Source: Marinobacter sp. DY40_1A1
Lineage (GTDB): Bacteria; Pseudomonadota; Gammaproteobacteria; Pseudomonadales; Oleiphilaceae
Assembly (NCBI RefSeq): GCF_016597815.1
Contig: NZ_VCHA01000002.1
Span: forward strand, 1-64,000
Length of the DNA stretch: 64,000 bases
Reading direction: 5' to 3'
Every line of letters starts with the position of its first letter. Within the stretch, counting starts at the first letter, position 1. Below are positions 1 to 64,000 of the stretch, piece by piece. The position numbers were made by a program, and so were the translations under genes. Under the pieces are notes generated by a model. That model was given only the letters and a program-made list of their open reading frames with translations, had not been told where the DNA came from and made no database searches.

Positions 1-65
1 CCGGCCCAGCGCCCAAATTACTTTATCCTTATGCACCGTTCGCTAGCTGCGGCACTGGCGGCTTA

Positions 66-124
66 GTCCAACAGACATTTAAAGGTCATGCTGCGCACGA
101 CCATTAAATGCTTAGGTGTTATGA
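66..124. repeat. attC-like imperfect palindrome
   Basis: A GTCCAAC box (66-72, fits the integron R'' pattern RYYYAAC) is followed by arms CATTTAAAGGTC (76-87) and GACCATTAAATG (99-110), complementary at 11 of 12 positions, and then by GTTATGA (118-124). AACA and TGTT close the outer stem with an unequal inner bulge, which is the architecture of integron attC sites. The R' box fits GTTRRRY poorly. No integrase or cassette gene is visible, so this may be a relic or the edge of an array lying to the left. Confidence 0.35.
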
Positions 125-126
125 AG

Positions 127-153
127 CCAGTGCGACGACGTCCACTGGTTTTT
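127..153 (+). terminator. Short hairpin with T-run
   Basis: CCAGTG (127-132) and CACTGG (143-148) form a 6-bp stem with a 10-base loop, followed directly by five T residues. It has the form of a weak intrinsic terminator reading rightward, for something to the left of the window. No gene is visible in 1-236; apart from this hairpin and the attC-like palindrome I see nothing else there. Confidence 0.35.
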
Positions 154-236
154 AGCCACCTTTCAATGTGTGCATAGGCATCATTTCAAGTTAGCAGAAG
201 GATTTTGAACGTCCACTTGCGGGGGAGCTATCAACC

Positions 237-273
237 AAAAAAAAGCCCACCGAGATCACTCCCGGCGGGCTTT
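237..273 (-). terminator. Rho-independent terminator of the narK-like gene
   Basis: On the minus strand AAAGCCCGCCGG, a short loop and a CGGTGGGCTTT arm are followed by a run of eight T residues. The hairpin lies 40 bases after the stop codon of the leftward nitrate transporter gene and is a convincing intrinsic terminator for it. Confidence 0.85.
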
Positions 274-313
274 GGTGCTGATTACAACTTTACTGAGTTA
301 CTGCCTCAACAGG

Positions 314-1819
314 TTACGCCTTGCCCATTGCTGCCTGGCGCTGGCGCTCCTCCTCTTCGATCTGAAGATCTACAGAAGACACATCGTACTCTTCAGCAAA
401 GCCAGACTCAGGCTCCTTCAACCACATCAAGCAAAGTACCCAGCTGATAAAGGCGCCACCTGCAATGATGAAGAAGAACTGATTAGGCGTTACGAAGGTG
501 AAGATAGTCAGGTAGACCACAGCCCCTACGTTGCCATATGCACCCGCCATTCCCGATATCTGCCCGGTTAAGCGGCGCTTGATTGACGGGATGATTCCGA
601 AGGTTGCACCCTCTGCACCCTGCACAAAGAATGAAGTGAATACAGTGATACCTACCGCAATGATTAGCGGCCAGCTGGAGTTGAGCAAGCCCATCAGTGC
701 GAAGCCAACGGATATACCCAGCATGTAGCTCAGCATCACGAACCGGCGGTTACCCATGCGGTCTGAAACCATGCCACCCATAGGACGAGCCACCAGGTTT
801 ACAAAAGCAAAGGAGGCAGCAACCATACCCGCAGCAGCGGCACTCAGGCTCCAGGTTTCTTCAAAGAACATTGGCAACATGGAAACCACTGCCAGCTCTG
901 CACCAAAGTTGGCAAAGTAGGTACTGTTCAACGCAGCAACGCTGTTAAACGGGTACTTGTCGTCCACAGGCACACCCTTTTTCAGGATAGGTACGTTTAC
1001 TCGCAGAATCTGTACGATCTGATAAAGCACGATGGCAACAATGACTGAGTAGGCAATGATCGCACCAGTCACACTCAGGTAGCCCATGTTCTGGATGCGC
1101 CAAACAAGGATTGCCAGAACACCAATCAAGGGAATGGTCCACAGAATAAGTTTGACCATGTCACCCCAGGTGCTGACTTCCAGCGCAGTCGCTTTACGCG
1201 GTTTGCGGTGTACGGTGCCTGCAGGACCATCGGTAACAGCAAACCAGTAGTACACGCCGTAAAGCGCCATCACGATAGCACTCTGGGCAATAGCCCAGCG
1301 CCAGCCGTCATCGCCGCCATACATTTGCAGTGCAATAGTAGGTAGAGTCAGTGCTGCAGCAGCAGAACCAAAGTTACCCCAACCAGCGTAGAAACCCTCG
1401 GCAAAACCAATGTCCCGGGGTTTGAACCACATGGCGGTCATGTGAATGCCCACCACAAAGCTCGCACCGATGGAGCTGAGCACCAAACGGCTGACCAGCA
1501 ACTGGGTCATGGTGTCGCCAAAGGCGAAGGTGAGTGCCGGAATCGACATCAGAATCATCAGTATGGAAAACACCCGGCGCGGGCCGAAGCGATCAAGGGC
1601 CATGCCCACGAGAATACGAGCAGGAATCGTCAGCGCCACGTTACAAATGGCGAATAGGCGAAGGTCGTCCGGGGTCAGCCAATCGACACTTTTGAGCATG
1701 CTGGACGCCAGTGGCGCCATGTTGAACCACACATAAAATGTGATAAAAAATGCTATCCAGGTCAGGTGTAATGCCTTAATCTCTGGATTTTTGAAGCGGA
1801 ATACGTCTGCAACTCTCAT
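314..1819 (-). CDS. narK: NarK-type nitrate/nitrite MFS transporter
   Basis: A 501-residue, 12-helix major facilitator protein of the nitrate/nitrite porter family in the inner membrane. The first helix pair is followed by the MFS loop motif GMALDRFGPRR (about residues 72-82). The glycine-rich nitrate signature GWGNFGSAAA lies near residue 146 and a second one, GAYGNVGAVVYL, near residue 427. An Arg in the second helix region (R68) and one in NLVARPMGG match the substrate-binding Arg pair of NarK. The long hydrophilic loop between helices 6 and 7 and the charged C-terminal tail are seen in NarK2-like members. The start at 1819 has a GGAGG-type ribosome site. It follows the stress protein gene by 38 bases and is probably co-transcribed with it. 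No narGHJI is in the window. Nitrate import versus nitrite export cannot be told from sequence alone. Confidence 0.88.
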   Translation of the reverse strand: MRVADVFRFKNPEIKALHLTWIAFFITFYVWFNMAPLASSMLKSVDWLTPDDLRLFAICNVALTIPARILVGMALDRFGPRRVFSILMILMSIPALTFAFGDTMTQLLVSRLVLSSIGASFVVGIHMTAMWFKPRDIGFAEGFYAGWGNFGSAAAALTLPTIALQMYGGDDGWRWAIAQSAIVMALYGVYYWFAVTDGPAGTVHRKPRKATALEVSTWGDMVKLILWTIPLIGVLAILVWRIQNMGYLSVTGAIIAYSVIVAIVLYQIVQILRVNVPILKKGVPVDDKYPFNSVAALNSTYFANFGAELAVVSMLPMFFEETWSLSAAAAGMVAASFAFVNLVARPMGGMVSDRMGNRRFVMLSYMLGISVGFALMGLLNSSWPLIIAVGITVFTSFFVQGAEGATFGIIPSIKRRLTGQISGMAGAYGNVGAVVYLTIFTFVTPNQFFFIIAGGAFISWVLCLMWLKEPESGFAEEYDVSSVDLQIEEEERQRQAAMGKA

Positions 1820-1858
1820 TTCAGCCTCCGGGGGCTTCCAGTTCAGTGCCAGTGGCTT

Positions 1859-2320
1859 TTAGCGGCTGGGCAGGATAAGTAGCGGGCATTGCACCCGGCG
1901 AGCCAGAAACGAGCTGACTTTACCGAATGTCATGTAATCCAACTCATCCACAAAGTAAGTTAGCGAGCGGGCGATCAAGCCGCCGTCAACCTCATCACTG
2001 TGGCGAGCGATGATGAGCATGTCGGGCTTAACCTTGCTGTCAGCGGCATATAGCAGCATTTTTCGAGCGTCGCCCTCCAGAAGCAGCGTTTCAGAAGAAA
2101 CTCCCTCCTTCTCACAAACCCCCTGCGCTTCAAGCAGATGGTTTTTGAGTTCCTCTAACTCCTCCTGAAACATGTCTTCATTGCTGGCCGTGATGTCTCT
2201 GGGGTTTTCCGCCACAGCCACCAGGATGATCTGAGGCTTCAGTTCGCGAAACATCGTAATCGTCTGAACCAGCGCCAGCTTCGCGTTCCTGGAGCCGTCG
2301 TAGGCAATCATGATTTTCAT
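1859..2320 (-). CDS. Universal stress protein, UspA family
   Basis: A 153-residue single-domain Usp protein, cytoplasmic. It begins MKIMIAYDGSRNA, the standard first beta strand with the Asp used for nucleotide binding, and ends with a strand LLILPSR. I place the start at 2320 because GGAG stands six bases ahead of this ATG; an in-frame ATG nine codons upstream has no ribosome site. In pseudomonads Usp proteins of this kind are induced at low oxygen by Anr, which fits the Anr/FNR box 88 bases upstream. It is the first gene of a likely operon with the narK-like gene. The physiological role is not deducible from sequence. Confidence 0.85.
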   Translation of the reverse strand: MKIMIAYDGSRNAKLALVQTITMFRELKPQIILVAVAENPRDITASNEDMFQEELEELKNHLLEAQGVCEKEGVSSETLLLEGDARKMLLYAADSKVKPDMLIIARHSDEVDGGLIARSLTYFVDELDYMTFGKVSSFLARRVQCPLLILPSR

Positions 2321-2376
2321 AGCAGTCTCCGAAGGCAAAAGTGCCACACAGGCACAGCGCCAATTGATATTACTCA

Positions 2377-2421
2377 GTATTAGCCCACACTCAGTAGTGG
2401 CGCATATTTGATTTAAGTCAA
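2377..2421 (-). promoter_or_regulatory. ANR/FNR box and promoter of usp-narK
   Basis: TTGATTTAAGTCAA at 2408-2421 differs from the FNR/ANR consensus TTGAT-N4-ATCAA at one position. On the minus strand a TAATAC -10 element follows at 2382-2377. A start near 2370-2373 would centre the box about 41-44 bases upstream, the geometry of class II FNR activation. The box also lies 167 bases upstream of the rightward MFS gene and could serve both directions. Consensus and spacing are established knowledge; actual binding is inferred. Confidence 0.65.
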
Positions 2422-2587
2422 ATACAGCGCCAGATACCCCACCAGAGCAATCGAAGCTCTACCCCCTGACAGCAAATCCCTGTCGGCACCTACCACCAGC
2501 CCACCCTGCTGGAGGTACCCCCAATGCCCCCACACGGAAAAAGCCGCTTTTGATATTGTTATAGAGGCTCTGAACAATGGCCCGTAT

Positions 2588-3964
2588 ATGCAAACAGACA
2601 AGGCCGCAGTAATGATCTCGCCAACCAAACCACAGCAGTACCGCGCACTTGGCCTTTCCACGCTGGCCTTCACTTTGTGTTTCGCCGTATGGACCATTTT
2701 CTCCATCATTGGCATCCGCATTGCGGAAGATCTTGGGCTATCTGACACCCAGCTTGGCCTTCTTATGGCCACCCCTATTCTGACTGGCTCAATCAGCCGG
2801 CTGTTTCTTGGTATCTGGACGGACCGGTACGGCGGGCGCTGGGTATTCGGCATCCTCATGCTGACCACGGCGGCCTGTGTTTACCTGCTCACCTTCGCCA
2901 CCACTTACCTGATGTTGCTGATTGGTGCTCTGGGTGTGGGCCTTGCCGGTGGCGCGTTTATTGTGGGCGTAGCCTATACAGCAGCCTGGTTTACCCCCTC
3001 CCGACAGGGCACAGCGTTGGGCATCTTTGGTGCAGGCAACGTCGGCTCTGCTGTAACCAACTTTGGTGCACCCTTTTTGCTGGTGGCTTTTGGCTGGGAG
3101 ACCACCGCCCAGATCTATGCCTCTGTGCTGGCGGTTATGGGCATTGCCTTCATCATTCTGGCAAAAGAAGACCCTGTTTCTGCAGGCCGAAAAAAAGACG
3201 ATCAACAACGTTCGTTTATGGAGCAGATGGAGCCGCTGCGGGATCTTCGGGTCTGGCGCTTTGCGCTTTACTACTTCTTCGTATTTGGCGCCTTTGTGGC
3301 CCTGGCACTCTGGCTGCCCCACTACCTGATTGGCGTTTACGGCCTGGACATAACAACCGCAGGCATGATCGCGGCCCTCTATACCATTCCCGCCTCCCTG
3401 TTCCGTATTCTTGGGGGCTGGATGTCTGACCGCTTCGGCGCTCGACGCGTGATGTACTGGACATTTATTGCGTCGGTCATCTGCACTTTCCTGTTGAGTT
3501 ACCCCCCTACTGATTATGTGGTACACGGCATCGACGGCGACGTGCGCTTTACACTGGAAATGAGCTTGCCGGTGTTTATTATTCTGATTTTCACCCTGGG
3601 CTTTTTCATGTCTCTGGGCAAGGCAGCGGTCTACAAGCACATACCGGTTTACTACCCCATGCATGTGGGCGCTGTTGGTGGCGTGGTGGGGATGATCGGC
3701 GGACTGGGTGGATTCATTCTGCCGCTCACTTTCGGAGTTTTGAACGACGTTACCGGCATCTGGCAGAGCTGCTTTATGCTGATGTTCATAATTGCCGCCG
3801 CTGCTCTCGCCTGGATGCATTACGCCATTCGTTCAGCCGAACGCGTTGAGTGGGCCGCAAACAAGGAGCAAACCGACTTGCCGGAACTGGCATCACCTCA
3901 GCTCTTCTACCCCTTGAACCGCAAACACAGCCAGAAAGGCGGCACAGGATCAGCCCCGCAATAA
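2588..3964 (+). CDS. NarK1-type nitrate MFS transporter
   Basis: A 458-residue 12-helix MFS protein of the nitrate/nitrite porter family, divergent from the usp-narK pair. The loop motif GIWTDRYGGRWV lies near residue 75, with R71 in the preceding helix at the position of the substrate Arg, and the helix 8 region carries FRILGGWMSDRFG. A GAGNVGSAVTN nitrate signature lies near residue 150. This shorter type (NarK1-like) is usually a nitrate/proton symporter, while the NarK2-like type works as an antiporter; the two are often paired in pseudomonads. The start is uncertain: the ATG at 2588 lacks a clear ribosome site, and the ATG at 2612 (MISPTKP) has AAGG eight bases upstream. Confidence 0.85.
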   Translation: MQTDKAAVMISPTKPQQYRALGLSTLAFTLCFAVWTIFSIIGIRIAEDLGLSDTQLGLLMATPILTGSISRLFLGIWTDRYGGRWVFGILMLTTAACVYLLTFATTYLMLLIGALGVGLAGGAFIVGVAYTAAWFTPSRQGTALGIFGAGNVGSAVTNFGAPFLLVAFGWETTAQIYASVLAVMGIAFIILAKEDPVSAGRKKDDQQRSFMEQMEPLRDLRVWRFALYYFFVFGAFVALALWLPHYLIGVYGLDITTAGMIAALYTIPASLFRILGGWMSDRFGARRVMYWTFIASVICTFLLSYPPTDYVVHGIDGDVRFTLEMSLPVFIILIFTLGFFMSLGKAAVYKHIPVYYPMHVGAVGGVVGMIGGLGGFILPLTFGVLNDVTGIWQSCFMLMFIIAAAALAWMHYAIRSAERVEWAANKEQTDLPELASPQLFYPLNRKHSQKGGTGSAPQ

Positions 3965-4068
3965 AAGGTTCGGTGCGAGTTTCTTGAAATCTCTGTAACA
4001 GTACTGTTCCAGCGCTGGCAGTGCCTTTAGAATTCGCACTCCCGATTTCACCTGGAGCAGTAACCCCC

Positions 4069-4884
4069 ATGTCCCTGGATCTTTCTCCCTCGGCCAGCTT
4101 CAACCAGTTGCGCCGTATTGAATCCAGCACGCTTTTTCAGGGCGTAGTGATCGCCATCATCATCCTGTCTGCCCTGACCATAGGCGCGAAAACCTATGAC
4201 TTACCACCACTGGTGGAGCAGTCACTGGGCGTTATGGATACAGCTATCACCCTGTTTTTCCTGATCGAGATTCTTTTCCGCTTTGCCGCCAGCCCGGTCA
4301 AACGCCGCTTCTTCATGGACGGCTGGAACGTCTTCGACACACTGGTGGTGATTGGCAGCCTGATTCCTCTGGATAACTCGGAGGCGGTCTTGCTTGGAAG
4401 ATTGTTGAGGGTTTTCCGGGTATTGCGTCTGGTCTCTGTGGTGCCGGAGCTGCGTTTTCTGATCAACTCCCTGCTCAAAGCCATCCCACGCATGGGTTAC
4501 ATTGCACTGTTGATGTTTATTATTTTTTACATCTATGCCGCCATGGGTTCGATGTTCTTTGCCAAAGTGGATGAGGATCTCTGGGGTGATGTCGCAATTT
4601 CCATGCTCACGCTGTTCCGCGTGGCCACGTTTGAGGACTGGACAGACGTGATGTACGCAACCATGGAGCAATACCCCCTAAGCTGGATTTACTATCTGAC
4701 GTTCATTTTCCTCACGGCCTTCGTGTTCCTGAACATGATGATTGGAGCGATTCTGGAAGTGATGAGCGAAGAGCAGAACGCCAAACAGGCCCAGCAAGCC
4801 CACGACGAGCGGGATGAGATTGTTCAGCAGCTCCACTCGGTTCAGCGCAAGCTGGACGAGCTGTCAAAAAAGCTGGAGAGATAG
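4069..4884 (+). CDS. Voltage-gated cation channel (NaChBac family)
   Basis: A 271-residue six-helix channel subunit, expected to form tetramers in the inner membrane. The S4 voltage sensor has Arg at every third place (R111, R114, R117, R120). A pore loop and selectivity filter TFEDWTD (187-193) follow, then S6 with FLNMMIGAILEVM and a C-terminal neck and coiled coil (LHSVQRKLDELSKKLER). The family normally conducts sodium with a TLESW filter. Here the two residues that are Ser in NaChBac are Asp, as in engineered calcium-selective variants (LEDWAD type), so calcium permeation is likely. The start at 4069 is chosen because a GTG at 4021 would add residues absent from the family and has no ribosome site. 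Confidence 0.88.
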   Translation: MSLDLSPSASFNQLRRIESSTLFQGVVIAIIILSALTIGAKTYDLPPLVEQSLGVMDTAITLFFLIEILFRFAASPVKRRFFMDGWNVFDTLVVIGSLIPLDNSEAVLLGRLLRVFRVLRLVSVVPELRFLINSLLKAIPRMGYIALLMFIIFYIYAAMGSMFFAKVDEDLWGDVAISMLTLFRVATFEDWTDVMYATMEQYPLSWIYYLTFIFLTAFVFLNMMIGAILEVMSEEQNAKQAQQAHDERDEIVQQLHSVQRKLDELSKKLER

Positions 4885-4887
4885 AGA

Positions 4888-4901
4888 GGCGGCAAGCCGC
4901 C
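4888..4901. terminator. Hairpin between convergent genes
   Basis: GGCGGC-AA-GCCGCC forms a perfect 6-bp GC stem in the 21 bases between the channel gene and the leftward methyltransferase gene. It has no T-run, so it could slow or end transcription in either direction only weakly. Confidence 0.35.
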
Positions 4902-4905
4902 CGAT

Positions 4906-5505
4906 CTATGCCTTGCGAGCCACAAACTGAACCACAGCCCCTTCACCATCATGAAGTGGGCCTTCACGAATATCACGGACGAGTTCGCGGGAAAGAAGTA
5001 TTTCCTCGGGCTCAAAAAACTGTTCCAGCTCCTGCTTGCTGAACATCATGGCTTTATTGCCCGGCCCGCCAGTGCCTCGCCCAATTTGATCTTCTGTATA
5101 GCCTTCCAGAATCAAATGGCCACCGCTTCGCAACGCGTCTTTTGCGATTTGAAGCGAACGCTTGCGAATATCGGTTGGAGTGTGGGCAAAAATCATGACA
5201 ACCGCCGAGCAGGTGTTTGATTCCGGGGTATAGGTTGCCAAATCGGCATGCACGGTTTCCAGCTCCACGCCACGAGTGGCAGCAAGCCGGGCAGATTTCT
5301 GCAGCCCGACTTCAGACAAATCGACCGTGGTTACAGTATGCCCTCGCTCTGCCAGATATACGGCATTTCGGCCCTCTCCCTCTGCCAGGCACAACACTTT
5401 GCCTTTGCTTTTATCCAGCTCGAATGCGTTCCACTGCTCCACAAGAAAGGAGTTTGGCTCTTCTCCGTATACAAAGTGTTCGCTACTGAATCGCTCGTCC
5501 CACAT
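4906..5505 (-). CDS. Class I SAM-dependent methyltransferase
   Basis: A cytoplasmic methyltransferase of about 199 residues with a Rossmann fold. The SAM-binding first strand is VLCLAEGEGRNAVYLA (motif I, E/DxGxGxN type), followed by VDLS (motif II acidic end) and a later VVMIFAHTP strand. The family includes TehB-like and thiol methyltransferase-like enzymes, but the substrate cannot be read from sequence. I start at the ATG at 5505 (MWDERFSSEHFVYGEEPN), because this is where the family normally begins and because GGAG lies six bases before it; longer starts at 5517 and 5541 exist. Its downstream neighbour is the convergent channel gene; upstream is the co-oriented sirB-like gene. Confidence 0.75.
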   Translation of the reverse strand: MWDERFSSEHFVYGEEPNSFLVEQWNAFELDKSKGKVLCLAEGEGRNAVYLAERGHTVTTVDLSEVGLQKSARLAATRGVELETVHADLATYTPESNTCSAVVMIFAHTPTDIRKRSLQIAKDALRSGGHLILEGYTEDQIGRGTGGPGNKAMMFSKQELEQFFEPEEILLSRELVRDIREGPLHDGEGAVVQFVARKA

Positions 5506-5577
5506 TGCTTGCTCCATATAACTGTCAGGATACTGGCCCACGGGGTTTGGGCTCGGGTATTGCGTACCTTGAATGAA

Positions 5578-5967
5578 TCAAAATAAGACGGGTTTGGCCA
5601 TGGCAAGGTGGAAAATAGCGGATACCTGCACCAGGGCCAATACTGCGGCCACAACGCGAATCGGGCGCGAGACGGTCACTTTCAAAGCGAATAGTCCGGC
5701 AGCGATGTAGCCCAGCAACAATGCGATTTTTGCCAGAAGCCAGCCTTGCTCCAGCGGGTTCCAACCACCCACAAACAGCAGGCTGATCGCCGCAACCAGC
5801 AGTACTGTGTCGTTAGCGTGGGGAATCCAGCGCAGTGGAGTCATACGCCAGCCGGGGCGCCCCACAGCGTCCATCAACAGCCTCAGTGAAAACAAGACAA
5901 CCGTGAGGTAGGCTGTGGTCATATGGAGGTGCTTCAAAATCATGTATGAGTTCATAAACCATTCCAT
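5578..5967 (-). CDS. SirB2-like integral membrane protein
   Basis: A 129-residue protein with four predicted membrane segments. It starts with the LKHLHMTTAYLTVVLF helix, followed by RPGWRMTPLRWIPHANDTVLL, which matches the SirB family (PF04247) with its conserved His and HxxDT-like segment. The biochemical role of SirB is unsettled; E. coli SirB2 was linked to virulence regulation in Salmonella by genetics. The gene is divergent from nnrS and shares with it a 114-base intergenic region containing a palindrome. An alternative start at 5955 would shorten it by four residues. Confidence 0.75.
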   Translation of the reverse strand: MEWFMNSYMILKHLHMTTAYLTVVLFSLRLLMDAVGRPGWRMTPLRWIPHANDTVLLVAAISLLFVGGWNPLEQGWLLAKIALLLGYIAAGLFALKVTVSRPIRVVAAVLALVQVSAIFHLAMAKPVLF

Positions 5968-5999
5968 TGTGAATCAAAACGATAGCGGCATTGTACGCA

Positions 6000-6023
6000 A
6001 AGATACCCCTAACCGGGTATGTT
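6000..6023. promoter_or_regulatory. Palindromic operator candidate between sirB-like gene and nnrS
   Basis: AAGATACCC (6000-6008) and GGGTATGTT (6015-6023) form a 9-bp inverted repeat with one mismatch and a 6-base spacer. The half-site AAGATA resembles the outer part of NsrR (nitric oxide sensor) sites, and nnrS genes are commonly under NsrR, Dnr or NorR. A direct repeat TAACATATA follows at 6042-6060. Assignment to a particular regulator is inference. Confidence 0.4.
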
Positions 6024-6081
6024 AATTCTGCTCACAGCCGCTTAACATATAACTAACATATATGTATTGACAGGAACCAAC

Positions 6082-7266
6082 ATGCAAGCGACTTCAACAC
6101 CCCAAAAAGCTGGGCCCGCCAGCTTCAACCAGCTTTTCGGCTACCCGTTCCGAATCTTCTTCCTGTCCATGACGGTATTGGCGATTGTCGCCATTCCTCT
6201 CTGGGTACTGCAGGTAACAGGCGCCGTCAGCATGCCGCTGGCCATGCCGGGATTGTTCTGGCATCAGCATGAGATGCTGTTTGGCTTTCTGACGGCTGCT
6301 ATTGCCGGCTTTTTACTGACAGCTGTCTGCGTCTGGACTCAGACCGAACGCACCCACGGGTTCCGACTGATGCTGCTTTGGGGCGTATGGCTGGCCGGGC
6401 GCCTGCTGCTCGCATTTGGCGCAGATCTGCCAGAATGGCTAGTGCAAGGGGTAAACCTGGCGTTTCTACCGCTGGTGATGCTGGATGCCGGGTGGCGGGT
6501 TTGGCAGGCCAAGCAAAAACGCCAACTTATGCTTCTGGTGGTTCTCGGCTTACTGTGGCTGATGCAAATTGGCTTTGTTACCCGCCTGGATATGACTTAC
6601 AGCCACGGAGCACTGATTGCGGCTATGGCGCTTATCAGCATTGTGGGTGGGCGAATAACGCCGGCGTTCACTACTGGCTGGTTGCGCCAGCGAGGGCTGA
6701 ATGCAGACGCGGTAAAAAACATCCCGGCGCTCGATATGGCTTCGCTGTTTTCCATGATTCTGCTCATGGCGTCGCTGGTAACCGGCTGGCAAGCCATCAC
6801 AGGCATTCTGGCGATCATTGCTGGCTCTCTTGTGTTGGTGCGACTGGCTAACTGGAAAGGCTGGCTCGTTCGCAAAGAGCCTCTGTTGTGGGTTCTTCAC
6901 CTCTCTATTCTCTGGGTCCCGGTGTCACTCTACCTGCTGGCCGGCACCATTTTCTCCGGCTGGCCATCTAACGCCTGGAGTCATGCAGCAGGAACTGGCG
7001 CTATTGGCTGCCTGATTCTGGGTGTAATCGCGAGGGTGACTCTCGGCCACACTGGCCGCCCCCTGGTGCTACCCAAAGGCATGGTTGTGGCATTTATTGC
7101 ACTGCAACTCGCGGCAGTGGTTCGTGTTCTCACGGCTTTCGATATCATTCCCTGGCATCCCGGTATTGGCAGTAGCAGCCTGCTTTGGGTTTTCGCCTTC
7201 GGCATGTTCCTGGTGCGCTACACGAAAATACTTGCAAGCCCCAGACCGGATGGCCGTGCAGGCTGA
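6082..7266 (+). CDS. nnrS: NnrS family haem-copper membrane protein
   Basis: A 394-residue protein with twelve predicted membrane helices. The early motif FWHQHEMLFGF (about residues 62-72) contains the His residues that bind haem and copper in NnrS. Later conserved features are a GGRITPAFTTGWL segment and an HTGRPL segment near the end. NnrS relieves nitrosative stress in several denitrifiers. I use the ATG at 6082, which has AGGA seven bases upstream; a TTG at 6067 is possible but weaker. It is monocistronic, bounded by the palindrome upstream and a strong terminator downstream. Confidence 0.88.
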   Translation: MQATSTPQKAGPASFNQLFGYPFRIFFLSMTVLAIVAIPLWVLQVTGAVSMPLAMPGLFWHQHEMLFGFLTAAIAGFLLTAVCVWTQTERTHGFRLMLLWGVWLAGRLLLAFGADLPEWLVQGVNLAFLPLVMLDAGWRVWQAKQKRQLMLLVVLGLLWLMQIGFVTRLDMTYSHGALIAAMALISIVGGRITPAFTTGWLRQRGLNADAVKNIPALDMASLFSMILLMASLVTGWQAITGILAIIAGSLVLVRLANWKGWLVRKEPLLWVLHLSILWVPVSLYLLAGTIFSGWPSNAWSHAAGTGAIGCLILGVIARVTLGHTGRPLVLPKGMVVAFIALQLAAVVRVLTAFDIIPWHPGIGSSSLLWVFAFGMFLVRYTKILASPRPDGRAG

Positions 7267-7303
7267 CGCCCTGGCCAGGTTTCCTGAAGTTTTAGATGCA
7301 TGA

Positions 7304-7330
7304 GCAGGCTCGCAGCAGCCTGCTTTTTTT
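7304..7330 (+). terminator. Rho-independent terminator of nnrS
   Basis: GCAGGCT (7304-7310), a 6-base loop and AGCCTGC (7317-7323) make a perfect 7-bp stem followed by seven T residues and a further T-rich stretch. It lies 38 bases after the nnrS stop codon. Confidence 0.9.
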
Positions 7331-7472
7331 ATTTTTTTGACCGCCCCCGGAGAGCAGCTCGGGCTTGCAACTGCAACCCTTAAACGTTAATCATCCACTA
7401 ATGGTCAATAGCGACTCTCGAAATAACAGCTAAAGTAACAATAAATCATTCTGTAACAGAGACGATGGCACT

Positions 7473-7982
7473 ATGAACCCGGATCATTTTGACAAGGAAG
7501 ACCTGATTAAGTGTGGTCATGGCAAACTTTTCCCGGGCGCCACGCGGCTGCCCATTGATGAGATGCTAATGGTTGACCGCGTCACCCACATAGGCACAGA
7601 TGACGGTATCTACGGCAAAGGCAGCTTGGTGGCAGAGCTGGATATCAATCCCGACCTCTGGTTCTTCAAAGTGCACTTTGTGGATGACCCGGTTATGCCT
7701 GGCTGCCTGGGCCTGGATGCCTTGTGGCAACTGGTTGGGTTCTACCTGGCGTGGAGCGGCAGCGAAGGCAAGGGCCGCGCGCTGGGCGCAGGAGAGGTCA
7801 AGTTCACCGGCCAGGTTCTCCCGACCAATAAAAAGGTAACCTACTACCTCGACCTCAAACGTGTAATCCGGCGCAAGCTGACAATGGCTATTGCCGACGG
7901 ACGTATGGAAGTGGATGGCAAAGAAATATACACAGCCAAAGACCTGCGGGTTGGCGTGTTCACTTCCACCGATGATTTCTAG
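7473..7982 (+). CDS. fabA: 3-hydroxydecanoyl-ACP dehydratase/isomerase
   Basis: A 169-residue cytoplasmic enzyme of unsaturated fatty acid synthesis that dehydrates 3-hydroxydecanoyl-ACP and isomerises the trans-2 product to cis-3-decenoyl-ACP. The catalytic His (H68, in [13 protein letters not shown]) and Asp (D82, in GLDALWQ) match H70 and D84 of E. coli FabA, and length is nearly the same (171 in E. coli). It is followed 11 bases later by fabB, the standard operon of gammaproteobacteria that make unsaturated fats anaerobically. No FadR or DesT site was recognisable upstream. Confidence 0.97.
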
Positions 7983-7993
7983 GAGTTAACAAG

Positions 7994-9211
7994 ATGCGGC
8001 GTGTTGTTATCACCGGCATGGGGATTGTCTCCAGCCTTGGCACCAATCAAAAAGAAGTCACTCGCTCCCTGAAGGAGTCCATTCCCGGGATCGCCTTCAG
8101 TGAAGAAGCCCGTGACAACGGTTTGCGCAGCCACGTTTGCGGGCAAATCAACCTGGATTTGCCTGAGCTGATTGATCGCAAGCTTTTGCGCTTCATGTGC
8201 CCGGCTGCTGCATACACTTATCTCGCAGCCTGCGAAGCGATTGAGCAAGCTGGATTGACCGAAGAGCACCTCACAGCTAACAGCACTGGCGCTGTGTTCG
8301 GTACCGGCGGCGCGTCAACGGTTGAGCTTCTCGATGCAATCGACACTCACCGCGCCAAAGGTATTCGCCGCGTTGGGCCATATCGCGTGCCCCGTACCAT
8401 GGGCAGCTCAATCAACGCGACCATTGCAACGGCATTTGGCATCACCGGCATCAACTACGGCATTACCTCTGCCTGTGCCACCAGCGCACACGCCATTGGC
8501 CACGCCGCTGACCAGATTGCCCTGGGGCGCCAGGATGTGATGCTTGCAGGCGGCGGCGAAGATATCCACTGGACTCTGAGCCTGATGTTTGACGCCATGG
8601 GTGCGCTTTCAACCAAGTACAACGACACGCCTGAAAAAGCATCCCGCACTTATGATGCAGACCGGGATGGTTTTGTAATCTCTGGCGGCGGCGGCACTCT
8701 GGTACTTGAAGCCCTGGAGCATGCAGAAGCTCGCGGCGCGAACATTATTGCCGAACTGGTTGGCTTTGGAGCTACATCAGACGGCGCCGACATGGTAGCT
8801 CCAAGCGGTGAAGGCGCTATTCGCTGCATGCACCAGGCTATGAAAAACCTGGATGGTGAGATCAGCTATATCAATACTCACGGCACAAGCACACCCGCTG
8901 GTGATGTAACTGAACTTAAGGCCCTGAAAGCAACCTTTGGCGACAAAATCCCGCCACTGAGTTCTACCAAGCCTCTTTGCGGCCACGCTCTTGGCGCAGC
9001 CGGTGTTCATGAAGCGATCTACAGCCTGATCATGCAGCGGGATGGCTTTATTGCGCCCTCAGCGAACATCGAGAACCTCGATGAAGGTGCCGAAGGCTAC
9101 CCAATCGTGCGTGAGCGGCTCGACAACCAGAACCTGGATCTCGTCATGAGTAACAGCTTTGGTTTTGGTGGCACCAACGCAACACTGGTATTCAAAAAGT
9201 TCCAAGCCTAA
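7994..9211 (+). CDS. fabB: Beta-ketoacyl-ACP synthase I
   Basis: A 405-residue condensing enzyme that elongates cis-3-decenoyl-ACP made by FabA. The nucleophile is C161 in [10 protein letters not shown]; the two catalytic His are H296 ([11 protein letters not shown]) and H331 ([12 protein letters not shown]), with K326 between, matching C163, H298, H333 and K328 of E. coli FabB. GGAG precedes the ATG. It forms an operon with fabA and ends four bases before the convergent AraC-type gene stop. Confidence 0.97.
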
Positions 9212-9214
9212 GCG

Positions 9215-9571
9215 TCAGGACAGCCTGACAGAGCGATACTCAGCCGGGGAAGTGCCCATCCAGCGTTTGAATGCCCGGCTGAACGCGCTTAACTCTGAAA
9301 ACCCAAGCTGCTCGGCAATTTCCACCAGCGGCTTGGTTTTATCCTGCATGTAAGTTAGCGCCTGCTTACGGCGCACATCCTCAAGTATGCGGGCAAAGGT
9401 CAAACCTTCACGCTTCAATTTCTTGTGAAGCGTATATCGGCTCATGTGCAACTGAGATGCCACCACCTCAACGCCCACCTTGCCCCGGGCAAGCTGAATA
9501 CTGATCAGCGAACTCACTCTATTACCTAATGAAACCCGCGCCACGTCTTGGCTCAGGGGGCCTGACGCCAT
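9215..9571 (-). CDS. Stand-alone AraC-type DNA-binding domain
   Basis: About 118 residues that amount to the double helix-turn-helix C-terminal domain of AraC/XylS regulators: first HTH around VEVVASQLHMSRYTLHKKLKR, second around LVEIAEQLGFSELSAFSRAF, then the family signature KRWMGTSPAEYR. The usual 150-200 residue ligand-binding N-terminal domain is absent and no remnant is visible upstream, where 158 bases separate it from the divergent trhP gene. The ATG at 9571 is favoured by GGAGG eight bases upstream; 9592 is the alternative. It could be a deliberately short regulator (MarA/SoxS-like size) or the residue of a deletion. Targets are unknown; fabAB is the neighbour. Confidence 0.75.
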   Translation of the reverse strand: MASGPLSQDVARVSLGNRVSSLISIQLARGKVGVEVVASQLHMSRYTLHKKLKREGLTFARILEDVRRKQALTYMQDKTKPLVEIAEQLGFSELSAFSRAFKRWMGTSPAEYRSVRLS

Positions 9572-9729
9572 CTTTTTACCCTCCAGATTCATAACTATCC
9601 AATTGCTTACTCCAAGTTACAGCGTACACATGTTAGCTGAAAACAATCAATAAGACGTTTGAGCAGGATCAAGGGAATACACGTTAGCCTGCGGCAAAAT
9701 AGCCCACCACTGATCTACCCGGAGCCCAC

Positions 9730-11049
9730 ATGAACATCCCGGAACTGCTGGCACCCGCCGGCACCCCTGAACATCTGGAGACCGCATTCGCCTATGGCGC
9801 TGATGCAGTTTACGCCGGCCAGCCGCGCTACTCCCTGCGGGTACGCAACAACAGCTTTAAAGACACCGCAGCATTGGGTTCCGGTATCCAGCGCGCCCAT
9901 GAACTGGGCAAACAATTCTACCTGGTGTCGAACATTGCACCCCACAACGACAAGGTACGCTCTTACCTGCGGGATCTGGAACCGGTGCTGGAATACAAGC
10001 CAGACGCATTGATCATGTCAGACCCGGGCCTGATTATGCTGGTTCGGGAAAAGTGGCCAGATCAGCCCATCCATCTTTCGGTGCAGGCCAATGCCGTAAA
10101 CTGGGCAACAGTGGAGTTTTGGCGACGGCAAGGCATCAGCCGGGTGATTCTTTCCCGGGAGCTGGCTCTGGGTGAAATCCGCGACATTCGCGAACGGGTT
10201 CCGCAAATGGAACTGGAAGTATTCGTTCACGGCGCTCTGTGTATGGCCTACTCCGGTCGCTGCCTGCTTTCCGGCTATATGAACCACAGGGATGCCAACC
10301 AGGGTGCCTGTACCAACGCCTGCCGCTGGAACTACAAGGAAGTTGCCCACACCCAGGACCAAACCGGCGACCTGATTGCCACATCCGCAGCAAGTGATGT
10401 TCAAAGTTTTGAGCCGAAAAAAATTCTGCTGGAAGAGCCCAACCGGCCCGGCAGCTTTATCCCTGCCTATGAGGATGAGCACGGCACCTACATCATGAAC
10501 TCCCGGGATCTGCGTGCCGTGCAGCACGTGGCGGAACTGGCTGCCATGGGTGTTCACTCCCTGAAAATCGAGGGCCGCACTAAAAGCACCTATTACGTTG
10601 CCCGCACTACTCAGGTCTACCGCAATGCCATTGATCAGGCGGCACAGGGTAAACCTTTTGACATGACCCTGATGAATGAGTTGGAGGCACTATCCAACCG
10701 AGGCTACACAGAAGGCTTTTTGCGCCGGCACATGCCACAGGAATACCAGACCTACGAACGTGGCTCGTCCTATCTGGGCACTCAGCAAGTTGTGGGCACC
10801 ATCACCGATGATGACGGGCAATGGCTCACCATCAATGTGAAAAACAAATTCGCCCCCGGCGACCAGATGGAACTGATCACTCCCTCTGGCAACCTGCAGT
10901 TCTCAATTCCAGCCATGGAAAACCGCAATGGCGTGCGTATGGATTGCGCTCCAGGTAGTGGACATATCGTTCGCATCCCCCGCCCAACCGGCACTCCGGA
11001 AGCTTTGGAATACAGCTACCTCACCCGTATCTTGCCGCCTGAAAGCTAA
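9730..11049 (+). CDS. trhP: Peptidase-U32-like tRNA 5-hydroxyuridine synthase TrhP
   Basis: A 439-residue protein of the U32 family, orthologous in pattern to E. coli YegQ/TrhP, which makes 5-hydroxyuridine at tRNA position 34 from prephenate. It begins PELLAPAGTPEHLETAFAYGADAVYAG, the family N-terminus with a TIM-barrel fold. Four cysteines C171, C178, C194 and C198 in the MAYSGRC and ACTNACRW motifs are the expected Fe-S ligands. The IEGRTKSTYYVA motif follows near residue 280. It lies just upstream of the suf operon that would supply its cluster, but a stem-loop and the suf promoter separate them. Confidence 0.92.
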   Translation: MNIPELLAPAGTPEHLETAFAYGADAVYAGQPRYSLRVRNNSFKDTAALGSGIQRAHELGKQFYLVSNIAPHNDKVRSYLRDLEPVLEYKPDALIMSDPGLIMLVREKWPDQPIHLSVQANAVNWATVEFWRRQGISRVILSRELALGEIRDIRERVPQMELEVFVHGALCMAYSGRCLLSGYMNHRDANQGACTNACRWNYKEVAHTQDQTGDLIATSAASDVQSFEPKKILLEEPNRPGSFIPAYEDEHGTYIMNSRDLRAVQHVAELAAMGVHSLKIEGRTKSTYYVARTTQVYRNAIDQAAQGKPFDMTLMNELEALSNRGYTEGFLRRHMPQEYQTYERGSSYLGTQQVVGTITDDDGQWLTINVKNKFAPGDQMELITPSGNLQFSIPAMENRNGVRMDCAPGSGHIVRIPRPTGTPEALEYSYLTRILPPES

Positions 11050-11098
11050 CGCCACCCTGCGTTTCCAGCTCCGTATATACGCTTATCAAACCCGTGCT

Positions 11099-11129
11099 AC
11101 ACCCGCCAGACTTAGCGTCTGGCGGGTGT
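11099..11129 (+). terminator. 13-bp perfect stem-loop after trhP
   Basis: ACACCCGCCAGAC (11099-11111) and GTCTGGCGGGTGT (11117-11129) form a perfect 13-bp stem with a TTAGC loop, 50 bases after the trhP stop. There is no U-tract, so it is either a factor-dependent terminator or an mRNA 3'-end protector. Confidence 0.55.
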
Positions 11130-11160
11130 ATTACGATATACTTGATCATCCTTACATTTA

Positions 11161-11193
11161 ATACCTGACTAATTTAGTCTGGTATTGTACAAT
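11161..11193 (+). promoter_or_regulatory. IscR type 1 box overlapping the suf promoter
   Basis: The 25 bases 11161-11185 fit the type 1 IscR consensus (ATASYYGACTRWWWYAGTCRRSTAT) at all but one position; the two half-sites are ATACCTGACT and AGTCTGGTAT. A promoter with -35 CTGACT (11165-11170), 17-base spacing and -10 TACAAT (11188-11193) is superimposed. A bound IscR would therefore block RNA polymerase, as at E. coli iscR. No iscR/rrf2 gene is in the window, so the regulator acts in trans. Confidence 0.75.
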
Positions 11194-11293
11194 TACGATC
11201 CACAAGCTACAGATCAGGCCCCGCAACCCAGTCTTGGTTGCCGGCAAATCAAAGGGCCTCAGAGCCCGCGAGAGAGAATACGGAGCGACGATC

Positions 11294-12742
11294 ATGACGA
11301 CCGCCAACAAAGAGGTGAACGAACTGATCAAACGGGAATACGAACACGGTTTCGTAACAGACATCGAAGTAGATACCTTCGAGCCCGGTTTGAATGAAGA
11401 CGTGATCACCCGCCTTTCTGAAATCAAGAAAGAGCCTCAGTTCATGCTGGAGTGGCGCCTCAAGGCCTATCGTCGCTGGCTTGAGATGGAAGAACCCGAT
11501 TGGGCTCACCTGGGCTATGAAAGAATCGATTACAACGATATTTCCTACTACTCAGCCCCGAAACGCAAAGAAGACATGCCTCAGAGTCTTGATGAGGTAG
11601 ATCCCGAACTGCTGAGAACCTATGAGCGGCTTGGCATCCCACTGCACGAGCACGCAAAGCTCGCTGGCGTAGCCGTTGATGCAGTATTTGATTCTGTTTC
11701 GGTGGCCACCACGTTCAAAGAGCCACTGGCAAAAGCAGGCGTTATCTTCTGCTCTATTTCAGAAGCCGTGCGCGATTACCCCGAACTGGTGCAAAAATAC
11801 CTCGGTACTGTTGTTCCCCATACTGACAACTTCTTTGCCGGCCTTAACGCCGCAGTCTTCTCAGACGGAACCTTTGTATATGTGCCCAAGGGTGTTCGCT
11901 GCCCCATGGAACTGTCCACATACTTCCGCATCAACGCGGCAAACACCGGCCAGTTCGAGCGCACACTGATTATTGCCGACGAAGGCAGTTACGTGAGCTA
12001 TCTGGAAGGCTGTACCGCCCCGATGCGCGACGAGAACCAACTGCACGCAGCGGTGGTTGAACTGATCGCTCTGGACGATGCCGAAATCAAGTACTCCACC
12101 GTACAAAACTGGTACCCGGGCGATGAGAACGGCAAAGGCGGCATCTACAACTTTGTGACCAAGCGCGCGGCCTGTATCGGCAAGAACTCCAAAGTTTCCT
12201 GGACCCAGGTAGAAACCGGCTCGGCCATTACCTGGAAGTACCCCAGCTGTATCCTGCGTGGTGAAGGCAGCGTTGGTGAATTCTATTCTGTAGCGCTTAC
12301 CCACAACTACCAGCAGGCCGACACTGGCACCAAGATGATTCACCTGGGCAAGAACACCACCAGCACCATCATCTCCAAGGGTATTTCGGCCGGTAAAAGC
12401 TCCAACGTTTATCGCGGCCTGGTCAAATTTGGTCCCCGTGCCGAAGGCGCTCGTAACTTTACCGAGTGCGACTCGCTGTTAATCGGAGACCAGTGCGGTG
12501 CACACACCTTCCCTTACATTGAGAGCCTGAACAAGTCCGCCATCGTTGAGCACGAGGCCACCACCTCGAAAGTGAGCGACGAGCAGATGTTCCTTTGCCG
12601 CCAGCGCGGAATTGATATGGAGCGGGCCGTTTCCATGATCGTTAACGGTTTCTGTAAGGACGTGTTCAAGGAACTTCCTATGGAGTTTGCGGTTGAAGCC
12701 GGCAAGCTTCTTGAAGTTAGCCTTGAAGGTTCTGTTGGTTAA
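11294..12742 (+). CDS. sufB: Fe-S assembly scaffold subunit SufB
   Basis: A 482-residue subunit of the SufBC2D scaffold on which Fe-S clusters are built (E. coli SufB has 495 residues). The C-terminal half carries the right-handed parallel beta-helix with conserved segments [39 protein letters not shown] and [21 protein letters not shown]; Cys and Glu residues of this region receive sulfur and relay it to the SufD interface. I start at the ATG at 11294, with GGAG eight bases ahead; a longer frame opening at a TTG at 11234 lacks a ribosome site. It is the first gene of a seven-gene operon. Confidence 0.96.
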
Positions 12743-12783
12743 ATTACACACACAGATTTTCAGATTAAAGAGAGAAGCCACAA

Positions 12784-13557
12784 ATGCTGAGCATCAAAAA
12801 CCTGCACGCCTCCGTTGAGGGCAAAGAAATCCTCAAGGGCATCAACCTGGAGATCAAAGCCGGGGAAGTACATGCCATCATGGGCCCGAACGGTTCGGGC
12901 AAAAGCACGCTGGCCCAGGTGCTTGCAGGCAACGACGCATTTGAAGTCACGTCTGGCAGCGTCACCATGCATGGTGAGGACCTGCTTGAGAAAGCGACTG
13001 AAGAGCGGGCGCGGGATGGTGTGTTCCTGGCGTTTCAGTACCCGGTAGAGATTCCGGGCGTCAGTAACCTGCAATTCATGCGTACATCGGTGAATGCCAT
13101 GCGTCACCACAGGGGCGAGTCAGAAATGAACGCCGCTGAGTTTATGAAGATGGCTCGGGAAATTTCAAAGCAGGTAGATCTTGACCCTGCATTTCTCAAG
13201 CGCGGCGTGAACGAAGGCTTCTCCGGTGGCGAGAAGAAGCGTAACGAAATCATGCAGGCTCTGATGCTGCAGCCAAAGCTGGCCATTCTGGACGAAACTG
13301 ACTCTGGCCTCGACATCGACGCACTCAAGGTTGTTTCTGACGGTGTTAATGCTCTACGTGCCGAAGACCGTGCCATTTTGATGGTAACTCACTATCAGCG
13401 CCTGCTTGACCATATTGTTCCTGATTTTGTTCACGTTCTGGCCGAAGGCAAGATTGTGAAGTCTGGCGGCCGTGAATTAGCCCTGGAACTGGAAGAGCGC
13501 GGTTACGCATGGCTTGGCATCAAGGATGACGAAACTGCAGCCAGTTCAGCCAACTAA
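12784..13557 (+). CDS. sufC: Fe-S assembly ATPase SufC
   Basis: A 257-residue ABC-type ATPase that drives conformational change of the SufB-SufD heterodimer. It shows Walker A GPNGSGKST (about residues 35-43), the signature FSGGEKKRNEI, Walker B LAILDETDSGLDID and the H-loop MVTHYQRLL. The D-loop form SGLDID is typical of SufC. Forty-one bases separate it from sufB and 12 from sufD. Confidence 0.96.
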   Translation: MLSIKNLHASVEGKEILKGINLEIKAGEVHAIMGPNGSGKSTLAQVLAGNDAFEVTSGSVTMHGEDLLEKATEERARDGVFLAFQYPVEIPGVSNLQFMRTSVNAMRHHRGESEMNAAEFMKMAREISKQVDLDPAFLKRGVNEGFSGGEKKRNEIMQALMLQPKLAILDETDSGLDIDALKVVSDGVNALRAEDRAILMVTHYQRLLDHIVPDFVHVLAEGKIVKSGGRELALELEERGYAWLGIKDDETAASSAN

Positions 13558-13569
13558 GGAGATCGCGGA

Positions 13570-14859
13570 ATGAAACCAGCACCAAGTCTTCTTTCCAGCG
13601 CGTTCCTGCAGCCGGCTGGCCAGGCGTTACCAGCCCCCCTGCTTGCCCTGCGCAAACAGCGTGGTGCCGCCTTGGTAGATATGCCCATGCCAACGCGGAA
13701 AACCGAGAACTGGAAATACTCCAGCAAGTACCTGAAGCTGACCGACGAGATGGCCGCTTCTTTGCCAACTACTGGTAAAACAGGCAGCGCCCTTGCTGTG
13801 CCCGGCTACAAAGTCGTCTTTATTAATGGCGTTGTGATTCCGGAAGCCAGTGAGTATCCGGATCTGGATAACATCCTTATCCAGCGTTTTGGTGATCTTT
13901 CTGAGGCCGAAGCCAATGAGCTGGCTGAGCGCCTGGACAGCACTCTCGACGCCAAGGCCGTGCAATTTGCAGGGCTGAACACTGCGCGTTTTGAAGATGG
14001 CCTTCTCATTCGCCTGAAGCCAGACGCGGTTCTTGACCAGCCTCTGTTCATCATCCATGAAGTGACAGCCGACGCCAGCGGATCTGCCTTCCCACGAATT
14101 TTTGTAGAAGCAGGCCGAAACAGCCAGATCACTCTGGTTGAAGAGTTTATTTCCAGTGGACAGGAAGCGGTGTTCGTGAACTCCGTTACCGAGTTCACTC
14201 TTGCAGAGGGCACAAATGTTACCAACATCCGCCTGAGCATGGACGGCGAGAAGGTACAGCACATCGGCGCCACTGGCGTAACCCAGCAGCGTAGCTCCCG
14301 CTTCGAGAGCCACTGCGTAGGCTTCGGCGGCCCCCTGCGGCGCCACGACCTGAGGGTGCGACTGGAAGGCAAAGGCGCAGAGTGCAAGCTCAACGGCGTT
14401 GTTGTAACCCAGGGCACACAGCATTACGACAACCACACCACCATTGAGCACGTAGCGCCTAATTGCGACAGTGAAGAAACCTATCGCAACATCGCAGCGG
14501 ATAAATCCCACGCTGTGTTCAACGGCAGAATCCATATTCATCCGGACGCCCAGAAGTCCAACGCCAATATGAGCAACAAGAACCTGCTGCTCTCCACTGG
14601 CGCTGAGATCGATACCAAGCCAGAGCTTGAGATCTACGCTGATGACGTAAAATGTGCCCACGGGGCGACAATCGGCCAACTGGACAAGGAATCGTTGTTT
14701 TATCTGGTATCGCGTGGCATCGGCCTCCGTGAAGCCAATGTTCTGCTGACCATGGCGTTCATCAACGAATTGGTTGCCCAGATTCCAGTGGATGCCGTGA
14801 AAGATACGGTACAAATCCGCCTGAACCAGTTTTTTGATCAAACCTTCCAGGAGGTCTGA
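13570..14859 (+). CDS. sufD: Fe-S assembly scaffold subunit SufD
   Basis: A 429-residue paralogue of SufB that completes the scaffold and helps iron entry. The N-terminal helical region has the KTENWKYSS motif near residue 45, and the beta-helix core shows HYDNHTTIEHVAPN and HPDAQKSNANMSNKNLLLS. The C-terminus contains KCAHGATIGQLDKESLFYL with the conserved His used at the SufB-SufD interface, and the SRGIGLREANVLL segment. GGAG precedes the start. It is tightly spaced between sufC and sufS. Confidence 0.96.
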   Translation: MKPAPSLLSSAFLQPAGQALPAPLLALRKQRGAALVDMPMPTRKTENWKYSSKYLKLTDEMAASLPTTGKTGSALAVPGYKVVFINGVVIPEASEYPDLDNILIQRFGDLSEAEANELAERLDSTLDAKAVQFAGLNTARFEDGLLIRLKPDAVLDQPLFIIHEVTADASGSAFPRIFVEAGRNSQITLVEEFISSGQEAVFVNSVTEFTLAEGTNVTNIRLSMDGEKVQHIGATGVTQQRSSRFESHCVGFGGPLRRHDLRVRLEGKGAECKLNGVVVTQGTQHYDNHTTIEHVAPNCDSEETYRNIAADKSHAVFNGRIHIHPDAQKSNANMSNKNLLLSTGAEIDTKPELEIYADDVKCAHGATIGQLDKESLFYLVSRGIGLREANVLLTMAFINELVAQIPVDAVKDTVQIRLNQFFDQTFQEV

Positions 14860-14864
14860 CCGGT

Positions 14865-16118
14865 ATGAATGACCTGTCCATGGCAAGCACAGCAACCCAA
14901 AAGGCGTTTGATGTACAAGCCATACGCCGGGACTTTCCCATCCTGTCCCAACAGGTAAATGGAAAACCGCTGGTATACCTGGATAACGGCGCGTCGGCAC
15001 AAAAGCCGCGCTCCGTTCTGGATGCCATGGACCGTTATTACCGGGAAATGCACTCCAACGTACACCGGGGTGCCCACACCCTTGGCGACCGCGCCACTGC
15101 CGCATTTGAAGGTGCCCGGGAAACCGTTCGCAGCTTTTTGAATGCTGGCAGTACCCGGGAAATCATCTGGACAAAAGGCACAACAGAAGCCATCAATCTG
15201 GTAGCGAATGGCCTGGCCCCCAAACTCAAAGCCGGCGACGAAATTCTGGTGAGCCACATGGAGCACCACGCCAACATTGTGCCCTGGCAGATGATTGCCG
15301 AGCGCACTGGCGCAAAAGTGGTGCCGATTCAGGTTACGCCTGCGGGCGAACTGGATCTTGAATCCTTTGATCGTTTGCTGAGCGACCGCACCCGTGTACT
15401 GGCCATCACCCACGTTTCCAACGTTCTGGGCACAATCAATCCGGTAAACGAATTGGTGGGCAAGGCGAAGGCGCGCGGTGTGATCACCCTGCTAGATGGC
15501 GCCCAGGCTGTCCCCCACTTCCAGCCGGATGTGCAGGCGCTGGACTGTGATTTTTACGTTTTTTCATCTCACAAGCTGTTTGGCCCGACAGGTATTGGCG
15601 TGCTTTATGGCAAAGCCGCACTACTGGAAGACATGCCTCCCTACCAGGGCGGCGGCGAGATGATTGAGCGGGTATCGTTTGAACGCACCACATGGAACGT
15701 TCTGCCTTACAAATTTGAGGCAGGTACGCCGGCAATCGCCGAGGCGGTGGGTCTGGGCGCGGCAATAGACTACCTTAACGGGCTGGACCGGCCGGCAATG
15801 GAAGCGGCGGAGAATGCCTTGATGGTACGTGCCAACCAATTGGTTGAGACCGTTCCCGGCATGAGCATTATCGGCACGGCAAAGCAGAAAGTTCCCGTGA
15901 TGTCCTTTAAAATCGAAGGCTTGCACCCCAGTGATGTAGGTACATTACTGGACCAGCAAGGCATCGCCATTCGTACTGGGCACCACTGTGCCATGCCACT
16001 GATGGATTTCTACGGAGTTCCCGGTACAGCCCGGGCTTCCTTTGCGTTCTACAATACACTGGACGAGGTGGAACAACTGTTTACCGCCTTACAAAAAATC
16101 CAGCGCCTGTTTGCCTGA
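14865..16118 (+). CDS. sufS: Type II cysteine desulfurase SufS
   Basis: A 417-residue PLP enzyme that takes sulfur from cysteine, giving alanine and an enzyme persulfide. The PLP lysine is K237 (SSHKLFGPTG) and the catalytic cysteine is C375 in RTGHHCAMPL, the type II sequence. It partners with the SufE encoded four genes downstream (C63). The start at 14865 follows AGGAGG with 11-base spacing; the ATG at 14880 is also possible. Confidence 0.96.
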   Translation: MNDLSMASTATQKAFDVQAIRRDFPILSQQVNGKPLVYLDNGASAQKPRSVLDAMDRYYREMHSNVHRGAHTLGDRATAAFEGARETVRSFLNAGSTREIIWTKGTTEAINLVANGLAPKLKAGDEILVSHMEHHANIVPWQMIAERTGAKVVPIQVTPAGELDLESFDRLLSDRTRVLAITHVSNVLGTINPVNELVGKAKARGVITLLDGAQAVPHFQPDVQALDCDFYVFSSHKLFGPTGIGVLYGKAALLEDMPPYQGGGEMIERVSFERTTWNVLPYKFEAGTPAIAEAVGLGAAIDYLNGLDRPAMEAAENALMVRANQLVETVPGMSIIGTAKQKVPVMSFKIEGLHPSDVGTLLDQQGIAIRTGHHCAMPLMDFYGVPGTARASFAFYNTLDEVEQLFTALQKIQRLFA

Positions 16119-16131
16119 TGGAGGAGACACC

Positions 16132-16485
16132 ATGACAGCTGAAGTCTTCACGCCGACCGTAGGCCTCACCATGACGCCAAGTGCCGTCAAGCACGTGCGC
16201 AAGCAACTCGACAAAGCGTCGAGCGCCAAAGGTATCCGATTGGCGATCAGAAAAAGCGGATGCTCAGGCTTCAAGTACGAAACCCAGTGGGTGGACGAAG
16301 CTTCATCCGACGACAGAATATTCCACATTGACGGGGTTGATGTGTTTGTGAAAGAGGAACACCTTGCCATGGTGAATGGCATCGAGATCGACTTTGTGAC
16401 CGAAGGCGTCAACTCCATGTTCCAGTTCCGCAATCCAAATGCCACCGCCGAATGCGGGTGTGGCGAGAGCTTTACCATAAGCTGA
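16132..16485 (+). CDS. sufA: A-type Fe-S carrier SufA
   Basis: A 117-residue A-type carrier that passes assembled clusters to apo-proteins. The three ligand cysteines are C44 (KSGCSGF), C108 and C110 (ECGCGESF), in the C-x(60-70)-CGC arrangement of the family. GAGGAG precedes the ATG at 16132. In the same operon after sufS; a longer open frame begins inside sufS but has no ribosome site. Confidence 0.94.
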   Translation: MTAEVFTPTVGLTMTPSAVKHVRKQLDKASSAKGIRLAIRKSGCSGFKYETQWVDEASSDDRIFHIDGVDVFVKEEHLAMVNGIEIDFVTEGVNSMFQFRNPNATAECGCGESFTIS

Positions 16486-16523
16486 TTCGTCCACTCTCCG
16501 CGCCAAACGAGGTATAACCAGGA

Positions 16524-17066
16524 ATGCAAGAAAGAGAAGTTGTCCTGACCAAGCGCGAGGTGGAAGCCCGCCTTGTTCCTGTTGGCACCCAAATCATGAT
16601 TCCGGCAGATAGTTTTGTAACCATCACGCAGTCTCTGGGCGGCACCTTCACGGTTGCAGTTAATGGCAACCTTGCCCGCATCGAAGGTCACAACGCAGAT
16701 GCCTTGGGCAAAAAGCCACTGGAAAGCAGCTTTGATACTCCGGAAGACGGAACTATCAACGAAAACCAGGTGTGGGAAGCCATGCGCAACTGCTACGACC
16801 CGGAAATTCCGGTAAACGTAGTGGACCTGGGCCTGATTTACGAGTGCCGCATTGAAAACGGTACGCCAGAGGGCAATCACGTCTTCATCCTGATGACCCT
16901 CACAGCCGCTGGTTGTGGCATGGGGCCGGTTATTACTGAAGATGTGAAGACCAAGGTGGAGCACGTGCCCAACGTGGACAAGGTAACCGTAGAGCTTACC
17001 TTTGATCCCCCCTGGAACAACGATATGCTTACCGACGAAGCCAAACTCGAACTGGGAATGTTGTAA
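16524..17066 (+). CDS. sufT: Fe-S maturation protein SufT (MIP18/DUF59)
   Basis: A 180-residue protein with an N-terminal extension and a C-terminal MIP18/DUF59 domain (about residues 75-175). The domain shows YDPEIPVNVVDLGLIYECRI, the MTLTAAGCGMGP motif with the reactive Cys, and VELTFDPPWNNDML. SufT is an auxiliary factor needed when demand for Fe-S assembly is high. The N-terminal part (LVPVGTQIMIPADSFVTITQSLGGTFTV) is characteristic of the SufT type found in suf operons. Its stop codon is directly followed by the sufE ATG. Confidence 0.9.
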   Translation: MQEREVVLTKREVEARLVPVGTQIMIPADSFVTITQSLGGTFTVAVNGNLARIEGHNADALGKKPLESSFDTPEDGTINENQVWEAMRNCYDPEIPVNVVDLGLIYECRIENGTPEGNHVFILMTLTAAGCGMGPVITEDVKTKVEHVPNVDKVTVELTFDPPWNNDMLTDEAKLELGML

Positions 17067-17528
17067 ATGCCTGCGACAGAACAGGATTTTCTGAACAATC
17101 CGCTCGGAAAAAACCCGACTCTGGAAGACGTACTCGACGGCTTTGAGTTTCTGGACGACTGGGAAGAGCGCTACGCGTTTATTATTGATCTGGGCAAGCA
17201 GCTACCGGCTTTTCCGGACGATGCCCGGATTGAAGAGAACTACGTCCACGGCTGTCAGAGCCAGGTATGGGTGATTTCCCACTTCCACGAAGCCAGCGGC
17301 AAACTTTATTTGCTGATCGATTCTGACGCAATGATCGTCCGCGGCCTTGCCGCCATGATTCTGATTGCGCTGAACGGGAAAACCCCAAGAGACCTGTTGG
17401 CTACCGATATCGACGAGCTGTTTGAACAACTCGACCTGTTCCGCCATATCTCTCCGACCCGCGGCAACGGCCTGCGCTCCATGATCGGAAAGATTCGCGA
17501 CATAGCGGCAGCCCACGCGGCTGAGTGA
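17067..17528 (+). CDS. sufE: Sulfur acceptor protein SufE
   Basis: A 153-residue SufE that accepts persulfide sulfur from SufS and hands it to SufB. The active cysteine is C63 in VHGCQSQVW, and the C-terminal signature SPTRGNGLRSMI is the standard family one. The ATG abuts the sufT stop codon with no gap, so translation is coupled. It ends the operon; the convergent flgT gene stops 24 bases further on, with a small GCTCAC/GTGAGC hairpin between. Confidence 0.95.
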   Translation: MPATEQDFLNNPLGKNPTLEDVLDGFEFLDDWEERYAFIIDLGKQLPAFPDDARIEENYVHGCQSQVWVISHFHEASGKLYLLIDSDAMIVRGLAAMILIALNGKTPRDLLATDIDELFEQLDLFRHISPTRGNGLRSMIGKIRDIAAAHAAE

Positions 17529-17551
17529 CCCGCTCACCGGTTTAGCGTGAG

Positions 17552-18772
17552 CTACCAGATTATGGCAATGTCGTCTCGCTGAATGTTTACCTGCCCACCC
17601 AGGCTGGGCATATTGCCATTGCTGAAGTCCGGATGAACATTATTCAGGGTGACTGTCACCTGGCTGTCGCTCAATTCAGGCGTCCCTCCCAGGGAATCAA
17701 AATACCGGGCACTGCGATACAAATGCAGCTCATCACCCGGCCTCAGGCCAGCGGTTGCACCTGAAGCCAGTGTTACCTGCTGACCATCTACCCGGGTAAT
17801 GCGGGCCATAAACGGCTGGCATGCCAATGCTTCGGTGACTGCCTGAGTCATGTCACCCAGAACACCAGCAACCGCCTTTCCATATTGGGTTTTTCGAAAT
17901 CCTTCTGAGCCAAACCCTGTAGAACTGCCCACGCTCCCATTCCAGTCCGCGGCCGCCTCAAAACGTTGCTGATAGACAGGCGAACCGCTAAAGCCATCGA
18001 GAACCACCAGATCCACTGCAAACCGCCGGCGCTTATCGACGGCACCAATACCTCTTTGCATCTTGTCCAGAACCGATGTGCCCCACGCCGTAGGGTCTGC
18101 AACGCCAAGATCCCGGATAACGCCCGTGACAACAAACTGAGCACCCATTTCACGGGCTACCTGAATCACATTGGTTAGGCGATTACTACCCTGCTGCAAC
18201 GTTGGCGCGTTCAACAGATCGGGGAACAGACGGGAGGTAGAGGCGGAAAGCACCTGCAAATTTCCAGCTTCCCGCAAACCTTGCTGCAACAACTGCGGCA
18301 GAACTTCACCAGCATCATCAATGCGCCCTACACGGGCCTGCTCAGGGTATAGAAGCGGAAACCCGGTTACTGCCACCCGCTTCCTCAAACGCCCGGAGTC
18401 TCCGCCGTCACAACTGGCATCACCGGCAGAAATATCCCCCCGTACGGTCACACGCATAAGATTGCCAATGCGGTGCTCATCAATCACTTTAACATTCCGC
18501 GCCCTCGCACTGGAGGCCAGGCGCATTCTGGACTCGGTAAGAACACCGTTTTCCATGGTATCTCTGGTACTAACCTGCGCCTCATACTGAAGAGCGAGAT
18601 CACGCATGGCCGCATTACGGGCCTCTGCACGGGCAGTCGCGAGGTCCTCGTTATGGATGCTGGCGTGGCCCACACCTTCCAGAACAACCGCCTGAGCGCT
18701 GGCAATAAGCATCAGCGGCGTCAACGCACACCAAAGCGCCAAGCGAAAAAACTGCTTCATAAACCCGCGCAT
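17552..18772 (-). CDS. flgT: Flagellar assembly protein FlgT
   Basis: A periplasmic protein of about 406 residues with a signal peptide ending near ASAQA. FlgT forms the H-ring around the basal body of the polar flagellum in Vibrio and relatives. The N-terminal domain has the typical EGVGHASIHNEDLATARAEARNAAM pattern split over its first strand and helix; the middle domain includes KRVAVTGFPLLYPEQ and FVVTGVIRDLG; the C-terminal SH3-like part has ITRVDGQQVTLASG and LRPGDELHLYR. The start at 18772 is chosen for GGGAA upstream and to begin at the signal peptide; 18760 is an alternative. It follows flgP by 83 bases. No other flagellar genes are near. Confidence 0.8.
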   Translation of the reverse strand: MRGFMKQFFRLALWCALTPLMLIASAQAVVLEGVGHASIHNEDLATARAEARNAAMRDLALQYEAQVSTRDTMENGVLTESRMRLASSARARNVKVIDEHRIGNLMRVTVRGDISAGDASCDGGDSGRLRKRVAVTGFPLLYPEQARVGRIDDAGEVLPQLLQQGLREAGNLQVLSASTSRLFPDLLNAPTLQQGSNRLTNVIQVAREMGAQFVVTGVIRDLGVADPTAWGTSVLDKMQRGIGAVDKRRRFAVDLVVLDGFSGSPVYQQRFEAAADWNGSVGSSTGFGSEGFRKTQYGKAVAGVLGDMTQAVTEALACQPFMARITRVDGQQVTLASGATAGLRPGDELHLYRSARYFDSLGGTPELSDSQVTVTLNNVHPDFSNGNMPSLGGQVNIQRDDIAIIW

Positions 18773-18855
18773 CTTTTCATTCCCGCATTTCCAAATGTGC
18801 CACGCTTCCAAGGCCTCTACACCAGTATCCCTATAATCAAACCCCGATGGCGACA

Positions 18856-19404
18856 TTAGTCGAGATAGTACAGGGAATCCACGTTCTTGCTCTGAACATC
18901 ACCAACACTGTCGTTGTATCTGGGCATAGGTATCGGACACAAATCCTGCACCTGATCGGCATCTACTTTCGACACGCAAGCCCGGAAACGTGGTTCCAGC
19001 TTCAGCTCCATTACCGTTTCGACAACGCCGTCGCTATGTTCGTTAACAGCAACCATTTTTGCGCCACGAATGTAGCTATCCACGTATGTTCGAAAACTAT
19101 CATTTCGTAGAACAAAGTCGTTTACTGTAGAGCTGCCATAGACGACCGTGCCATACACTCGCTCAGCGAGGTTCCTGTAGGCATCCATCTGGGAGGCCCG
19201 GCGCGCCATCAAACGCTTACGCGTGTTGAGGCGATCTTTACTGGCGTCTTCATAAGTTCCAAAACCGCTTACGCGCACGGTTATAGGCTCCAGCCTGGGT
19301 TCGCTTTGTGCTTTACTCTTCTCACTATCCCGGTGCCCACCAACAGGCGCACAGGCCGCCAGTATGAAAGCCAAAAAAGGAACTGTTATCCAGCGAATGG
19401 CCAT
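18856..19404 (-). CDS. flgP: LPP20-family lipoprotein FlgP
   Basis: A 182-residue outer-membrane lipoprotein with lipobox LAAC near residue 18. The LPP20 domain covers about residues 60-155 with RRASQMDAYRNLAERVYG and VYGSSTVNDFVLRNDSFRTYVDSYIRGAK. FlgP forms rings or discs with FlgT in Vibrio and Campylobacter flagellar motors. Adjacent flgT on the same strand supports the name. The flgO gene, usual partner in Vibrio, is not here. GGAG stands about nine bases before the ATG. Confidence 0.8.
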   Translation of the reverse strand: MAIRWITVPFLAFILAACAPVGGHRDSEKSKAQSEPRLEPITVRVSGFGTYEDASKDRLNTRKRLMARRASQMDAYRNLAERVYGTVVYGSSTVNDFVLRNDSFRTYVDSYIRGAKMVAVNEHSDGVVETVMELKLEPRFRACVSKVDADQVQDLCPIPMPRYNDSVGDVQSKNVDSLYYLD

Positions 19405-19663
19405 TATCTTGTCTCCAGAATTCGTTTCAGCTAACCATTACCGGAAACCATGAAAAAATCGCGCCAGCTTTTCTAACACACTGATTGAATGGATTTTATT
19501 GAACAAAGCTACAATACAGCCCGCTAAACCGGCAAATAACTGCCTCCGCTTACATATCAAAAACAAACCGTTACCGGTTATGCCGTGTTCCCGTACGCAT
19601 ATTGATCTAACCTTTCAGTACTCTCATTGTTCATAGAAACACACTTATCTCCAAGGTACCGAA

Positions 19664-20923
19664 ATGCATCAATATCGCCTGTCCAGATTGTTCATTGCCG
19701 TGGGACTGTCCCTTGCAACTTCCTCAGCGCTCGCCAGTCCGCAGTCGTTTATGTCTTCACGCTCCTTTGCAATGGGTGGCACCGGGGTGGCTATTGCGCA
19801 TCCGGCTTCCGCCACGTCTGCAAACCCCGCAATGATGGCTGCAGACCAGCACGACTGGGCAGATGATTTCGGCCTCACGCTGCCGTCTGTCAACGTGCGG
19901 GTTGCGGATGAAGAAGAAACCATTGATCAGATTGATGATATCCAGGACTCAATTGACGGGCTTGAGAGCGCCATCAGCTTTAACAATTCAACCGAAACTA
20001 AAAAGCAGGCGGGGCAGTTGCGTGAACAACTTGCCGGATTTGATAGAGACACCGTCCGAGGCAACCTCGGCCTTGGCTTTGCTGTTGCCGTTCCCGGAAA
20101 GACAATTTCCATGGGTGTGTTCACCAACGGCAATCTGACTGCAACAGCCAGGGGAGAGTACGACGAAAGTGACGACGCAATACTGGCAGACATAGAAGAC
20201 GGCACGGTAACCTCTCTCCCTGGTGGCACTCTGACGTTAAATTCCCGCGGTAAGGTCCTTGCTTCAGCGGTGATAGAGGCAGGCATAAGCTTTGCTCACG
20301 CGTTGGAGCTGAGTAATGGTGAATCTCTCCAGCTGGGTTTTTCCCCAAAATACGTAAAGCTACAAACGTTTCAATACACGGAAACCGTTTCCGGTTTTGA
20401 TGACAACGATTTCGACAGTGATGAGTCCCAAACTGAAAAGAGCGGCTTTAACCTCGATATAGGTGCTGCTTATGCGTTCGGAGATGAAAAGCAGTGGAAC
20501 GCAGGAATCCTGGTAAAAAACCTGATTCCCATGAAGCTCGACTCCGCTGCAAGCCGGGCGGATCTTGGAGAGGAAGTACGCACTCTGAAACTCAACCCCA
20601 TGGCAACCGTCGGCATCGCTCATAAGAGCGACTATCACGTTGTGACTGCAGAGGTGGATCTCACCAAAAAAGAAGCCTTTGGCTTTGAAGATGACACCCA
20701 GTGGCTCGCCTTGGGTGCAGAGTTCGACGCGTTCCGTTACGCACAGCTTCGCGCGGGTGTTCGTTACAACCTTGCAAGCAACAATGACAACGACGGCATT
20801 GCCGAGGAAACCCAGTTCACAGCTGGCCTGGGAGTCAATCTGTTAGGCGTTCGCTTTGATCTTGGCGCCCTGTTTAGCGATGCGGATATCGGCGCATCTC
20901 TGGAGCTTGGCACAGCATTCTGA
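19664..20923 (+). CDS. TraF-like outer-membrane beta-barrel protein
   Basis: A 419-residue exported protein: signal peptide to SALAS, then FMSSRSFAMGGTGVAIAHPASATSANPAMMA, the FadL/OmpP1-like beginning of the TraF_2 family (PF13729). Alternating hydrophobic strands fill the rest and the chain ends with LGTAF, an aromatic C-terminal residue as expected for assembly by Bam. A helical acidic segment (about residues 85-130) is an insertion in the barrel. Despite the family name 'conjugal transfer protein TraF', no conjugation gene is nearby, so a transport or structural role in the outer membrane is more likely. Substrate unknown. Confidence 0.7.
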   Translation: MHQYRLSRLFIAVGLSLATSSALASPQSFMSSRSFAMGGTGVAIAHPASATSANPAMMAADQHDWADDFGLTLPSVNVRVADEEETIDQIDDIQDSIDGLESAISFNNSTETKKQAGQLREQLAGFDRDTVRGNLGLGFAVAVPGKTISMGVFTNGNLTATARGEYDESDDAILADIEDGTVTSLPGGTLTLNSRGKVLASAVIEAGISFAHALELSNGESLQLGFSPKYVKLQTFQYTETVSGFDDNDFDSDESQTEKSGFNLDIGAAYAFGDEKQWNAGILVKNLIPMKLDSAASRADLGEEVRTLKLNPMATVGIAHKSDYHVVTAEVDLTKKEAFGFEDDTQWLALGAEFDAFRYAQLRAGVRYNLASNNDNDGIAEETQFTAGLGVNLLGVRFDLGALFSDADIGASLELGTAF

Positions 20924-20946
20924 TTATTGTTCGAGCACTTCTTTCG

Positions 20947-21012
20947 GTGTCAGGCGAACCCACCAGACTATACAGGTTTGCCTGACACGCCCGGGAAACG
21001 GATAATTCCCGG
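20947..21012 (+). terminator. Two tandem stem-loops after the TraF-like gene
   Basis: GTGTCAGGCGAACC (20947-20960) pairs with GGTTTGCCTGACAC (20975-20988) at 13 of 14 positions. A second hairpin CCGGGAA/TTCCCGG spans 20991-21012. There is no U-run, so termination, if any, is likely factor-dependent; they may also protect the upstream mRNA. Confidence 0.5.
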
Positions 21013-21041
21013 ATACTTCTCGGAAAGGAACCGAACCCTCC

Positions 21042-22163
21042 ATGCAAACCTATCTGGTTGGCGGCGCTGTTCGCGACGAACTACTGGGCCTGAAAGTTAA
21101 AGATCGGGACTGGGTGGTTGTTGGTGCAACCCCGGAACAAATGCTCGCCCGTGGATTTACCCAGGTAGGATCAGACTTCCCTGTATTCCTGCACCCCAAA
21201 ACACATGAGGAATATGCCCTCGCTCGCACCGAGCGCAAACAGGGCCACGGTTATCACGGCTTCTCGGTTTACAGTGCTCCTGATGTCACGCTGGAAGAAG
21301 ATCTGTTACGCAGGGACCTCACCATCAACGCCATGGCGCGCTCCGAACAGGGCGAGCTGAGCGACCCCTTTGATGGGCGCAAAGACCTTGAAGCACGAGA
21401 GTTGCGACATGTTTCAATGGCGTTCAAAGAAGACCCCCTGAGAATCTTGCGCACTGCACGGTTTGCTGCGCGCTTTCAACCCCTTGGTTTTCGTGTTTGC
21501 GCAGAAACCATGGAACTCATGCGCTCTATGGTTGCCGAGGGCGAGGTGGAACATCTGGTGCCTGAGCGAGTGTGGCAGGAGATTCAGCGAGCCCTGCATG
21601 AAAATAATCCGGCTACGTTCTTTCAGGTGTTGAGAGACTGCGGCGCGCTAGCCGTGTTGATTCCGGAACTTTCCCCTGAGGCGCACTTCAGCGCAGCCAT
21701 TGCTGCCCTGCAACGGGTTCACGCCAGCAATGGCTCAACAGCAGAGCGATTTGCTTCACTGTTATGCGCACTTGACGAGCCTACGGGCACAGCAAGAGCC
21801 AAAGCGTTGAAAGCACCCAACGATTGCCAACAACTGGCCCGCCTGACTATGATTTTCACGCCCGCCATACAGCAGCTCGACCCGCTGCAGCCAGATGCAG
21901 GCGTTTTGCTGAAGCTGCTGGAAAAGGCCGACTTGTGGCGACGACCAGAGCGGTTCGCGCAACTCCTAAATGTACTTGCATGCACTCTTGAACCCGCAAA
22001 TCGGGCAAAACTTGAAGCACTCCAAAATGCGGCAAAAGTTGCGTCAACCGTTGACCCTAAAATACTGATGGAACAAGGCTTCCTGGGCAAAGAACTGGGC
22101 GATGCAATCCGTACCGAGCGTCTTGCGCGTATTAACCAGGCACTAAGCAGCTTACTATCCTGA
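21042..22163 (+). CDS. cca: CCA-adding tRNA nucleotidyltransferase
   Basis: A 373-residue class II nucleotidyltransferase that adds or repairs the CCA end of tRNAs. Present are GGAVRDELLG, catalytic D21 and D23 (DRDW), RRDLTINAMA and the EDPLRILRTARFAARF signature. E. coli Cca has 412 residues with a C-terminal HD phosphohydrolase domain; here the C-terminal part lacks an HD motif and is shorter, so the phosphatase and phosphodiesterase activities should be missing. This HD-less form is common in pseudomonad relatives. The folM gene follows 9 bases later. Confidence 0.92.
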   Translation: MQTYLVGGAVRDELLGLKVKDRDWVVVGATPEQMLARGFTQVGSDFPVFLHPKTHEEYALARTERKQGHGYHGFSVYSAPDVTLEEDLLRRDLTINAMARSEQGELSDPFDGRKDLEARELRHVSMAFKEDPLRILRTARFAARFQPLGFRVCAETMELMRSMVAEGEVEHLVPERVWQEIQRALHENNPATFFQVLRDCGALAVLIPELSPEAHFSAAIAALQRVHASNGSTAERFASLLCALDEPTGTARAKALKAPNDCQQLARLTMIFTPAIQQLDPLQPDAGVLLKLLEKADLWRRPERFAQLLNVLACTLEPANRAKLEALQNAAKVASTVDPKILMEQGFLGKELGDAIRTERLARINQALSSLLS

Positions 22164-22172
22164 GGAACCACC

Positions 22173-22919
22173 ATGCCTGAACATGCGCCTGTCGCCCTGA
22201 TTACCGGTTCTGCCCATCGCCTTGGAGCCCGCACTGCGCAAATACTCCAGGAGCGGGGCTGGAACATCGCTATCCATTATCGTAACCGCGAAGATCAGGC
22301 TCACAGTCTTGCTGAATCAATGAACCAGCAGCGGCCAAACTCTGCCGTCGCACTGCAGGCAGACTTGAGTAACATCACCGACATCAGGCGCTTGGGCACC
22401 GAAGCAGCAGCTCAGTGGGGACGTCTGGATGCACTGGTTAACAACGCATCCGTGTTTTATCCAAACCCAACGCCTGAGGCCACGGAAGACGACTGGGACA
22501 GCATTATGCACACTAACCTGAAGGCGCCATTTTTTCTGCTGCAGGCGTGTCTTCCGGCTTTGCGGGCAAGCTCAGGCAGTGTCGTAAATCTCATTGATAT
22601 CTATAGTGAAAAGCCGCTGGCAGACCACCCACTCTATTGCGCCAGCAAAGCAGGACTCGCGGCACTCACCCGGTCCTGGGCCAAAGACCTGGCCCCAGAG
22701 GTACGGGTAAATGGTGTATCTCCCGGGGCTATCCTCTGGCCAGAGGGCGACGCAGCGGTTGATGTAGGCTACCAAAGTATAATACTGGCCAAAACGCCCC
22801 TTAATCGCACCGGCACTCCGGATGATATAGCCCGCACCATCGTGTTTCTGCTGGCCGAAGCGCCATTTATTACCGGGCAAATCATTTCAGTCGATGGTGG
22901 CAGAAGCCTCAACATGTAG
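22173..22919 (+). CDS. folM: FolM-type pteridine/dihydrofolate reductase (SDR)
   Basis: A 248-residue short-chain dehydrogenase/reductase. The nucleotide loop is TGSAHRLG, with Arg in place of the common Gly, as in pteridine reductases and Fol[11 protein letters not shown] and the YCASKAGL active-site segment with Tyr and Lys follow, and the C-terminus has [11 protein letters not shown]. FolM reduces dihydromonapterin and, weakly, dihydrofolate with NADPH. It overlaps nothing and is tightly coupled to cca, an arrangement often seen with folate genes in gammaproteobacteria. Confidence 0.85.
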
Positions 22920-22998
22920 GCCGAGGGTTGGGCCTACGCTTTTGCCCGCTTGTCCTTTCCGGCTACAATGCGGCAAACTTTTAAAACGGAGAACTCTC

Positions 22999-24177
22999 AT
23001 GCGTGATGTCGTCATCGTTGCCGCTCGGCGTACAGCTATTGGAGCATTTGGCGGAGGCCTTTCCAGCCTTCGTGCGGATCAGCTCGGCGCCGCTGTTATT
23101 AAAGCACTGCTGGAAGAAACCGGTGTTGCCGGCAACCAGCTCGATGAAGTTGTTCTGGGCCAGGTTCTGACCGCAGGTTCTGGCCAGAACCCGGCACGCC
23201 AGTCGGCGATCAATGCCGGCCTTCCCAATTCTGTCCCGGCCATAACCATCAACAAAGTATGCGGCTCTGGCCTCAAAGCTGTTCACATGGCGGTTCAGGC
23301 GATTCGCTGTGGCGATGCCGAGATAGTGATTGCCGGCGGACAAGAAAACATGAGCCAGGCACCCCACGTTCTGCCCAACAGCCGCAATGGCCAGCGCATG
23401 GGCAACTGGACCATGATCGATACCATGGTTACCGATGGTCTTTGGGACGCCTTTAACGACTACCACATGGGCATCACTGCTGAAAATATTGTTGAGAAGT
23501 ACAACATCAGCCGCGAAGAACAGGACGAGTTCGCAGCAGCCTCCCAACAAAAGGCAGTTGCAGCCAGAGAAGCCGGTCGCTTTGATGGTGAAATCGTGCC
23601 GGTGTCCATTCCTCAGCGGAAAGGCGATCCAATCGTTATCAGCAAGGACGAAGGGCCCCGCGATGGCGTAACCGGCGAAGGCCTGGGCAAACTGCGCCCG
23701 GCGTTCAAAAAGGACGGCACGGTGACCGCAGGTAATGCATCATCCCTGAATGATGGCGCAGCAGCGGTCATGGTGTGCAGTGCTGAAAAAGCAAAAGAGC
23801 TGGGCCTGACCCCGCTGGCAACCATCAAAGCCCACGCCAATGCCGGCGTTGACCCGACCATCATGGGAACCGGCCCAATCCCCGCCAGCCAGCGCTGCCT
23901 GAAACTGGCCGGCTGGAGCGTTGATGATCTGGATCTGGTTGAAGCCAACGAAGCCTTTGCTGCCCAGGCTATCTCTGTAAACCGGGAAATGGGTTGGGAT
24001 ACCAGCAAAGTAAACGTCAACGGCGGCGCTATTGCTCTGGGCCACCCCATTGGTGCTTCTGGCTGCCGCATACTGGTTTCACTTTTGCACGAAATGGTAC
24101 GCCGTGATGCGCACAAAGGTCTGGCGACTCTGTGCATCGGTGGCGGCATGGGCGTTGCCCTTGCAGTCGAGCGCTAA
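22999..24177 (+). CDS. Acetyl-CoA C-acetyltransferase (thiolase)
   Basis: A 392-residue biosynthetic-type thiolase (PhaA/AtoB group) that condenses two acetyl-CoA or cleaves acetoacetyl-CoA. The nucleophile is C88 ([11 protein letters not shown]), with H349 (LGHPIGASG) and C379 (TLCIGGGMG) completing the active site. The start at 22999 gives the family N-terminus [15 protein letters not shown] with GGAG upstream; a longer frame from 22894 is inside folM. The gene is alone rather than in a pha or fatty acid degradation operon, so polyhydroxyalkanoate, ketone body or amino acid catabolism remain possible. Confidence 0.92.
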
Positions 24178-24183
24178 AGCCGA

Positions 24184-24660
24184 ATGCTGAATGTGGTGCT
24201 GTACGAGCCGGAGATTCCACCCAATACGGGCAATATCATCCGGCTCTGCGCCAATACCGGCTGCAACCTGCATCTGATTGAGCCTCTGGGATTCACTCTG
24301 GAGGACAAGCAGATGCGGCGTGCCGGGCTCGACTACAGCGAATACGCCACGGTAAAAGTGCACAAAAACTATCAGGCGTTCCTCGACAGTGAGGAGCCTC
24401 GGCGCCTGTTTGGCCTCACCACAAAAGGCCACCGTTACTACCACCAGGTGGCCTATCAGGAAGGCGACTACCTGATGTTCGGCCCGGAAACCCGTGGCCT
24501 TCCAGAAGATGTACTCGAAGGATTATCTGCAGAGCATTGCCTGAAGGTACCTATGTGCCCGAATAGCCGAAGCCTCAACCTTTCCAACACCGCCGCTCTA
24601 GTGGTTTACGAAGCCTGGAGGCAACTGGGCTTTGAGGGCTCACCAGGCAGCACCTCATAA
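24184..24660 (+). CDS. trmL: tRNA (cytidine(34)-2'-O)-methyltransferase TrmL
   Basis: A 158-residue SPOUT-fold methyltransferase that modifies the wobble position of tRNA-Leu species. It starts [19 protein letters not shown], the family signature, and the knot region holds [10 protein letters not shown] and [18 protein letters not shown]. Six bases after the thiolase stop, and followed by a strong bidirectional terminator. Confidence 0.93.
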
Positions 24661-24662
24661 AC

Positions 24663-24691
24663 AAAAAACCCGGCAGTTGCCGGGTTTTTTT
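24663..24691. terminator. Bidirectional rho-independent terminator
   Basis: Arms of 13 bases (24663-24675 and 24678-24690), AAAAAACCCGGCA and its complement, flank a two-base loop. A-run on one side and T-run on the other let it end both trmL (rightward) and secB (leftward) transcripts. Confidence 0.92.
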
Positions 24692-24714
24692 GCAGTCAGG
24701 GTAGAGCAACACTC

Positions 24715-25218
24715 TTAGTGAGTTTTCTGCTCGGCACCGGCTTCACCGGCGGCCTCTTCCTGCTTGCGCTGCAATGCCTGAGCGTAGATAGCATCGAAGT
24801 TAACAGGCGCCAGCATCAATGCCGGGAAGCTGCCCTTGTTAACAACACCATCAATTGCTTCACGGGCATAGGGGAACAGAATAGTGGGGCAATAGGCACC
24901 CAGCATCTGGCCAAGCTGCGGCCCGTCAATACCTGAAACAAGGAAAACACCCGCCTGCTGAATCTCGACAATGTAAGCAACCTTGTCGTCAATTTTCGCC
25001 GTAACGGTCAGCGACAAAACCACTTCATACTGGTTATCACTTACTTTTGTGTGAGCGGTGTTGAGATCCAGATTTACATGGGGCTTCCACTGCTCCTGAA
25101 ATACCACCGGTGAATTCGGGGACTCAAAAGACAGATCCTTCACGTAGATACGCTGAAGAGCAAACTGAGCTTGGTTCTGGTTTTCGTTGCCTGCGGCGGC
25201 TTGCGGATTCTCAGCCAT
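24715..25218 (-). CDS. secB: Protein-export chaperone SecB
   Basis: A 167-residue homotetrameric chaperone that holds preproteins unfolded and delivers them to SecA. The core matches the family: FALQRIYVKDLSFESPNSP, then PHVNLDLNTAHTKVSDNQYEVVLSLTVTA, and FLVSGIDGPQLGQMLGAYCPTILFPYAREAI. Length is typical (155 in E. coli) with an acidic C-terminal tail. In many gammaproteobacteria grxC sits between yibN and secB; here the 152 bases between them contain no such gene. Confidence 0.95.
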   Translation of the reverse strand: MAENPQAAAGNENQNQAQFALQRIYVKDLSFESPNSPVVFQEQWKPHVNLDLNTAHTKVSDNQYEVVLSLTVTAKIDDKVAYIVEIQQAGVFLVSGIDGPQLGQMLGAYCPTILFPYAREAIDGVVNKGSFPALMLAPVNFDAIYAQALQRKQEEAAGEAGAEQKTH

Positions 25219-25370
25219 GTTAAGTCCTTTTGCTTTAGTAGGGAGTCGTAGAGAGGGCTCGGGGCCCGTTGTTATGGTTACATCTGCCGTGACAGTCTAC
25301 TGTCTGGCGTCGATCAGTTATGTGAAACAGTGCGGCAGATCGGCGCGCAGATCAAGTTATGTCGCAGTTT

Positions 25371-25787
25371 CTACTTTTTTACCAGCGGCAAGTTACTGGC
25401 CTTCCAGTCACTAACCCCGCCGTTGAGTCGCACCACATTGGTGAAACCCTCTGCGTTCAGCTGTTTGACGGCCATGGCGGAATGCTGCCCCATTTTGTCC
25501 GCCACAATAATCTGTTTGCTCTTGTGCTTGTTCAGCTCGGCAGCCCGACTTTTGAGACTGCTCAACGGAATATTGACTGAGCCGGTAATGCGGCCCTCGC
25601 CAAACTCTTTGCGGTCACGGATATCAACCACTATGGCTTCGTCCCGGTTGATCAGGCTAACAGCGCCTTGAGCAGAAATCTTGGCTCCACCCCGCCGGGA
25701 CTCCAGCACCAGAATAGCAACAAGAAAAGCCACAAAAAGTGAAGCGAGAACGTAGTGGTTAACGACAAATTCAAACAACCGATCCAT
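25371..25787 (-). CDS. yibN: Membrane-anchored rhodanese-like protein YibN, catalytic Cys lost
   Basis: A 138-residue protein with one N-terminal membrane helix (about residues 10-30) and a rhodanese domain (about 40-135): VVDIRDRKEFGEGRITGSVNIPL, then VADKMGQHSAMAVKQL and LNGGVSDWK. The active-site loop normally reads C-x-x-G; here residue 97 is Asp (VAD97KMG), and the whole protein contains no cysteine, so it cannot be a sulfurtransferase by the usual mechanism. Context (between secB and gpmI) is that of E. coli yibN. It may be a structural or protein-interaction domain at the membrane. Confidence 0.85.
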   Translation of the reverse strand: MDRLFEFVVNHYVLASLFVAFLVAILVLESRRGGAKISAQGAVSLINRDEAIVVDIRDRKEFGEGRITGSVNIPLSSLKSRAAELNKHKSKQIIVADKMGQHSAMAVKQLNAEGFTNVVRLNGGVSDWKASNLPLVKK

Positions 25788-25943
25788 GAGGTTACCCTGA
25801 AAATAAGTTTGGGCGGATTATACACAGCCTGCTCGCCGGACAGAAGGTGACCATACAGGTGACGACTGTGGCCTCAAAGTGTAAAAATGGATAAGCTTCA
25901 CGCCTACTTCTGTAAATTTACTGCAACTCTACCTCCGGACTGA

Positions 25944-27494
25944 ATGATGACAGCATTGCGCAAGCCGACAGCACTGATAATTCTCGACGGCTGGGGCCAT
26001 CGTAAACCCGCCGAAGATAACGCCATCAGCAACGCCAATACGCCTTTCTGGGACAAGCTTTGGGCTTCCAGACCCAAAACGCTCATCAACACCTCCGGTA
26101 TGTTTGTAGGTTTGCCCCAGGGCCAGATGGGCAATTCCGAAGTCGGGCACATGAACCTTGGCGCGGGCCGCGTGGTTTACCAGAGCCTGACGCGCATCGA
26201 CAAGGATATAGAGGAAGGAACCTTTAACGAAAACAAGGTTCTTTGCGCAGCAATCGACAAAGCCATAAGCAATGGCGGCGCTGTTCACCTCATGGGCCTG
26301 CTTTCTCCCGGCGGCGTTCACTGCCATGAAGACCACGTGCTTGCAGCCGCTGAGCTTGCAGCTGCCAGGGGCGCTAAAGAAGTCTACATTCACGCATTTC
26401 TCGATGGCCGCGACATGCCACCTCGCAGCGCTCGCCCCTCCCTTGAAAAGGCGGCTGCAAAGCTGAAAAGTCTGGGCGTAGGCCGTGTAGCCTCAATTGT
26501 CGGCCGCTATTTCGCTATGGACCGGGACAACCGCTGGGACAGGGTGGAAGCAGCCTACAACCTGATGACGTTAGGTGAGTCAGAATTCATGGCCGCCGAT
26601 CCTGTTTCAGGCCTGGAGCAAGCATACGAGCGTGGTGAAAACGACGAATTTGTTAAACCAACCCTCATACAAAGCGCCGGCGAACTTGCGGCCACAATCA
26701 ATGATGGCGACGCCGTCCTGTTTATGAACTTCCGGGCTGACCGAGCCCGGGAAATGACCCGCACGTTTGTAGATGAGGGTTTTGACGGGTTTGAACGCAA
26801 GAAACACCCGAATCTCGCAGACTTTGTAATGCTCACCGAGTACGCGGCAGATATCAAAACCTCCTGCGCCTACCCGCCAGAACAGCTGATCAACGGTTTG
26901 GGTGAATACCTGGCAGGGCTAGGTAAAACCCAGCTCCGCATTTCCGAAACCGAGAAATACGCCCACGTCACCTTCTTCTTTAACGGCGGGCAGGAAACGC
27001 CTTTTGCCGGCGAAGACAGAATTCTGGTGCCCTCCCCTAAAGTGGCAACCTACGATCTGCAGCCTGAGATGAGCGCTCCGGAAGTTACCGACAAGCTGGT
27101 AGAGGCCATCAAAAGCGGAAAGTATGACCTGGTGGTATGCAACTACGCCAACGGCGACATGGTGGGCCATACGGGCAAGCTGGATGCAGCCATCAAAGCA
27201 GTAGAATGCCTCGACCAGTGCGTACAGCGCGTAGTTGAAGCACTGGATGAAGTCGGTGGCCAGGCACTGATAACAGCTGACCACGGTAACTGTGAACAGA
27301 TGACAGACCCCGACTCTGGTCAGGTGCACACAGCACACACCATCGGGCCAGTTCCCCTGGTCTACACAGGTAGCCGCGAAGTAAGCCTGAGTGATGACGG
27401 CAGCCTGAGCGATGTAGCTCCCACCCTGCTCGCATTGATGGGCCTGGAACTACCGAAGGAAATGACCGGGCATAGCCTGGTTAAAGTCGGTTGA
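25944..27494 (+). CDS. gpmI: 2,3-bisphosphoglycerate-independent phosphoglycerate mutase
   Basis: A 516-residue alkaline-phosphatase-superfamily enzyme of glycolysis and gluconeogenesis (E. coli GpmM has 514). The metal site begins [10 protein letters not shown]; the phosphoserine nucleophile is in [33 protein letters not shown] and [11 protein letters not shown] with HTxxPVPLV-like [10 protein letters not shown] complete the conserved set. Two ATGs are adjacent at the start. Its stop codon overlaps the envC start by four bases, so the two are translationally coupled. Confidence 0.96.
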
Positions 27495-28654
27495 TCCGGA
27501 AACAGGCCACAGCATTGCGACTGACTGCAGTACTGACGCTGACTCTCGCACTGTTATTGGGTGCAGCACCGTTAGCGTTTGCTAAAGAGGTAACGCCAGC
27601 CCAGATCGAAGCCCTCAAGAAACGTATTGAGGGTATCGACAAATGGCTGGCCAATGCCGAAAAGGACCGCTCCTCTCTTGAACGACAGCTGGCTGAAGCT
27701 GAACGCACCATCAGCCGGTTGACTCACGAGCGCAGATCCCTGCGAGAACAGGTAAAGGTACAGCAGCAGAAGCTGACCACACTGCAAAGTGAAGAGCGGG
27801 AGCTGGCGCGCACCCTGGAGAGCCAGAGGGAAAGCCTGAAAAAACAGATACGCACCGCCTGGATGGAAGGCGATGCACCCGTTGTAAAAGTGCTGCTCAA
27901 CGAAATCAATCCGGACAACATTGCCCGGACCATGACCTATTACGAATATCTCAGTCGCGACACAGTACGGCGATTGGAAATTTTCCATAAGAACCTCGAA
28001 GAACTCAAGGTCACACAAGCGGCCGTGCAAAGCACCCGGGCCGAACTCGCGAACGCTGAAGAGGGCGTAATAAAACGCCAGCAGGCGTTAAAAGCGTCCC
28101 GCCTGGAACGCGAAAAAACCCTCGCAGCGCTTAACCAGGATATCCGCAGTCACCGTAGCGAAAAAGACGAACTGGAATCCGATCGAAAGCGATTGGAGGA
28201 GCTGCTTTCCGAGGTTCAGCAAGCCATCGCCAGCATCCCGTCGCCCAATGAATCCAAGCCCTTCCCGTCGCTGCGCAACAAGCTTCCATGGCCTGCACAA
28301 GGCAAGGTAGTCAGTCGTTTTGGAGAAAAATACGCAGATGGCAAACTGCGCAGGAACGGGCTGATCATTCAGACCGGGGAAGAAGCCGAGATCAAAGCCA
28401 TTCATTATGGCCGGGTTGTTTTTGCCAACTGGCTCCGGGGCTTTGGCCTGATAACAATTATTGATCATGGCGATGGCTACATGACACTCTATGGCCACAG
28501 CAGCAGCCTGTTCACCAGCCCGGGGGACTGGGTTGTAGCAGGGGAAGCCATCGCACAAGCAGGCCGTACCGGTGGAACAGACGCGCCAGCACTCTATTTT
28601 GAAGTTCGCCATAACGGCAAACCTGATAACCCGGGCCGCTGGCTGACCAACTGA
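27491..28654 (+). CDS. envC: Murein hydrolase activator EnvC
   Basis: A 387-residue periplasmic protein: signal peptide ending AFA before KEVTPAQ, two long coiled coils (about residues 35-110 and 150-250) and a C-terminal LytM domain (about 275-385). The LytM domain is degenerate: the HxxxD zinc motif is absent and the last HxH reads YFEVRH, as in E. coli EnvC, which activates AmiA/AmiB in cell separation instead of cutting murein. Translation must start at the TTG at 27491, because an in-frame stop lies two codons upstream and no ATG occurs before the coiled coil; it overlaps the gpmI stop. Confidence 0.9.
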
Positions 28655-28752
28655 ACAGCCGGGCCGGGGCTGACAAATGAGCCCGCTGCCGCCATACTGT
28701 CGGGATTATAGAAGGTTCAGTCCAACTACCGGAATAACCACGGGATATGTGA

Positions 28753-30150
28753 ATGAAACGGGTCCGAAGTACACTCCAAGCATCACCTTTGCGCTCAGCC
28801 ATCCTTGCCGTCTGTTTCATCTCACTCCCCGGTTTGGCTTTCGCCCAGGATAACCCGGGAGACGACACCCAGGTACTGGAAGGCATTCAGGAAGGTGAAC
28901 GCATTGAAATCACCCTGCCTGACCCGGAAAAACAACTTCCCCTGGACGATCTGCGCAAATTCACCGAGGTTTTCAGCCGCATCAAGGCAGCCTACGTTGA
29001 AGAAGTAGAGGACCGCCAACTGCTGGAAAGCGCAATTAAGGGCATGCTCTCCGACCTCGACCCGCACTCCACCTACCTGGCCCCGAAAGACTACGAAGAG
29101 CTTGAAGAAAGCACTTCCGGCGAGTTTGGCGGCCTGGGCATTGAAGTGGGCATGGAAAATGGCTTTATAAAGGTTATTGCCCCCATTGATGACACACCCG
29201 CTCAGCAAGCTGGTGTTCGGGCCGGCGACCTGATTATCAAGCTTGGCGAAAAGCCCGTAAAAGGCATGAGCCTGGAAGAATCCGTTCAACTTATGCGGGG
29301 CAAGCCTGGCACCGTCCTTACGCTGACCATTATGCGAGAGGGGCAAACCGGCCCCATAGAGATCGATGTTGAGCGCGCGGTTATCAAGGTAACCAGTGTA
29401 AAGAGCCGCATGATCGAAAACGGATACGGCTACGTGCGGGTGACCCAGTTCCAGGCTGAAACCGGCGGACAGTTTACGAAAGCCCTGAACAAACTGAAGA
29501 AAGAACACGGCGGTGATCTGGACGGATTGGTACTGGACCTTCGCAACAATCCCGGCGGTGTATTGCAGGCGGCCGTAGCAACCGCTGATGCCCTGCTGGA
29601 CGAAGGATTGATTGTATACACCGAAGGCAGAATTCAGAGTTCCCGCCTCCGCTTCAGCGCCAAAGATGGCGACGTGATGGCTGGCACCCCCATTGTTGTA
29701 CTGATTAACGGCGGCTCGGCCTCTGCATCTGAAATTGTTGCCGGCGCCCTGCAGGATCACAGGCGGGCTGTCATTATGGGCACACAGTCCTTTGGCAAAG
29801 GCAGCGTTCAGACTGTTATCCCACTGGATGAAACTCACGCCATCAAAATGACAACGGCGCGCTATTACACCCCTGACGGTCGCTCCATACAGGCCACCGG
29901 CATCAAGCCAGACATCGAAGTAAAGCCGGCCGAACTGAAAGAACTGGATAGCCGCCCATTTTTTACCGAAGCGGATCTGAGCGGACACTTGATTGGTCAG
30001 GACGAAGAAACGGAAGGCAAAGGCAAGCAGTCGGAGGGTGAAGACCAACCTGGCTCTATTGCCGACAGGGATTATCAGCTACGCTCAGCACTCAATCTGC
30101 TGAAAGGGCTGAACATTCTGAACCGCAAGGGAGCTGACGCAGCACAGTGA
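28753..30150 (+). CDS. ctpA: Carboxy-terminal processing protease, S41A family
   Basis: A 465-residue periplasmic serine protease. After a signal peptide ending AFAQ there is a helical segment, a PDZ domain (about residues 125-205, starting GEFGGLGIEVGMENG) and the S41 catalytic domain. The catalytic Ser lies in NGGSASASEIVAG (322-327) and the Lys is K349 in SFGKGSVQT. CtpA-type enzymes trim C-termini of periplasmic proteins and control murein endopeptidases, which fits its place after envC. The last 60 residues are charged and low in complexity. Confidence 0.93.
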   Translation: MKRVRSTLQASPLRSAILAVCFISLPGLAFAQDNPGDDTQVLEGIQEGERIEITLPDPEKQLPLDDLRKFTEVFSRIKAAYVEEVEDRQLLESAIKGMLSDLDPHSTYLAPKDYEELEESTSGEFGGLGIEVGMENGFIKVIAPIDDTPAQQAGVRAGDLIIKLGEKPVKGMSLEESVQLMRGKPGTVLTLTIMREGQTGPIEIDVERAVIKVTSVKSRMIENGYGYVRVTQFQAETGGQFTKALNKLKKEHGGDLDGLVLDLRNNPGGVLQAAVATADALLDEGLIVYTEGRIQSSRLRFSAKDGDVMAGTPIVVLINGGSASASEIVAGALQDHRRAVIMGTQSFGKGSVQTVIPLDETHAIKMTTARYYTPDGRSIQATGIKPDIEVKPAELKELDSRPFFTEADLSGHLIGQDEETEGKGKQSEGEDQPGSIADRDYQLRSALNLLKGLNILNRKGADAAQ

Positions 30151-30995
30151 AGGCACTCTCTATTCGAGCCCTGGCGACTTCAACTCTGCTGAGGTTTGCA
30201 TTGGCTTTATTGGCAAGCATTACTGCCAGTAAAGCAGCTGCAGATCCGGCCCCGCAGGGTGTTCCGCCAACTATTGCCATCATCATTGATGACATGGGGC
30301 ACAACCTGCACGAGGGCGAGCGCCTGGCCAATATGGATCAGCCGCTTACCCTGGCGTTTCTGCCCTACCGGCGGCACACAGACTCCCTTGCGCGTTTGGC
30401 CCATAGCCAGAGCAAGGAGATCATGCTGCACGCACCTATGGCCAACACCCGGAACTTTGGCCTCGGGCCTGGCGGTTTGACGCCAGACATGGATGAGCCA
30501 GCCTTAACAACGACCCTGCGTCGGGCCTTGCAGTCCATCCCTTTTGTACAAGGTGTGAATAACCACATGGGCAGCTTGCTAACCCAGCAACTGAAACCCA
30601 TGGATTGGGTAATGAAGGAACTGTATCGCTACCCGGTTTATTTTGTCGATAGCCGCACCATTGCCTCATCCATTGCGGGCGACGTTGCCGCGGCTTATCA
30701 GATTCCCACACTGACACGGGACGTATTCCTGGACCACGAGCAAACGGAAGAGTTTGTAGATCGGCAATTCAAGGAATTGATTCGGCAAGCGAAGGAAAAC
30801 GGTAGTGCGATTGGCATCGGCCACCCACACACAGTGACTGTCGACTATCTGGAAAAGCATCTTCCCCTACTGGATGAGCAGGGCATCGCTATTGCTACCG
30901 TGAGCGGGCTATGGGCTATTCGCAACAACAACCAGAGAATGTTTGCGGTAGGCGAAAAGCAGACCATACGACCTGCTTTTGCCAAGAAAGACTAA
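30147..30995 (+). CDS. yibQ: Divergent polysaccharide deacetylase YibQ
   Basis: A 282-residue exported protein of the divergent polysaccharide deacetylase family (PF04748), E. coli YibQ type. A signal peptide covers the first 30 residues. The domain reads [44 protein letters not shown] and AIGIGHPH; the DD, His and Asp residues match metal-binding places of NodB-like folds. It starts with GTG inside the ctpA stop (GTGA overlap), so it is translationally coupled. The enzymatic activity of the family is unproven. It overlaps the convergent hisF stop. Confidence 0.88.
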
Positions 30996-31765
30996 TCCCG
31001 GACTTCAATTCCTTGAGCCCTCATGAAGGCCTTTGCTTCGGGAATGGTGTACTCACCAAAGTGAAATATCGAGGCCGCCAGCACCGCATCTGCACCACCC
31101 TTGGTGACGCCATCTGCCAGATGCTGAAGCTCGCCAACGCCGCCCGAAGCGATCACAGGAACAGATACCGCATCACTTACTGCGCGAGTCAGGCCCAGAT
31201 CAAAACCGATTTTGGTTCCGTCTCTATCCATGCTGGTAAGTAAAAGCTCACCAGCACCCATTTCTACCATTTTGCACGCCCATTCCACGGCATCCAGCCC
31301 TGTCGGCTTACGCCCACCATGGGTAAAAATCTCCCAGCGGGGCTCTTCGCCTTCAGCACTTACCTGCTTGGCATCAATCGCAACCACAATGCACTGGCTA
31401 CCAAACCGCTCTGCAGCTTCTTTTACCAGCTCTGGATTAAACACGGCAGCCGTGTTGATCGCGACCTTGTCTGCGCCAGCGTTTAGAAGTTTGCGGATGT
31501 CCTCAACGGCACGAACACCACCACCAACGGTTAGCGGAATGAAGACTTCTGCTGCCATGCGCTCAACCATTTCATAGGTCGTATCGCGACTCTCACTGCT
31601 TGCGGTGATATCCAGAAAGGTGATCTCGTCGGCGCCCTGTTCGTTATAGCGGCGAGCCACTTCTACCGGGTCTCCGGCGTCCCGGATATCCACAAAGTTT
31701 ACGCCTTTAACAACGCGCCCCTTGTCCACATCCAGGCAGGGAATAATGCGTTTTGCCAATGCCAT
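30992..31765 (-). CDS. hisF: Imidazole glycerol phosphate synthase cyclase subunit
   Basis: A 257-residue TIM barrel that with HisH converts PRFAR and glutamine-derived ammonia to imidazole glycerol phosphate and AICAR. N-terminal [19 protein letters not shown] contains the first catalytic Asp, and the other Asp is in [15 protein letters not shown]; both phosphate-binding GGVR and SGGVGE loops are present. It is the last gene of hisBHAF. Its TAG stop shares two bases with the TAA of the convergent yibQ. Confidence 0.96.
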
Positions 31766-31779
31766 AATATTTGCCCTAA

Positions 31780-32517
31780 TCAGCCTTTCAGTGAGTCACA
31801 AAACGCCTGAGCTTCAGCAACATCCAGCGTGCCTTCATAGATCGCCCGGCCAGTGATCGCACCAATGATGCCCTTATGGGCAACTGGCGCCAAACGCCTA
31901 AGGTCATCCATATTGGTTACGCCACCGGAAGCAATTACCGGAACTCCACCTTCTTCAGCAAGAGCAGCCGTGGCTTCCACGTTTACGCCCTGCATCATGC
32001 CGTCGCGGTTGATGTCGGTGTACACAATTGATTCAACGCCATCGTTGGCAAATCGCTTGGCCAGATCAATAGCCATAACTTCGGAGACTTCGGCCCAGCC
32101 ATCTGTAGCAACGCGGCCGTCTTTGGCATCCAGACCCACAATGATGTGACCAGGGAAGCGCTTGCACATTTCCGTCACGAATTCAGGCTCTTTGACCGCC
32201 TTGGTTCCAATAATCACCCACTGCACGCCGGCTTTCAGGTAGGCCTCGATGGTTTCTGCTGAGCGAATGCCGCCGCCAATCTGAATAGGCAAATCCGGGT
32301 ATTTCCGGGCAATGGCCTTAACAATTTCCCCGTTAACCGGCTCGCCTGCAAAGGCACCATTCAAATCGACAAGATGCAAACGACGGGCTCCAGCCTCCAC
32401 CCAGCGGGTGGCCATATCAACCGGGTCGCCACCAAACACGGTGGAATCTTCCATACGACCCTGGCGCAAGCGAACGCATCGGCCGTCTTTCAGATCAATG
32501 GCGGGAATAATCAGCAT
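31780..32517 (-). CDS. hisA: ProFAR isomerase HisA
   Basis: A 245-residue TIM barrel catalysing the Amadori rearrangement of ProFAR to [22 protein letters not shown] carries the catalytic Asp, and the second is in [16 protein letters not shown] and ASGGVT bind phosphate. I take the ATG at 32517, which overlaps the hisH stop (ATGCTGA). Hence hisH and hisA are translationally coupled; hisF follows 14 bases later. Confidence 0.96.
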
Positions 32518-33152
32518 GTTCCGTTCCAATCAGTAAAGTTTTTGAGTAATTGCAGCCCCGCCCCGGCACTTTTCTCCGGGTGGAACTGCACTGCAAAAAT
32601 ATTGTTGCGCGCTACTGCCGCTGCCAAATCAACGCCGTAATGGCTGCGCCCGGCGATGTCTGCGTTAGCTTCTGCCTCAGCGTAATAACTGTGCACAAAG
32701 TAGAAGCGCTCGCCATCGGGAATACCCTGCCACAGAGGATGCTCAACCGTGTGGTAAACCTCGTTCCAGCCCATATGTGGCACTTTCAGGCGCTCGCCGT
32801 TTTCTACCAGGCTGTCGCCAAAATAGCGGACTTCTGAAGGAAACAGACCAATGCAGTCAACTCCGCCATTTTCTTCACTGCGGGACATCAGCGCTTGCAT
32901 GCCTACGCATATGCCGAGAAACGGGCGGTCGCGGGAAACTTCGCGCACCAGTTCATCCACACCAAGCCGACGAATTTCTGCCATGCAATCACGAATGGCA
33001 CCTACACCGGGCAGAATCACCCGGTCGGCTTCACGAATCTGGTCTGCGTTGTCGGTCACCAGAACTCTGGTATCCGGGGCAACGTGCTCTACCGCCTTGC
33101 GGGCAGAGTGAAGATTACCCATGCCGTAGTCTATGATGGCAACGGTTTTCAT
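32511..33152 (-). CDS. hisH: Imidazole glycerol phosphate synthase glutaminase subunit
   Basis: A 213-residue class I glutamine amidotransferase. It has [10 protein letters not shown] at the N-terminus, the nucleophile Cys in [11 protein letters not shown], and the His-Glu pair in [14 protein letters not shown]. It feeds ammonia to HisF. Located between hisB and hisA on the minus strand. Confidence 0.96.
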
Positions 33153-33190
33153 GGTCAGTTCTGTGTCCTTCAGTGGCTTGGAATGGCAGC

Positions 33191-33790
33191 TTACAGCGAA
33201 CCTTTGGTAGACGGGGTAACACCCGCCATCGCCATGCGCTCATCCATTTCAACCGCCATGCGCAGAGCACGGCCGAATGCCTTGAACACAGTTTCGATCT
33301 GGTGGTGGGTATTCTTGCCGCGCAGGTTATCAATATGCACAGTCACCATGGCATGGTTGATAAATCCACGGAAAAACTCTTCGAACAGATCCACATCAAA
33401 GCCACCCACAACAGCCCGGGTAAAGGGTACTTCCATAATCAGGCCAGGGCGACCAGACAGGTCAATCGCAACCCGCGAAAGGGCTTCATCCATAGGTACA
33501 TAAGCGTGGCCATACCGGCAAATGCCTTTTTTATCTCCCACAGCCTGTTTGAACGCCTGGCCTAGAGTAATGCCAACGTCCTCCACTGTGTGGTGGTCAT
33601 CTATGTGCAGATCGCCTTTGGAAACGATATCCAGATCCATCATCCCATGACGGGCAATCTGCTCCATCATGTGCTCCAGAAATGGCACTCCGGTATCAAA
33701 TCTGGATTTGCCGGTGCCGTCGAGATTAATGTCGACAGTGATCTGGGTTTCAAGGGTATTTCGTTCTACCCGAGCCTTACGTTCGGCCAT
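33191..33790 (-). CDS. hisB: Imidazoleglycerol-phosphate dehydratase
   Basis: A 199-residue monofunctional HisB, lacking the histidinol phosphatase domain that E. coli has fused to it. Mn ligands are in the two signatures [27 protein letters not shown] and the repeat [15 protein letters not shown] with [10 protein letters not shown] start at 33790 ([12 protein letters not shown]) because GGAG lies five bases ahead; ten more residues would come from an upstream ATG without such a site. First gene of hisBHAF. Confidence 0.96.
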
Positions 33791-33916
33791 GGAGACTCCG
33801 TAGCAAATTAAGTGGCACAACGCCGGAAGATATCAATTCCGGGATTATACCTTTTATGCTCTCAGGAGTCCCATAACCGGGCTAATCGGTACGATAGTTT
33901 GCCTGACCAAAAAAAA

Positions 33917-34378
33917 TCAGAAGGCTTTCTTCAGGTTGGCCATATAGGTATCCACCAGGCCGTTAAACTCATGTTTGATAACAGGGCTGATGGCCAGTTT
34001 TAAAAGCCCAGGCAGTGGCAGTGTCAGCTCAGCACTGGTCTGAAATTTGGCAGTGGTGGCAGTATCACCTTTAGCCTTCAGCACCCAGGACCCACGCACC
34101 ACGCCATTACCCTCGCCTTTCACAGGCTCCCAGGTGATTTTCCCTGTGTCTTTATCTGAAACGTACTTGCTTGCGTACACAGACTGAATTGCGTGCTTGT
34201 CGATACCCACCTTTTCCATTTCCCAGCGGTAGGTGTTGTCACCCAGATCAGTGAGTTTATTCACTTTTGGAAAATGAGCAGCAGAGCGCGGCACATCTGC
34301 CAGCAGGTCGAACACCTCGTCATAACTGCCGGGTATTTCGAGCTCTCGGTTCAGTTCAATCGAAACAGTAATAGCCAC
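33917..34378 (-). CDS. SRPBCC (START-like) family protein
   Basis: A 153-residue small protein of the polyketide cyclase/START-like superfamily: ELNRELEIPGSYDEVFDLLADVPRSAAHFP is the typical first strand-helix, and a long C-terminal helix (GLLKLAISPVIKHEFNGLVDTYMANLKKAF) closes the hydrophobic cavity. It starts with GTG at 34378, where AAGGAG stands six bases upstream; the upstream in-frame ATG is implausible. Ligand and role unknown. It precedes the his operon by 126 bases on the same strand. Confidence 0.75.
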   Translation of the reverse strand: MAITVSIELNRELEIPGSYDEVFDLLADVPRSAAHFPKVNKLTDLGDNTYRWEMEKVGIDKHAIQSVYASKYVSDKDTGKITWEPVKGEGNGVVRGSWVLKAKGDTATTAKFQTSAELTLPLPGLLKLAISPVIKHEFNGLVDTYMANLKKAF

Positions 34379-34580
34379 AGCGAACTCCTTTTTATGGTTA
34401 TTCAGTAATTTCAGCGCAGAAACAATGGGAGTATTTTGGCCTAACACTACGGCATTGTCATACTCCCACCCTGTTAATTTGTTAACCCTGCGTTATCCTT
34501 TAGCTTATTCGCATACGGATTCACCTTGAATCCTGAAAACTCTCGCAGCTAGTTCTCGCAACAAAAAGGACGCCCGAAAC

Positions 34581-36782
34581 ATGAAAGCCATACGTTATGT
34601 GCTGATCGCCATCGTTGCAGTTATTATTCTCGCCATTGCCGCGATTGCTATAGCCATGGCTGTTATCGACCCGAACGATTACAAGCCGCAAATCGAAAAA
34701 GCTGTTGAGGATAACACCAACCTTGACCTCATTCTGGAAGGCGATATTGGCTGGTCTTTCATTCCTCTCGGGCTCGAACTGAACGATGTAGAAGCCACTC
34801 TGGATGGCGAGCGCTTCGTTGCGCTGAAGCAGCTGGTGGCGCAGATTGACCTCTGGTCTCTGATAGCCATGTCGCCACAGGTAGACACCTTCGTGCTCGA
34901 CGGGCTAGAGGCCCATCTGAGCATTAACGAGCAGGGGGAAGGCAACTGGACTCGCATCATGCCTGAACCCGCAGAAGGCGATGCCAAGGGCAGACAGGAC
35001 CTTACCAGCACACCAGAGCAAACTGCCGCTGCAGATACCAGCGATGAACAAGGCGGCAAGGCCCTCAACTTCAATGTCGATAACGTGCAAATCAGCAATG
35101 CCCAGGTGCATTACAGCGATCTGAGCACCGGCCAGAAGGTGACTCTTGACGATTTTTCGGTAAACGCCAGCGATATCACTCTGGGCTCTGAGTTTCCGCT
35201 GGAAATTGGTTTTCGTGTAGAAACAGCCCAGCCACAATTCGCAGTGGATGGCAGCATCGAAGCCCGTCTTGCCGCGAACGAAGCACTGAACGATTTCGCA
35301 GTCTCCGGCCTGAAAGCAGAATTCAAAATGAACGGAGAGCCATTTGGTGGCAAATCCGTGACCGCCAAGCTGTCGGGCTCAGCGAACGCCAATCTGGAAA
35401 ATGAAACTGCAACGCTAAGCGACTTTACCGCCAGCCTCGCAAATCTGACCCTGAACACGAACCTGGACGTTAAAGGCTTTGGCGCCAAGCCAGCCCTCAA
35501 AGGCACACTGGCCATCGATGAGTTTTCCCTTAAAGATCTGCTCGAAAACCTGGGGCAACCTGCTATTGCAACAACCGATGAAGCAGTTCTTCAGGCCATC
35601 GCGTTGTCCACCAATATCGGCGGCCCTGCAGGCAAGCCTGCGCTGTCTGACCTGATGATCAAACTGGATGACACCACCTTCAAAGGTTCAGGTAGCTACA
35701 ACCTCGACAATGGCGGCATTGTGTTCAACCTTCAGGGTGACAAGCTCAACGCAGATCGCTACCTGCCTCCAGCCGTTGAGGGTGCTGAAGCAAAAAACAA
35801 TGCACCTGCTCAAACCGCTGCCAGCGGCACGGAAGGCGACCTGCTGCCACTGGAAACCCTGCGCGGCCTGCTGCTGGATATCAACTTCGGACTGGGTGAA
35901 CTGATTGTAAGCAACCTGAGCATCAATGAGATCAAAGCCAGTACAACCGCCAGCAAGGGCGTACTGAAAGTGGACGAGTTCAGCGGCAAACTCTATGAAG
36001 GTAGCTTTGGCGCAAATGCCACTATTGATGCCCGCACCGACAATCCAAAATGGACCATCAACTCAGACGTGAGCAATGTGCAAACGCTTCCTCTGCTGGC
36101 AGATCTTGCAGAAATCACCATGCTGTCCGGTGGCGCTAACCTCAAAGTGGATGCCACAACCTCCGGCAACCGCATCTCGGTATTGAGAGACAAGGCCGAC
36201 GGCAAGATCAGTTTCAATCTTGCAGAAGGTGAATTCCGCAAAATGAACCTGACTCACCTGGCATGCCAAGGCATTGCTCTGGTCAACCAGGACCAGCTGT
36301 CAACGGATGACTGGGGCGACACCACGCCGTTCAACGACATGCATGGCGTTCTCGAGATTGATGGCAACGTATTCAATAATACCGATCTGGTCGCCTCGCT
36401 CGCCGGCATGAAACTGGAAGGCAAAGGCAACGTTGACCTGAAGCAAACCCTGGTCGATTACGAATTAGGCCTGAGAATTGTGGGCGATATCCACCGCGAC
36501 AACGCCTGCCGCGTAACTGAATATGTGGAAGACGTGGTTATACCGGTGGAATGCCGTGGCGACTTCTCTGGCGGCGCAGCCAGCCTGTGCTCCTTTGATG
36601 GCTCACGCTTCCGCGATACGCTAAAAACCATTGCAGCCAATGCCGCGCGCAAAAAGGCCAATGAGGAAGTGGACAGGGCGAAGGGAAAGGCGGAAGAAAA
36701 AGTACGCGAAAAACTGGAAGAGAGTCTCGGAGAAGGGGCTGCCGATAAAGTAAAAGATACGCTCAAAGGCCTGTTCAAGTGA
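34581..36782 (+). CDS. asmA: AsmA family inner-membrane-anchored periplasmic protein
   Basis: A 733-residue protein with one N-terminal membrane helix (about residues 5-28) and a long periplasmic part. The AsmA N-terminal signature (DPNDYKPQIEKAV, then LDLILEGDIGWSFIPLGLELNDVEA) is clear, and the C-terminal AsmA_2 segment includes GEFRKMNLTHLACQGIALVNQ and a disulfide-capable CRVTEYVEDVVIPVECRG. AsmA-like proteins are thought to be bridge-like lipid transport proteins between membranes. The extreme C-terminus is a highly charged helix (KANEEVDRAKGKAEEK). Its stop overlaps the mutY GTG start. Confidence 0.88.
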   Translation: MKAIRYVLIAIVAVIILAIAAIAIAMAVIDPNDYKPQIEKAVEDNTNLDLILEGDIGWSFIPLGLELNDVEATLDGERFVALKQLVAQIDLWSLIAMSPQVDTFVLDGLEAHLSINEQGEGNWTRIMPEPAEGDAKGRQDLTSTPEQTAAADTSDEQGGKALNFNVDNVQISNAQVHYSDLSTGQKVTLDDFSVNASDITLGSEFPLEIGFRVETAQPQFAVDGSIEARLAANEALNDFAVSGLKAEFKMNGEPFGGKSVTAKLSGSANANLENETATLSDFTASLANLTLNTNLDVKGFGAKPALKGTLAIDEFSLKDLLENLGQPAIATTDEAVLQAIALSTNIGGPAGKPALSDLMIKLDDTTFKGSGSYNLDNGGIVFNLQGDKLNADRYLPPAVEGAEAKNNAPAQTAASGTEGDLLPLETLRGLLLDINFGLGELIVSNLSINEIKASTTASKGVLKVDEFSGKLYEGSFGANATIDARTDNPKWTINSDVSNVQTLPLLADLAEITMLSGGANLKVDATTSGNRISVLRDKADGKISFNLAEGEFRKMNLTHLACQGIALVNQDQLSTDDWGDTTPFNDMHGVLEIDGNVFNNTDLVASLAGMKLEGKGNVDLKQTLVDYELGLRIVGDIHRDNACRVTEYVEDVVIPVECRGDFSGGAASLCSFDGSRFRDTLKTIAANAARKKANEEVDRAKGKAEEKVREKLEESLGEGAADKVKDTLKGLFK

Positions 36783-37846
36783 CAGCAGACTGCTTCGCTG
36801 AAAATCTTCTGAAATGGTACGACCAACACGGCAGGCATGACCTGCCGTGGCACCACAACCGCACGGCATACCGGGTTTGGGTTTCTGAAATCATGCTTCA
36901 GCAAACCCAGGTAGCAACCGTTATCCCCTACTATCAAGCGTTCATGGTGCGCTTCCCGGATGTTCAATCTTTGGCGGAGGCGCCCACAGACGACGTACTC
37001 AGCCACTGGTCGGGGCTTGGCTACTACGCCCGCGCCCGCAACCTGCAAAAGGCCGCCCGCACCGTTATGGAAGATTTCGGCGGCACCTTCCCGGCCGCAC
37101 AGGAAGAACTGGAAACCCTCACTGGCATTGGTCGCTCTACTGCCGCCGCTATCGTTGCCCAAGCGTATAACAAGCGTGCAGCCATACTCGACGGTAACGT
37201 AAAGCGGGTGCTTGCTCGCTACCACGCCGTTCCCGGCTGGCCCGGCCAAGCCTCAGTGCAAAAGCAGCTTTGGGTACACGCAGAAGCGCACACACCCAAT
37301 GAGCGTGTTCGGGACTATACCCAAGGCATCATGGATCTTGGCGCACTGGTGTGCACGCGCACACGCCCAGCCTGCGAGGACTGCCCTCTGAAAAAAGACT
37401 GCACGGCATACGCCAGAGGAGAAGCCACCCTCTACCCTGGCTCAAAACCGAAAAAAACGAAGCCGGAAAAAACCACCTGGATGGTAATACTTGAAGACCG
37501 GGATGGTCGCATACTGCTGGAACGCCGACCACCTAGCGGCATCTGGGGAGGGCTGTGGAGCCTACCTGAACTGGACCCGGCATATGGCGCAGATGAATTG
37601 CAGGATGCTTGTGAGAGAAGCCTTGGGGTTGATTGCACAGAGCCAGAGTTGATCGATGGATTTCGTCACACATTTTCCCACTACCACCTGCACATTCAGC
37701 CCGCTCGGCTGAATGTAACCAGGCAAAACACCGTGAAGGACGATGCCCATCAGAAATGGCTGCACCGGCACGAAGCCCTGGCTCTGGGCTTACCAGCGCC
37801 AATCCGCACACTACTCACCAGCCCGGAGCAGGTCAGTCTGCTGTGA
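36779..37846 (+). CDS. mutY: Adenine DNA glycosylase MutY
   Basis: A 355-residue base-excision enzyme removing A opposite 8-oxoG. Catalytic E37 (WVSEIMLQQTQV) and D138 (AILDGNVKRVL), the helix-hairpin-helix LTGIGRSTAAAI, the 4Fe-4S ligands C192, C199, C202, C208 (C-x6-C-x2-C-x5-C), and a C-terminal NUDIX-like domain recognising 8-oxoG (about 225-350) are all present. It starts with GTG in a 4-base overlap with asmA and is followed by yggX, a pairing also found in E. coli. Confidence 0.95.
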   Translation: MTADCFAENLLKWYDQHGRHDLPWHHNRTAYRVWVSEIMLQQTQVATVIPYYQAFMVRFPDVQSLAEAPTDDVLSHWSGLGYYARARNLQKAARTVMEDFGGTFPAAQEELETLTGIGRSTAAAIVAQAYNKRAAILDGNVKRVLARYHAVPGWPGQASVQKQLWVHAEAHTPNERVRDYTQGIMDLGALVCTRTRPACEDCPLKKDCTAYARGEATLYPGSKPKKTKPEKTTWMVILEDRDGRILLERRPPSGIWGGLWSLPELDPAYGADELQDACERSLGVDCTEPELIDGFRHTFSHYHLHIQPARLNVTRQNTVKDDAHQKWLHRHEALALGLPAPIRTLLTSPEQVSLL

Positions 37847-37921
37847 CGACAGCCCACACACTGGCTCAGCCAGTGCCATCTGTTATCATCCAACAACTTA
37901 CCTTTGACATCAGGAGCGATC

Positions 37922-38194
37922 ATGAGCCGCACTGTTTACTGCCGAAAATACCAAAAAGACATGGAAGGCCTGAGCTTTCCACCCATGCCCGGCGCCAAAG
38001 GCCAGGACATTTTCGACAACATCTCCAAGCAGGCCTGGGAAGAATGGCAAAACGAGCAAACAATGCTCATAAACGAAAAGCACCTTAGCCTGATTGATCC
38101 AAACACTCGCAAATACATACAGGCGCAAATGGAGCACTTCTTTAACAACGAGCCTTACGACAAAGCTGAAGGCTACGTGCCACCAGAAAAATAA
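37922..38194 (+). CDS. yggX: Probable Fe(2+)-trafficking protein YggX
   Basis: A 90-residue cytoplasmic protein linked to protection of Fe-S clusters from oxidative damage. It starts [16 protein letters not shown] with the single conserved Cys (C7), then [24 protein letters not shown] and the C-terminal YVPPEK. AGGAGCGATC precedes the ATG at 37922. Conserved neighbour of mutY. Confidence 0.94.
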
Positions 38195-38255
38195 CCCCGG
38201 TTTGGTCAAAGGCTGATCAACCCTGAAAAGATTCAGATATTTTTCCGGGCCGGCC

Positions 38256-38284
38256 TTGACTCACTACACCGAAACCGGTTTAAT
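38256..38284 (+). promoter_or_regulatory. Sigma-70 promoter of tRNA-Phe
   Basis: TTGACT (38256-38261), a 17-base spacer and TTTAAT (38279-38284) precede the tRNA by about 30 bases. The GC-rich stretch GCGCCCC right after the -10 is the discriminator type of stringently controlled stable-RNA promoters. Confidence 0.75.
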
Positions 38285-38315
38285 AGCGCCCCGTTGCATA
38301 GCAGTAAAGCAACTT

Positions 38316-38391
38316 GCCCGGATAGCTCAGTCGGTAGAGCAGAGGATTGAAAATCCTCGTGTCGGTGGTTCGATTCCGCCTCCGGGCACCA
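38316..38391 (+). tRNA. tRNA-Phe (anticodon GAA)
   Basis: A 76-base cloverleaf with encoded CCA. The acceptor arms GCCCGGA and TCCGGGC pair fully; the D-arm is GCTC-AGTCGGTA-GAGC; the anticodon stem GAGGA/TCCTC encloses the loop TTGAAAA with anticodon GAA at 38349-38351; the T-arm has GGTTCGATTCC. It is a single tRNA with its own promoter and terminator. Confidence 0.97.
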
Positions 38392-38406
38392 TTAAGAATT
38401 CAGATG

Positions 38407-38428
38407 AAACCCGCCTCGTGCGGGTTTT
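38407..38428 (+). terminator. Terminator of tRNA-Phe
   Basis: AAACCCGC (38407-38414), loop CTCGT and GCGGGTTT (38420-38427) make an 8-bp stem ending in TTTTGTTGTTT. Sixteen bases after the tRNA, it can also stop the leftward GGDEF gene transcript because of the A-rich flank, though the run there is only three long. Confidence 0.8.
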
Positions 38429-38464
38429 GTTGTTTCTGTGCATCCATTATTCGAAATACAGCCA

Positions 38465-40183
38465 TCAGGCCGCAGAGCACACGCGGTTTCGCCCTTCGGC
38501 TTTGGCGTCATACAGCGCCTTGTCGGCCCGCTCGGTGGCGTCTTCAACCGATTCTGCAGCACTATTAACTTGTGCAACGCCCATACTTACCGTAATCCGA
38601 ATGCTTACACCATTGCCGACCTCGACAACATGTTTTTCAACGCCTTGGCGAATGCGCTCAGCACAGCCTTCGGCCTCTACGTGGTCGGCGCCGGGTAAAA
38701 GAATCATAAATTCCTCACCGCCAAAGCGGGCAACCAGATCTCTGTCTCGACTGAATTTCTGAAAAATACCCGCCATATCCTTCAAAACCAGGTCTCCGGC
38801 GTGGTGCCCGTAGGTGTCGTTGACTGCCTTAAAATGATCGATATCCAGGGCAATGACAGACACCTGCTCCCCTGTAGTTCTAGCCTGTTGAACCAGACAC
38901 TCACCCTCAGTCATAAAAAACCGCCGATTATAAAGCTGAGTAAGTGGATCAGTGGCGGCCTGTCGTTTGAGTTCATCCTGCTGGGCCCGGATATCCTCCA
39001 GCACTTTAATCCGGTACGAAATGATGAACGCCAGCGTGATCGCTTCCAGCACAATGCCAATCCCGACACCGCGGCTATTGAGGTAGTTTGGCTCAATCAA
39101 ACCCTTATAGAACAGCACCGCGAGGCCGTTGAATACCACAAAGAAACTGTGCCCCACGAGAAAGAATTTCGCCAAGGGGTGGCCTTTGCGTAATATCGAG
39201 AGGCTTACCGAAAAAGTGACTACCATCATTAGCGCAGCCAGGGTGCTTGCGGGTATTAAAGCCCCCTCAATATCAAACAGGCCGTAACAGAAGCCTGCAA
39301 TGAGCAAAACCAGCAATCCCTTCAGAATTCGATGCTCGGTAACGTAAAACCCTCGAGTCTCGAAAATCACCATCATGAACAGCACAAGAAAAATCGGCAT
39401 AGTAAATACCGAAAGGTTCAATATAAAAACGGCATCTCCGTATACGTTGAACGCTTTGGCAAGCAATCCGTAAGAAAGCGCTATCCAGATAACGCCAGAT
39501 ATCAGGTAGAGGGAGTAAAGTATGTTCTCTTTCTTGCTGGTGGCGAAGTAAAGCAGGCCGTTGTAGAACACCAGCGCCATCATCATTCCTACCAGCAGTG
39601 CGATGTCGAGATGGCCGCCAACCAAAGCCTTTCGCGAGTTCTTATCGTCATAAATTTCCGCCGCAAACCACTGATGGGAGTACAGATGACTGCGGATATA
39701 GAAAACCGTGGTTTCTCCTGCTGGCACCGAAAACGGATAGACGATTGTGCCCCGATACATCAGGGGGTTGTCGCTGGCATCGTTAAGATTAACCGTCGCC
39801 CGGCCCACCAAGCCTTGGGAACGCTCCTCATAAATATCTATTGCCCGCACCTGATAAGCCGCAGGCATGTGCAGAAACAGGGCCCTTGCCTCAAGCCCCG
39901 GGTTATGCAGCTCAATCCGGTGCCAGGTAACCGATGCCCCCGTGCCGAGCGTAGCGGTGCTGTTTGCGGGCTCGAAGGCGTGATTGCGGGCAGTTTCGTA
40001 ATCAAGCGATTGCTCGTTATCCACGAAATAACCCACCGGAAAGTCCGCCAACCGGATCTCTTCACCACTCACATCCAGAGGCGGCGCTGCGTACCCCGCA
40101 AAACTCACAGCCCAAAGCAGAAGAATGTATAAAATTCCTCTGCCAGGTGTTTTTGTCGGTGCCCTTGGGGAAATCCGCATCAT
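38465..40183 (-). CDS. 7TMR-DISM diguanylate cyclase
   Basis: A 572-residue membrane sensor. A signal peptide is followed by a periplasmic 7TMR-DISMED2 domain (about residues 40-185), seven membrane helices (7TMR-DISM_7TM, about 190-395), a short linker and a GGDEF domain (about 410-570). The active loop is GGEEF (488-492), and RDRD (479-482), five residues before it, is the RxxD inhibitory I-site, so an active, product-inhibited cyclase making c-di-GMP is expected. The ligand of the DISM part is unknown; carbohydrates are proposed for the family. Its ATG overlaps the stop of the upstream usp gene (ATGA). Confidence 0.9.
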   Translation of the reverse strand: MMRISPRAPTKTPGRGILYILLLWAVSFAGYAAPPLDVSGEEIRLADFPVGYFVDNEQSLDYETARNHAFEPANSTATLGTGASVTWHRIELHNPGLEARALFLHMPAAYQVRAIDIYEERSQGLVGRATVNLNDASDNPLMYRGTIVYPFSVPAGETTVFYIRSHLYSHQWFAAEIYDDKNSRKALVGGHLDIALLVGMMMALVFYNGLLYFATSKKENILYSLYLISGVIWIALSYGLLAKAFNVYGDAVFILNLSVFTMPIFLVLFMMVIFETRGFYVTEHRILKGLLVLLIAGFCYGLFDIEGALIPASTLAALMMVVTFSVSLSILRKGHPLAKFFLVGHSFFVVFNGLAVLFYKGLIEPNYLNSRGVGIGIVLEAITLAFIISYRIKVLEDIRAQQDELKRQAATDPLTQLYNRRFFMTEGECLVQQARTTGEQVSVIALDIDHFKAVNDTYGHHAGDLVLKDMAGIFQKFSRDRDLVARFGGEEFMILLPGADHVEAEGCAERIRQGVEKHVVEVGNGVSIRITVSMGVAQVNSAAESVEDATERADKALYDAKAEGRNRVCSAA

Positions 40184-40620
40184 CCATTCACAACAGTAAC
40201 TGGCCCCGTAGCATGCCGAACGACCTTTTCGCTGATACTGCCAAGCGTGAGACTCCGTAATAAAGAATGTCCTCGCCTCCCCAAAACCAGGTGGTCACCC
40301 GGATTACTTTCCAGGTAGTCGATAATTTCCTTGGCAGGGTCACCCCTGAGTAGCACTTCTACAGCTGGCTCAACAACGTCGCCGATAGCTTCCTTGGCAG
40401 CGGCAAACACTTCGCGTCCGTAGCTTTGCACCTCTGCATCAATATTCTCCGGCATTTTTCCACTAATTACCTTTTTTTCTATCCGGGCACTCGAAAACAC
40501 CGTTAAGAGTTTGAGTGGCTGCCCCGTCGCCTTGGCTAGTAAAGCCGCCATTCTGGCCGCCTCCGCTGAGTGCTTTGAGCCGTCACATGCAACCACTATG
40601 CAGGCAGGATCTTTTGCCAT
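40180..40620 (-). CDS. Universal stress protein, UspA family
   Basis: A 146-residue Usp domain: IVVACDGSKHSAEAARMAALLA at the N-terminus, and the ATP-binding motif GRRGHSLLRSLTLGSISEKVVRHATGPVTVV (G-2x-G-9x-G-S pattern) near the end, so unlike the Usp at 1859 this one should bind ATP. GGAG lies before the ATG. It is translationally coupled to the diguanylate cyclase gene, suggesting a link of stress sensing to c-di-GMP. Confidence 0.88.
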   Translation of the reverse strand: MAKDPACIVVACDGSKHSAEAARMAALLAKATGQPLKLLTVFSSARIEKKVISGKMPENIDAEVQSYGREVFAAAKEAIGDVVEPAVEVLLRGDPAKEIIDYLESNPGDHLVLGRRGHSLLRSLTLGSISEKVVRHATGPVTVVNG

Positions 40621-40637
40621 GACACGTCTCCATTTCT

Positions 40638-40651
40638 ATTGAGTACTCAAT
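40638..40651. promoter_or_regulatory. 14-bp perfect palindrome upstream of usp-dgc operon
   Basis: ATTGAGTACTCAAT is a perfect palindrome located 18 bases upstream of the Usp start codon. It is two bases too short to be an FNR box. It may be an operator; the regulator is not identifiable. Confidence 0.35.
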
Positions 40652-40798
40652 CACCATAGCATAGACCGCTTCTGGCATTGCCAAATGCCACAGGCCCTTG
40701 GCCCCGCGCCTAAAAACAACCAAGTGTCGCATTAGCACAAGCTTTTGTTTTGCTGCCACTGTAACTTCAAGCCATCAATAAAAATAATGAGGGTAGCA

Positions 40799-41914
40799 AT
40801 GGCTGATCACTTTGTAGCTTTTTCCATTCCGTTTTTCTTGCTGTTTATAGGTCTGGAATCACTGTTTTTCTGGCGTAAAAACCGGACTTCGCTGCGTGTG
40901 AACGATAGCCTCACCAACATGAGTTGCGGAATAATCACGCTGATATTCGAACTGTTCACCAAGGGTGGCTTGTTCGTGATTTTTGCCTATCTGTCCAACA
41001 GGTTCGGCCTGTTTGAATGGAGCATGAACTCTGCGTTTACCTGGATTCTGTTTTTCTTCGTTTACGACTTCTTTTACTACTGGGGCCACCGACTGTCCCA
41101 CACCATCAACTTTATGTGGAATGGCCACCTCCCTCATCATCAAAGTGAGGAATACAATTTTACGGTAGCCCTTCGCCAAGGCGCCCTGCAAGACACTTTG
41201 GTATTCCCGATTTTTCTTCCAATGGCATTTATGGGCTGCCCCATCGAAGTCTTCGCAACCGTTCTGTTGCTGAACAAGTTCTTCCAGTTCTGGATACACA
41301 CTAAAGCCATTGGCAGGGTGCCGTTTATTGAGGGTATTTTAAACACGCCATCGGCTCATCGTGTACACCACGCGGTTAATCCACGGTATGTCGACAAAAA
41401 CCACGGCGGGGTAATCATGCTTTGGGACAAGCTTTTTGGAACCTGGGCAGAAGAGCGGGATGACGAGCCCTGCATCTACGGCGTGCGTAAGCCCTATCGA
41501 AGCTGGGACCCTCTATACGCTCATGTTGACTGGTGGGCAAGGCTGTGGAAAGACGCAGTGAATACAGAAAAATGGAGCGACAAAATCAAACTCTGGTTCA
41601 TGCCAACAGGCTGGCGCCCCGCGGATGTCACTGAAAACGATCCCTGGAAGCCCTATGATATTGAGAACTATAAAAAGTACGACCCGGAAGTAAACCTCTG
41701 GCAAAAAATTACGGCGGTTGCCCTGTTTTTAGCCACTCTTCCTGTTATCAGCCATCTGCTTTTTGAGCAGTTCAGCTTGCCCCTGTGGAAAAAAGCAGCC
41801 CTGTCAGTGGTAGTAGTGGTCTGTCTGTATGCCTGCGCTTACCTGCTCAATGGCACCAAACGCAAATCTCTGGAGGGAATTACAACGAAGAGGACGAACG
41901 AAGAATTTTCGTAA
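40799..41914 (+). CDS. Fatty acid hydroxylase/sterol desaturase family protein
   Basis: A 371-residue membrane di-iron oxygenase with about five membrane segments in the first half and two more at the C-terminus. The eight-histidine set is present: HRLSH, HLPHH and HRVHH, plus GHR and HTK segments. The family includes sterol desaturases, alkylglycerol monooxygenase and carotenoid hydroxylases; the substrate here is unknown. I start at the ATG at 40799, where GAGGG precedes it, rather than at ATGs 4 or 18 codons earlier. The C-terminal region after residue 210, with many Trp and Lys, is outside the catalytic domain. Confidence 0.85.
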   Translation: MADHFVAFSIPFFLLFIGLESLFFWRKNRTSLRVNDSLTNMSCGIITLIFELFTKGGLFVIFAYLSNRFGLFEWSMNSAFTWILFFFVYDFFYYWGHRLSHTINFMWNGHLPHHQSEEYNFTVALRQGALQDTLVFPIFLPMAFMGCPIEVFATVLLLNKFFQFWIHTKAIGRVPFIEGILNTPSAHRVHHAVNPRYVDKNHGGVIMLWDKLFGTWAEERDDEPCIYGVRKPYRSWDPLYAHVDWWARLWKDAVNTEKWSDKIKLWFMPTGWRPADVTENDPWKPYDIENYKKYDPEVNLWQKITAVALFLATLPVISHLLFEQFSLPLWKKAALSVVVVVCLYACAYLLNGTKRKSLEGITTKRTNEEFS

Positions 41915-41923
41915 AACAGCCCA

Positions 41924-42079
41924 TCAGGCAGCTTTGCGAAAATCCTCCATCCGTACACTCCTATCGCGGTTGCGGCGGTACTTGCTCTTATCTTCAACCA
42001 CGCGCATCTGATACTTCGGGGTTTTGAGTTCCCGCTGCACCGCACTGTGCTTTGTAGGCATCGCCTTCTTTTTCGCCAT
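41924..42079 (-). CDS. Small basic protein, 51 residues
   Basis: An ATG at 42079 with GGAGAG seven bases upstream opens a 51-codon frame ending TGA at 41926-41924. The product begins MAKKKAMPTKHSAVQRELKT, continues with PKYQMRVVEDKSKYRRNRDR, and ends VRMEDFRKAA. It is very rich in Lys and Arg (about one residue in three). The segment L-x-T-P-x-Y-x-x-RVV-x-x-K-x-x-Y-x-R recalls the C-terminal half of the ribosome-rescue factor ArfA, but the KGKGS core of ArfA is missing, so this is only a hint. It converges on the sterol desaturase-type gene with 9 bases between stops. RNA or ribosome binding is a reasonable guess. Confidence 0.6.
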   Translation of the reverse strand: MAKKKAMPTKHSAVQRELKTPKYQMRVVEDKSKYRRNRDRSVRMEDFRKAA

Positions 42080-42311
42080 AGTAATCTCTCCATCGGCCGT
42101 TGTGTTCTAACGCTCACATCATAGCATTTACCGAGACATCAAAGAGCATAAGGAAAGACACGCATCCCATATCCTGTCTGCCCTCTGCCGTGTTTTCTGC
42201 GCACCTGTCCTTCCCACTCGTTAACAAAACTCAACAGAAGTACACACGGCCAACCATTACCCTTAGCGCCCTACTCAATTACCCCCTATTCTGAAGGACC
42301 TTTAAACGCAT

Positions 42312-42704
42312 ATGAATAACACCGATCTGGTTTTCCAAAGCTACGGAAGGTGCTGCAACCGTGATGAGTTTTTCGTGGATTTTTACGACCATTTCATGTC
42401 GAGCTCGGATGCCATCAAGAACCGCTTTGTGAATACAGATATGCCCGCACAACGACACCTTCTTCGTCACGGGGTTTTGCAGCTGATTCTCACGTCTCGC
42501 GGCATGTCAGACCGCAAGCTCAGAGCGCTTGGCGAAAGCCACAACCGCTCAAACTTCAACATCAATCCCGAGTGGTATTCACTGTGGCTGGATGCGTTAC
42601 TGAAAACTGTTCGCCTTCATGACCCGGAATACACCAGGGAGCTTGGGGAAGCCTGGAGAGAAGTGCTCACGCCTGGAATCGATCTGATTCGCGGCGCCTA
42701 CTAA
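42312..42704 (+). CDS. Single-domain globin-like protein
   Basis: A 130-residue all-helical protein with the globin pattern: a first helix with FFVDFYDHFMSSSDAIKNRF (CD corner Phe), then a GMSDRKLRALGESHNRSNFNINPEWY segment in which H77 is the probable proximal haem ligand, and a last helix with WREVLTPGIDLIR. It resembles the globin domain of globin-coupled sensors without any output domain. Oxygen or NO binding is likely. AAGG lies 14 bases before the ATG, a long spacing, so the start is not certain. It stands 81 bases before the SulP gene. Confidence 0.75.
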   Translation: MNNTDLVFQSYGRCCNRDEFFVDFYDHFMSSSDAIKNRFVNTDMPAQRHLLRHGVLQLILTSRGMSDRKLRALGESHNRSNFNINPEWYSLWLDALLKTVRLHDPEYTRELGEAWREVLTPGIDLIRGAY

Positions 42705-42785
42705 GGGCACCCGCTGATACTGCTTGATTCAGCCAATTGATTTCCACACACTTGTAGGCCAGCCCTCAAGCGATAAGCTGCGTTT

Positions 42786-44531
42786 ATGCTCTACAAACTA
42801 TTTCCCGGCTTGCTCTGGCTGCAGGGATACACGGCCCACACCCTAAGACAAGACGTGGTGTCGGGCCTGGCTATTGGCGTCATGTTGATCCCGCAAAGCA
42901 TGGGCTACGCGGTGCTGGCCGGCTTGCCACCAGAGTTTGGGCTCTACGCTTCGATCTTTCCGCCGCTGCTTTACGCATTACTGGGCACCTCGAACAAAAT
43001 CTCTATCGGGCCGGTGGCACTGGATGCCATTCTTATTCTTTCCGGGCTCAGTGTGCTCGCCGAGCCCGGTTCTGATCAATACCTTCAGCTTGCGATTGAA
43101 TTAACCCTTCTGGTTGGCTTGATTCAGTTTCTGTTCGGGCTGCTGCGTTTTGGATTTATCGCCAACTTTCTTTCCTATCCGGTTGTTGTGGGTTACACCT
43201 CAGCGGCGGCCATCATCATTATCGGCAGCCAACTTCAGAGCCTGACTGGGGTTCATGTCGAAAGTGCCAACGTGCTCGACCTTTGCTATCAGCTATTACT
43301 GAGAATTGGTGACTGGCATGGCATTACGGTGGGAATTTCTGTAGCCAGTTTGCTGTTTATTTTTCTTTGTAAACGCCGGGCACCCAAGGTGCCGAACGCG
43401 CTCATTCTGCTGGTTGGCACCATGCTGTTATCCGGGCTCTTCCATGCCGGCCAGGCTGGTGTTGAGGTTATTAATTCTGTGCCTCAGGGCTTCCCTTCTC
43501 TGCAATTCCCCGAGCTCAGTATGGCAAAACTCGGCGAGTTACTTCCGGTGGCATTTACCGTAGCCCTCATGGGCTTTGTAGGCACCATGTCGATTTGCAA
43601 ATCCCAGGAGTCGCCAAAGGACAAGCGCAGTGTACAGCCTAATCAGGAGTTGATTGCGCTTGGCCTGGCCAATGCTCTGGGCGCCATGTTCCGAAGTTTT
43701 CCTGTTTCTGCCAGTTTTTCACGCAGTGCTGCCATGCGCGAGGCCGGGGCGCTGACTCAAATATCAGGGCTCATCTCTTCTGGTCTGATTGCCATTACAG
43801 TGGTTTTCCTTACACCACTATTCACCGACTACCCCCTGCCGAAAGCGGCACTGGCAGCAATTATCGTTATGTCTGTGCTGGGGCTATTCAAGTACAAAGA
43901 GATAAAGGGATTGTTCCAACAGGACAGGAGGGAGTTTCTGATTCTGCTGGTTACCTTTGTTATCACCATTTTACTGGGCGTACAGCAGGGCCTGCTTATT
44001 GGTGTGGCTGTGTCTTTGATGCTGGTGATTTATAACAGCACAACCCCACACATGGCTGAGCTTGGGAAGCTTGATGGCGAAGATCTTTATCGCAACATCC
44101 ACAGATTCGAAAGCATTAGCGTGCGTAAGGATTTGCTGATTTTCCGCTTTGATGCGCCGCTCTATTTCGCCAACAAAGACTATTTCAAATCCCGGCTATA
44201 CAGCCTTATCAAGAAGCGGCCGGAAGGTGCCTTGAAAGCGGTGATACTGGATGCTCAATCTGTAAGCAGCATCGACAGCACCTCCCTGATCATGCTGGAG
44301 AGCGTGATCGAAAATCTGCAGGAGCAAGGGATTGAGTTTTATCTGGTTAGCCTGATAGGCCCTGTGCGCGACACGCTTACACAATCAGCGGCACTGCGTG
44401 AGTATTTTCTGGCCGAACACATGTTCCCCCAGATACCAGATGCGGTGCTGTACATTGATCAGGGCATCAGCTCCCGCGCCTCAATTGCCAAACAGAGCAA
44501 TGCAGCAAAGGCGCGGCGCGTCAAAAGCTAG
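42786..44531 (+). CDS. SulP family anion transporter with STAS domain
   Basis: A 581-residue inner-membrane transporter. The membrane part (about residues 15-410) begins QDVVSGLAIGVMLIPQSMGYAVLAGLPPEFGLYASIFPPLLYALLGTS read in segments, the SulP signature, and helix 10 has FPVSASFSRSA. The cytoplasmic STAS domain (about 440-555) includes VILDAQSVSSIDSTSLIML. Substrates of bacterial SulPs include sulfate, bicarbonate and dicarboxylates; none can be chosen here, though a carbonic anhydrase is not adjacent. Its TAG stop overlaps the convergent exporter gene stop in CTAG. Confidence 0.9.
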   Translation: MLYKLFPGLLWLQGYTAHTLRQDVVSGLAIGVMLIPQSMGYAVLAGLPPEFGLYASIFPPLLYALLGTSNKISIGPVALDAILILSGLSVLAEPGSDQYLQLAIELTLLVGLIQFLFGLLRFGFIANFLSYPVVVGYTSAAAIIIIGSQLQSLTGVHVESANVLDLCYQLLLRIGDWHGITVGISVASLLFIFLCKRRAPKVPNALILLVGTMLLSGLFHAGQAGVEVINSVPQGFPSLQFPELSMAKLGELLPVAFTVALMGFVGTMSICKSQESPKDKRSVQPNQELIALGLANALGAMFRSFPVSASFSRSAAMREAGALTQISGLISSGLIAITVVFLTPLFTDYPLPKAALAAIIVMSVLGLFKYKEIKGLFQQDRREFLILLVTFVITILLGVQQGLLIGVAVSLMLVIYNSTTPHMAELGKLDGEDLYRNIHRFESISVRKDLLIFRFDAPLYFANKDYFKSRLYSLIKKRPEGALKAVILDAQSVSSIDSTSLIMLESVIENLQEQGIEFYLVSLIGPVRDTLTQSAALREYFLAEHMFPQIPDAVLYIDQGISSRASIAKQSNAAKARRVKS

Positions 44532-45730
44532 CTTGTGGCAACCGGCTCCTGTTTCTTACGCTCAATGGCTGCTGGTCCGCCAGCAGCCAGCACAGCAGCG
44601 CCATAAACGCACACCGCCATAACCAATACGATTGGCAACAAGGTTCCACCAGCCAGGGTGGCTGACAGTGCACTTATCACACCCGCAATCGTGAACTGTG
44701 CAGCACCCAACATTGCTGCTGCAGTGCCGCCAAGATGGGGAAAAAACTCCAGGGCATTGGCCATGTTGTTGGGAATAATGGCACCCATAAATCCAACCGC
44801 AACAATAATGCAGCCAGCTATAACCCAGTATGGCGCGCCCGCCCAGGCACATATAACCAGTGCACTGACAGCTACAGCCTGCAGAAAAACACAGGCTCTG
44901 AGAATCCGCACTGACTCATACTTGTTCAGCAGGCGACGGTTAAGCAGATTCAGGCCAGCCATAGCCACTATGTTTGCAGCAAACAGGCCTGAGAACATGG
45001 AATTTGAGAGCCCGAACCACTCCTGGTAAATGAAGGATGCGTGGGTGATAAACACCATCATGGAGCTGAAGCACAGGGCTTGCAGACCAACAAAGCGCAT
45101 GGTTACACCATGGCGGAGTACCAGCCCATAGTTGGTGATCAATGTAACTATTGGCGTGCGCTCTGTTTGCCGGGCAGGTAAACGCTGGAAAAGCATAAAG
45201 TGCAGAACAACGGCTAGCAGGGCTGCGTAGCCTGCCAGCATAAGGAAGATCACGTGCCACTCGCTAAAGTACAGCAGCGCTGAGCCAATGGAGGGGGCGG
45301 CGGCAGGCGCGATAAACATAACCAGGCCAATCAACCCGAACAACCGGGCAGCATCCTGACCACTGGTTTGATCGCGAACAATGGCTGGCACAGACACTGC
45401 ACAAAAGGCACCACCAATGCCCTGAACGATTCGCCATCCCAGCATGTTTGTAAGCGTTTCCGACTGGGCAACCATGTAGGCGGCAATAGCAAACACCAGC
45501 AGCCCGGCGAACAATATCCGCTGCCGGCCATAGCGGTCGGACAATGGCCCACCCAGCAACTGCGCAAGCCCCAAAGCGCCAATATAAGCGCTCAGCGTGA
45601 GGCCGACGCCTCCATGGCCAACACCTAATTCATCAGCAATTTCCGGGAAGGCCGGTAGGTACGCATCAAGTGCCAATGGCCCCAAGGCAACGGTCATGCC
45701 TAGCAGGACAGCTAGTTGAAGGTGGGACAT
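44528..45730 (-). CDS. Bcr/CflA family MFS drug exporter
   Basis: A protein of about 400 residues with 12 membrane helices of the drug:H+ antiporter-1 Bcr/CflA type. MTVALGPLALDAYLPAFPEIADEL is the family N-terminus with the helix 1 Asp; the MFS motif GPLSDRYGRQR and helix 4 RIVQGIGGAFCAVSVPAIVRD follow. Substrates in the family include bicyclomycin, chloramphenicol and sulfonamides. The ATG at 45730 is chosen because the family starts here; there is no good ribosome site, so the true start may differ. Confidence 0.85.
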   Translation of the reverse strand: MSHLQLAVLLGMTVALGPLALDAYLPAFPEIADELGVGHGGVGLTLSAYIGALGLAQLLGGPLSDRYGRQRILFAGLLVFAIAAYMVAQSETLTNMLGWRIVQGIGGAFCAVSVPAIVRDQTSGQDAARLFGLIGLVMFIAPAAAPSIGSALLYFSEWHVIFLMLAGYAALLAVVLHFMLFQRLPARQTERTPIVTLITNYGLVLRHGVTMRFVGLQALCFSSMMVFITHASFIYQEWFGLSNSMFSGLFAANIVAMAGLNLLNRRLLNKYESVRILRACVFLQAVAVSALVICAWAGAPYWVIAGCIIVAVGFMGAIIPNNMANALEFFPHLGGTAAAMLGAAQFTIAGVISALSATLAGGTLLPIVLVMAVCVYGAAVLAAGGPAAIERKKQEPVATS

Positions 45731-45844
45731 AGGGGTTGTATTCAAATCGGTATCCAAATGAGAGAGGCCAGGCAGAAGATGCTGAAACCGTGGATTGTTA
45801 GCGTGCTTACAACTTAGCAGTCTAGCGCATAGCAGCAAAATACA

Positions 45845-45874
45845 CTCCCTTAGTGACGGAAATCACTGAGGGAG
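45845..45874 (-). terminator. Stem-loop downstream of glcF
   Basis: Arms CTCCCTTAGTGA (45845-45856) and TCACTGAGGGAG (45863-45874) pair over 12 bp with one G-U pair. On the minus strand it lies 46 bases after the glcF stop and is followed by TGTATTTTG, so it is a plausible terminator of the glc operon. The same 190-base gap must hold the promoter of the Bcr/CflA gene. Confidence 0.5.
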
Positions 45875-45919
45875 CATCACAATCATCATAAGGAATACAG
45901 AGCAGGCTAGCCTTACTAC

Positions 45920-47128
45920 TTATTGATCAAGCAGCTCTATCCAGTGCTGCACCGGCACTTGGGCTTTGGTCTCAAGGTGCATTTGGCAACCTACGTTGGC
46001 CGTTACAATGCAGTCAGGGTTATCCACCGTCAGTGCTTTGAGCTTATTGCCCAGCAGTTTCTGGCTTAGTTCTGGCTGCAACACCGAATAGGTACCGGCA
46101 GAACCACAGCATAAGTGCTTGTCTTTGGTGATGGCCAAGCTGATGCCTGCCTTGGTAAGCACCTGCTCCACAACACCGCTCTGCTTCATAGCGTGCTGAA
46201 GTGTGCAGGGGCAATGAAAGGCAACTTTGCCAGAGGTGTTCTGCACCTTGAGGCTTTCGAGGTCCTGTTCTAGCAAAAATGCACCAAGGTCGGTGCATAG
46301 CTCGCTGACCTTGGCGGCTTTAGCTGCGTAAACCGGGTCGTTTCTTAACAAGTGCCCGTAGTCCTGCACCATGGCGCCACAACCTGAGGCGGTCATAATC
46401 AGCGCTTCTGCGCCGGATTCGATGGCTGGCCACCAGGCATCGATGTTCTGGCGCATGCGCTCCAAGCCCTTCTCGTGCTCTGAGAGGTGGTAGTTCACCG
46501 CGCCACAGCATCCGGCTTCCGGGGCTTCAACCATGGTGATGCCGAGCTTGTCCAGCACTCGAGCGGCAGCGACGTTAGTGTTCGGTGTTGCAGATGGCTG
46601 TACACAGCCCGCCAGCGCCAAAACTATTCTGTTGTGGCTTGCGGCGGGCCAGGGGCTGGCCTGTTTTTTCGGGGGTACTTTGGCTCGCAGTTTGGCGGGC
46701 AGTATTGGGGCGAAGGTTTGCCCGAGTTTCAGCAGGTATCCAAACAGCACCCGGTTGGGGACTACTCGCGCGAGCGCCCAGCGCATCCACTTTTCTTTCG
46801 GGGGGCGTGGCAGTTCTTTATCAATAAGGTCGCGGCTGATATCCAGAAGGCGACCGTACTTAACGCCCGAGGGGCAGGTGGTTTCGCAGCTGCGGCAGGT
46901 TAGGCAGCGGTCGAGGTGTTCACGGGTTTTTTCGGTAACTTCGGCGCCTTCGAGGAACATTTTCATGAGGTAGATGCGGCCTCGGGGGCCGTCGCGCTCG
47001 TCGTTCAATTCCTGGTAGGTGGGGCATGTTGCGGTGCAGAATCCGCAGTGGACGCAAGCCCGCAGTATGGCTTCTGCTTCCTGTCCTTCTGTTGTGTTGG
47101 CGAACTGTTGGACTAAATTTGTTTGCAT
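45920..47128 (-). CDS. glcF: Glycolate oxidase iron-sulfur subunit GlcF
   Basis: A 402-residue subunit that carries electrons from the GlcD flavin to the membrane quinone pool. Two 4Fe-4S ferredoxin motifs lie near the N-terminus (CVHCGFCTATCP around residue 27 and CLTCRSCETTCP around 75), and two CCG domains follow with EAGCCGAVNYHLSEHE and HLCCGSAGTY. It is separated from glcE by 161 bases containing a large structured repeat, unlike the tight spacing elsewhere in this operon. Confidence 0.95.
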   Translation of the reverse strand: MQTNLVQQFANTTEGQEAEAILRACVHCGFCTATCPTYQELNDERDGPRGRIYLMKMFLEGAEVTEKTREHLDRCLTCRSCETTCPSGVKYGRLLDISRDLIDKELPRPPKEKWMRWALARVVPNRVLFGYLLKLGQTFAPILPAKLRAKVPPKKQASPWPAASHNRIVLALAGCVQPSATPNTNVAAARVLDKLGITMVEAPEAGCCGAVNYHLSEHEKGLERMRQNIDAWWPAIESGAEALIMTASGCGAMVQDYGHLLRNDPVYAAKAAKVSELCTDLGAFLLEQDLESLKVQNTSGKVAFHCPCTLQHAMKQSGVVEQVLTKAGISLAITKDKHLCCGSAGTYSVLQPELSQKLLGNKLKALTVDNPDCIVTANVGCQMHLETKAQVPVQHWIELLDQ

Positions 47129-47165
47129 ATCGTGCCTGCTAAAGCTTCAAAATCGGTGGTGTCGC

Positions 47166-47268
47166 GATGAGGCGGATAACTCTCTGAAACACGCTGTGAA
47201 TACTTCCCTGTACGCTTGGCTACGCCATCCATGGCTTCGCACAGTTTCAGAGAGTTATCCGCCCCATC
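47166..47268. repeat. Structured repeat, copy A (CATCCATG-loop element)
   Basis: Perfectly complementary 20-bp arms (47171-47190, 47244-47263), extended to 25 bp with one mismatch (47166-47190, 47244-47268), enclose a 53-base core. The core contains GCCATCCATGGCTTC (47224-47238), itself a small hairpin with CC at the turn. By hand alignment about 40 of 54 core positions agree with copy B at 58136-58189, while the arms of the two copies are unrelated. It sits between glcE and glcF and would form a long stem in the polycistronic mRNA. No encoded protein. Confidence 0.8.
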
Positions 47269-47289
47269 GCTGTTCTGACTTTGGCGAAT

Positions 47290-48357
47290 CTACATCCAGC
47301 TATATAACCTGCCCGGGTTAAATATTCCGTCGGGATCAAATGAGTTCTTCACCCGCTGCTGAATCCTTTTAAGCGCATCAGGCTGGCTGTGCATCACTTC
47401 ACCACTTCTGTCGCCACCCCGGAACAGGCCTACCTGCCCGCCAGCGACGCGAGCCAATGGTTCCATATCGCTCAGCTGTCCCGTACCCCGGAACCAGCGC
47501 TGGGAGCCTGCCCAGTCTATGAACCAGTCGCCTTCGATGGCGGGGTTCGCAGCAGTGGAGTTAACGGAGAATCGCCATAGCGCTTCGTCGCTTCCGGTGA
47601 AGAAGTCGTGCTGCATGTCTTGTACTAAGCGCCAGAATTCTGCGCCTGCTTCCATTACCTCACCACTCCACTTTTCTGCGGTGGCTTCTACGGCTGTTTT
47701 GGCTCCGGAGAGGCGTAGATAGACTTTGCCGTCTACCCAGCAGGCGGCTGTGATGGGTTTGGGTTCGGCTGAGCGGCTGTTCATGTAGTGGAGGACTTCG
47801 TCCATGCCCACTTCCTGCACTAAGGTCATGCTAGCGGCGGGGCTGGGCATTACTTTCAGGCTGATTTCAGTGATGAGCCCCAAGGTGCCTAAAGCTCCGG
47901 CTTGAAGTCGGGAGACATCATAGCCGGCGACGTTTTTCATCACTTCGCCGCCAAACCGCAAATGCTCGCCTTTGCCGTTAATCAGGCGAATGCCCAGAAC
48001 TTGATCTCGGACCGATCCAGTCCAGGGTCTGGCTGGGCCAGACAGGTTGCAGGCGAGTGTGCCACCAATGGTGGATTCTGGGCCAAAGTGAGGGGGTTCA
48101 AAGTGGAGCGCTTGGCCTTGTTCGGCCAGCACCGCTTCAATGTCAGCCAGGGGCGTGCCTGCACGTACGGTCATTACCAACTCTACGGGATGGTAATCCA
48201 CTATGCCTGTGTGCTCGCTCACGTTGAGGGTGCCGGCATCTGCACTGGGCTCCCGGCCGATGAAGGCTTTGGTGTTGCCGCCCACTATGTTGAGCTTCTC
48301 CCCGCCAGCGCGGGCCTGGAGCACTTGCTCCTGCAGTTGTTGAGAGATATCAGCCAT
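47290..48357 (-). CDS. glcE: Glycolate oxidase FAD-binding subunit GlcE
   Basis: A 355-residue FAD-dependent subunit related to GlcD but shorter. The FAD-binding PCMH domain shows VGGNTKAFIG, STIGGTLACNLSGPARPW and GGEVMKNVAGYDVSRLQAGALGTLG-type segments, and the C-terminus has FDPDGIFNPGRLY. The GlcDEF complex oxidises glycolate to glyoxylate. Its start overlaps the glcD stop by eight bases. Confidence 0.95.
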   Translation of the reverse strand: MADISQQLQEQVLQARAGGEKLNIVGGNTKAFIGREPSADAGTLNVSEHTGIVDYHPVELVMTVRAGTPLADIEAVLAEQGQALHFEPPHFGPESTIGGTLACNLSGPARPWTGSVRDQVLGIRLINGKGEHLRFGGEVMKNVAGYDVSRLQAGALGTLGLITEISLKVMPSPAASMTLVQEVGMDEVLHYMNSRSAEPKPITAACWVDGKVYLRLSGAKTAVEATAEKWSGEVMEAGAEFWRLVQDMQHDFFTGSDEALWRFSVNSTAANPAIEGDWFIDWAGSQRWFRGTGQLSDMEPLARVAGGQVGLFRGGDRSGEVMHSQPDALKRIQQRVKNSFDPDGIFNPGRLYSWM

Positions 48358-49825
48358 GTTGTGCGGCTTCCGTATGTTCGTGCTTGTGTTGTTTGTATTC
48401 GAGCGACCGATATTCCTGACAGTACTTCAGCGCAGGCACAGCTTTGCCCGGATTGAGAATGCCTGTTGGATCAAACGCGGCTTTCACATCGTGAAATTGC
48501 TGAAGTTCTTCATCGTTGAATTGAATCGCCATTTGGCGAATCTTCTCCACGCCCACGCCATGCTCGCCGGTAATACAACCACCAACATCCACACACATTT
48601 TCAGTATTGCCGCACCAAAGGCTTCGGTACGCTCGAACTCTCCCGGCACGTTTGCATCAAACAGGATCAACGGGTGCAAATTGCCATCACCGGCATGGAA
48701 TACGTTGGCGACTCGCAAGCCGAACTCTTGAGACATTTTGTCCATCTCAGACAACACATAAGCAATGTGTCGGCGGGGAATGGTGCCGTCCATGCAGTAG
48801 TAATCAGGGGAAATGCGCCCGACTGCAGGAAACGCGCATTTCCGGCCCAGCCATAACAGCGCCCTCTCCTCTTCGCTTTGGGAGGTGCGAACCGAGGTGG
48901 CGCCAAGCTTTCGGAAAACCTCTTCGGCCTCTGCAATGTGCTCGTGAACTTCTTCTTCGGTGCCATCCACTTCGCAAAGAAGCAGCGCTTTGGCGTCTCG
49001 GGGGTAGCCGGCACCGGCAAAGTCGTCGGCTGCCACAATGGCGTAGCCGTCCATCATCTCCAGGCCGCCTGGAATTATGCCGTGGGAAATAATGCCACCA
49101 ACGGCATCACCCGCTTTTTGTACGCTATCGAAACCGGCCATCACTACCTGTGCCACTTCAGGCTTGGGCAATAGCTTTACTTTAACTTCTGTTACCACGC
49201 CCAGCAGGCCTTCCGATCCGGTTAGCAGAGCGAGTAGATCCATACCACAGCTATCCAGCCCGTCGCTCCCCACAGTTACCACATCACCTTCAGCGGTGAC
49301 TATTTCCACACTGAGGAGATTGTGTACCGTCAGCCCGTACTTCAGGCAGTGCACACCACCAGAGTTCTCCGCCACGTTGCCACCAATGGTGCAGGCAATC
49401 TGCGACGAAGGATCGGGGCCATAGTAAAGACCGTATTGAGCCGCCTCTTCGCTGATAGCGAGGTTGCGAACTCCAGGTTGCAGGCTGGCCGTTCGTGCCA
49501 GCGGGTCGATGTTCAGAATGCGATTAAACTTGGCAAGCGACAGCACCACGCCTTCCTTGTTCGGCATGGCACCGGCACTGAGCCCCGTACCCGCTCCGCG
49601 GGCAACAACCGGAACCCCATGCTTATGGCAAATCCGCATGATCCGCTGCACCTGGGTTACGGTTTCCGGTAGCACTACCAGCAACGGCATTTCGCAGTAC
49701 ATGGACATGCCGTCGCATTCGTAGGGCTTCATGGTTTCGTCATCAGTGATAACGAAATCTGCATCAACAAAGGCCCGGAGCTGTTCAGCCAGCTCCGCTT
49801 TGCTGATGGTTGGCTTGGTTTTCAT
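48350..49825 (-). CDS. glcD: Glycolate oxidase subunit GlcD (FAD-linked)
   Basis: A 491-residue FAD-linked 2-hydroxy acid dehydrogenase. The PCMH domain has VVARGAGTGLSAGAMP, GPDPSSQIACTIGGNVAENSGG and LTGSEGLLGVVTEV; the C-terminal FAD-oxidase domain holds HAGDGNLHPLILFD, with the metal- and substrate-binding His, and GCITGEHGVGVEK. Substrate may be glycolate or D-lactate; the presence of GlcE and GlcF favours glycolate. GAGGAAGG precedes the ATG. It follows glcG by 24 bases. Confidence 0.95.
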   Translation of the reverse strand: MKTKPTISKAELAEQLRAFVDADFVITDDETMKPYECDGMSMYCEMPLLVVLPETVTQVQRIMRICHKHGVPVVARGAGTGLSAGAMPNKEGVVLSLAKFNRILNIDPLARTASLQPGVRNLAISEEAAQYGLYYGPDPSSQIACTIGGNVAENSGGVHCLKYGLTVHNLLSVEIVTAEGDVVTVGSDGLDSCGMDLLALLTGSEGLLGVVTEVKVKLLPKPEVAQVVMAGFDSVQKAGDAVGGIISHGIIPGGLEMMDGYAIVAADDFAGAGYPRDAKALLLCEVDGTEEEVHEHIAEAEEVFRKLGATSVRTSQSEEERALLWLGRKCAFPAVGRISPDYYCMDGTIPRRHIAYVLSEMDKMSQEFGLRVANVFHAGDGNLHPLILFDANVPGEFERTEAFGAAILKMCVDVGGCITGEHGVGVEKIRQMAIQFNDEELQQFHDVKAAFDPTGILNPGKAVPALKYCQEYRSLEYKQHKHEHTEAAQHG

Positions 49826-49849
49826 AAGGCCTTCCTCAAACCGCCTGTT

Positions 49850-50275
49850 TCAGCCTCGTTGGGCTGCAAAGTAATCAAGCCCCGCCTGGGCGCAATCCAT
49901 GTCCTGCTGTGGCGTGCCGGAACTCAATCCGATACCACCCACAACCTCGCCATCGACGATCACGGGCAAACCTCCACCCACAGAACTTACGCGCCCGCCT
50001 ACTTCTGTATGGATACCAAAAGCCAGGCTGCCAGGTACGTTAACGGCATTGTATTCATGGGTTGCTTTCCTGGCCGCTGCCGCCGTGAACGCTTTGTCCT
50101 GGGCAATGGTAACGCTCGTGATTTTGCCTCCATCCATGCGCTCGAAGGCAATCACGTTGCCAGACTCATCAACAACCGCGATGCACATGGGCACTCCGAT
50201 TTCCCGGGCCTTTTCAGCCGCCCCGGCAATCAACAGCCGGGCTTCGGCCAGATCAAGTCTCTTGATAGTTAACAT
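49850..50275 (-). CDS. glcG: GlcG/HbpS family protein
   Basis: A 141-residue single-domain protein of the HbpS/GlcG (DUF336) family: REIGVPMCIAVVDESGNVIAFERMDGG, then DKAFTAAAARKAT and VGGGLPVIVDGEVVGGIGLSSGTPQQDMDCA. GlcG is encoded in E. coli glcDEFGB; HbpS binds haem in Streptomyces. Its biochemical function in glycolate use is not established. It lies between the TRAP transporter genes and glcD. Confidence 0.9.
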   Translation of the reverse strand: MLTIKRLDLAEARLLIAGAAEKAREIGVPMCIAVVDESGNVIAFERMDGGKITSVTIAQDKAFTAAAARKATHEYNAVNVPGSLAFGIHTEVGGRVSSVGGGLPVIVDGEVVGGIGLSSGTPQQDMDCAQAGLDYFAAQRG

Positions 50276-50296
50276 GTTACTAACCTCCAGAATGGA

Positions 50297-51832
50297 TCAG
50301 CCGTAAACCAGCCCTGGCAACCAGGTAACAACACCCGGAATAGCGATGCACACCATCAAACCAAAGGCTTGAATGGCAAGGAACACCAGGGAGGATTTGA
50401 AGATAGTGCCCATGGATATTTCCGGAGGGCACACGCCACGTATGTAAAACAGTGCATAGCCAAAGGGAGGGCTAAGGAACGACATCTGCATGTTCACCAG
50501 ATACAGCACCCCGAACCAGAGCACGACGTCATCACCCTCTACAGGTGGCAATCCGAAAAGGCCTTCAAACGTCAGCGCTTTCACAATCGGGATGAAGATA
50601 GGAACAGCCAAAAGCAGGATGCCAACCCAATCCAGGAACATGCCCAGCACGATCAACAGTCCCATCAGCAGAAACAGAATGCCGTAGGAGGACATGCCGG
50701 TACTCAGAATGGAATCTGTTACAAACTGCTGGCCACCCTGCAGAATGTAGAAGCCAACGAACACAGAAGCCCCGAACATGATCCACAACACCATGGCAGA
50801 GGCTTTAGCCGTGGTTATGGAGGCTTCACGCAGGCCACTGATATTGAACTTGCCGTGCATGATGGCAACCACAATGGCACCGAATGAACCGATACCCGCG
50901 GCCTCAACCGGCGTGGCTATGCCACCGAACAGCAGCCCAAGAACCAGCGCCACCAGAATCAGAGGAGCAATCAAACCTTTCAGCAGAAGCAGCTTTTCCC
51001 TCAGGGAAATACGCTCATCAACCGGAACAGGAGGCCCAAGGCTTGGGTTCAGCCAACTGCGAATCAGAACATACGCAATATATAGGCCGGAGAGCATTAG
51101 CCCGGGAATAACTGAACCCAGGTAAAGCTCGCCCACCGACTGCTGCGCTACCACTGCATAGAGTATGGCAAGAATGGACGGTGGGATAAGAATACCCAAG
51201 GTACCGCCCGCCATAATGGAGCCAATGGCAATTTTGTGGTCGTAGCCACGCTTCAGCATGGCAGGCAACGCGATGATTCCCATGGTTACAACCGCAGCAC
51301 CGATTACGCCAACCATGGCAGCCAAAAGCGTAGAGGCCAGTATGGTTGCTGTTGCAAGACCACCACTTAGGCCGCCCATCCATTTGTAGACCACACTGAA
51401 CATTTCCTCGATCAGCCCGGCACGCTCCAGCATGGACGCCATGAAAATAAACAGCGGAATCGCAGCCAGATCGGAGTTGGTCATCATCGGGAATATGCGG
51501 CTGGGCACGATGTTGAGCATCATGGAATCGCCCACCAGATACACAAATAGCACCCCGAGGCCGCCCGTAACGAAGGCCAGTGGCAAGCCCATCATCAGGG
51601 CAACGAAAAGCGAGCCAAACATCAGATAAGTAAGCGGGCCGATTTCAACACTGGCAAGGCTGCCAGCAAATTTGAAAAGGAATTTCTCGTCGCTGAATGG
51701 ATCGTAGAACAGGATATTGATCATCTCGACACAGATGACAAACCCGAACCCTATGGTGGCCAGAATCATCAACCAGGTGCCGAGCTTACCCGACAGAGTA
51801 GGACCTGAAGCAGTCGGTGTACTGGTAGTCAT
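50297..51832 (-). CDS. dctM: TRAP transporter large permease (DctM type)
   Basis: A 511-residue inner-membrane protein with about 13-14 helices, longer than the usual 425-residue DctM and of the 'mannitol/chloroaromatic' subtype. Family motifs are ALMMGLPLAFVTGGLGVLF, ATILASTLLAAMVGVIGAAVVTMGIIALPAMLKRGY and AGGTLGILIPPSI. It is driven by sodium or proton gradients together with the binding protein encoded two genes upstream. Its ATG overlaps the dctQ stop (ATGA). Confidence 0.93.
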   Translation of the reverse strand: MTTSTPTASGPTLSGKLGTWLMILATIGFGFVICVEMINILFYDPFSDEKFLFKFAGSLASVEIGPLTYLMFGSLFVALMMGLPLAFVTGGLGVLFVYLVGDSMMLNIVPSRIFPMMTNSDLAAIPLFIFMASMLERAGLIEEMFSVVYKWMGGLSGGLATATILASTLLAAMVGVIGAAVVTMGIIALPAMLKRGYDHKIAIGSIMAGGTLGILIPPSILAILYAVVAQQSVGELYLGSVIPGLMLSGLYIAYVLIRSWLNPSLGPPVPVDERISLREKLLLLKGLIAPLILVALVLGLLFGGIATPVEAAGIGSFGAIVVAIMHGKFNISGLREASITTAKASAMVLWIMFGASVFVGFYILQGGQQFVTDSILSTGMSSYGILFLLMGLLIVLGMFLDWVGILLLAVPIFIPIVKALTFEGLFGLPPVEGDDVVLWFGVLYLVNMQMSFLSPPFGYALFYIRGVCPPEISMGTIFKSSLVFLAIQAFGLMVCIAIPGVVTWLPGLVYG

Positions 51833-52533
51833 GCGACACGCTCCTGTCCCAGGCGAACAAACAGGACAATATCCTTAATGAGCTTGGATATGCCCGCGAG
51901 CAGCAACAAGGTGGAGCCAAGCATCATCATGCCTTTTACCGGCCAATACTGAATGCCCCAGGTCTCAACAGTGGTTTCATTCATGGAGTATGAATTCTCG
52001 AAGAAGGTCCAGGAGGTAACCATGAGTACCAAGGCAAACACGAAGAAGAACATTGAAGTGAAAATATCCATGCCAATCCTGCCCCGCACCGGCAAGAGGT
52101 TGTAAACCACATCCACTCGCACATGAGCGCCATGGAGCATGGCAAAGGCGCCTGCCAGCAGGTACTGCATCCCCAGCAACAGGAAGCTGGCTTCATGCAC
52201 CCACACCGTGGGCTGGTTGAACATGTACCGCATGACAACTTCGAAAAAATAGAAAACCACTGCGTTGACCGTCCAAAAGGCGACAAACTCGCCAGATTTC
52301 TCACTGATCCAGTCAATAATGCGGGTAAACCAGTTACCTTCGAACTTCAGGTAAACCAGAGGGTCATCTTCCATAGCCTGCAACTCACCTGGCGTCATGC
52401 CAGGCTCTGCGGGTTCGCCGCCGCGAGCGCAAGCCCACTTATGCCATCCCATCATGATGAGCGGCATCACTGCCAGCCAGCCCCAATACATCCAGTGCGG
52501 CATTACAAATCCGAAGCCTTCCAGATCAGACAT
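51829..52533 (-). CDS. dctQ: TRAP transporter small permease (DctQ type)
   Basis: A 234-residue membrane protein. The DctQ domain (about residues 80-225) contains four helices with VVMRYMFNQPTVWVHEASFLLLGMQYLL, the family signature. An N-terminal extension of about 75 residues carries one additional membrane segment (HWMYWGWLAVMPLIMMGW) and an acidic stretch, which is unusual since DctQ proteins are normally 160-190 residues. Translation is coupled to dctM. Confidence 0.9.
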   Translation of the reverse strand: MSDLEGFGFVMPHWMYWGWLAVMPLIMMGWHKWACARGGEPAEPGMTPGELQAMEDDPLVYLKFEGNWFTRIIDWISEKSGEFVAFWTVNAVVFYFFEVVMRYMFNQPTVWVHEASFLLLGMQYLLAGAFAMLHGAHVRVDVVYNLLPVRGRIGMDIFTSMFFFVFALVLMVTSWTFFENSYSMNETTVETWGIQYWPVKGMMMLGSTLLLLAGISKLIKDIVLFVRLGQERVA

Positions 52534-52558
52534 GTCGTTACTACCTCAGCCATAAAAC

Positions 52559-52605
52559 GGGGAAGGAGGCGCTCCGCTTTTCAAGAGCAATCCCTAGCCT
52601 TCCCC
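52559..52605 (-). promoter_or_regulatory. Intercistronic stem-loop between dctP and dctQ
   Basis: On the minus strand GGGGAAGG (52605-52598) pairs with CCTTCCCC (52566-52559), followed by GTTTTA. Such a partial terminator or mRNA stabiliser between a binding-protein gene and its permease genes keeps binding protein in excess. Confidence 0.55.
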
Positions 52606-52638
52606 ACTGTGCTTTTATTGTTGTCAGATAACGCAGGC

Positions 52639-53775
52639 TTACTTGCCTTTGACGCCTTCCAGATCAGACTCGCTCACATAACCAACGGTGTCGTTCATCA
52701 TGTACTCAAGCTGCATGTCGAAGATGGCGCGGGCATCCTCATCCTTGTTTGCCCACTTGTACCAGATGGGAATCGCGGCACGGCGGAACTCGGCAAGGTC
52801 ATCCTGGCTGAGGCGGGTTACCGTATCGCCGTCGGCCCGGAACTTCTTCATGGCTTCGATGTTGCGCTTCTGAATGGTGAGGTAGTGAATCTGGGAATAA
52901 TTGCGGACTTCATCCTCAACCAGTTTTTGCAGTTTCGGATCAAGGTTGTTCCAGTTTCGCAAGTTGACGGTGAGGTCCATCAAGTCCACTGGCTGGTAGA
53001 TAGACATAACACCGGGAGGGCCGAACATGATGTAGTCGGTTACCTGGGAGAAGCCCAGCTCATAGTTCACCGCCGGGCCAACATAATCCGCCGCATCAAT
53101 GGTGCCTTTCTCCAGTGCAGGGAAAATATCAGAGCCGGGTAAGCTTACAGTCGAGACACCAAACTGCTGGAACACTTCGGCGACCATTCCGCCGGGCACA
53201 CGAATCTTCATGCCCTTCAAGTCGCTCAGTTTGTTAACCGGCTTTTTGGAGTGAATGATGTTGGCATCGTGCTGAATGGGGCCTACGTAAAACAAGCCGT
53301 ACTTTTTATAGATTTCCCGGGTCTTCTCCAACATGCCCATGGAGTAGAACATAGTGTCCCACTGGTGCGGCTGATCCGGGCCTGCAGGATAGGAAGACAA
53401 AAATACCGATGCTGGAATCTTGCCAGACCAATACAAGGTGAACGGGTTCATACCTTGCAACACGCCATTACGCACAGCCTCAAACAAGGCGTTGTTATCG
53501 GCAGCAACCGCCTTGGCCGGGAACGGCTTGAAAATAAGCTCTCCGCCGCTTTTTTCCTTGATGCTCTCGCACCATTCTTCGAACAGGTCGTAACCGACAG
53601 TGCCCGCATCCCAAACTGACTGAATTTTCCAGGTTGTTGCAGCGTGAGCCTGGCCTGCCCCCATCATCAGGGCACCAGCCAAAGCGGCCCCAAGGGCTGC
53701 GGTTTTCAGAAAACCCCTGCGCTGCGAAGCTGCACCGGCTTCGCAATTATTAGTATTGGTCTTGCTCGGTTTCAT
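52639..53775 (-). CDS. dctP: TRAP transporter substrate-binding protein (DctP type)
   Basis: A 378-residue periplasmic receptor. A twin-arginine signal (SQRRGFLKTA, cleavage after QAHA) suggests Tat export of the folded protein, as in other members of this subgroup. The mature part resembles the TakP/lactate-binding group: TTWKIQSVWDAGTVGYDLFEEWC in the first lobe, then DLKGMKIRVPGGMVAEVFQQFG, IDAADYVGPAVNYELGF and a C-terminal helix-rich part. Members of that group bind 2-oxo or 2-hydroxy acids such as pyruvate and lactate with calcium, which suits glycolate or lactate in this operon. GGAG lies nine bases before the ATG. Confidence 0.93.
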   Translation of the reverse strand: MKPSKTNTNNCEAGAASQRRGFLKTAALGAALAGALMMGAGQAHAATTWKIQSVWDAGTVGYDLFEEWCESIKEKSGGELIFKPFPAKAVAADNNALFEAVRNGVLQGMNPFTLYWSGKIPASVFLSSYPAGPDQPHQWDTMFYSMGMLEKTREIYKKYGLFYVGPIQHDANIIHSKKPVNKLSDLKGMKIRVPGGMVAEVFQQFGVSTVSLPGSDIFPALEKGTIDAADYVGPAVNYELGFSQVTDYIMFGPPGVMSIYQPVDLMDLTVNLRNWNNLDPKLQKLVEDEVRNYSQIHYLTIQKRNIEAMKKFRADGDTVTRLSQDDLAEFRRAAIPIWYKWANKDEDARAIFDMQLEYMMNDTVGYVSESDLEGVKGK

Positions 53776-53895
53776 CGAGACATCTCCGTTAAAATTGTTG
53801 TTATGTTTTTTGTAGAGCTCTGAGCAACACCGGCTTCATACCCGGCATCAAAAACGATATTCGTTGGCAGTACCTGTTTAGTCCAGCAAAGAGAC

Positions 53896-53912
53896 AACTG
53901 GTCCGACCAGTT
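53896..53912. promoter_or_regulatory. GntR operator 1 (TRAP-glc promoter side)
   Basis: AACTGGTC-C-GACCAGTT is a perfect 8-1-8 palindrome matching the TGGTCNGACCA sites of FadR-subfamily GntR regulators such as PdhR, LldR and GlcC. It lies 121 bases upstream of the dctP start, on the side where the leftward promoter must be. Confidence 0.8.
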
Positions 53913-54010
53913 TCTGTAACTGGCAAAATGGACGAACGCGGCCCAATCGGCCATATTCAAAGGGCTGTCGTATTGCGGGCAGCGTTAACCTGATAACAAC
54001 AATTACAACC

Positions 54011-54031
54011 ATCACTGGTCAGACCAGTGAT
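54011..54031. promoter_or_regulatory. GntR operator 2 (regulator side)
   Basis: A perfect 10-1-10 palindrome, half-site ATCACTGGTC, with the same TGGTCNGACCA centre as operator 1 and 107 bases from it. It ends 15 bases before the regulator ATG, so binding here should repress the regulator's own gene. Two operators allow DNA looping over the divergent promoters. Confidence 0.8.
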
Positions 54032-54046
54032 CCCGCAGGCAAGAAA

Positions 54047-54805
54047 ATGGCAATTTCACGTGAAGTCTCATACCGGCTGGAAAGGCTCATCCTTGATGGG
54101 GGCCTGGCGCCGGAACAAAAAATACCTTCAGAACGGCAACTTGCAGCGCGCCTTCGGGTTTCGCGGTCGGTGATTCGTGAAGCGCTTCATGAGCTTCAGG
54201 GGCGCGGTGTGATAGAAACCCGCCACGGCAAGGGCTCCTTCGTTTCTACAATGGTGCCCGGATCTGACGATCTCCGCGAGCAGGGCCCCTTGATGCATCT
54301 TTTTGAAGGGCATCCACGAACCCTCTACGATTTGCTGGAAGTTCGTGAGCAGTTGGAAGGGCAAGCAGCGTTCCTGGCCGCAAAGCGTGCAACCAGCCTC
54401 GACCATCACCGGATCACCAAAGCGTTCAGGGCACTGGAAGAAACCGACCCACTAAGCAATGCACGCCCGGATCACGGTTTCCATCAGGCAATTGTTGAGG
54501 CTTCTCATAACCCGATTCTGGTTCATGTACTCAACAGCCTTAAGAACATGATGCTGATGACGGTGCAAGCATCGGTCGCCAATCTCAACCCTCGGGCCGA
54601 GAAGCGTAAGAAAATTGTGCAGCAGCACCGGCAACTGTATGAAGCTATTATGGCCGGGCGGCCGGCCAGTGCTCAAAGGGTTGCCATGGCGCATGTTCGC
54701 TTTGTAAGTGAATCACTGCGCGACATGGAGAACGAAGGCAGCGAACTTATACGCATTCCGGTTATTCCGGAAACTGCAGGCTGCCAGCACTCCAGCATCG
54801 GCTGA
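54047..54805 (+). CDS. glcC: GntR/FadR-family regulator, GlcC-like
   Basis: A 252-residue regulator with an N-terminal winged helix (IPSERQLAARLRVSRSVIREALHELQGRGVIETRHGKGSFV, read in parts, residues about 25-65) and a C-terminal FCD ligand domain (about 90-225) whose metal-binding residues lie in LYDLLEVREQLEGQAA, HGFHQAIVEASHNP and QQHRQLYEAI. It is divergent from the TRAP-glc operon with two matching operators in between, so glycolate or a related acid is the likely inducer. The C-terminal 25 residues extend beyond the domain. Confidence 0.9.
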   Translation: MAISREVSYRLERLILDGGLAPEQKIPSERQLAARLRVSRSVIREALHELQGRGVIETRHGKGSFVSTMVPGSDDLREQGPLMHLFEGHPRTLYDLLEVREQLEGQAAFLAAKRATSLDHHRITKAFRALEETDPLSNARPDHGFHQAIVEASHNPILVHVLNSLKNMMLMTVQASVANLNPRAEKRKKIVQQHRQLYEAIMAGRPASAQRVAMAHVRFVSESLRDMENEGSELIRIPVIPETAGCQHSSIG

Positions 54806-54961
54806 CACCTGCAAAATGCTTGCATTGAACACTCATTCCGCCACAATACGGGATCTCAAATAGAGGCGCTGGGAAATAGTAATATTGTATGTGCGCACGG
54901 CATTGGTTTCTGCCGCCACAACCCTTAAAGCGCCCTTGAATTTCAGTTTCAGGAGCCCTCC

Positions 54962-55732
54962 ATGGCGGACCAAGCGCCTTTGATCTGCAAAGACATACAC
55001 AAAACCTTTGCCGAGCTCGAAGTGCTCAAAGGTATTTCACTCGAAACCCGCAAAGGCGATGTGGTTTCTCTGATCGGCAGTTCCGGCTCTGGTAAAAGTA
55101 CCTTTCTACGCTGCATTAACCTGCTGGAAACCCCAACGTCTGGCGACATTATTGTGCACGGCGACCCCATCAGGTTCACCACCAACCGGAAGGGTGAGCG
55201 TATTCCGGCAGATAACAAGCAGGTAGAACTGATTCGCGCCAAGCTTTCCATGGTATTCCAGAGCTTCAACCTCTGGTCTCACATGACGGTGCTGGAAAAC
55301 ATCATTGAAGCGCCAATCAACGTGCTCAAGGTTCCAAAAAAGGAAGCCATTGAACGGGCAGAGGCTTACCTGAACAAGGTGGGAATATACGAGCGCAAGG
55401 ATTATTATCCGGCTCAGATGTCCGGTGGCCAACAGCAGCGGGCAGCCATAGCCAGAGCACTGGCGATGGAACCAGAAGTAATGCTGTTTGACGAGCCAAC
55501 CTCAGCACTGGACCCGGAGCTGGTTGGGGAAGTATTGAAAGTTATGCAAAGTCTGGCTGAGGAAGGCCGCACCATGATCGTAGTAACTCACGAAATGGCA
55601 TTTGCAAAGGATGTGTCGACTCAGGTGCTGTTTTTACACCAGGGCGTTATCGAGGAACAGGGAACACCCCAGAAGGTGTTTGATAACCCTGACTCGGAGC
55701 GCATGAAACAGTTCCTGGCTCCCAAGTTCTGA
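54962..55732 (+). CDS. aotP: Basic amino acid ABC transporter ATP-binding protein
   Basis: A 256-residue ATPase of the HisP/AotP type. Walker [19 protein letters not shown] (about residues 39-56), signature [15 protein letters not shown], Walker [20 protein letters not shown] and the H-loop VVTHEMAFA are intact. The insertion with [21 protein letters not shown] is typical of His/Arg/ornithine importers. AGGAGCCCTCC precedes the ATG. First gene of a four-gene transporter operon ending near astE. Confidence 0.9.
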
Positions 55733-55816
55733 CAGGCGGTGCTATCTTTATCGCTGTTGGACATATAATTTCCAAAAAAATAACGCCCTAGAGGCGACCC
55801 ACTGGAGAAGTGACAC

Positions 55817-56569
55817 ATGAAAAAACTGATAATTGCAGCAAGCTGCGCTCTGGCCATGTTTGCCACAGGTGCACAGGCAGATGAGCGTAATTTGCGCATT
55901 GCTTTCGACGTACCCTATGAGCCGTTTGAATACAAAGATGAAAATGGTGAGCTGACAGGCTTCGAAGTTGATCTGGCCGCTGCCATGTGCGAAGAAATGA
56001 AAGCAGACTGCGAGTTTGTTATTCAGGCTTGGGACGGCATGATTCCCGGTCTTTTGGCCCGTAAATTCGATCTGATCATGTCTTCCATGTCGATCACTGC
56101 GGAGCGTGCTGAGCGGGTTCTTTTCTCCGAGCCCTACTACAACACCCCAGGCGGCTGGTTTGGCCCTGACAGCTTCAACGCAGACGTTACCGACATGAGC
56201 GCCATGAAAGGTAAAACCGTAGGTGTTCAGCGTGGCACCACCATGGATACCTTTGTCACCGAGGAAATGAGCGGCGTAGTAACCATCAAGCGTTACACCA
56301 CCGCAGATGACATGGTTCTGGATCTCGAAGGCCAGCGTCTGGATGTTGTGTTTGTTGACTACCCGGTAGGCGAACAGACTGTTCTCACGAAAGAAGGCTT
56401 CAAGGAAGTTGGCGAGCCCGTAAAGCTGGGTGAAGGCGTTGGCGTTGCCATGCGCAAGCGCGACAAAGATGTTGCCGAAGAGGTTAACGCGGCACTGCGT
56501 AAGCTGAAGGAAAACGGCACCTACGACGCCATCATGAAGAAGTACTTCGCTTACGACGTAAAAGTCTGA
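55817..56569 (+). CDS. aotJ: Basic amino acid ABC transporter binding protein
   Basis: A 250-residue periplasmic receptor: signal peptide to GAQA, then LRIAFDVPYEPFEYKDENGELTGFEVDLAAAMCEEM, the class 3 solute-binding pattern. SSMSITAERAERVLFSEPYY and KTVGVQRGTTMDTF follow. The acidic and Ser/Arg residues around the pocket are those of Lys/Arg/Orn- and His-binding proteins. Two cysteines (in AMCEEMKADCEF) can form the disulfide usual in this group. Arginine or ornithine is likely given astE downstream. Confidence 0.9.
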   Translation: MKKLIIAASCALAMFATGAQADERNLRIAFDVPYEPFEYKDENGELTGFEVDLAAAMCEEMKADCEFVIQAWDGMIPGLLARKFDLIMSSMSITAERAERVLFSEPYYNTPGGWFGPDSFNADVTDMSAMKGKTVGVQRGTTMDTFVTEEMSGVVTIKRYTTADDMVLDLEGQRLDVVFVDYPVGEQTVLTKEGFKEVGEPVKLGEGVGVAMRKRDKDVAEEVNAALRKLKENGTYDAIMKKYFAYDVKV

Positions 56570-56594
56570 CCGTCAGGATTTAACACTACCAGCC

Positions 56595-56623
56595 TCAGGT
56601 GCAGCCTTAACGGCTGCACCTGA
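56595..56623 (+). promoter_or_regulatory. Intercistronic stem-loop after the binding protein gene
   Basis: TCAGGTGCAGCC (56595-56606) and GGCTGCACCTGA (56612-56623) make a perfect 12-bp stem with a five-base loop, between the binding protein and first permease genes. Without a U-run it probably protects the upstream mRNA and sets the excess of binding protein. Confidence 0.65.
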
Positions 56624-56638
56624 CTACCGGACATTCCC

Positions 56639-57343
56639 ATGTTTGATCTGAAAGGCTATGGCCCGGAGCTGCTGAACGGAGCAGTTGTCACCATTGAACT
56701 GGCCTTCCTGTCTCTTGCCCTGGCACTCGTTCTGGGGCTGATTGGTGCGGTGGCCAAGCTGTCTGGCAGCCGCGTAGCTGTTGGCCTTGCGACCACATAT
56801 ACCACCCTGATTCGTGGTGTTCCTGATCTGGTGATGATGCTGCTGTTCTATTACGGCGGCCAGGTGGGCGTGAACATGCTCTCCGACTATATTTGGGAGA
56901 CGTACGAAGTCGATTTTTTCTTCCAGTTTAATCCGTTCATTTCCGGCGTAATAACCATAGGGCTGATTTTCGGCGCCTACATGACCGAGACTTTCCGGGG
57001 CGCTTTTCTGGCGGTTGAAACCGGGCAGATTGAAGCCGCCCGCGCCTACGGATTCAGTACCTGGCACACCTTCCGCAGAGTAATGGTTCCACAAATGCTG
57101 CGCCATGCCCTGCCAGGCATCGGCAATAACTGGCAGGTACTGCTCAAAACCACAGCTCTGGTGTCTATTATCGGCCTCACGGATATGGTCCGTGTAGCGG
57201 AGGAGGCGGCCAAGGCGGAGCGCATGCCCTTTCACTTTTTCATTCCGGTGGCGTTTGTGTATCTCGCCCTCACGGCAGGCTCCGAGCTTTTCATTAAGTG
57301 GCTCGACAAACGAGCCAATGTCGGCGTGATTCAGGAGACTTGA
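56639..57343 (+). CDS. aotQ: Basic amino acid ABC transporter permease (HisQ/AotQ type)
   Basis: A 234-residue permease with five membrane helices. The N-terminal ELLNGAVVTIELAFLSLALALVLGLIGA and the cytoplasmic EAA loop ETGQIEAARAYGFSTWHTFRRVMVPQMLRHALPGIGNNW place it in the His/Arg/Orn type of the HisMQ family. It pairs with the second permease whose ATG starts two bases after this stop codon. Confidence 0.9.
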   Translation: MFDLKGYGPELLNGAVVTIELAFLSLALALVLGLIGAVAKLSGSRVAVGLATTYTTLIRGVPDLVMMLLFYYGGQVGVNMLSDYIWETYEVDFFFQFNPFISGVITIGLIFGAYMTETFRGAFLAVETGQIEAARAYGFSTWHTFRRVMVPQMLRHALPGIGNNWQVLLKTTALVSIIGLTDMVRVAEEAAKAERMPFHFFIPVAFVYLALTAGSELFIKWLDKRANVGVIQET

Positions 57344-57345
57344 CG

Positions 57346-58071
57346 ATGCCACCCGACTTTATTGCTGCCTGGCTCAACAAAAACGATATTTTTACAGCCA
57401 TGACCATCATGGAATACTGGGATGGGATGGTTACGACTGTTCAACTGGTATTTCTGTGCCTGATTATCGGGTTGGCGTTTGCGGTTCCTTTGGCAATTCT
57501 TCGTACGGTTAAGAACCCGTTTGTGTCTGGCCCGGTGTGGCTTTACACCTATCTTTTCCGTGGCACGCCGCTGCTGATTCAGCTGTACATTATTTACTAT
57601 GGCGTTGCCCAGATTCCCGGCATTCAGGAAACTTTCTGGTGGGAGATTTTCCGGGAGCCCTTCTACCCTGCCCTGCTGGCATTCACTTTGAATACCTGCG
57701 CCTACACCACTGAGATTATTCGCGGTGCGATCATTTCGACACCCCATGGTGAGATTGAGGCTGCGAAGGCTTACGGTATGAATTGGTTTATGCGGATGCG
57801 GCGTATTGTGTTGCCCAGTGCTGCGCGGCGGGCGGTGCAGGCGTATTCCAATGAGGTTATTTTCATGCTGCACTCGAGTGCGATTGCGAGTGTGGTTACG
57901 ATTGTGGATCTTACGGGGGCTGCGCGGAATATTTACTCCCGGTTTTATGCGCCGTTTGATGCGTTTATTTTTGTGGCGCTTTGCTACATGGTGCTTACGT
58001 TTATTCTGGTGTTTGCGTTCCGCAAACTTGAGAATCATTTGTTGCGGCATCAGCGGCCTGTGGGCTCTTGA
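57346..58071 (+). CDS. aotM: Basic amino acid ABC transporter permease (HisM/AotM type)
   Basis: A 241-residue partner permease. It shows YWDGMVTTVQLVFLCLIIGLAFAVPLAI, YTYLFRGTPLLIQLYIIYYG and the EAA loop TPHGEIEAAKAYGMNWFMRMRRIVLPSAARRAVQAYSNE read in parts. AGGAG lies nine bases before the ATG at 57346; a longer frame from 57298 lies within the preceding gene. A structured repeat follows before astE. Confidence 0.9.
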   Translation: MPPDFIAAWLNKNDIFTAMTIMEYWDGMVTTVQLVFLCLIIGLAFAVPLAILRTVKNPFVSGPVWLYTYLFRGTPLLIQLYIIYYGVAQIPGIQETFWWEIFREPFYPALLAFTLNTCAYTTEIIRGAIISTPHGEIEAAKAYGMNWFMRMRRIVLPSAARRAVQAYSNEVIFMLHSSAIASVVTIVDLTGAARNIYSRFYAPFDAFIFVALCYMVLTFILVFAFRKLENHLLRHQRPVGS

Positions 58072-58107
58072 TCAATGATTAAAAGCACCGCCTGAAACAA
58101 TGTGCCA

Positions 58108-58217
58108 GGGCAGGTGGTTACGCTCCTTCCGGGAGACGCTACGAGCACATCCATGTGGGCTTGACTGAAGCCATCCATGGCTTCAGACACTCCCGGAAGG
58201 AGCGTAACCGCCCGCCC
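58108..58217. repeat. Structured repeat, copy B (CATCCATG-loop element)
   Basis: Arms of 28 bases (58108-58135 and 58190-58217) pair except for one A-C mismatch and one G-U pair. The core (58136-58189) forms two further hairpins, both with CC at the turn: CACAT-CC-ATGTG (58146-58157) and GAAGCCAT-CC-ATGGCTTC (58167-58184). The core is related to that of copy A at 47191-47243; the arms are not. It lies between the second permease gene and astE. No encoded protein. Confidence 0.85.
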
Positions 58218-58240
58218 TCCGAGCTCTTCGGGGAGCCTTC

Positions 58241-59278
58241 ATGACAGCAACTGCACAAATACACTTATTTGAACCCAATCCTGACTGGCTAGCTCATACG
58301 CTTGCCCACGCCGCAGTCGATCTCCCGGAAACCAAAACCATCCTTTCTGATGGCACCTGCATCAGCCGCAAAGCTGTTGGTGTTTTACAGCTTACGCCGC
58401 CACCTGATCGTGCCAATCCGAATCAAGAGGCGCTGATTGTCTCAGCCGGAATTCACGGCAATGAAACCGCTCCCATAGAAGTTCTTAACGCGCTGCTCAG
58501 CGAGCTAGTGAACGGAGAGTGGCAGTTGGCTTGTCCGCTGTTGCTGATTATGGGAAACCCGCCAGCCATGGTGGCGGGGGAGCGGTTTTTGGATGTGAAC
58601 CTTAACCGTTTGTTTAACGGTGCCCATGGCAAACCGGAGTATGACGGGCTGCCGGAAGCGGGTCGGGCGAAGTTTCTTGAGGAGGCCTGTCGGCAGTTTG
58701 CTACAGCGCATCCGCATGCCCTTTCCCACTATGATTTGCATACGGCCATAAGGCCTTCCCAGCGGGAGAAGTTTGCGCTTTATCCGTTTGTTGAAGGCAG
58801 GCAGGTGCCGGAGGTGCAGTGTGATTTCTTGCTGGAGGCGGAGGTGGAAACTCTGCTGTTGCAGCATAAGGTGGGCACTACGTTTTCGTCGTTTTCCTCA
58901 TCCGTGCTGAACGCTGAAAGTTTTACGGTGGAGCTGGGCAAGGTTCATCCTTTCGGTATGAATGATCTCACTCGATTCGAGGGTGTTAAAAATGCACTTC
59001 GGCGGCGGTTTTGTGGTGAACCCGCTCCTGCCACACAACCACCCTTTGACCATCTCACGGTGTTTGAGGTGGTGTACGAGATTCTGAATACAGGGAAAAA
59101 CTTTCAGTTTCACATTCCGGATGATGTGGCCAACTTTACCGAGTACGCCCCGGGTACCGTCATCTGGGAGGATGACGATACCTGTTACAAGGTTGGCGAG
59201 ATTCCAGAGGCGATTGTGTTTCCAAACCGGGATGTGCCGGTTGGTCAGCGGGTGGGCCTGTTGATCAGGCCCCGTTAA
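58241..59278 (+). CDS. astE: Succinylglutamate desuccinylase AstE
   Basis: A 345-residue zinc hydrolase that performs the last step of the arginine succinyltransferase pathway, giving glutamate and succinate. Zinc ligands are the His and Glu of VSAGIHGNETAPIEV and the His of HYDLHTAIRPS; the catalytic Glu lies in ESFTVELGKV. It is slightly longer than E. coli AstE (322). The other ast genes are not in the window. Its place behind the arginine-type importer supports both assignments. Confidence 0.9.
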   Translation: MTATAQIHLFEPNPDWLAHTLAHAAVDLPETKTILSDGTCISRKAVGVLQLTPPPDRANPNQEALIVSAGIHGNETAPIEVLNALLSELVNGEWQLACPLLLIMGNPPAMVAGERFLDVNLNRLFNGAHGKPEYDGLPEAGRAKFLEEACRQFATAHPHALSHYDLHTAIRPSQREKFALYPFVEGRQVPEVQCDFLLEAEVETLLLQHKVGTTFSSFSSSVLNAESFTVELGKVHPFGMNDLTRFEGVKNALRRRFCGEPAPATQPPFDHLTVFEVVYEILNTGKNFQFHIPDDVANFTEYAPGTVIWEDDDTCYKVGEIPEAIVFPNRDVPVGQRVGLLIRPR

Positions 59279-59295
59279 GCCCCGCCGGCACAACG

Positions 59296-62200
59296 CTACG
59301 CCGGAGCGTTTTCCGGTTCAGCCACTTTCACCTTGATCAGCTGCGTACACACCGCGGGGATGACCAGCAGGGTCAGTACAGTTGAAGCCAGTAGCCCTGA
59401 GATGATCGCCCAAGCCATGGGTGGCCAGAGTGTGGAGCTGGAGAAGGCCAGTGGCAACAGGCCGGCTACGGTGGTTGCCGTGGTCAGCAGGATGGGCCGG
59501 GTTCTCTGGATCACGGCTTTGCGCATGGCTTCGTGAATGTTCTCGCCGTTTTCCAATTCTCTGTCCATCACATCGAGCAGTACTATGGCGTTGTTCACCA
59601 CAATGCCCACCAATGCAATCACACCCAACAGCGACTGAAACCCGAAGGGTGAGCCGGAAAGCACCAGGCCGGGGATTATGCCCACAGTGGCCAAGGGTAC
59701 GGTCAGCAGAATAATGCCCACGCGGCGGAATGAGTTGAACTGCAGCAACAGGAAGAAGAGCAGCAAGAGTATGCCGATGGGTGCTGCGGTTAGCAGTGCG
59801 CCATTAGCATCGCCGGAGCCTTCAGCATCACCACCCATTTCCAAACGGGTACCTTCAGGCAGAGGATTATCTTCCAGCGCGCGCTGCAATCCGTCCAGCG
59901 CCTGGCTGAAGCTGTAGCCCGTCAGCAGGTTAGCCGTAACTGTATTGAGTCGGGTACCGTTGCGCAGATAGCGGGCGGCGGGCTCCCAAGTGGTCTCCAC
60001 ACTGGCAACAGCAGAAAGTGGAACAGCTTGCCCCTGATCGTTATAGATATTCACCGAAAGCAATCGTTCCAGTGGCAGCGACGTGCCTTCCTGGGATCGC
60101 AGCACCAGTGGTATGGGGTCTTTCTCCTGGCGGTAACGCTCGGCAACCACACCAAAGCTTTGGCCATACAGGCTCTGGGCCACATCCGCACGGGTAAGCC
60201 CGTATCTTGCAGCGGTGGCATCGTCCACATTTATGGCAATGCTGGGCACACCAATATCCAGGTCGTGCCGCACATCCACGGTGCCTTCGACTTGGCGCAA
60301 TGCACTGAACAACTGCTCCACCGCGTGCGTGCGGGTCTGTTCATCGGCGTGATAAACGCGCACCTCCACGGGGGCAATGCTTGGCGGCCCTTGTCCCAGA
60401 ACACCTACGCCAACATCCAGCTCGGGCATCTGTTCATCTACGTGGGCACGAATCCAGCGAATCATTTCGGTTGTGTCTTCCAGCGTTGGTGTCGCTATCA
60501 CTAGCCGGCCTCTGTTTGGTGCTTGAGGTGCGCGCTGGAGGTTGTAATAGAATGCGGGGCCGGTAAAGCCAACAAACCGGTGAATTTGTAGCGCTTTGGG
60601 CTGAGTACGTATGGCGTGCTCCAGATTGGCGGCCGCTTCAGCAGTGCGCTGCTGATCTGTGCCTTCGGGCATAAAGAGCTCGACAATCACCTGAGGCCGA
60701 TCGGCATTGGGGAAGAACTGCTGTGCCATAAATGTCGTCATGGACAAACTGATCACAACCAGAAAAGCGCCAGCAGCAATCAGACGCTTTGGATGGCGGT
60801 ACACCATGCCACCAAGAAAACGCGCCAGGCCTAGCAGCCGGTCGGCCTCGGCATTGCGGCGGGGCTTGAGGAAGCGTGCTGCCAGCAGGGGCACCACCGA
60901 GATCGCCAACAGGTAACTCACAGACAACGTGAGCATGATCATCACTGGCACGCCCCGCGTGAAGTCTGCCGCACCGCCCTTGGCAAGCAAAAGCGGAGCA
61001 AAGGCGGCGAGTGTAGTGCCGGTAGAAGCTCCCAGTGGTCCCGCAAGCTCACTAACCGCTTTGCGCAGAGCATCCAAACGGCGCATGCCCTCATCCAGAT
61101 GGCCCTGAATGTTCTCCACGATCACAATGGCGTTGTCGATCAGGATACCCAGGGAAATAACCATCCCGATAACGGCTATCTGGTGCAGCACGCCACCGCC
61201 AAGATCGTAAAGCCCAACGCTGATCAGAGCCACCATCGGCAGAATGGAAGCCACCAGCAGGCCCATTCGAATACCCATGCCGGTGAACACCACAGCCACG
61301 ATGATCAACACCGAAAGCACCAGGCTCCAGGCCAGATTATCCAGGCGCTCCGAGACCTTATCCGGCTGGAAGAACATCTCGCGGATTTCGTAGGGCTCAA
61401 AGTCAGGGCGAATCTGGGCAAGCCGTTCTCGCACCCGTTCACCAAAGCGGATCGCGTCAGTCGAACCTTCTTCCATAATCAACGAGAGCAATACAACTCG
61501 CTCACCATCGAACCAGGTTTCTGGCTGGCGTGGCTCTGCGGGGCCACGCCATACATCGGCCGCCGCCGCCAGCGGCACCTGAGAGCCGTCCGGAAGTTCG
61601 ATCGGTGTCGCTCGAATGGCATCAATATCCGCAAACTCGGTATTGGGGAGCACTGACAATCGCCGGCCGTCGACAACCACAAAACCGCCGGGGGTGGTCT
61701 GGTTGCGCTGGGCAAGGGTTTGCAGAATTCGCGCCGGCGAGATGCCCAGGCGGTAAAGCGCCGCATCATCCAGAGCCAGGGTAATCTGCTCGTCGGCATC
61801 ACCTTCCAGCTCAATTCGGGATACACCGCTGAGATCGGAGAGGTTTTCTTTCAGGCGTTCCGCCACACCCGTCAGCTCACTCACCGAAGGCGCGCCGCCA
61901 ATAGCCAGAACAATGGCCGGGTTATCGATCAGGCGATCATCCAGAGCCATCTGACCAACGTCGTCCGGGAAGTCCTGCTGTGCACGCTCCATTGCTTGGC
62001 GAACTCGATCCCAGGCAGGGTCTGTATTGTAGATGTTATCGTTGAGGCGCAATCTTACAAGGGCAACGCCGGTGCGCGCCGTGCCCTGGGCAACATCCAC
62101 TTCTTCAACCTGGCGCAGCTCATCGCTAAGAGGTCTCAGTACCAGTCGCTCTACAGCATCGGCACTGGCCCCCGGGTAGCTTACCGAGACCAGCCCGGCC

Positions 62201-62322
62201 CGGTAGGGAAATGAGGGATCTTCCTGGCGCGGCATGGTGCTGTATGCCGCGATACCCAGCAAACACAGCATGGTAACCACCATGCCCAACAATCGCTGGT
62301 AATTGAGCAAACGGCGCGTCAT
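59296..62322 (-). CDS. RND family efflux pump inner-membrane subunit
   Basis: A 1008-residue RND permease with 12 helices and two periplasmic porter domains. YRAGLVSVSYPGASADAVERLVLRPL is the family N-terminal pattern. Helix 4 reads LGILIDNAIVIVENI, with D396-N397 where AcrB has the Asp-Asp proton relay; helix 10 has GIVVNNAIVLLD, with Asn where AcrB has the Lys. Such changes are common in the AcrB-unlike HAE1 subgroup, so transport by a modified proton relay is likely. The substrate is unknown. The start overlaps the adaptor stop by one base (TGATG). Confidence 0.92.
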   Translation of the reverse strand: MTRRLLNYQRLLGMVVTMLCLLGIAAYSTMPRQEDPSFPYRAGLVSVSYPGASADAVERLVLRPLSDELRQVEEVDVAQGTARTGVALVRLRLNDNIYNTDPAWDRVRQAMERAQQDFPDDVGQMALDDRLIDNPAIVLAIGGAPSVSELTGVAERLKENLSDLSGVSRIELEGDADEQITLALDDAALYRLGISPARILQTLAQRNQTTPGGFVVVDGRRLSVLPNTEFADIDAIRATPIELPDGSQVPLAAAADVWRGPAEPRQPETWFDGERVVLLSLIMEEGSTDAIRFGERVRERLAQIRPDFEPYEIREMFFQPDKVSERLDNLAWSLVLSVLIIVAVVFTGMGIRMGLLVASILPMVALISVGLYDLGGGVLHQIAVIGMVISLGILIDNAIVIVENIQGHLDEGMRRLDALRKAVSELAGPLGASTGTTLAAFAPLLLAKGGAADFTRGVPVMIMLTLSVSYLLAISVVPLLAARFLKPRRNAEADRLLGLARFLGGMVYRHPKRLIAAGAFLVVISLSMTTFMAQQFFPNADRPQVIVELFMPEGTDQQRTAEAAANLEHAIRTQPKALQIHRFVGFTGPAFYYNLQRAPQAPNRGRLVIATPTLEDTTEMIRWIRAHVDEQMPELDVGVGVLGQGPPSIAPVEVRVYHADEQTRTHAVEQLFSALRQVEGTVDVRHDLDIGVPSIAINVDDATAARYGLTRADVAQSLYGQSFGVVAERYRQEKDPIPLVLRSQEGTSLPLERLLSVNIYNDQGQAVPLSAVASVETTWEPAARYLRNGTRLNTVTANLLTGYSFSQALDGLQRALEDNPLPEGTRLEMGGDAEGSGDANGALLTAAPIGILLLLFFLLLQFNSFRRVGIILLTVPLATVGIIPGLVLSGSPFGFQSLLGVIALVGIVVNNAIVLLDVMDRELENGENIHEAMRKAVIQRTRPILLTTATTVAGLLPLAFSSSTLWPPMAWAIISGLLASTVLTLLVIPAVCTQLIKVKVAEPENAPA

Positions 62323-63401
62323 CAGCGCACCTCCACGGCATCACCGTCTGCAAGGCGCGTCATACCTGCATAAACCACTTGATCGCCGGGTTCCAGCTCA
62401 CCTGTCCGCACCACAACGCGCTCACCTACAACACGCTCAACCTGTATGGGAACTCGCCGGGCAATGCCCTCACGTACCCGAAATACCGTCATGCCATCAG
62501 CGCTGCGGAGCACGGACAAAAGCGGCACTGTCATGGCTGATTCCCGAGTGGGTGTAATACCCACTTCAACAGGCTCACCGGTATCCAGGGTATTGATCGG
62601 CAAGCTAACCAGAACCGGATGCAACTCACCCCGGATAGCGCCCGCCTGAGCAATTTCAACAACCGAGCCAAGTACCGGAGCCTCAATTCGATTCTGCACA
62701 GACCATACCGGCAATTCTTCATCTACCGCAACATGGGCGAGCAGGTAGGCAGGCACCCGTACCTCTACTTCCTTACCTTCAGGAGAAGACAGACGCATTA
62801 CCGGTTGGCCGGCCGCTACAAACTCGTCTCTTTCGACCAGTAGCGCTTCCACACGACCACCAAACGGCGCTCGCAAAGCACTTTCTTCCAACAGTTGAGC
62901 GGCCTCAGCCAATGCGGCCTGGGCTGTTGCTACGCTGGCCTTCAACGAATCCCGGCGAGCCGCAATCTGCTCAAGGTTTTGCTCTGAAACAACACCCCGC
63001 TCGTGCAGACGACTCGAACGCTCCCACTCACGCTTGGCTTGATCATAACGGGTGTTCAACTCGTCCAGCTTGGCTTTTGCCGAATCTCGCGCCGGTTCCA
63101 ACGCCGGATTGTAAACTCGCGCCAACAAGTCGCCGGCGGCGACGGTCTGGCCCAATTCCACTGCCCGTTCCCGAAGCGTTCCGCTAACCTGGAAGGTAAG
63201 CGTTGCACGCTGGGTTGACCTTACAATGCCGGAAAAACGCAGGGTGATTTCCTGAGCTTCGCCACCCGTAACCTCTGAAACACGCACCGAAACCACATGC
63301 CCACCCGAGGCAGCGGGGGCATCATCAGCCAGGCAACCAGATAAAAACAGGCCGCAGGCAGCAAGAAATAAAAGGGCAGCAGGGGTACGCGATGGTGTCA
63401 T
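62322..63401 (-). CDS. RND efflux periplasmic adaptor lipoprotein
   Basis: A 359-residue membrane fusion protein: lipobox LSGC near residue 23 anchors it to the inner membrane. A lipoyl half-motif (TLTFQVSGTLRERAVELGQTVAAGDLLARV), a coiled-coil hairpin (about residues 110-180), the second lipoyl half (LRAPFGGRVEALLVERDEFVAAGQPVMRL) and a beta-barrel follow. It links the RND pump to an outer-membrane channel, which is not encoded here. Confidence 0.92.
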   Translation of the reverse strand: MTPSRTPAALLFLAACGLFLSGCLADDAPAASGGHVVSVRVSEVTGGEAQEITLRFSGIVRSTQRATLTFQVSGTLRERAVELGQTVAAGDLLARVYNPALEPARDSAKAKLDELNTRYDQAKREWERSSRLHERGVVSEQNLEQIAARRDSLKASVATAQAALAEAAQLLEESALRAPFGGRVEALLVERDEFVAAGQPVMRLSSPEGKEVEVRVPAYLLAHVAVDEELPVWSVQNRIEAPVLGSVVEIAQAGAIRGELHPVLVSLPINTLDTGEPVEVGITPTRESAMTVPLLSVLRSADGMTVFRVREGIARRVPIQVERVVGERVVVRTGELEPGDQVVYAGMTRLADGDAVEVR

Positions 63402-63472
63402 AAAGTATCCTTTCGTCCGTGCTCAAGTTGTTGTTGATACCGCTTCCTGCGGAAATCCGGGGCGTTAAGCCC

Positions 63473-63503
63473 GACATGATGTCATTCTTTGACATTATGT
63501 CAA
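63473..63503. promoter_or_regulatory. Tandem palindromic operator of the TetR regulator
   Basis: GACAT-G-ATGTC (63473-63483) and GACAT-T-ATGTC (63491-63501) are palindromes 18 bases apart centre to centre; the second extends to TTGACAT-T-ATGTCAA (63489-63503). The same TTGACA (63489-63494) can act as a -35 with a TTTCAT -10 (63512-63517) for the rightward regulator, so binding would repress it. The site also sits 72 bases upstream of the pump adaptor gene. Two half-turn-spaced sites suit two TetR dimers. Confidence 0.7.
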
Positions 63504-63565
63504 TAATCAGCTTTCATTCTCCAATTGAAAAATTAACCGTTGAAAGAGCCTGACGAGAGAACCCG

Positions 63566-64000
63566 ATGACTGAACCGCTGAAAACACGCCGTGAACGGGA
63601 AAAACAGGCCCGCTACGACACGATTCTGGACGCCGCTGAACGGGTCTTTTCAGAGAAGGGCTACGAACGCACCTCCATGGATGACATTGCCCGCACGGCA
63701 AGCCTGAGCCGGGCTCTACTGTATGTCTACTTCAAAGATAAGGCGGCAATTCAACGGGGCATCATGCTGCGTGCAGGGCATAGCTTGTATGAACGCTTCA
63801 GAAAGGCACGGCTGACTGCCGATACGGGGCTGGCGCAAATTCGCGCTATGGGGGAATCCTATTATCGTTTCTATCTGGATGAGCCAGATTATTTCTCTGC
63901 CCTCACCAAAGCCTCCACCGCTATGGCTGAGGCAGATGAAACCCAAGCCAAAGAAATGCTTTGCTCAAAGACAGAGCTGATGGCGCTGATGACTGAGGCC
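63566..64000 (+). CDS. TetR family regulator (partial, cut by window end)
   Basis: An open frame of 145 codons from the ATG at 63566 runs off the right edge. It begins MTEPLKTRREREKQARYDTI, then the TetR HTH: DAAERVFSEKGYERTSMDDIARTASLSRALLYVYFKDKAAI read in parts (about residues 22-62). The C-terminal ligand domain starts after residue 70 and is incomplete. Divergent to the MFP-RND operon with a tandem operator between, it is the likely local repressor. The inducer is unknown. Confidence 0.9.
   Translation, partial: MTEPLKTRREREKQARYDTILDAAERVFSEKGYERTSMDDIARTASLSRALLYVYFKDKAAIQRGIMLRAGHSLYERFRKARLTADTGLAQIRAMGESYYRFYLDEPDYFSALTKASTAMAEADETQAKEMLCSKTELMALMTEA

Follow-up and report, generated by a model that had tools for sequence, protein, structure and literature searches.

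A dispersed hairpin repeat of Marinobacter whose GGA strand is predicted to work as an RNA with two CsrA-type loops

The hairpin found between glcE and glcF in Marinobacter sp. DY40_1A1 is one copy of a dispersed repeat in which one strand, here called the GGA strand, is predicted to work as an RNA that presents two CsrA-type ANGGAN loops, i.e., as a CsrA-binding module. On the sequence evidence below, this is the reading to which we incline, and the inclination is kept slight mainly because some of the copies have no evident transcript. The general kind is already known as a candidate RNA (TwoAYGGAY); what is new is a high-copy repeat in Marinobacter, which is present or absent at orthologous sites and has a stem of free sequence. 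A dispersed bacterial repeat is tied here to a candidate RNA family, and both a selected strand and a candidate protein can be named. In the open-access literature, judged on titles and the openings of abstracts, no published description of the Marinobacter repeat was found.

The glcE-glcF hairpin and its family

The window, i.e., the whole stretch of DNA that was analysed (64,000 nucleotides), contains two copies of the repeat, which are the first two of the eight inverted repeats listed in it. The features are as follows.

45920..47128, minus strand: glcF, 402 aa (NCBIfam NF008434 GlcF, 653.7 bits, over the cut-off)
47129..47289, minus strand: glcE-glcF intergenic region, filled by the hairpin; short in some other species
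47164-47270: hairpin in the glcE-glcF gap, 27-nt arms with 26 paired, 53-nt core
47164..47190, minus strand: left arm, the 3' arm of the GGA-strand hairpin, 26/27 paired with 47244-47270
47191..47243, minus strand: 53-nt conserved core with two hairpins
47201..47212, minus strand: second hairpin of the glc copy, UACAGGGAAGUA, whose ACA and GGA match the CsrA SELEX consensus
47224..47235, minus strand: AUGGAU hexaloop hairpin, C-G closed, GCCAUGGAUGGC
47244..47270, minus strand: right arm, the 5' arm of the GGA-strand hairpin
47290..48357, minus strand: glcE, 355 aa (NCBIfam NF008439 GlcE, 480.6 bits, over the cut-off)
58107..58218, minus strand: second copy, 29-nt arms and 54-nt core, GGA strand antisense to both flanking genes (an amino-acid-type ABC permease and an astE-like succinylglutamate desuccinylase)
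58146..58157, minus strand: CACAUGGAUGUG hairpin of the second copy
58170..58181, minus strand: GCCAUGGAUGGC hairpin of the second copy

An earlier, sequence-only reading had described the glc copy as 25-bp arms with one mismatch around a 53-base core, at 47166-47268; the hairpin and its core stand, and the limits proved to be 2 nt short on each side, as the arms are in fact 27 nt long (96% complementary, 53 nt apart). In the second copy, the arms (58107-58135 and 58190-58218) are 29 nt long, 93% complementary, and 54 nt apart. That reading had also held the two cores to be alike, at about 40 of 54 positions, and the arms to be unrelated, with which the comparison agrees, given that 41 aligned positions of the cores are identical (53 vs 54 nt, one gap), including GCCATCCATGGCTTC, and that the similarity of the arms stays at the level of shuffled sequence (489 of 2000 shuffles score equally well). 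A further inverted repeat, of 19 bp with a 5-nt loop, lies at 11093-11135.

The dispersed family that had been proposed was recovered in the host genome with further copies and complementary arms: the exact 12-mer core GCCATCCATGGC occurs 28 times, the reversed pattern not once, and all 28 cores lie between complementary arms of 21-33 nt, although only 23/28 positions are paired in one of them (L003) and the arms of another (L006) were taken in a different register. Folding of the hairpins gave z-scores of -8.3 to -11.6, with 0/200 shuffles equally stable, which, together with the copy counts and the paired arms, rules out a chance hairpin.

An alignment (A1) was built from 168 candidates with distinct cores, of which 60 were drawn at random and 58 aligned, the two copies left out having a 63-nt core and the wrong register, respectively. 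The covariance model derived from it (R1) scored the glc copy, absent from the 58 sequences, at 99.8 bits and the second copy, which is among them, at 94.0 bits, and found no further convincing copy in the window, where the third match had an E-value of 1.2. The search of the host and its relatives with such a model, which the sequence-only reading had suggested, returned 67 copies in the host, 3 to at least 112 in each of the 24 Marinobacter genomes (host included), and 28, 39, and 15 in three genera of the order outside Marinobacter; the remaining nine genomes searched had none. Exact cores numbered 3 to 68 in all 25 Marinobacter genomes scanned (0 to 4 in the reversed control), and an exact 25-mer core was present in at least 116 stretches of public genomes, the 80 that are named among the matches listed being all from Marinobacter. 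Searches of plasmids, and of viral contigs with one exact pattern, led nowhere.

In A1, 96.8% of all cells are paired, compared with 66.5% in shuffles and at most 47.7% when the arms are slid. In the long stem, 98.3% of the cells are paired and there is variation on both sides of every one of the 24 pairs, with both-side changes in 538 cells vs 143 in shuffles, so that the supposed combination of a conserved core and covarying arms, unlike REP elements, is borne out by the core counts and the covariation. The GCC/GGC hairpin, which carries the AUGGAU loop, has three stem pairs that are invariant in the 58 copies, in part because this sequence served as the search key for most loci. The other small helix is paired in 85.7% of cells, covaries at two pairs (U-A/C-G and A-U/C-G), and fails at its outer pair in 25/57 copies.

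The selected strand and its two loops

Imperfect pairs in the arms indicate which strand is selected. Among 6144 arm pairs from 218 copies, 238 cells are non-Watson-Crick, of which 152 would be G-U wobbles in a folded GGA strand, 16 would be so in the other strand, and 70 are neither (152 vs 16, binomial p 5e-29). A subset of 160 copies, which excludes loci L029-L120 and still holds some orthologs, gave 103 vs 9, with 41 neither, and two single loci gave similar counts, 18 vs 0 at glcEF (21 copies) and 15 vs 1 at the astE-like locus (23 copies). Classified by gene context, where a plus sign marks a gene that reads the CCA strand, the ratios are 52:3 (--), 36:4 (+-), 28:4 (++), and 16:0 (-+), and in the 160-copy subset the count is 21 vs 2 where both neighbours run antisense to the GGA strand. 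As the bias is the same in each main gene context, and in the ++ class is opposite to what selection on sense mRNA would lead one to expect, it belongs to the element rather than to the transcription of its neighbours. In other genera, five elements passing a strict loop pattern gave 11 vs 2 (8 neither), and in 19 copies from three other genera the bias recurred weakly, at 9 vs 2 (p 0.065) with 19 neither.

Given that the wobbles fall mostly on the GGA strand whatever the direction of the flanking genes, selection would act on that strand folded alone. A function as cruciform DNA is set aside, since the hairpins of both strands would then be present and no bias would be expected. The simplest reading is that the selected form is an RNA of the GGA strand, although a single-stranded DNA of this strand would give an equal bias; we infer RNA rather than single-stranded DNA.

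The core of the GGA strand forms a junction with GCCANGGANGGC and ACANGGANGU, and exposes two ANGGAN hexaloops, 23-25 nt apart, which is the CsrA/RsmA motif. A scan of the 1.49 Mb of retrieved DNA that required nothing but paired arms yielded 293 hairpins. Of these, 272 have two CANGGANG together on a single strand (with a distance of 23-25 nt in 271), ten have one, and 11 have none; in the control, 98 of 20000 random 55-mers (loci L121 on) had two. Because the first loop was the search key by which most loci were retrieved, this evidence is less biased for the second loop and for the spacing. The second loop varies at its two N positions, and its ACA, GGA, and G are nearly fixed; in the glc copy it reads AGGGAA, and so fits ANGGAN and not strictly AYGGAY. 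According to PMC7652899, SELEX gave RUACARGGAUGU as the consensus for CsrA, in which ACA and GGA are invariant; most ligands had six-base loops, and RsmE binds an ANGGAN hexaloop. The Marinobacter hairpins carry such hexaloops, in pairs, as do CsrA-binding RNAs, and CsrA itself was found in 36/36 relatives searched. From this likeness of motif, CsrA may be taken as the partner, and one CsrA (RsmA) dimer would likely bind the two loops at the tip of the 27-bp stem.

The best Rfam match of the glc copy is TwoAYGGAY (RF01731), on the same strand, with 28 bits against a cut-off of 43, and for this reason the copy is called a relative and not a member of that family. The host genome has 35 matches to RF01731 up to E 10, one of them above the cut-off (47.7). 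TwoAYGGAY has the Rfam type Cis-reg, has been proposed as a CsrA binder (PMC4333381), and, in a table of PMC2864571, is rated probable as an RNA, with human gut, gamma-proteobacteria, and Clostridiales as its sources and an n in the next two columns. It exceeds the cut-off in 13/274 gamma-proteobacterial genomes, seven of which have at least 6-9 matches each (nine candidates per genome were scored), and folded examples from six of these mostly show two small hairpins on an outer stem. The Marinobacter family shares with TwoAYGGAY an outer stem that closes a junction, two hairpins with AYGGAY-type loops on the same strand, and a multi-copy state in some gamma-proteobacterial genomes; it differs in its nearly perfect stem, the sequence of which is largely free.

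The presentation of GGA motifs for CsrA is also a feature of the CsrB/RsmZ-type sRNAs, including Aln1a-c of Alteromonas, which PMC5864184 describes as CsrA-sequestering sRNAs of a marine gamma-proteobacterium. In contrast, the Marinobacter element has two sites per copy, lies at dozens of dispersed loci, and shows no visible promoter. CsrB-type sponges hold far more sites than this. A bolder extension, which we put forward only tentatively, is that the CsrA-binding module has spread as a repeat, so that up to about a hundred hairpins would form one distributed CsrA sponge, titrating the protein together and placing neighbouring genes under CsrA, with template switching keeping the stems perfect while their sequence runs free. 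If CsrA does bind, a repeat family would be the means by which the genus influences a global regulator.

Orthologous sites and the question of mobility

At the glcE-glcF junction, the 30 orthologous sites compared comprise 20 with one copy, three with two (an inverted pair), six unfilled, and one scar-like, a distribution in which filled sites are over-represented, as these were the best 30 of 119 genomes with a match. In the six unfilled junctions, the glcF ATG and the glcE stop span 17-34 nt, both codons included, i.e., 11-28 nt between the genes, which upholds the earlier suggestion that the copy separates glcE from glcF in an otherwise tight operon. The scar-like junction keeps 72 nt, in which nothing but the outer flanks of a filled site can be recognised, and in lower-scoring genomes glcE and glcF can align with few bases between them (e.g., 2 in G102). 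The 58107 site, for which 19 of the 30 loci were compared (plus strand only), is filled at 17/19 junctions, the other two having 53 nt and 17 nt. Copies are inherited, given that variants of the core particular to one locus recur among related species, above all at 58107; the core type also changes, as at glcEF, with cores of 53, 54, and 57 nt, and between L016 and L093. A possible decayed copy was seen at L094, the ortholog of L017 in G082, where part of the core and the right arm are kept and the left half is unaligned.

Since the genes lie close together where the copy is absent, its insertion likely ends the translational coupling of glcE and glcF. The copy lies in the glc operon in sense orientation, i.e., the glc mRNA is the GGA strand, and the start region of glcF is left free because the hairpin ends 35 nt before its ATG. 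The element would then uncouple glcF from glcE and might place the glcF mRNA under CsrA or RNase III. Should the copy also tune glcF by mRNA processing, protection, or attenuation, as the earlier reading had suggested, this or any other effect on glcF would be a local one rather than what the family as a whole is for, as every orientation shows the same strand-specific wobble bias.

The presence of filled, unfilled, and scar-like sites is also what a mobile single-stranded DNA hairpin would leave, in which the GGA strand would be the substrate of a transposase and the structure would be kept for mobility. This alternative, which we consider unlikely, gains from the many copies in near-random orientation and from the arrangement of copies less than 400 bp apart, in which the GGA strands point outward in 24/24 Marinobacter pairs (some orthologous to each other), as well as in 15/15 close pairs counted by hand in two other families. 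When the host (G000) is compared with G082, the orientation of orthologous elements agrees in nine cases and is opposite in three; these three would fit re-insertion, or a pair from which each genome had lost another member. On the other hand, copies at one site across many species still keep the core and the pairing, no clear target-site duplication of the kind expected of a MITE was seen by eye at orthologous junctions (at most a 2-bp CT between filled L067 and unfilled L079), and no preference for a replichore strand was found in G077 (15+/13- and 17+/15-, by a hand count with the origin assumed at base 1). No Y1 (RAYT-type) transposase was found in the host or in eleven of the 24 other congeners searched; exact core matches number 37-53 in seven of the eleven.

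Three opposite-orientation loci were inspected, from the 20 entries covered out of 68, which amount to 34 unordered pairs (14 of them not belonging to the glcEF set): at L012/L111, L020/L105, and L021/L099, the same intergenic region of two close species holds the element and its outer motifs in opposite orientation. A simple inversion of the core is rejected there, because inspection by eye shows the outer motifs reversed along with it.

REP, BIME, and REPIN elements resemble the Marinobacter repeat in being intergenic, dispersed, and found in close inverted pairs. They differ in that their hairpin is conserved including the stem, whereas in the Marinobacter repeat it is the core that is conserved and the stem sequence is largely free. 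A REP driven at present by a RAYT is rejected, as no Y1 transposase was found in the host. One congener (G004) has 22 matches to the Y1 transposase and only 7 copies by R1. A REP-like palindrome around GTAGGTCGGATTAGCGAAGCGTAATCCGAC was observed within the spacers of element pairs at L193, L217, L220, and L236, in a variant form in L193.

Gene context and changes in the arms

Mapped against the genes, as had also been suggested, the copies occur in all orientations to their neighbours. For 160 copies, with our own ORF caller, both neighbours read the GGA strand at 45, neither at 35, the genes are convergent at 42 and divergent at 20, and 18 are of other types; the orientation of copies to genes is near random. 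The main weakness of the reading as a CsrA-binding RNA lies here, given that neither neighbour reads the GGA strand at 35/160 copies, which leaves at least 35 without an evident source of GGA RNA, yet with the same wobble bias. A crude promoter score over 217 copies gave no signal for the GGA strand, its mean being 4.565 upstream of this strand and 4.565 upstream of the other (4.204 in a downstream control).

The single copies lie at medians of 22-38 nt past stop codons, a position that would suit an mRNA 3'-end element acting from either strand, like REP (a terminator, an exonuclease barrier, or an RNase III site). Convergent sites exceed divergent ones (42 vs 20) and the stem is longer than 20 bp, as such an element would have it. 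Even so, we judge this explanation improbable, given that the bias should follow the transcribed strand, whereas the ++ copies have 28 vs 4 wobbles in favour of the strand that neither neighbour reads, and that the loops would be left unexplained.

The arms themselves change in a coordinated way. In 43 disjoint ortholog pairs, there are 208 two-sided and 43 one-sided arm changes, the two-sided count being somewhat inflated by unequal arm lengths, as positions were compared from the inner end; in 12/43 pairs there is no two-sided change. Among the swaps from one Watson-Crick pair to another, 111/198 are transversions, for which no passage through G-U is possible, and the counts of both-arm changes are far from Poisson in the divergence of the flanks (chi-square 228.8, 42 df). 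The clearest case is L023/L107, in which the two cores do not differ, the near flanks hardly do, and nine positions of the arms hold seven two-sided changes. Such both-arm changes between orthologs fit template-switch replication, a mechanism that PMC8794818 proposes for changes of this kind in RNA hairpins, and in which a change in one arm would be copied into its partner. Some of the both-arm block changes may also stem from short tracts of recombination between species.

Taken to its limit, this mechanism would keep the pairing by quasipalindrome correction alone, and the hairpin would have no function. The two-sided changes, the transversions, the non-Poisson counts, and L023/L107 all agree with it, but it predicts no strand preference of the wobbles, against the 152 vs 16 observed, which argues against it as the sole force, and it would not conserve the core, in which only 66 changes occur in 1998 positions (37 ortholog pairs with equal core length). 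As a complete explanation it is therefore very improbable. For the predicted CsrA-binding RNA, template switching would be a means by which the stem stays paired, and the 67 copies in one genome are natural replicates, which offer a test bed for compensatory evolution vs template switching. The copying of arms from other copies of the family was rejected, as the paralogs of G000 and G082 have no excess of arm words of at least 7 over column shuffles; those of G000 have a slight excess of words of 5-6.

A second long-hairpin repeat, of the GGGAAAAAGAACTCGCT...GACACCTTTTTCCC type, with 44-45 nt between its arms, was met in Marinobacter contigs in the structure-only scan, at L127 (~2280), L133 (~7683), L193 (~659 and ~1988), L197 (~3175), and L211 (~6147).
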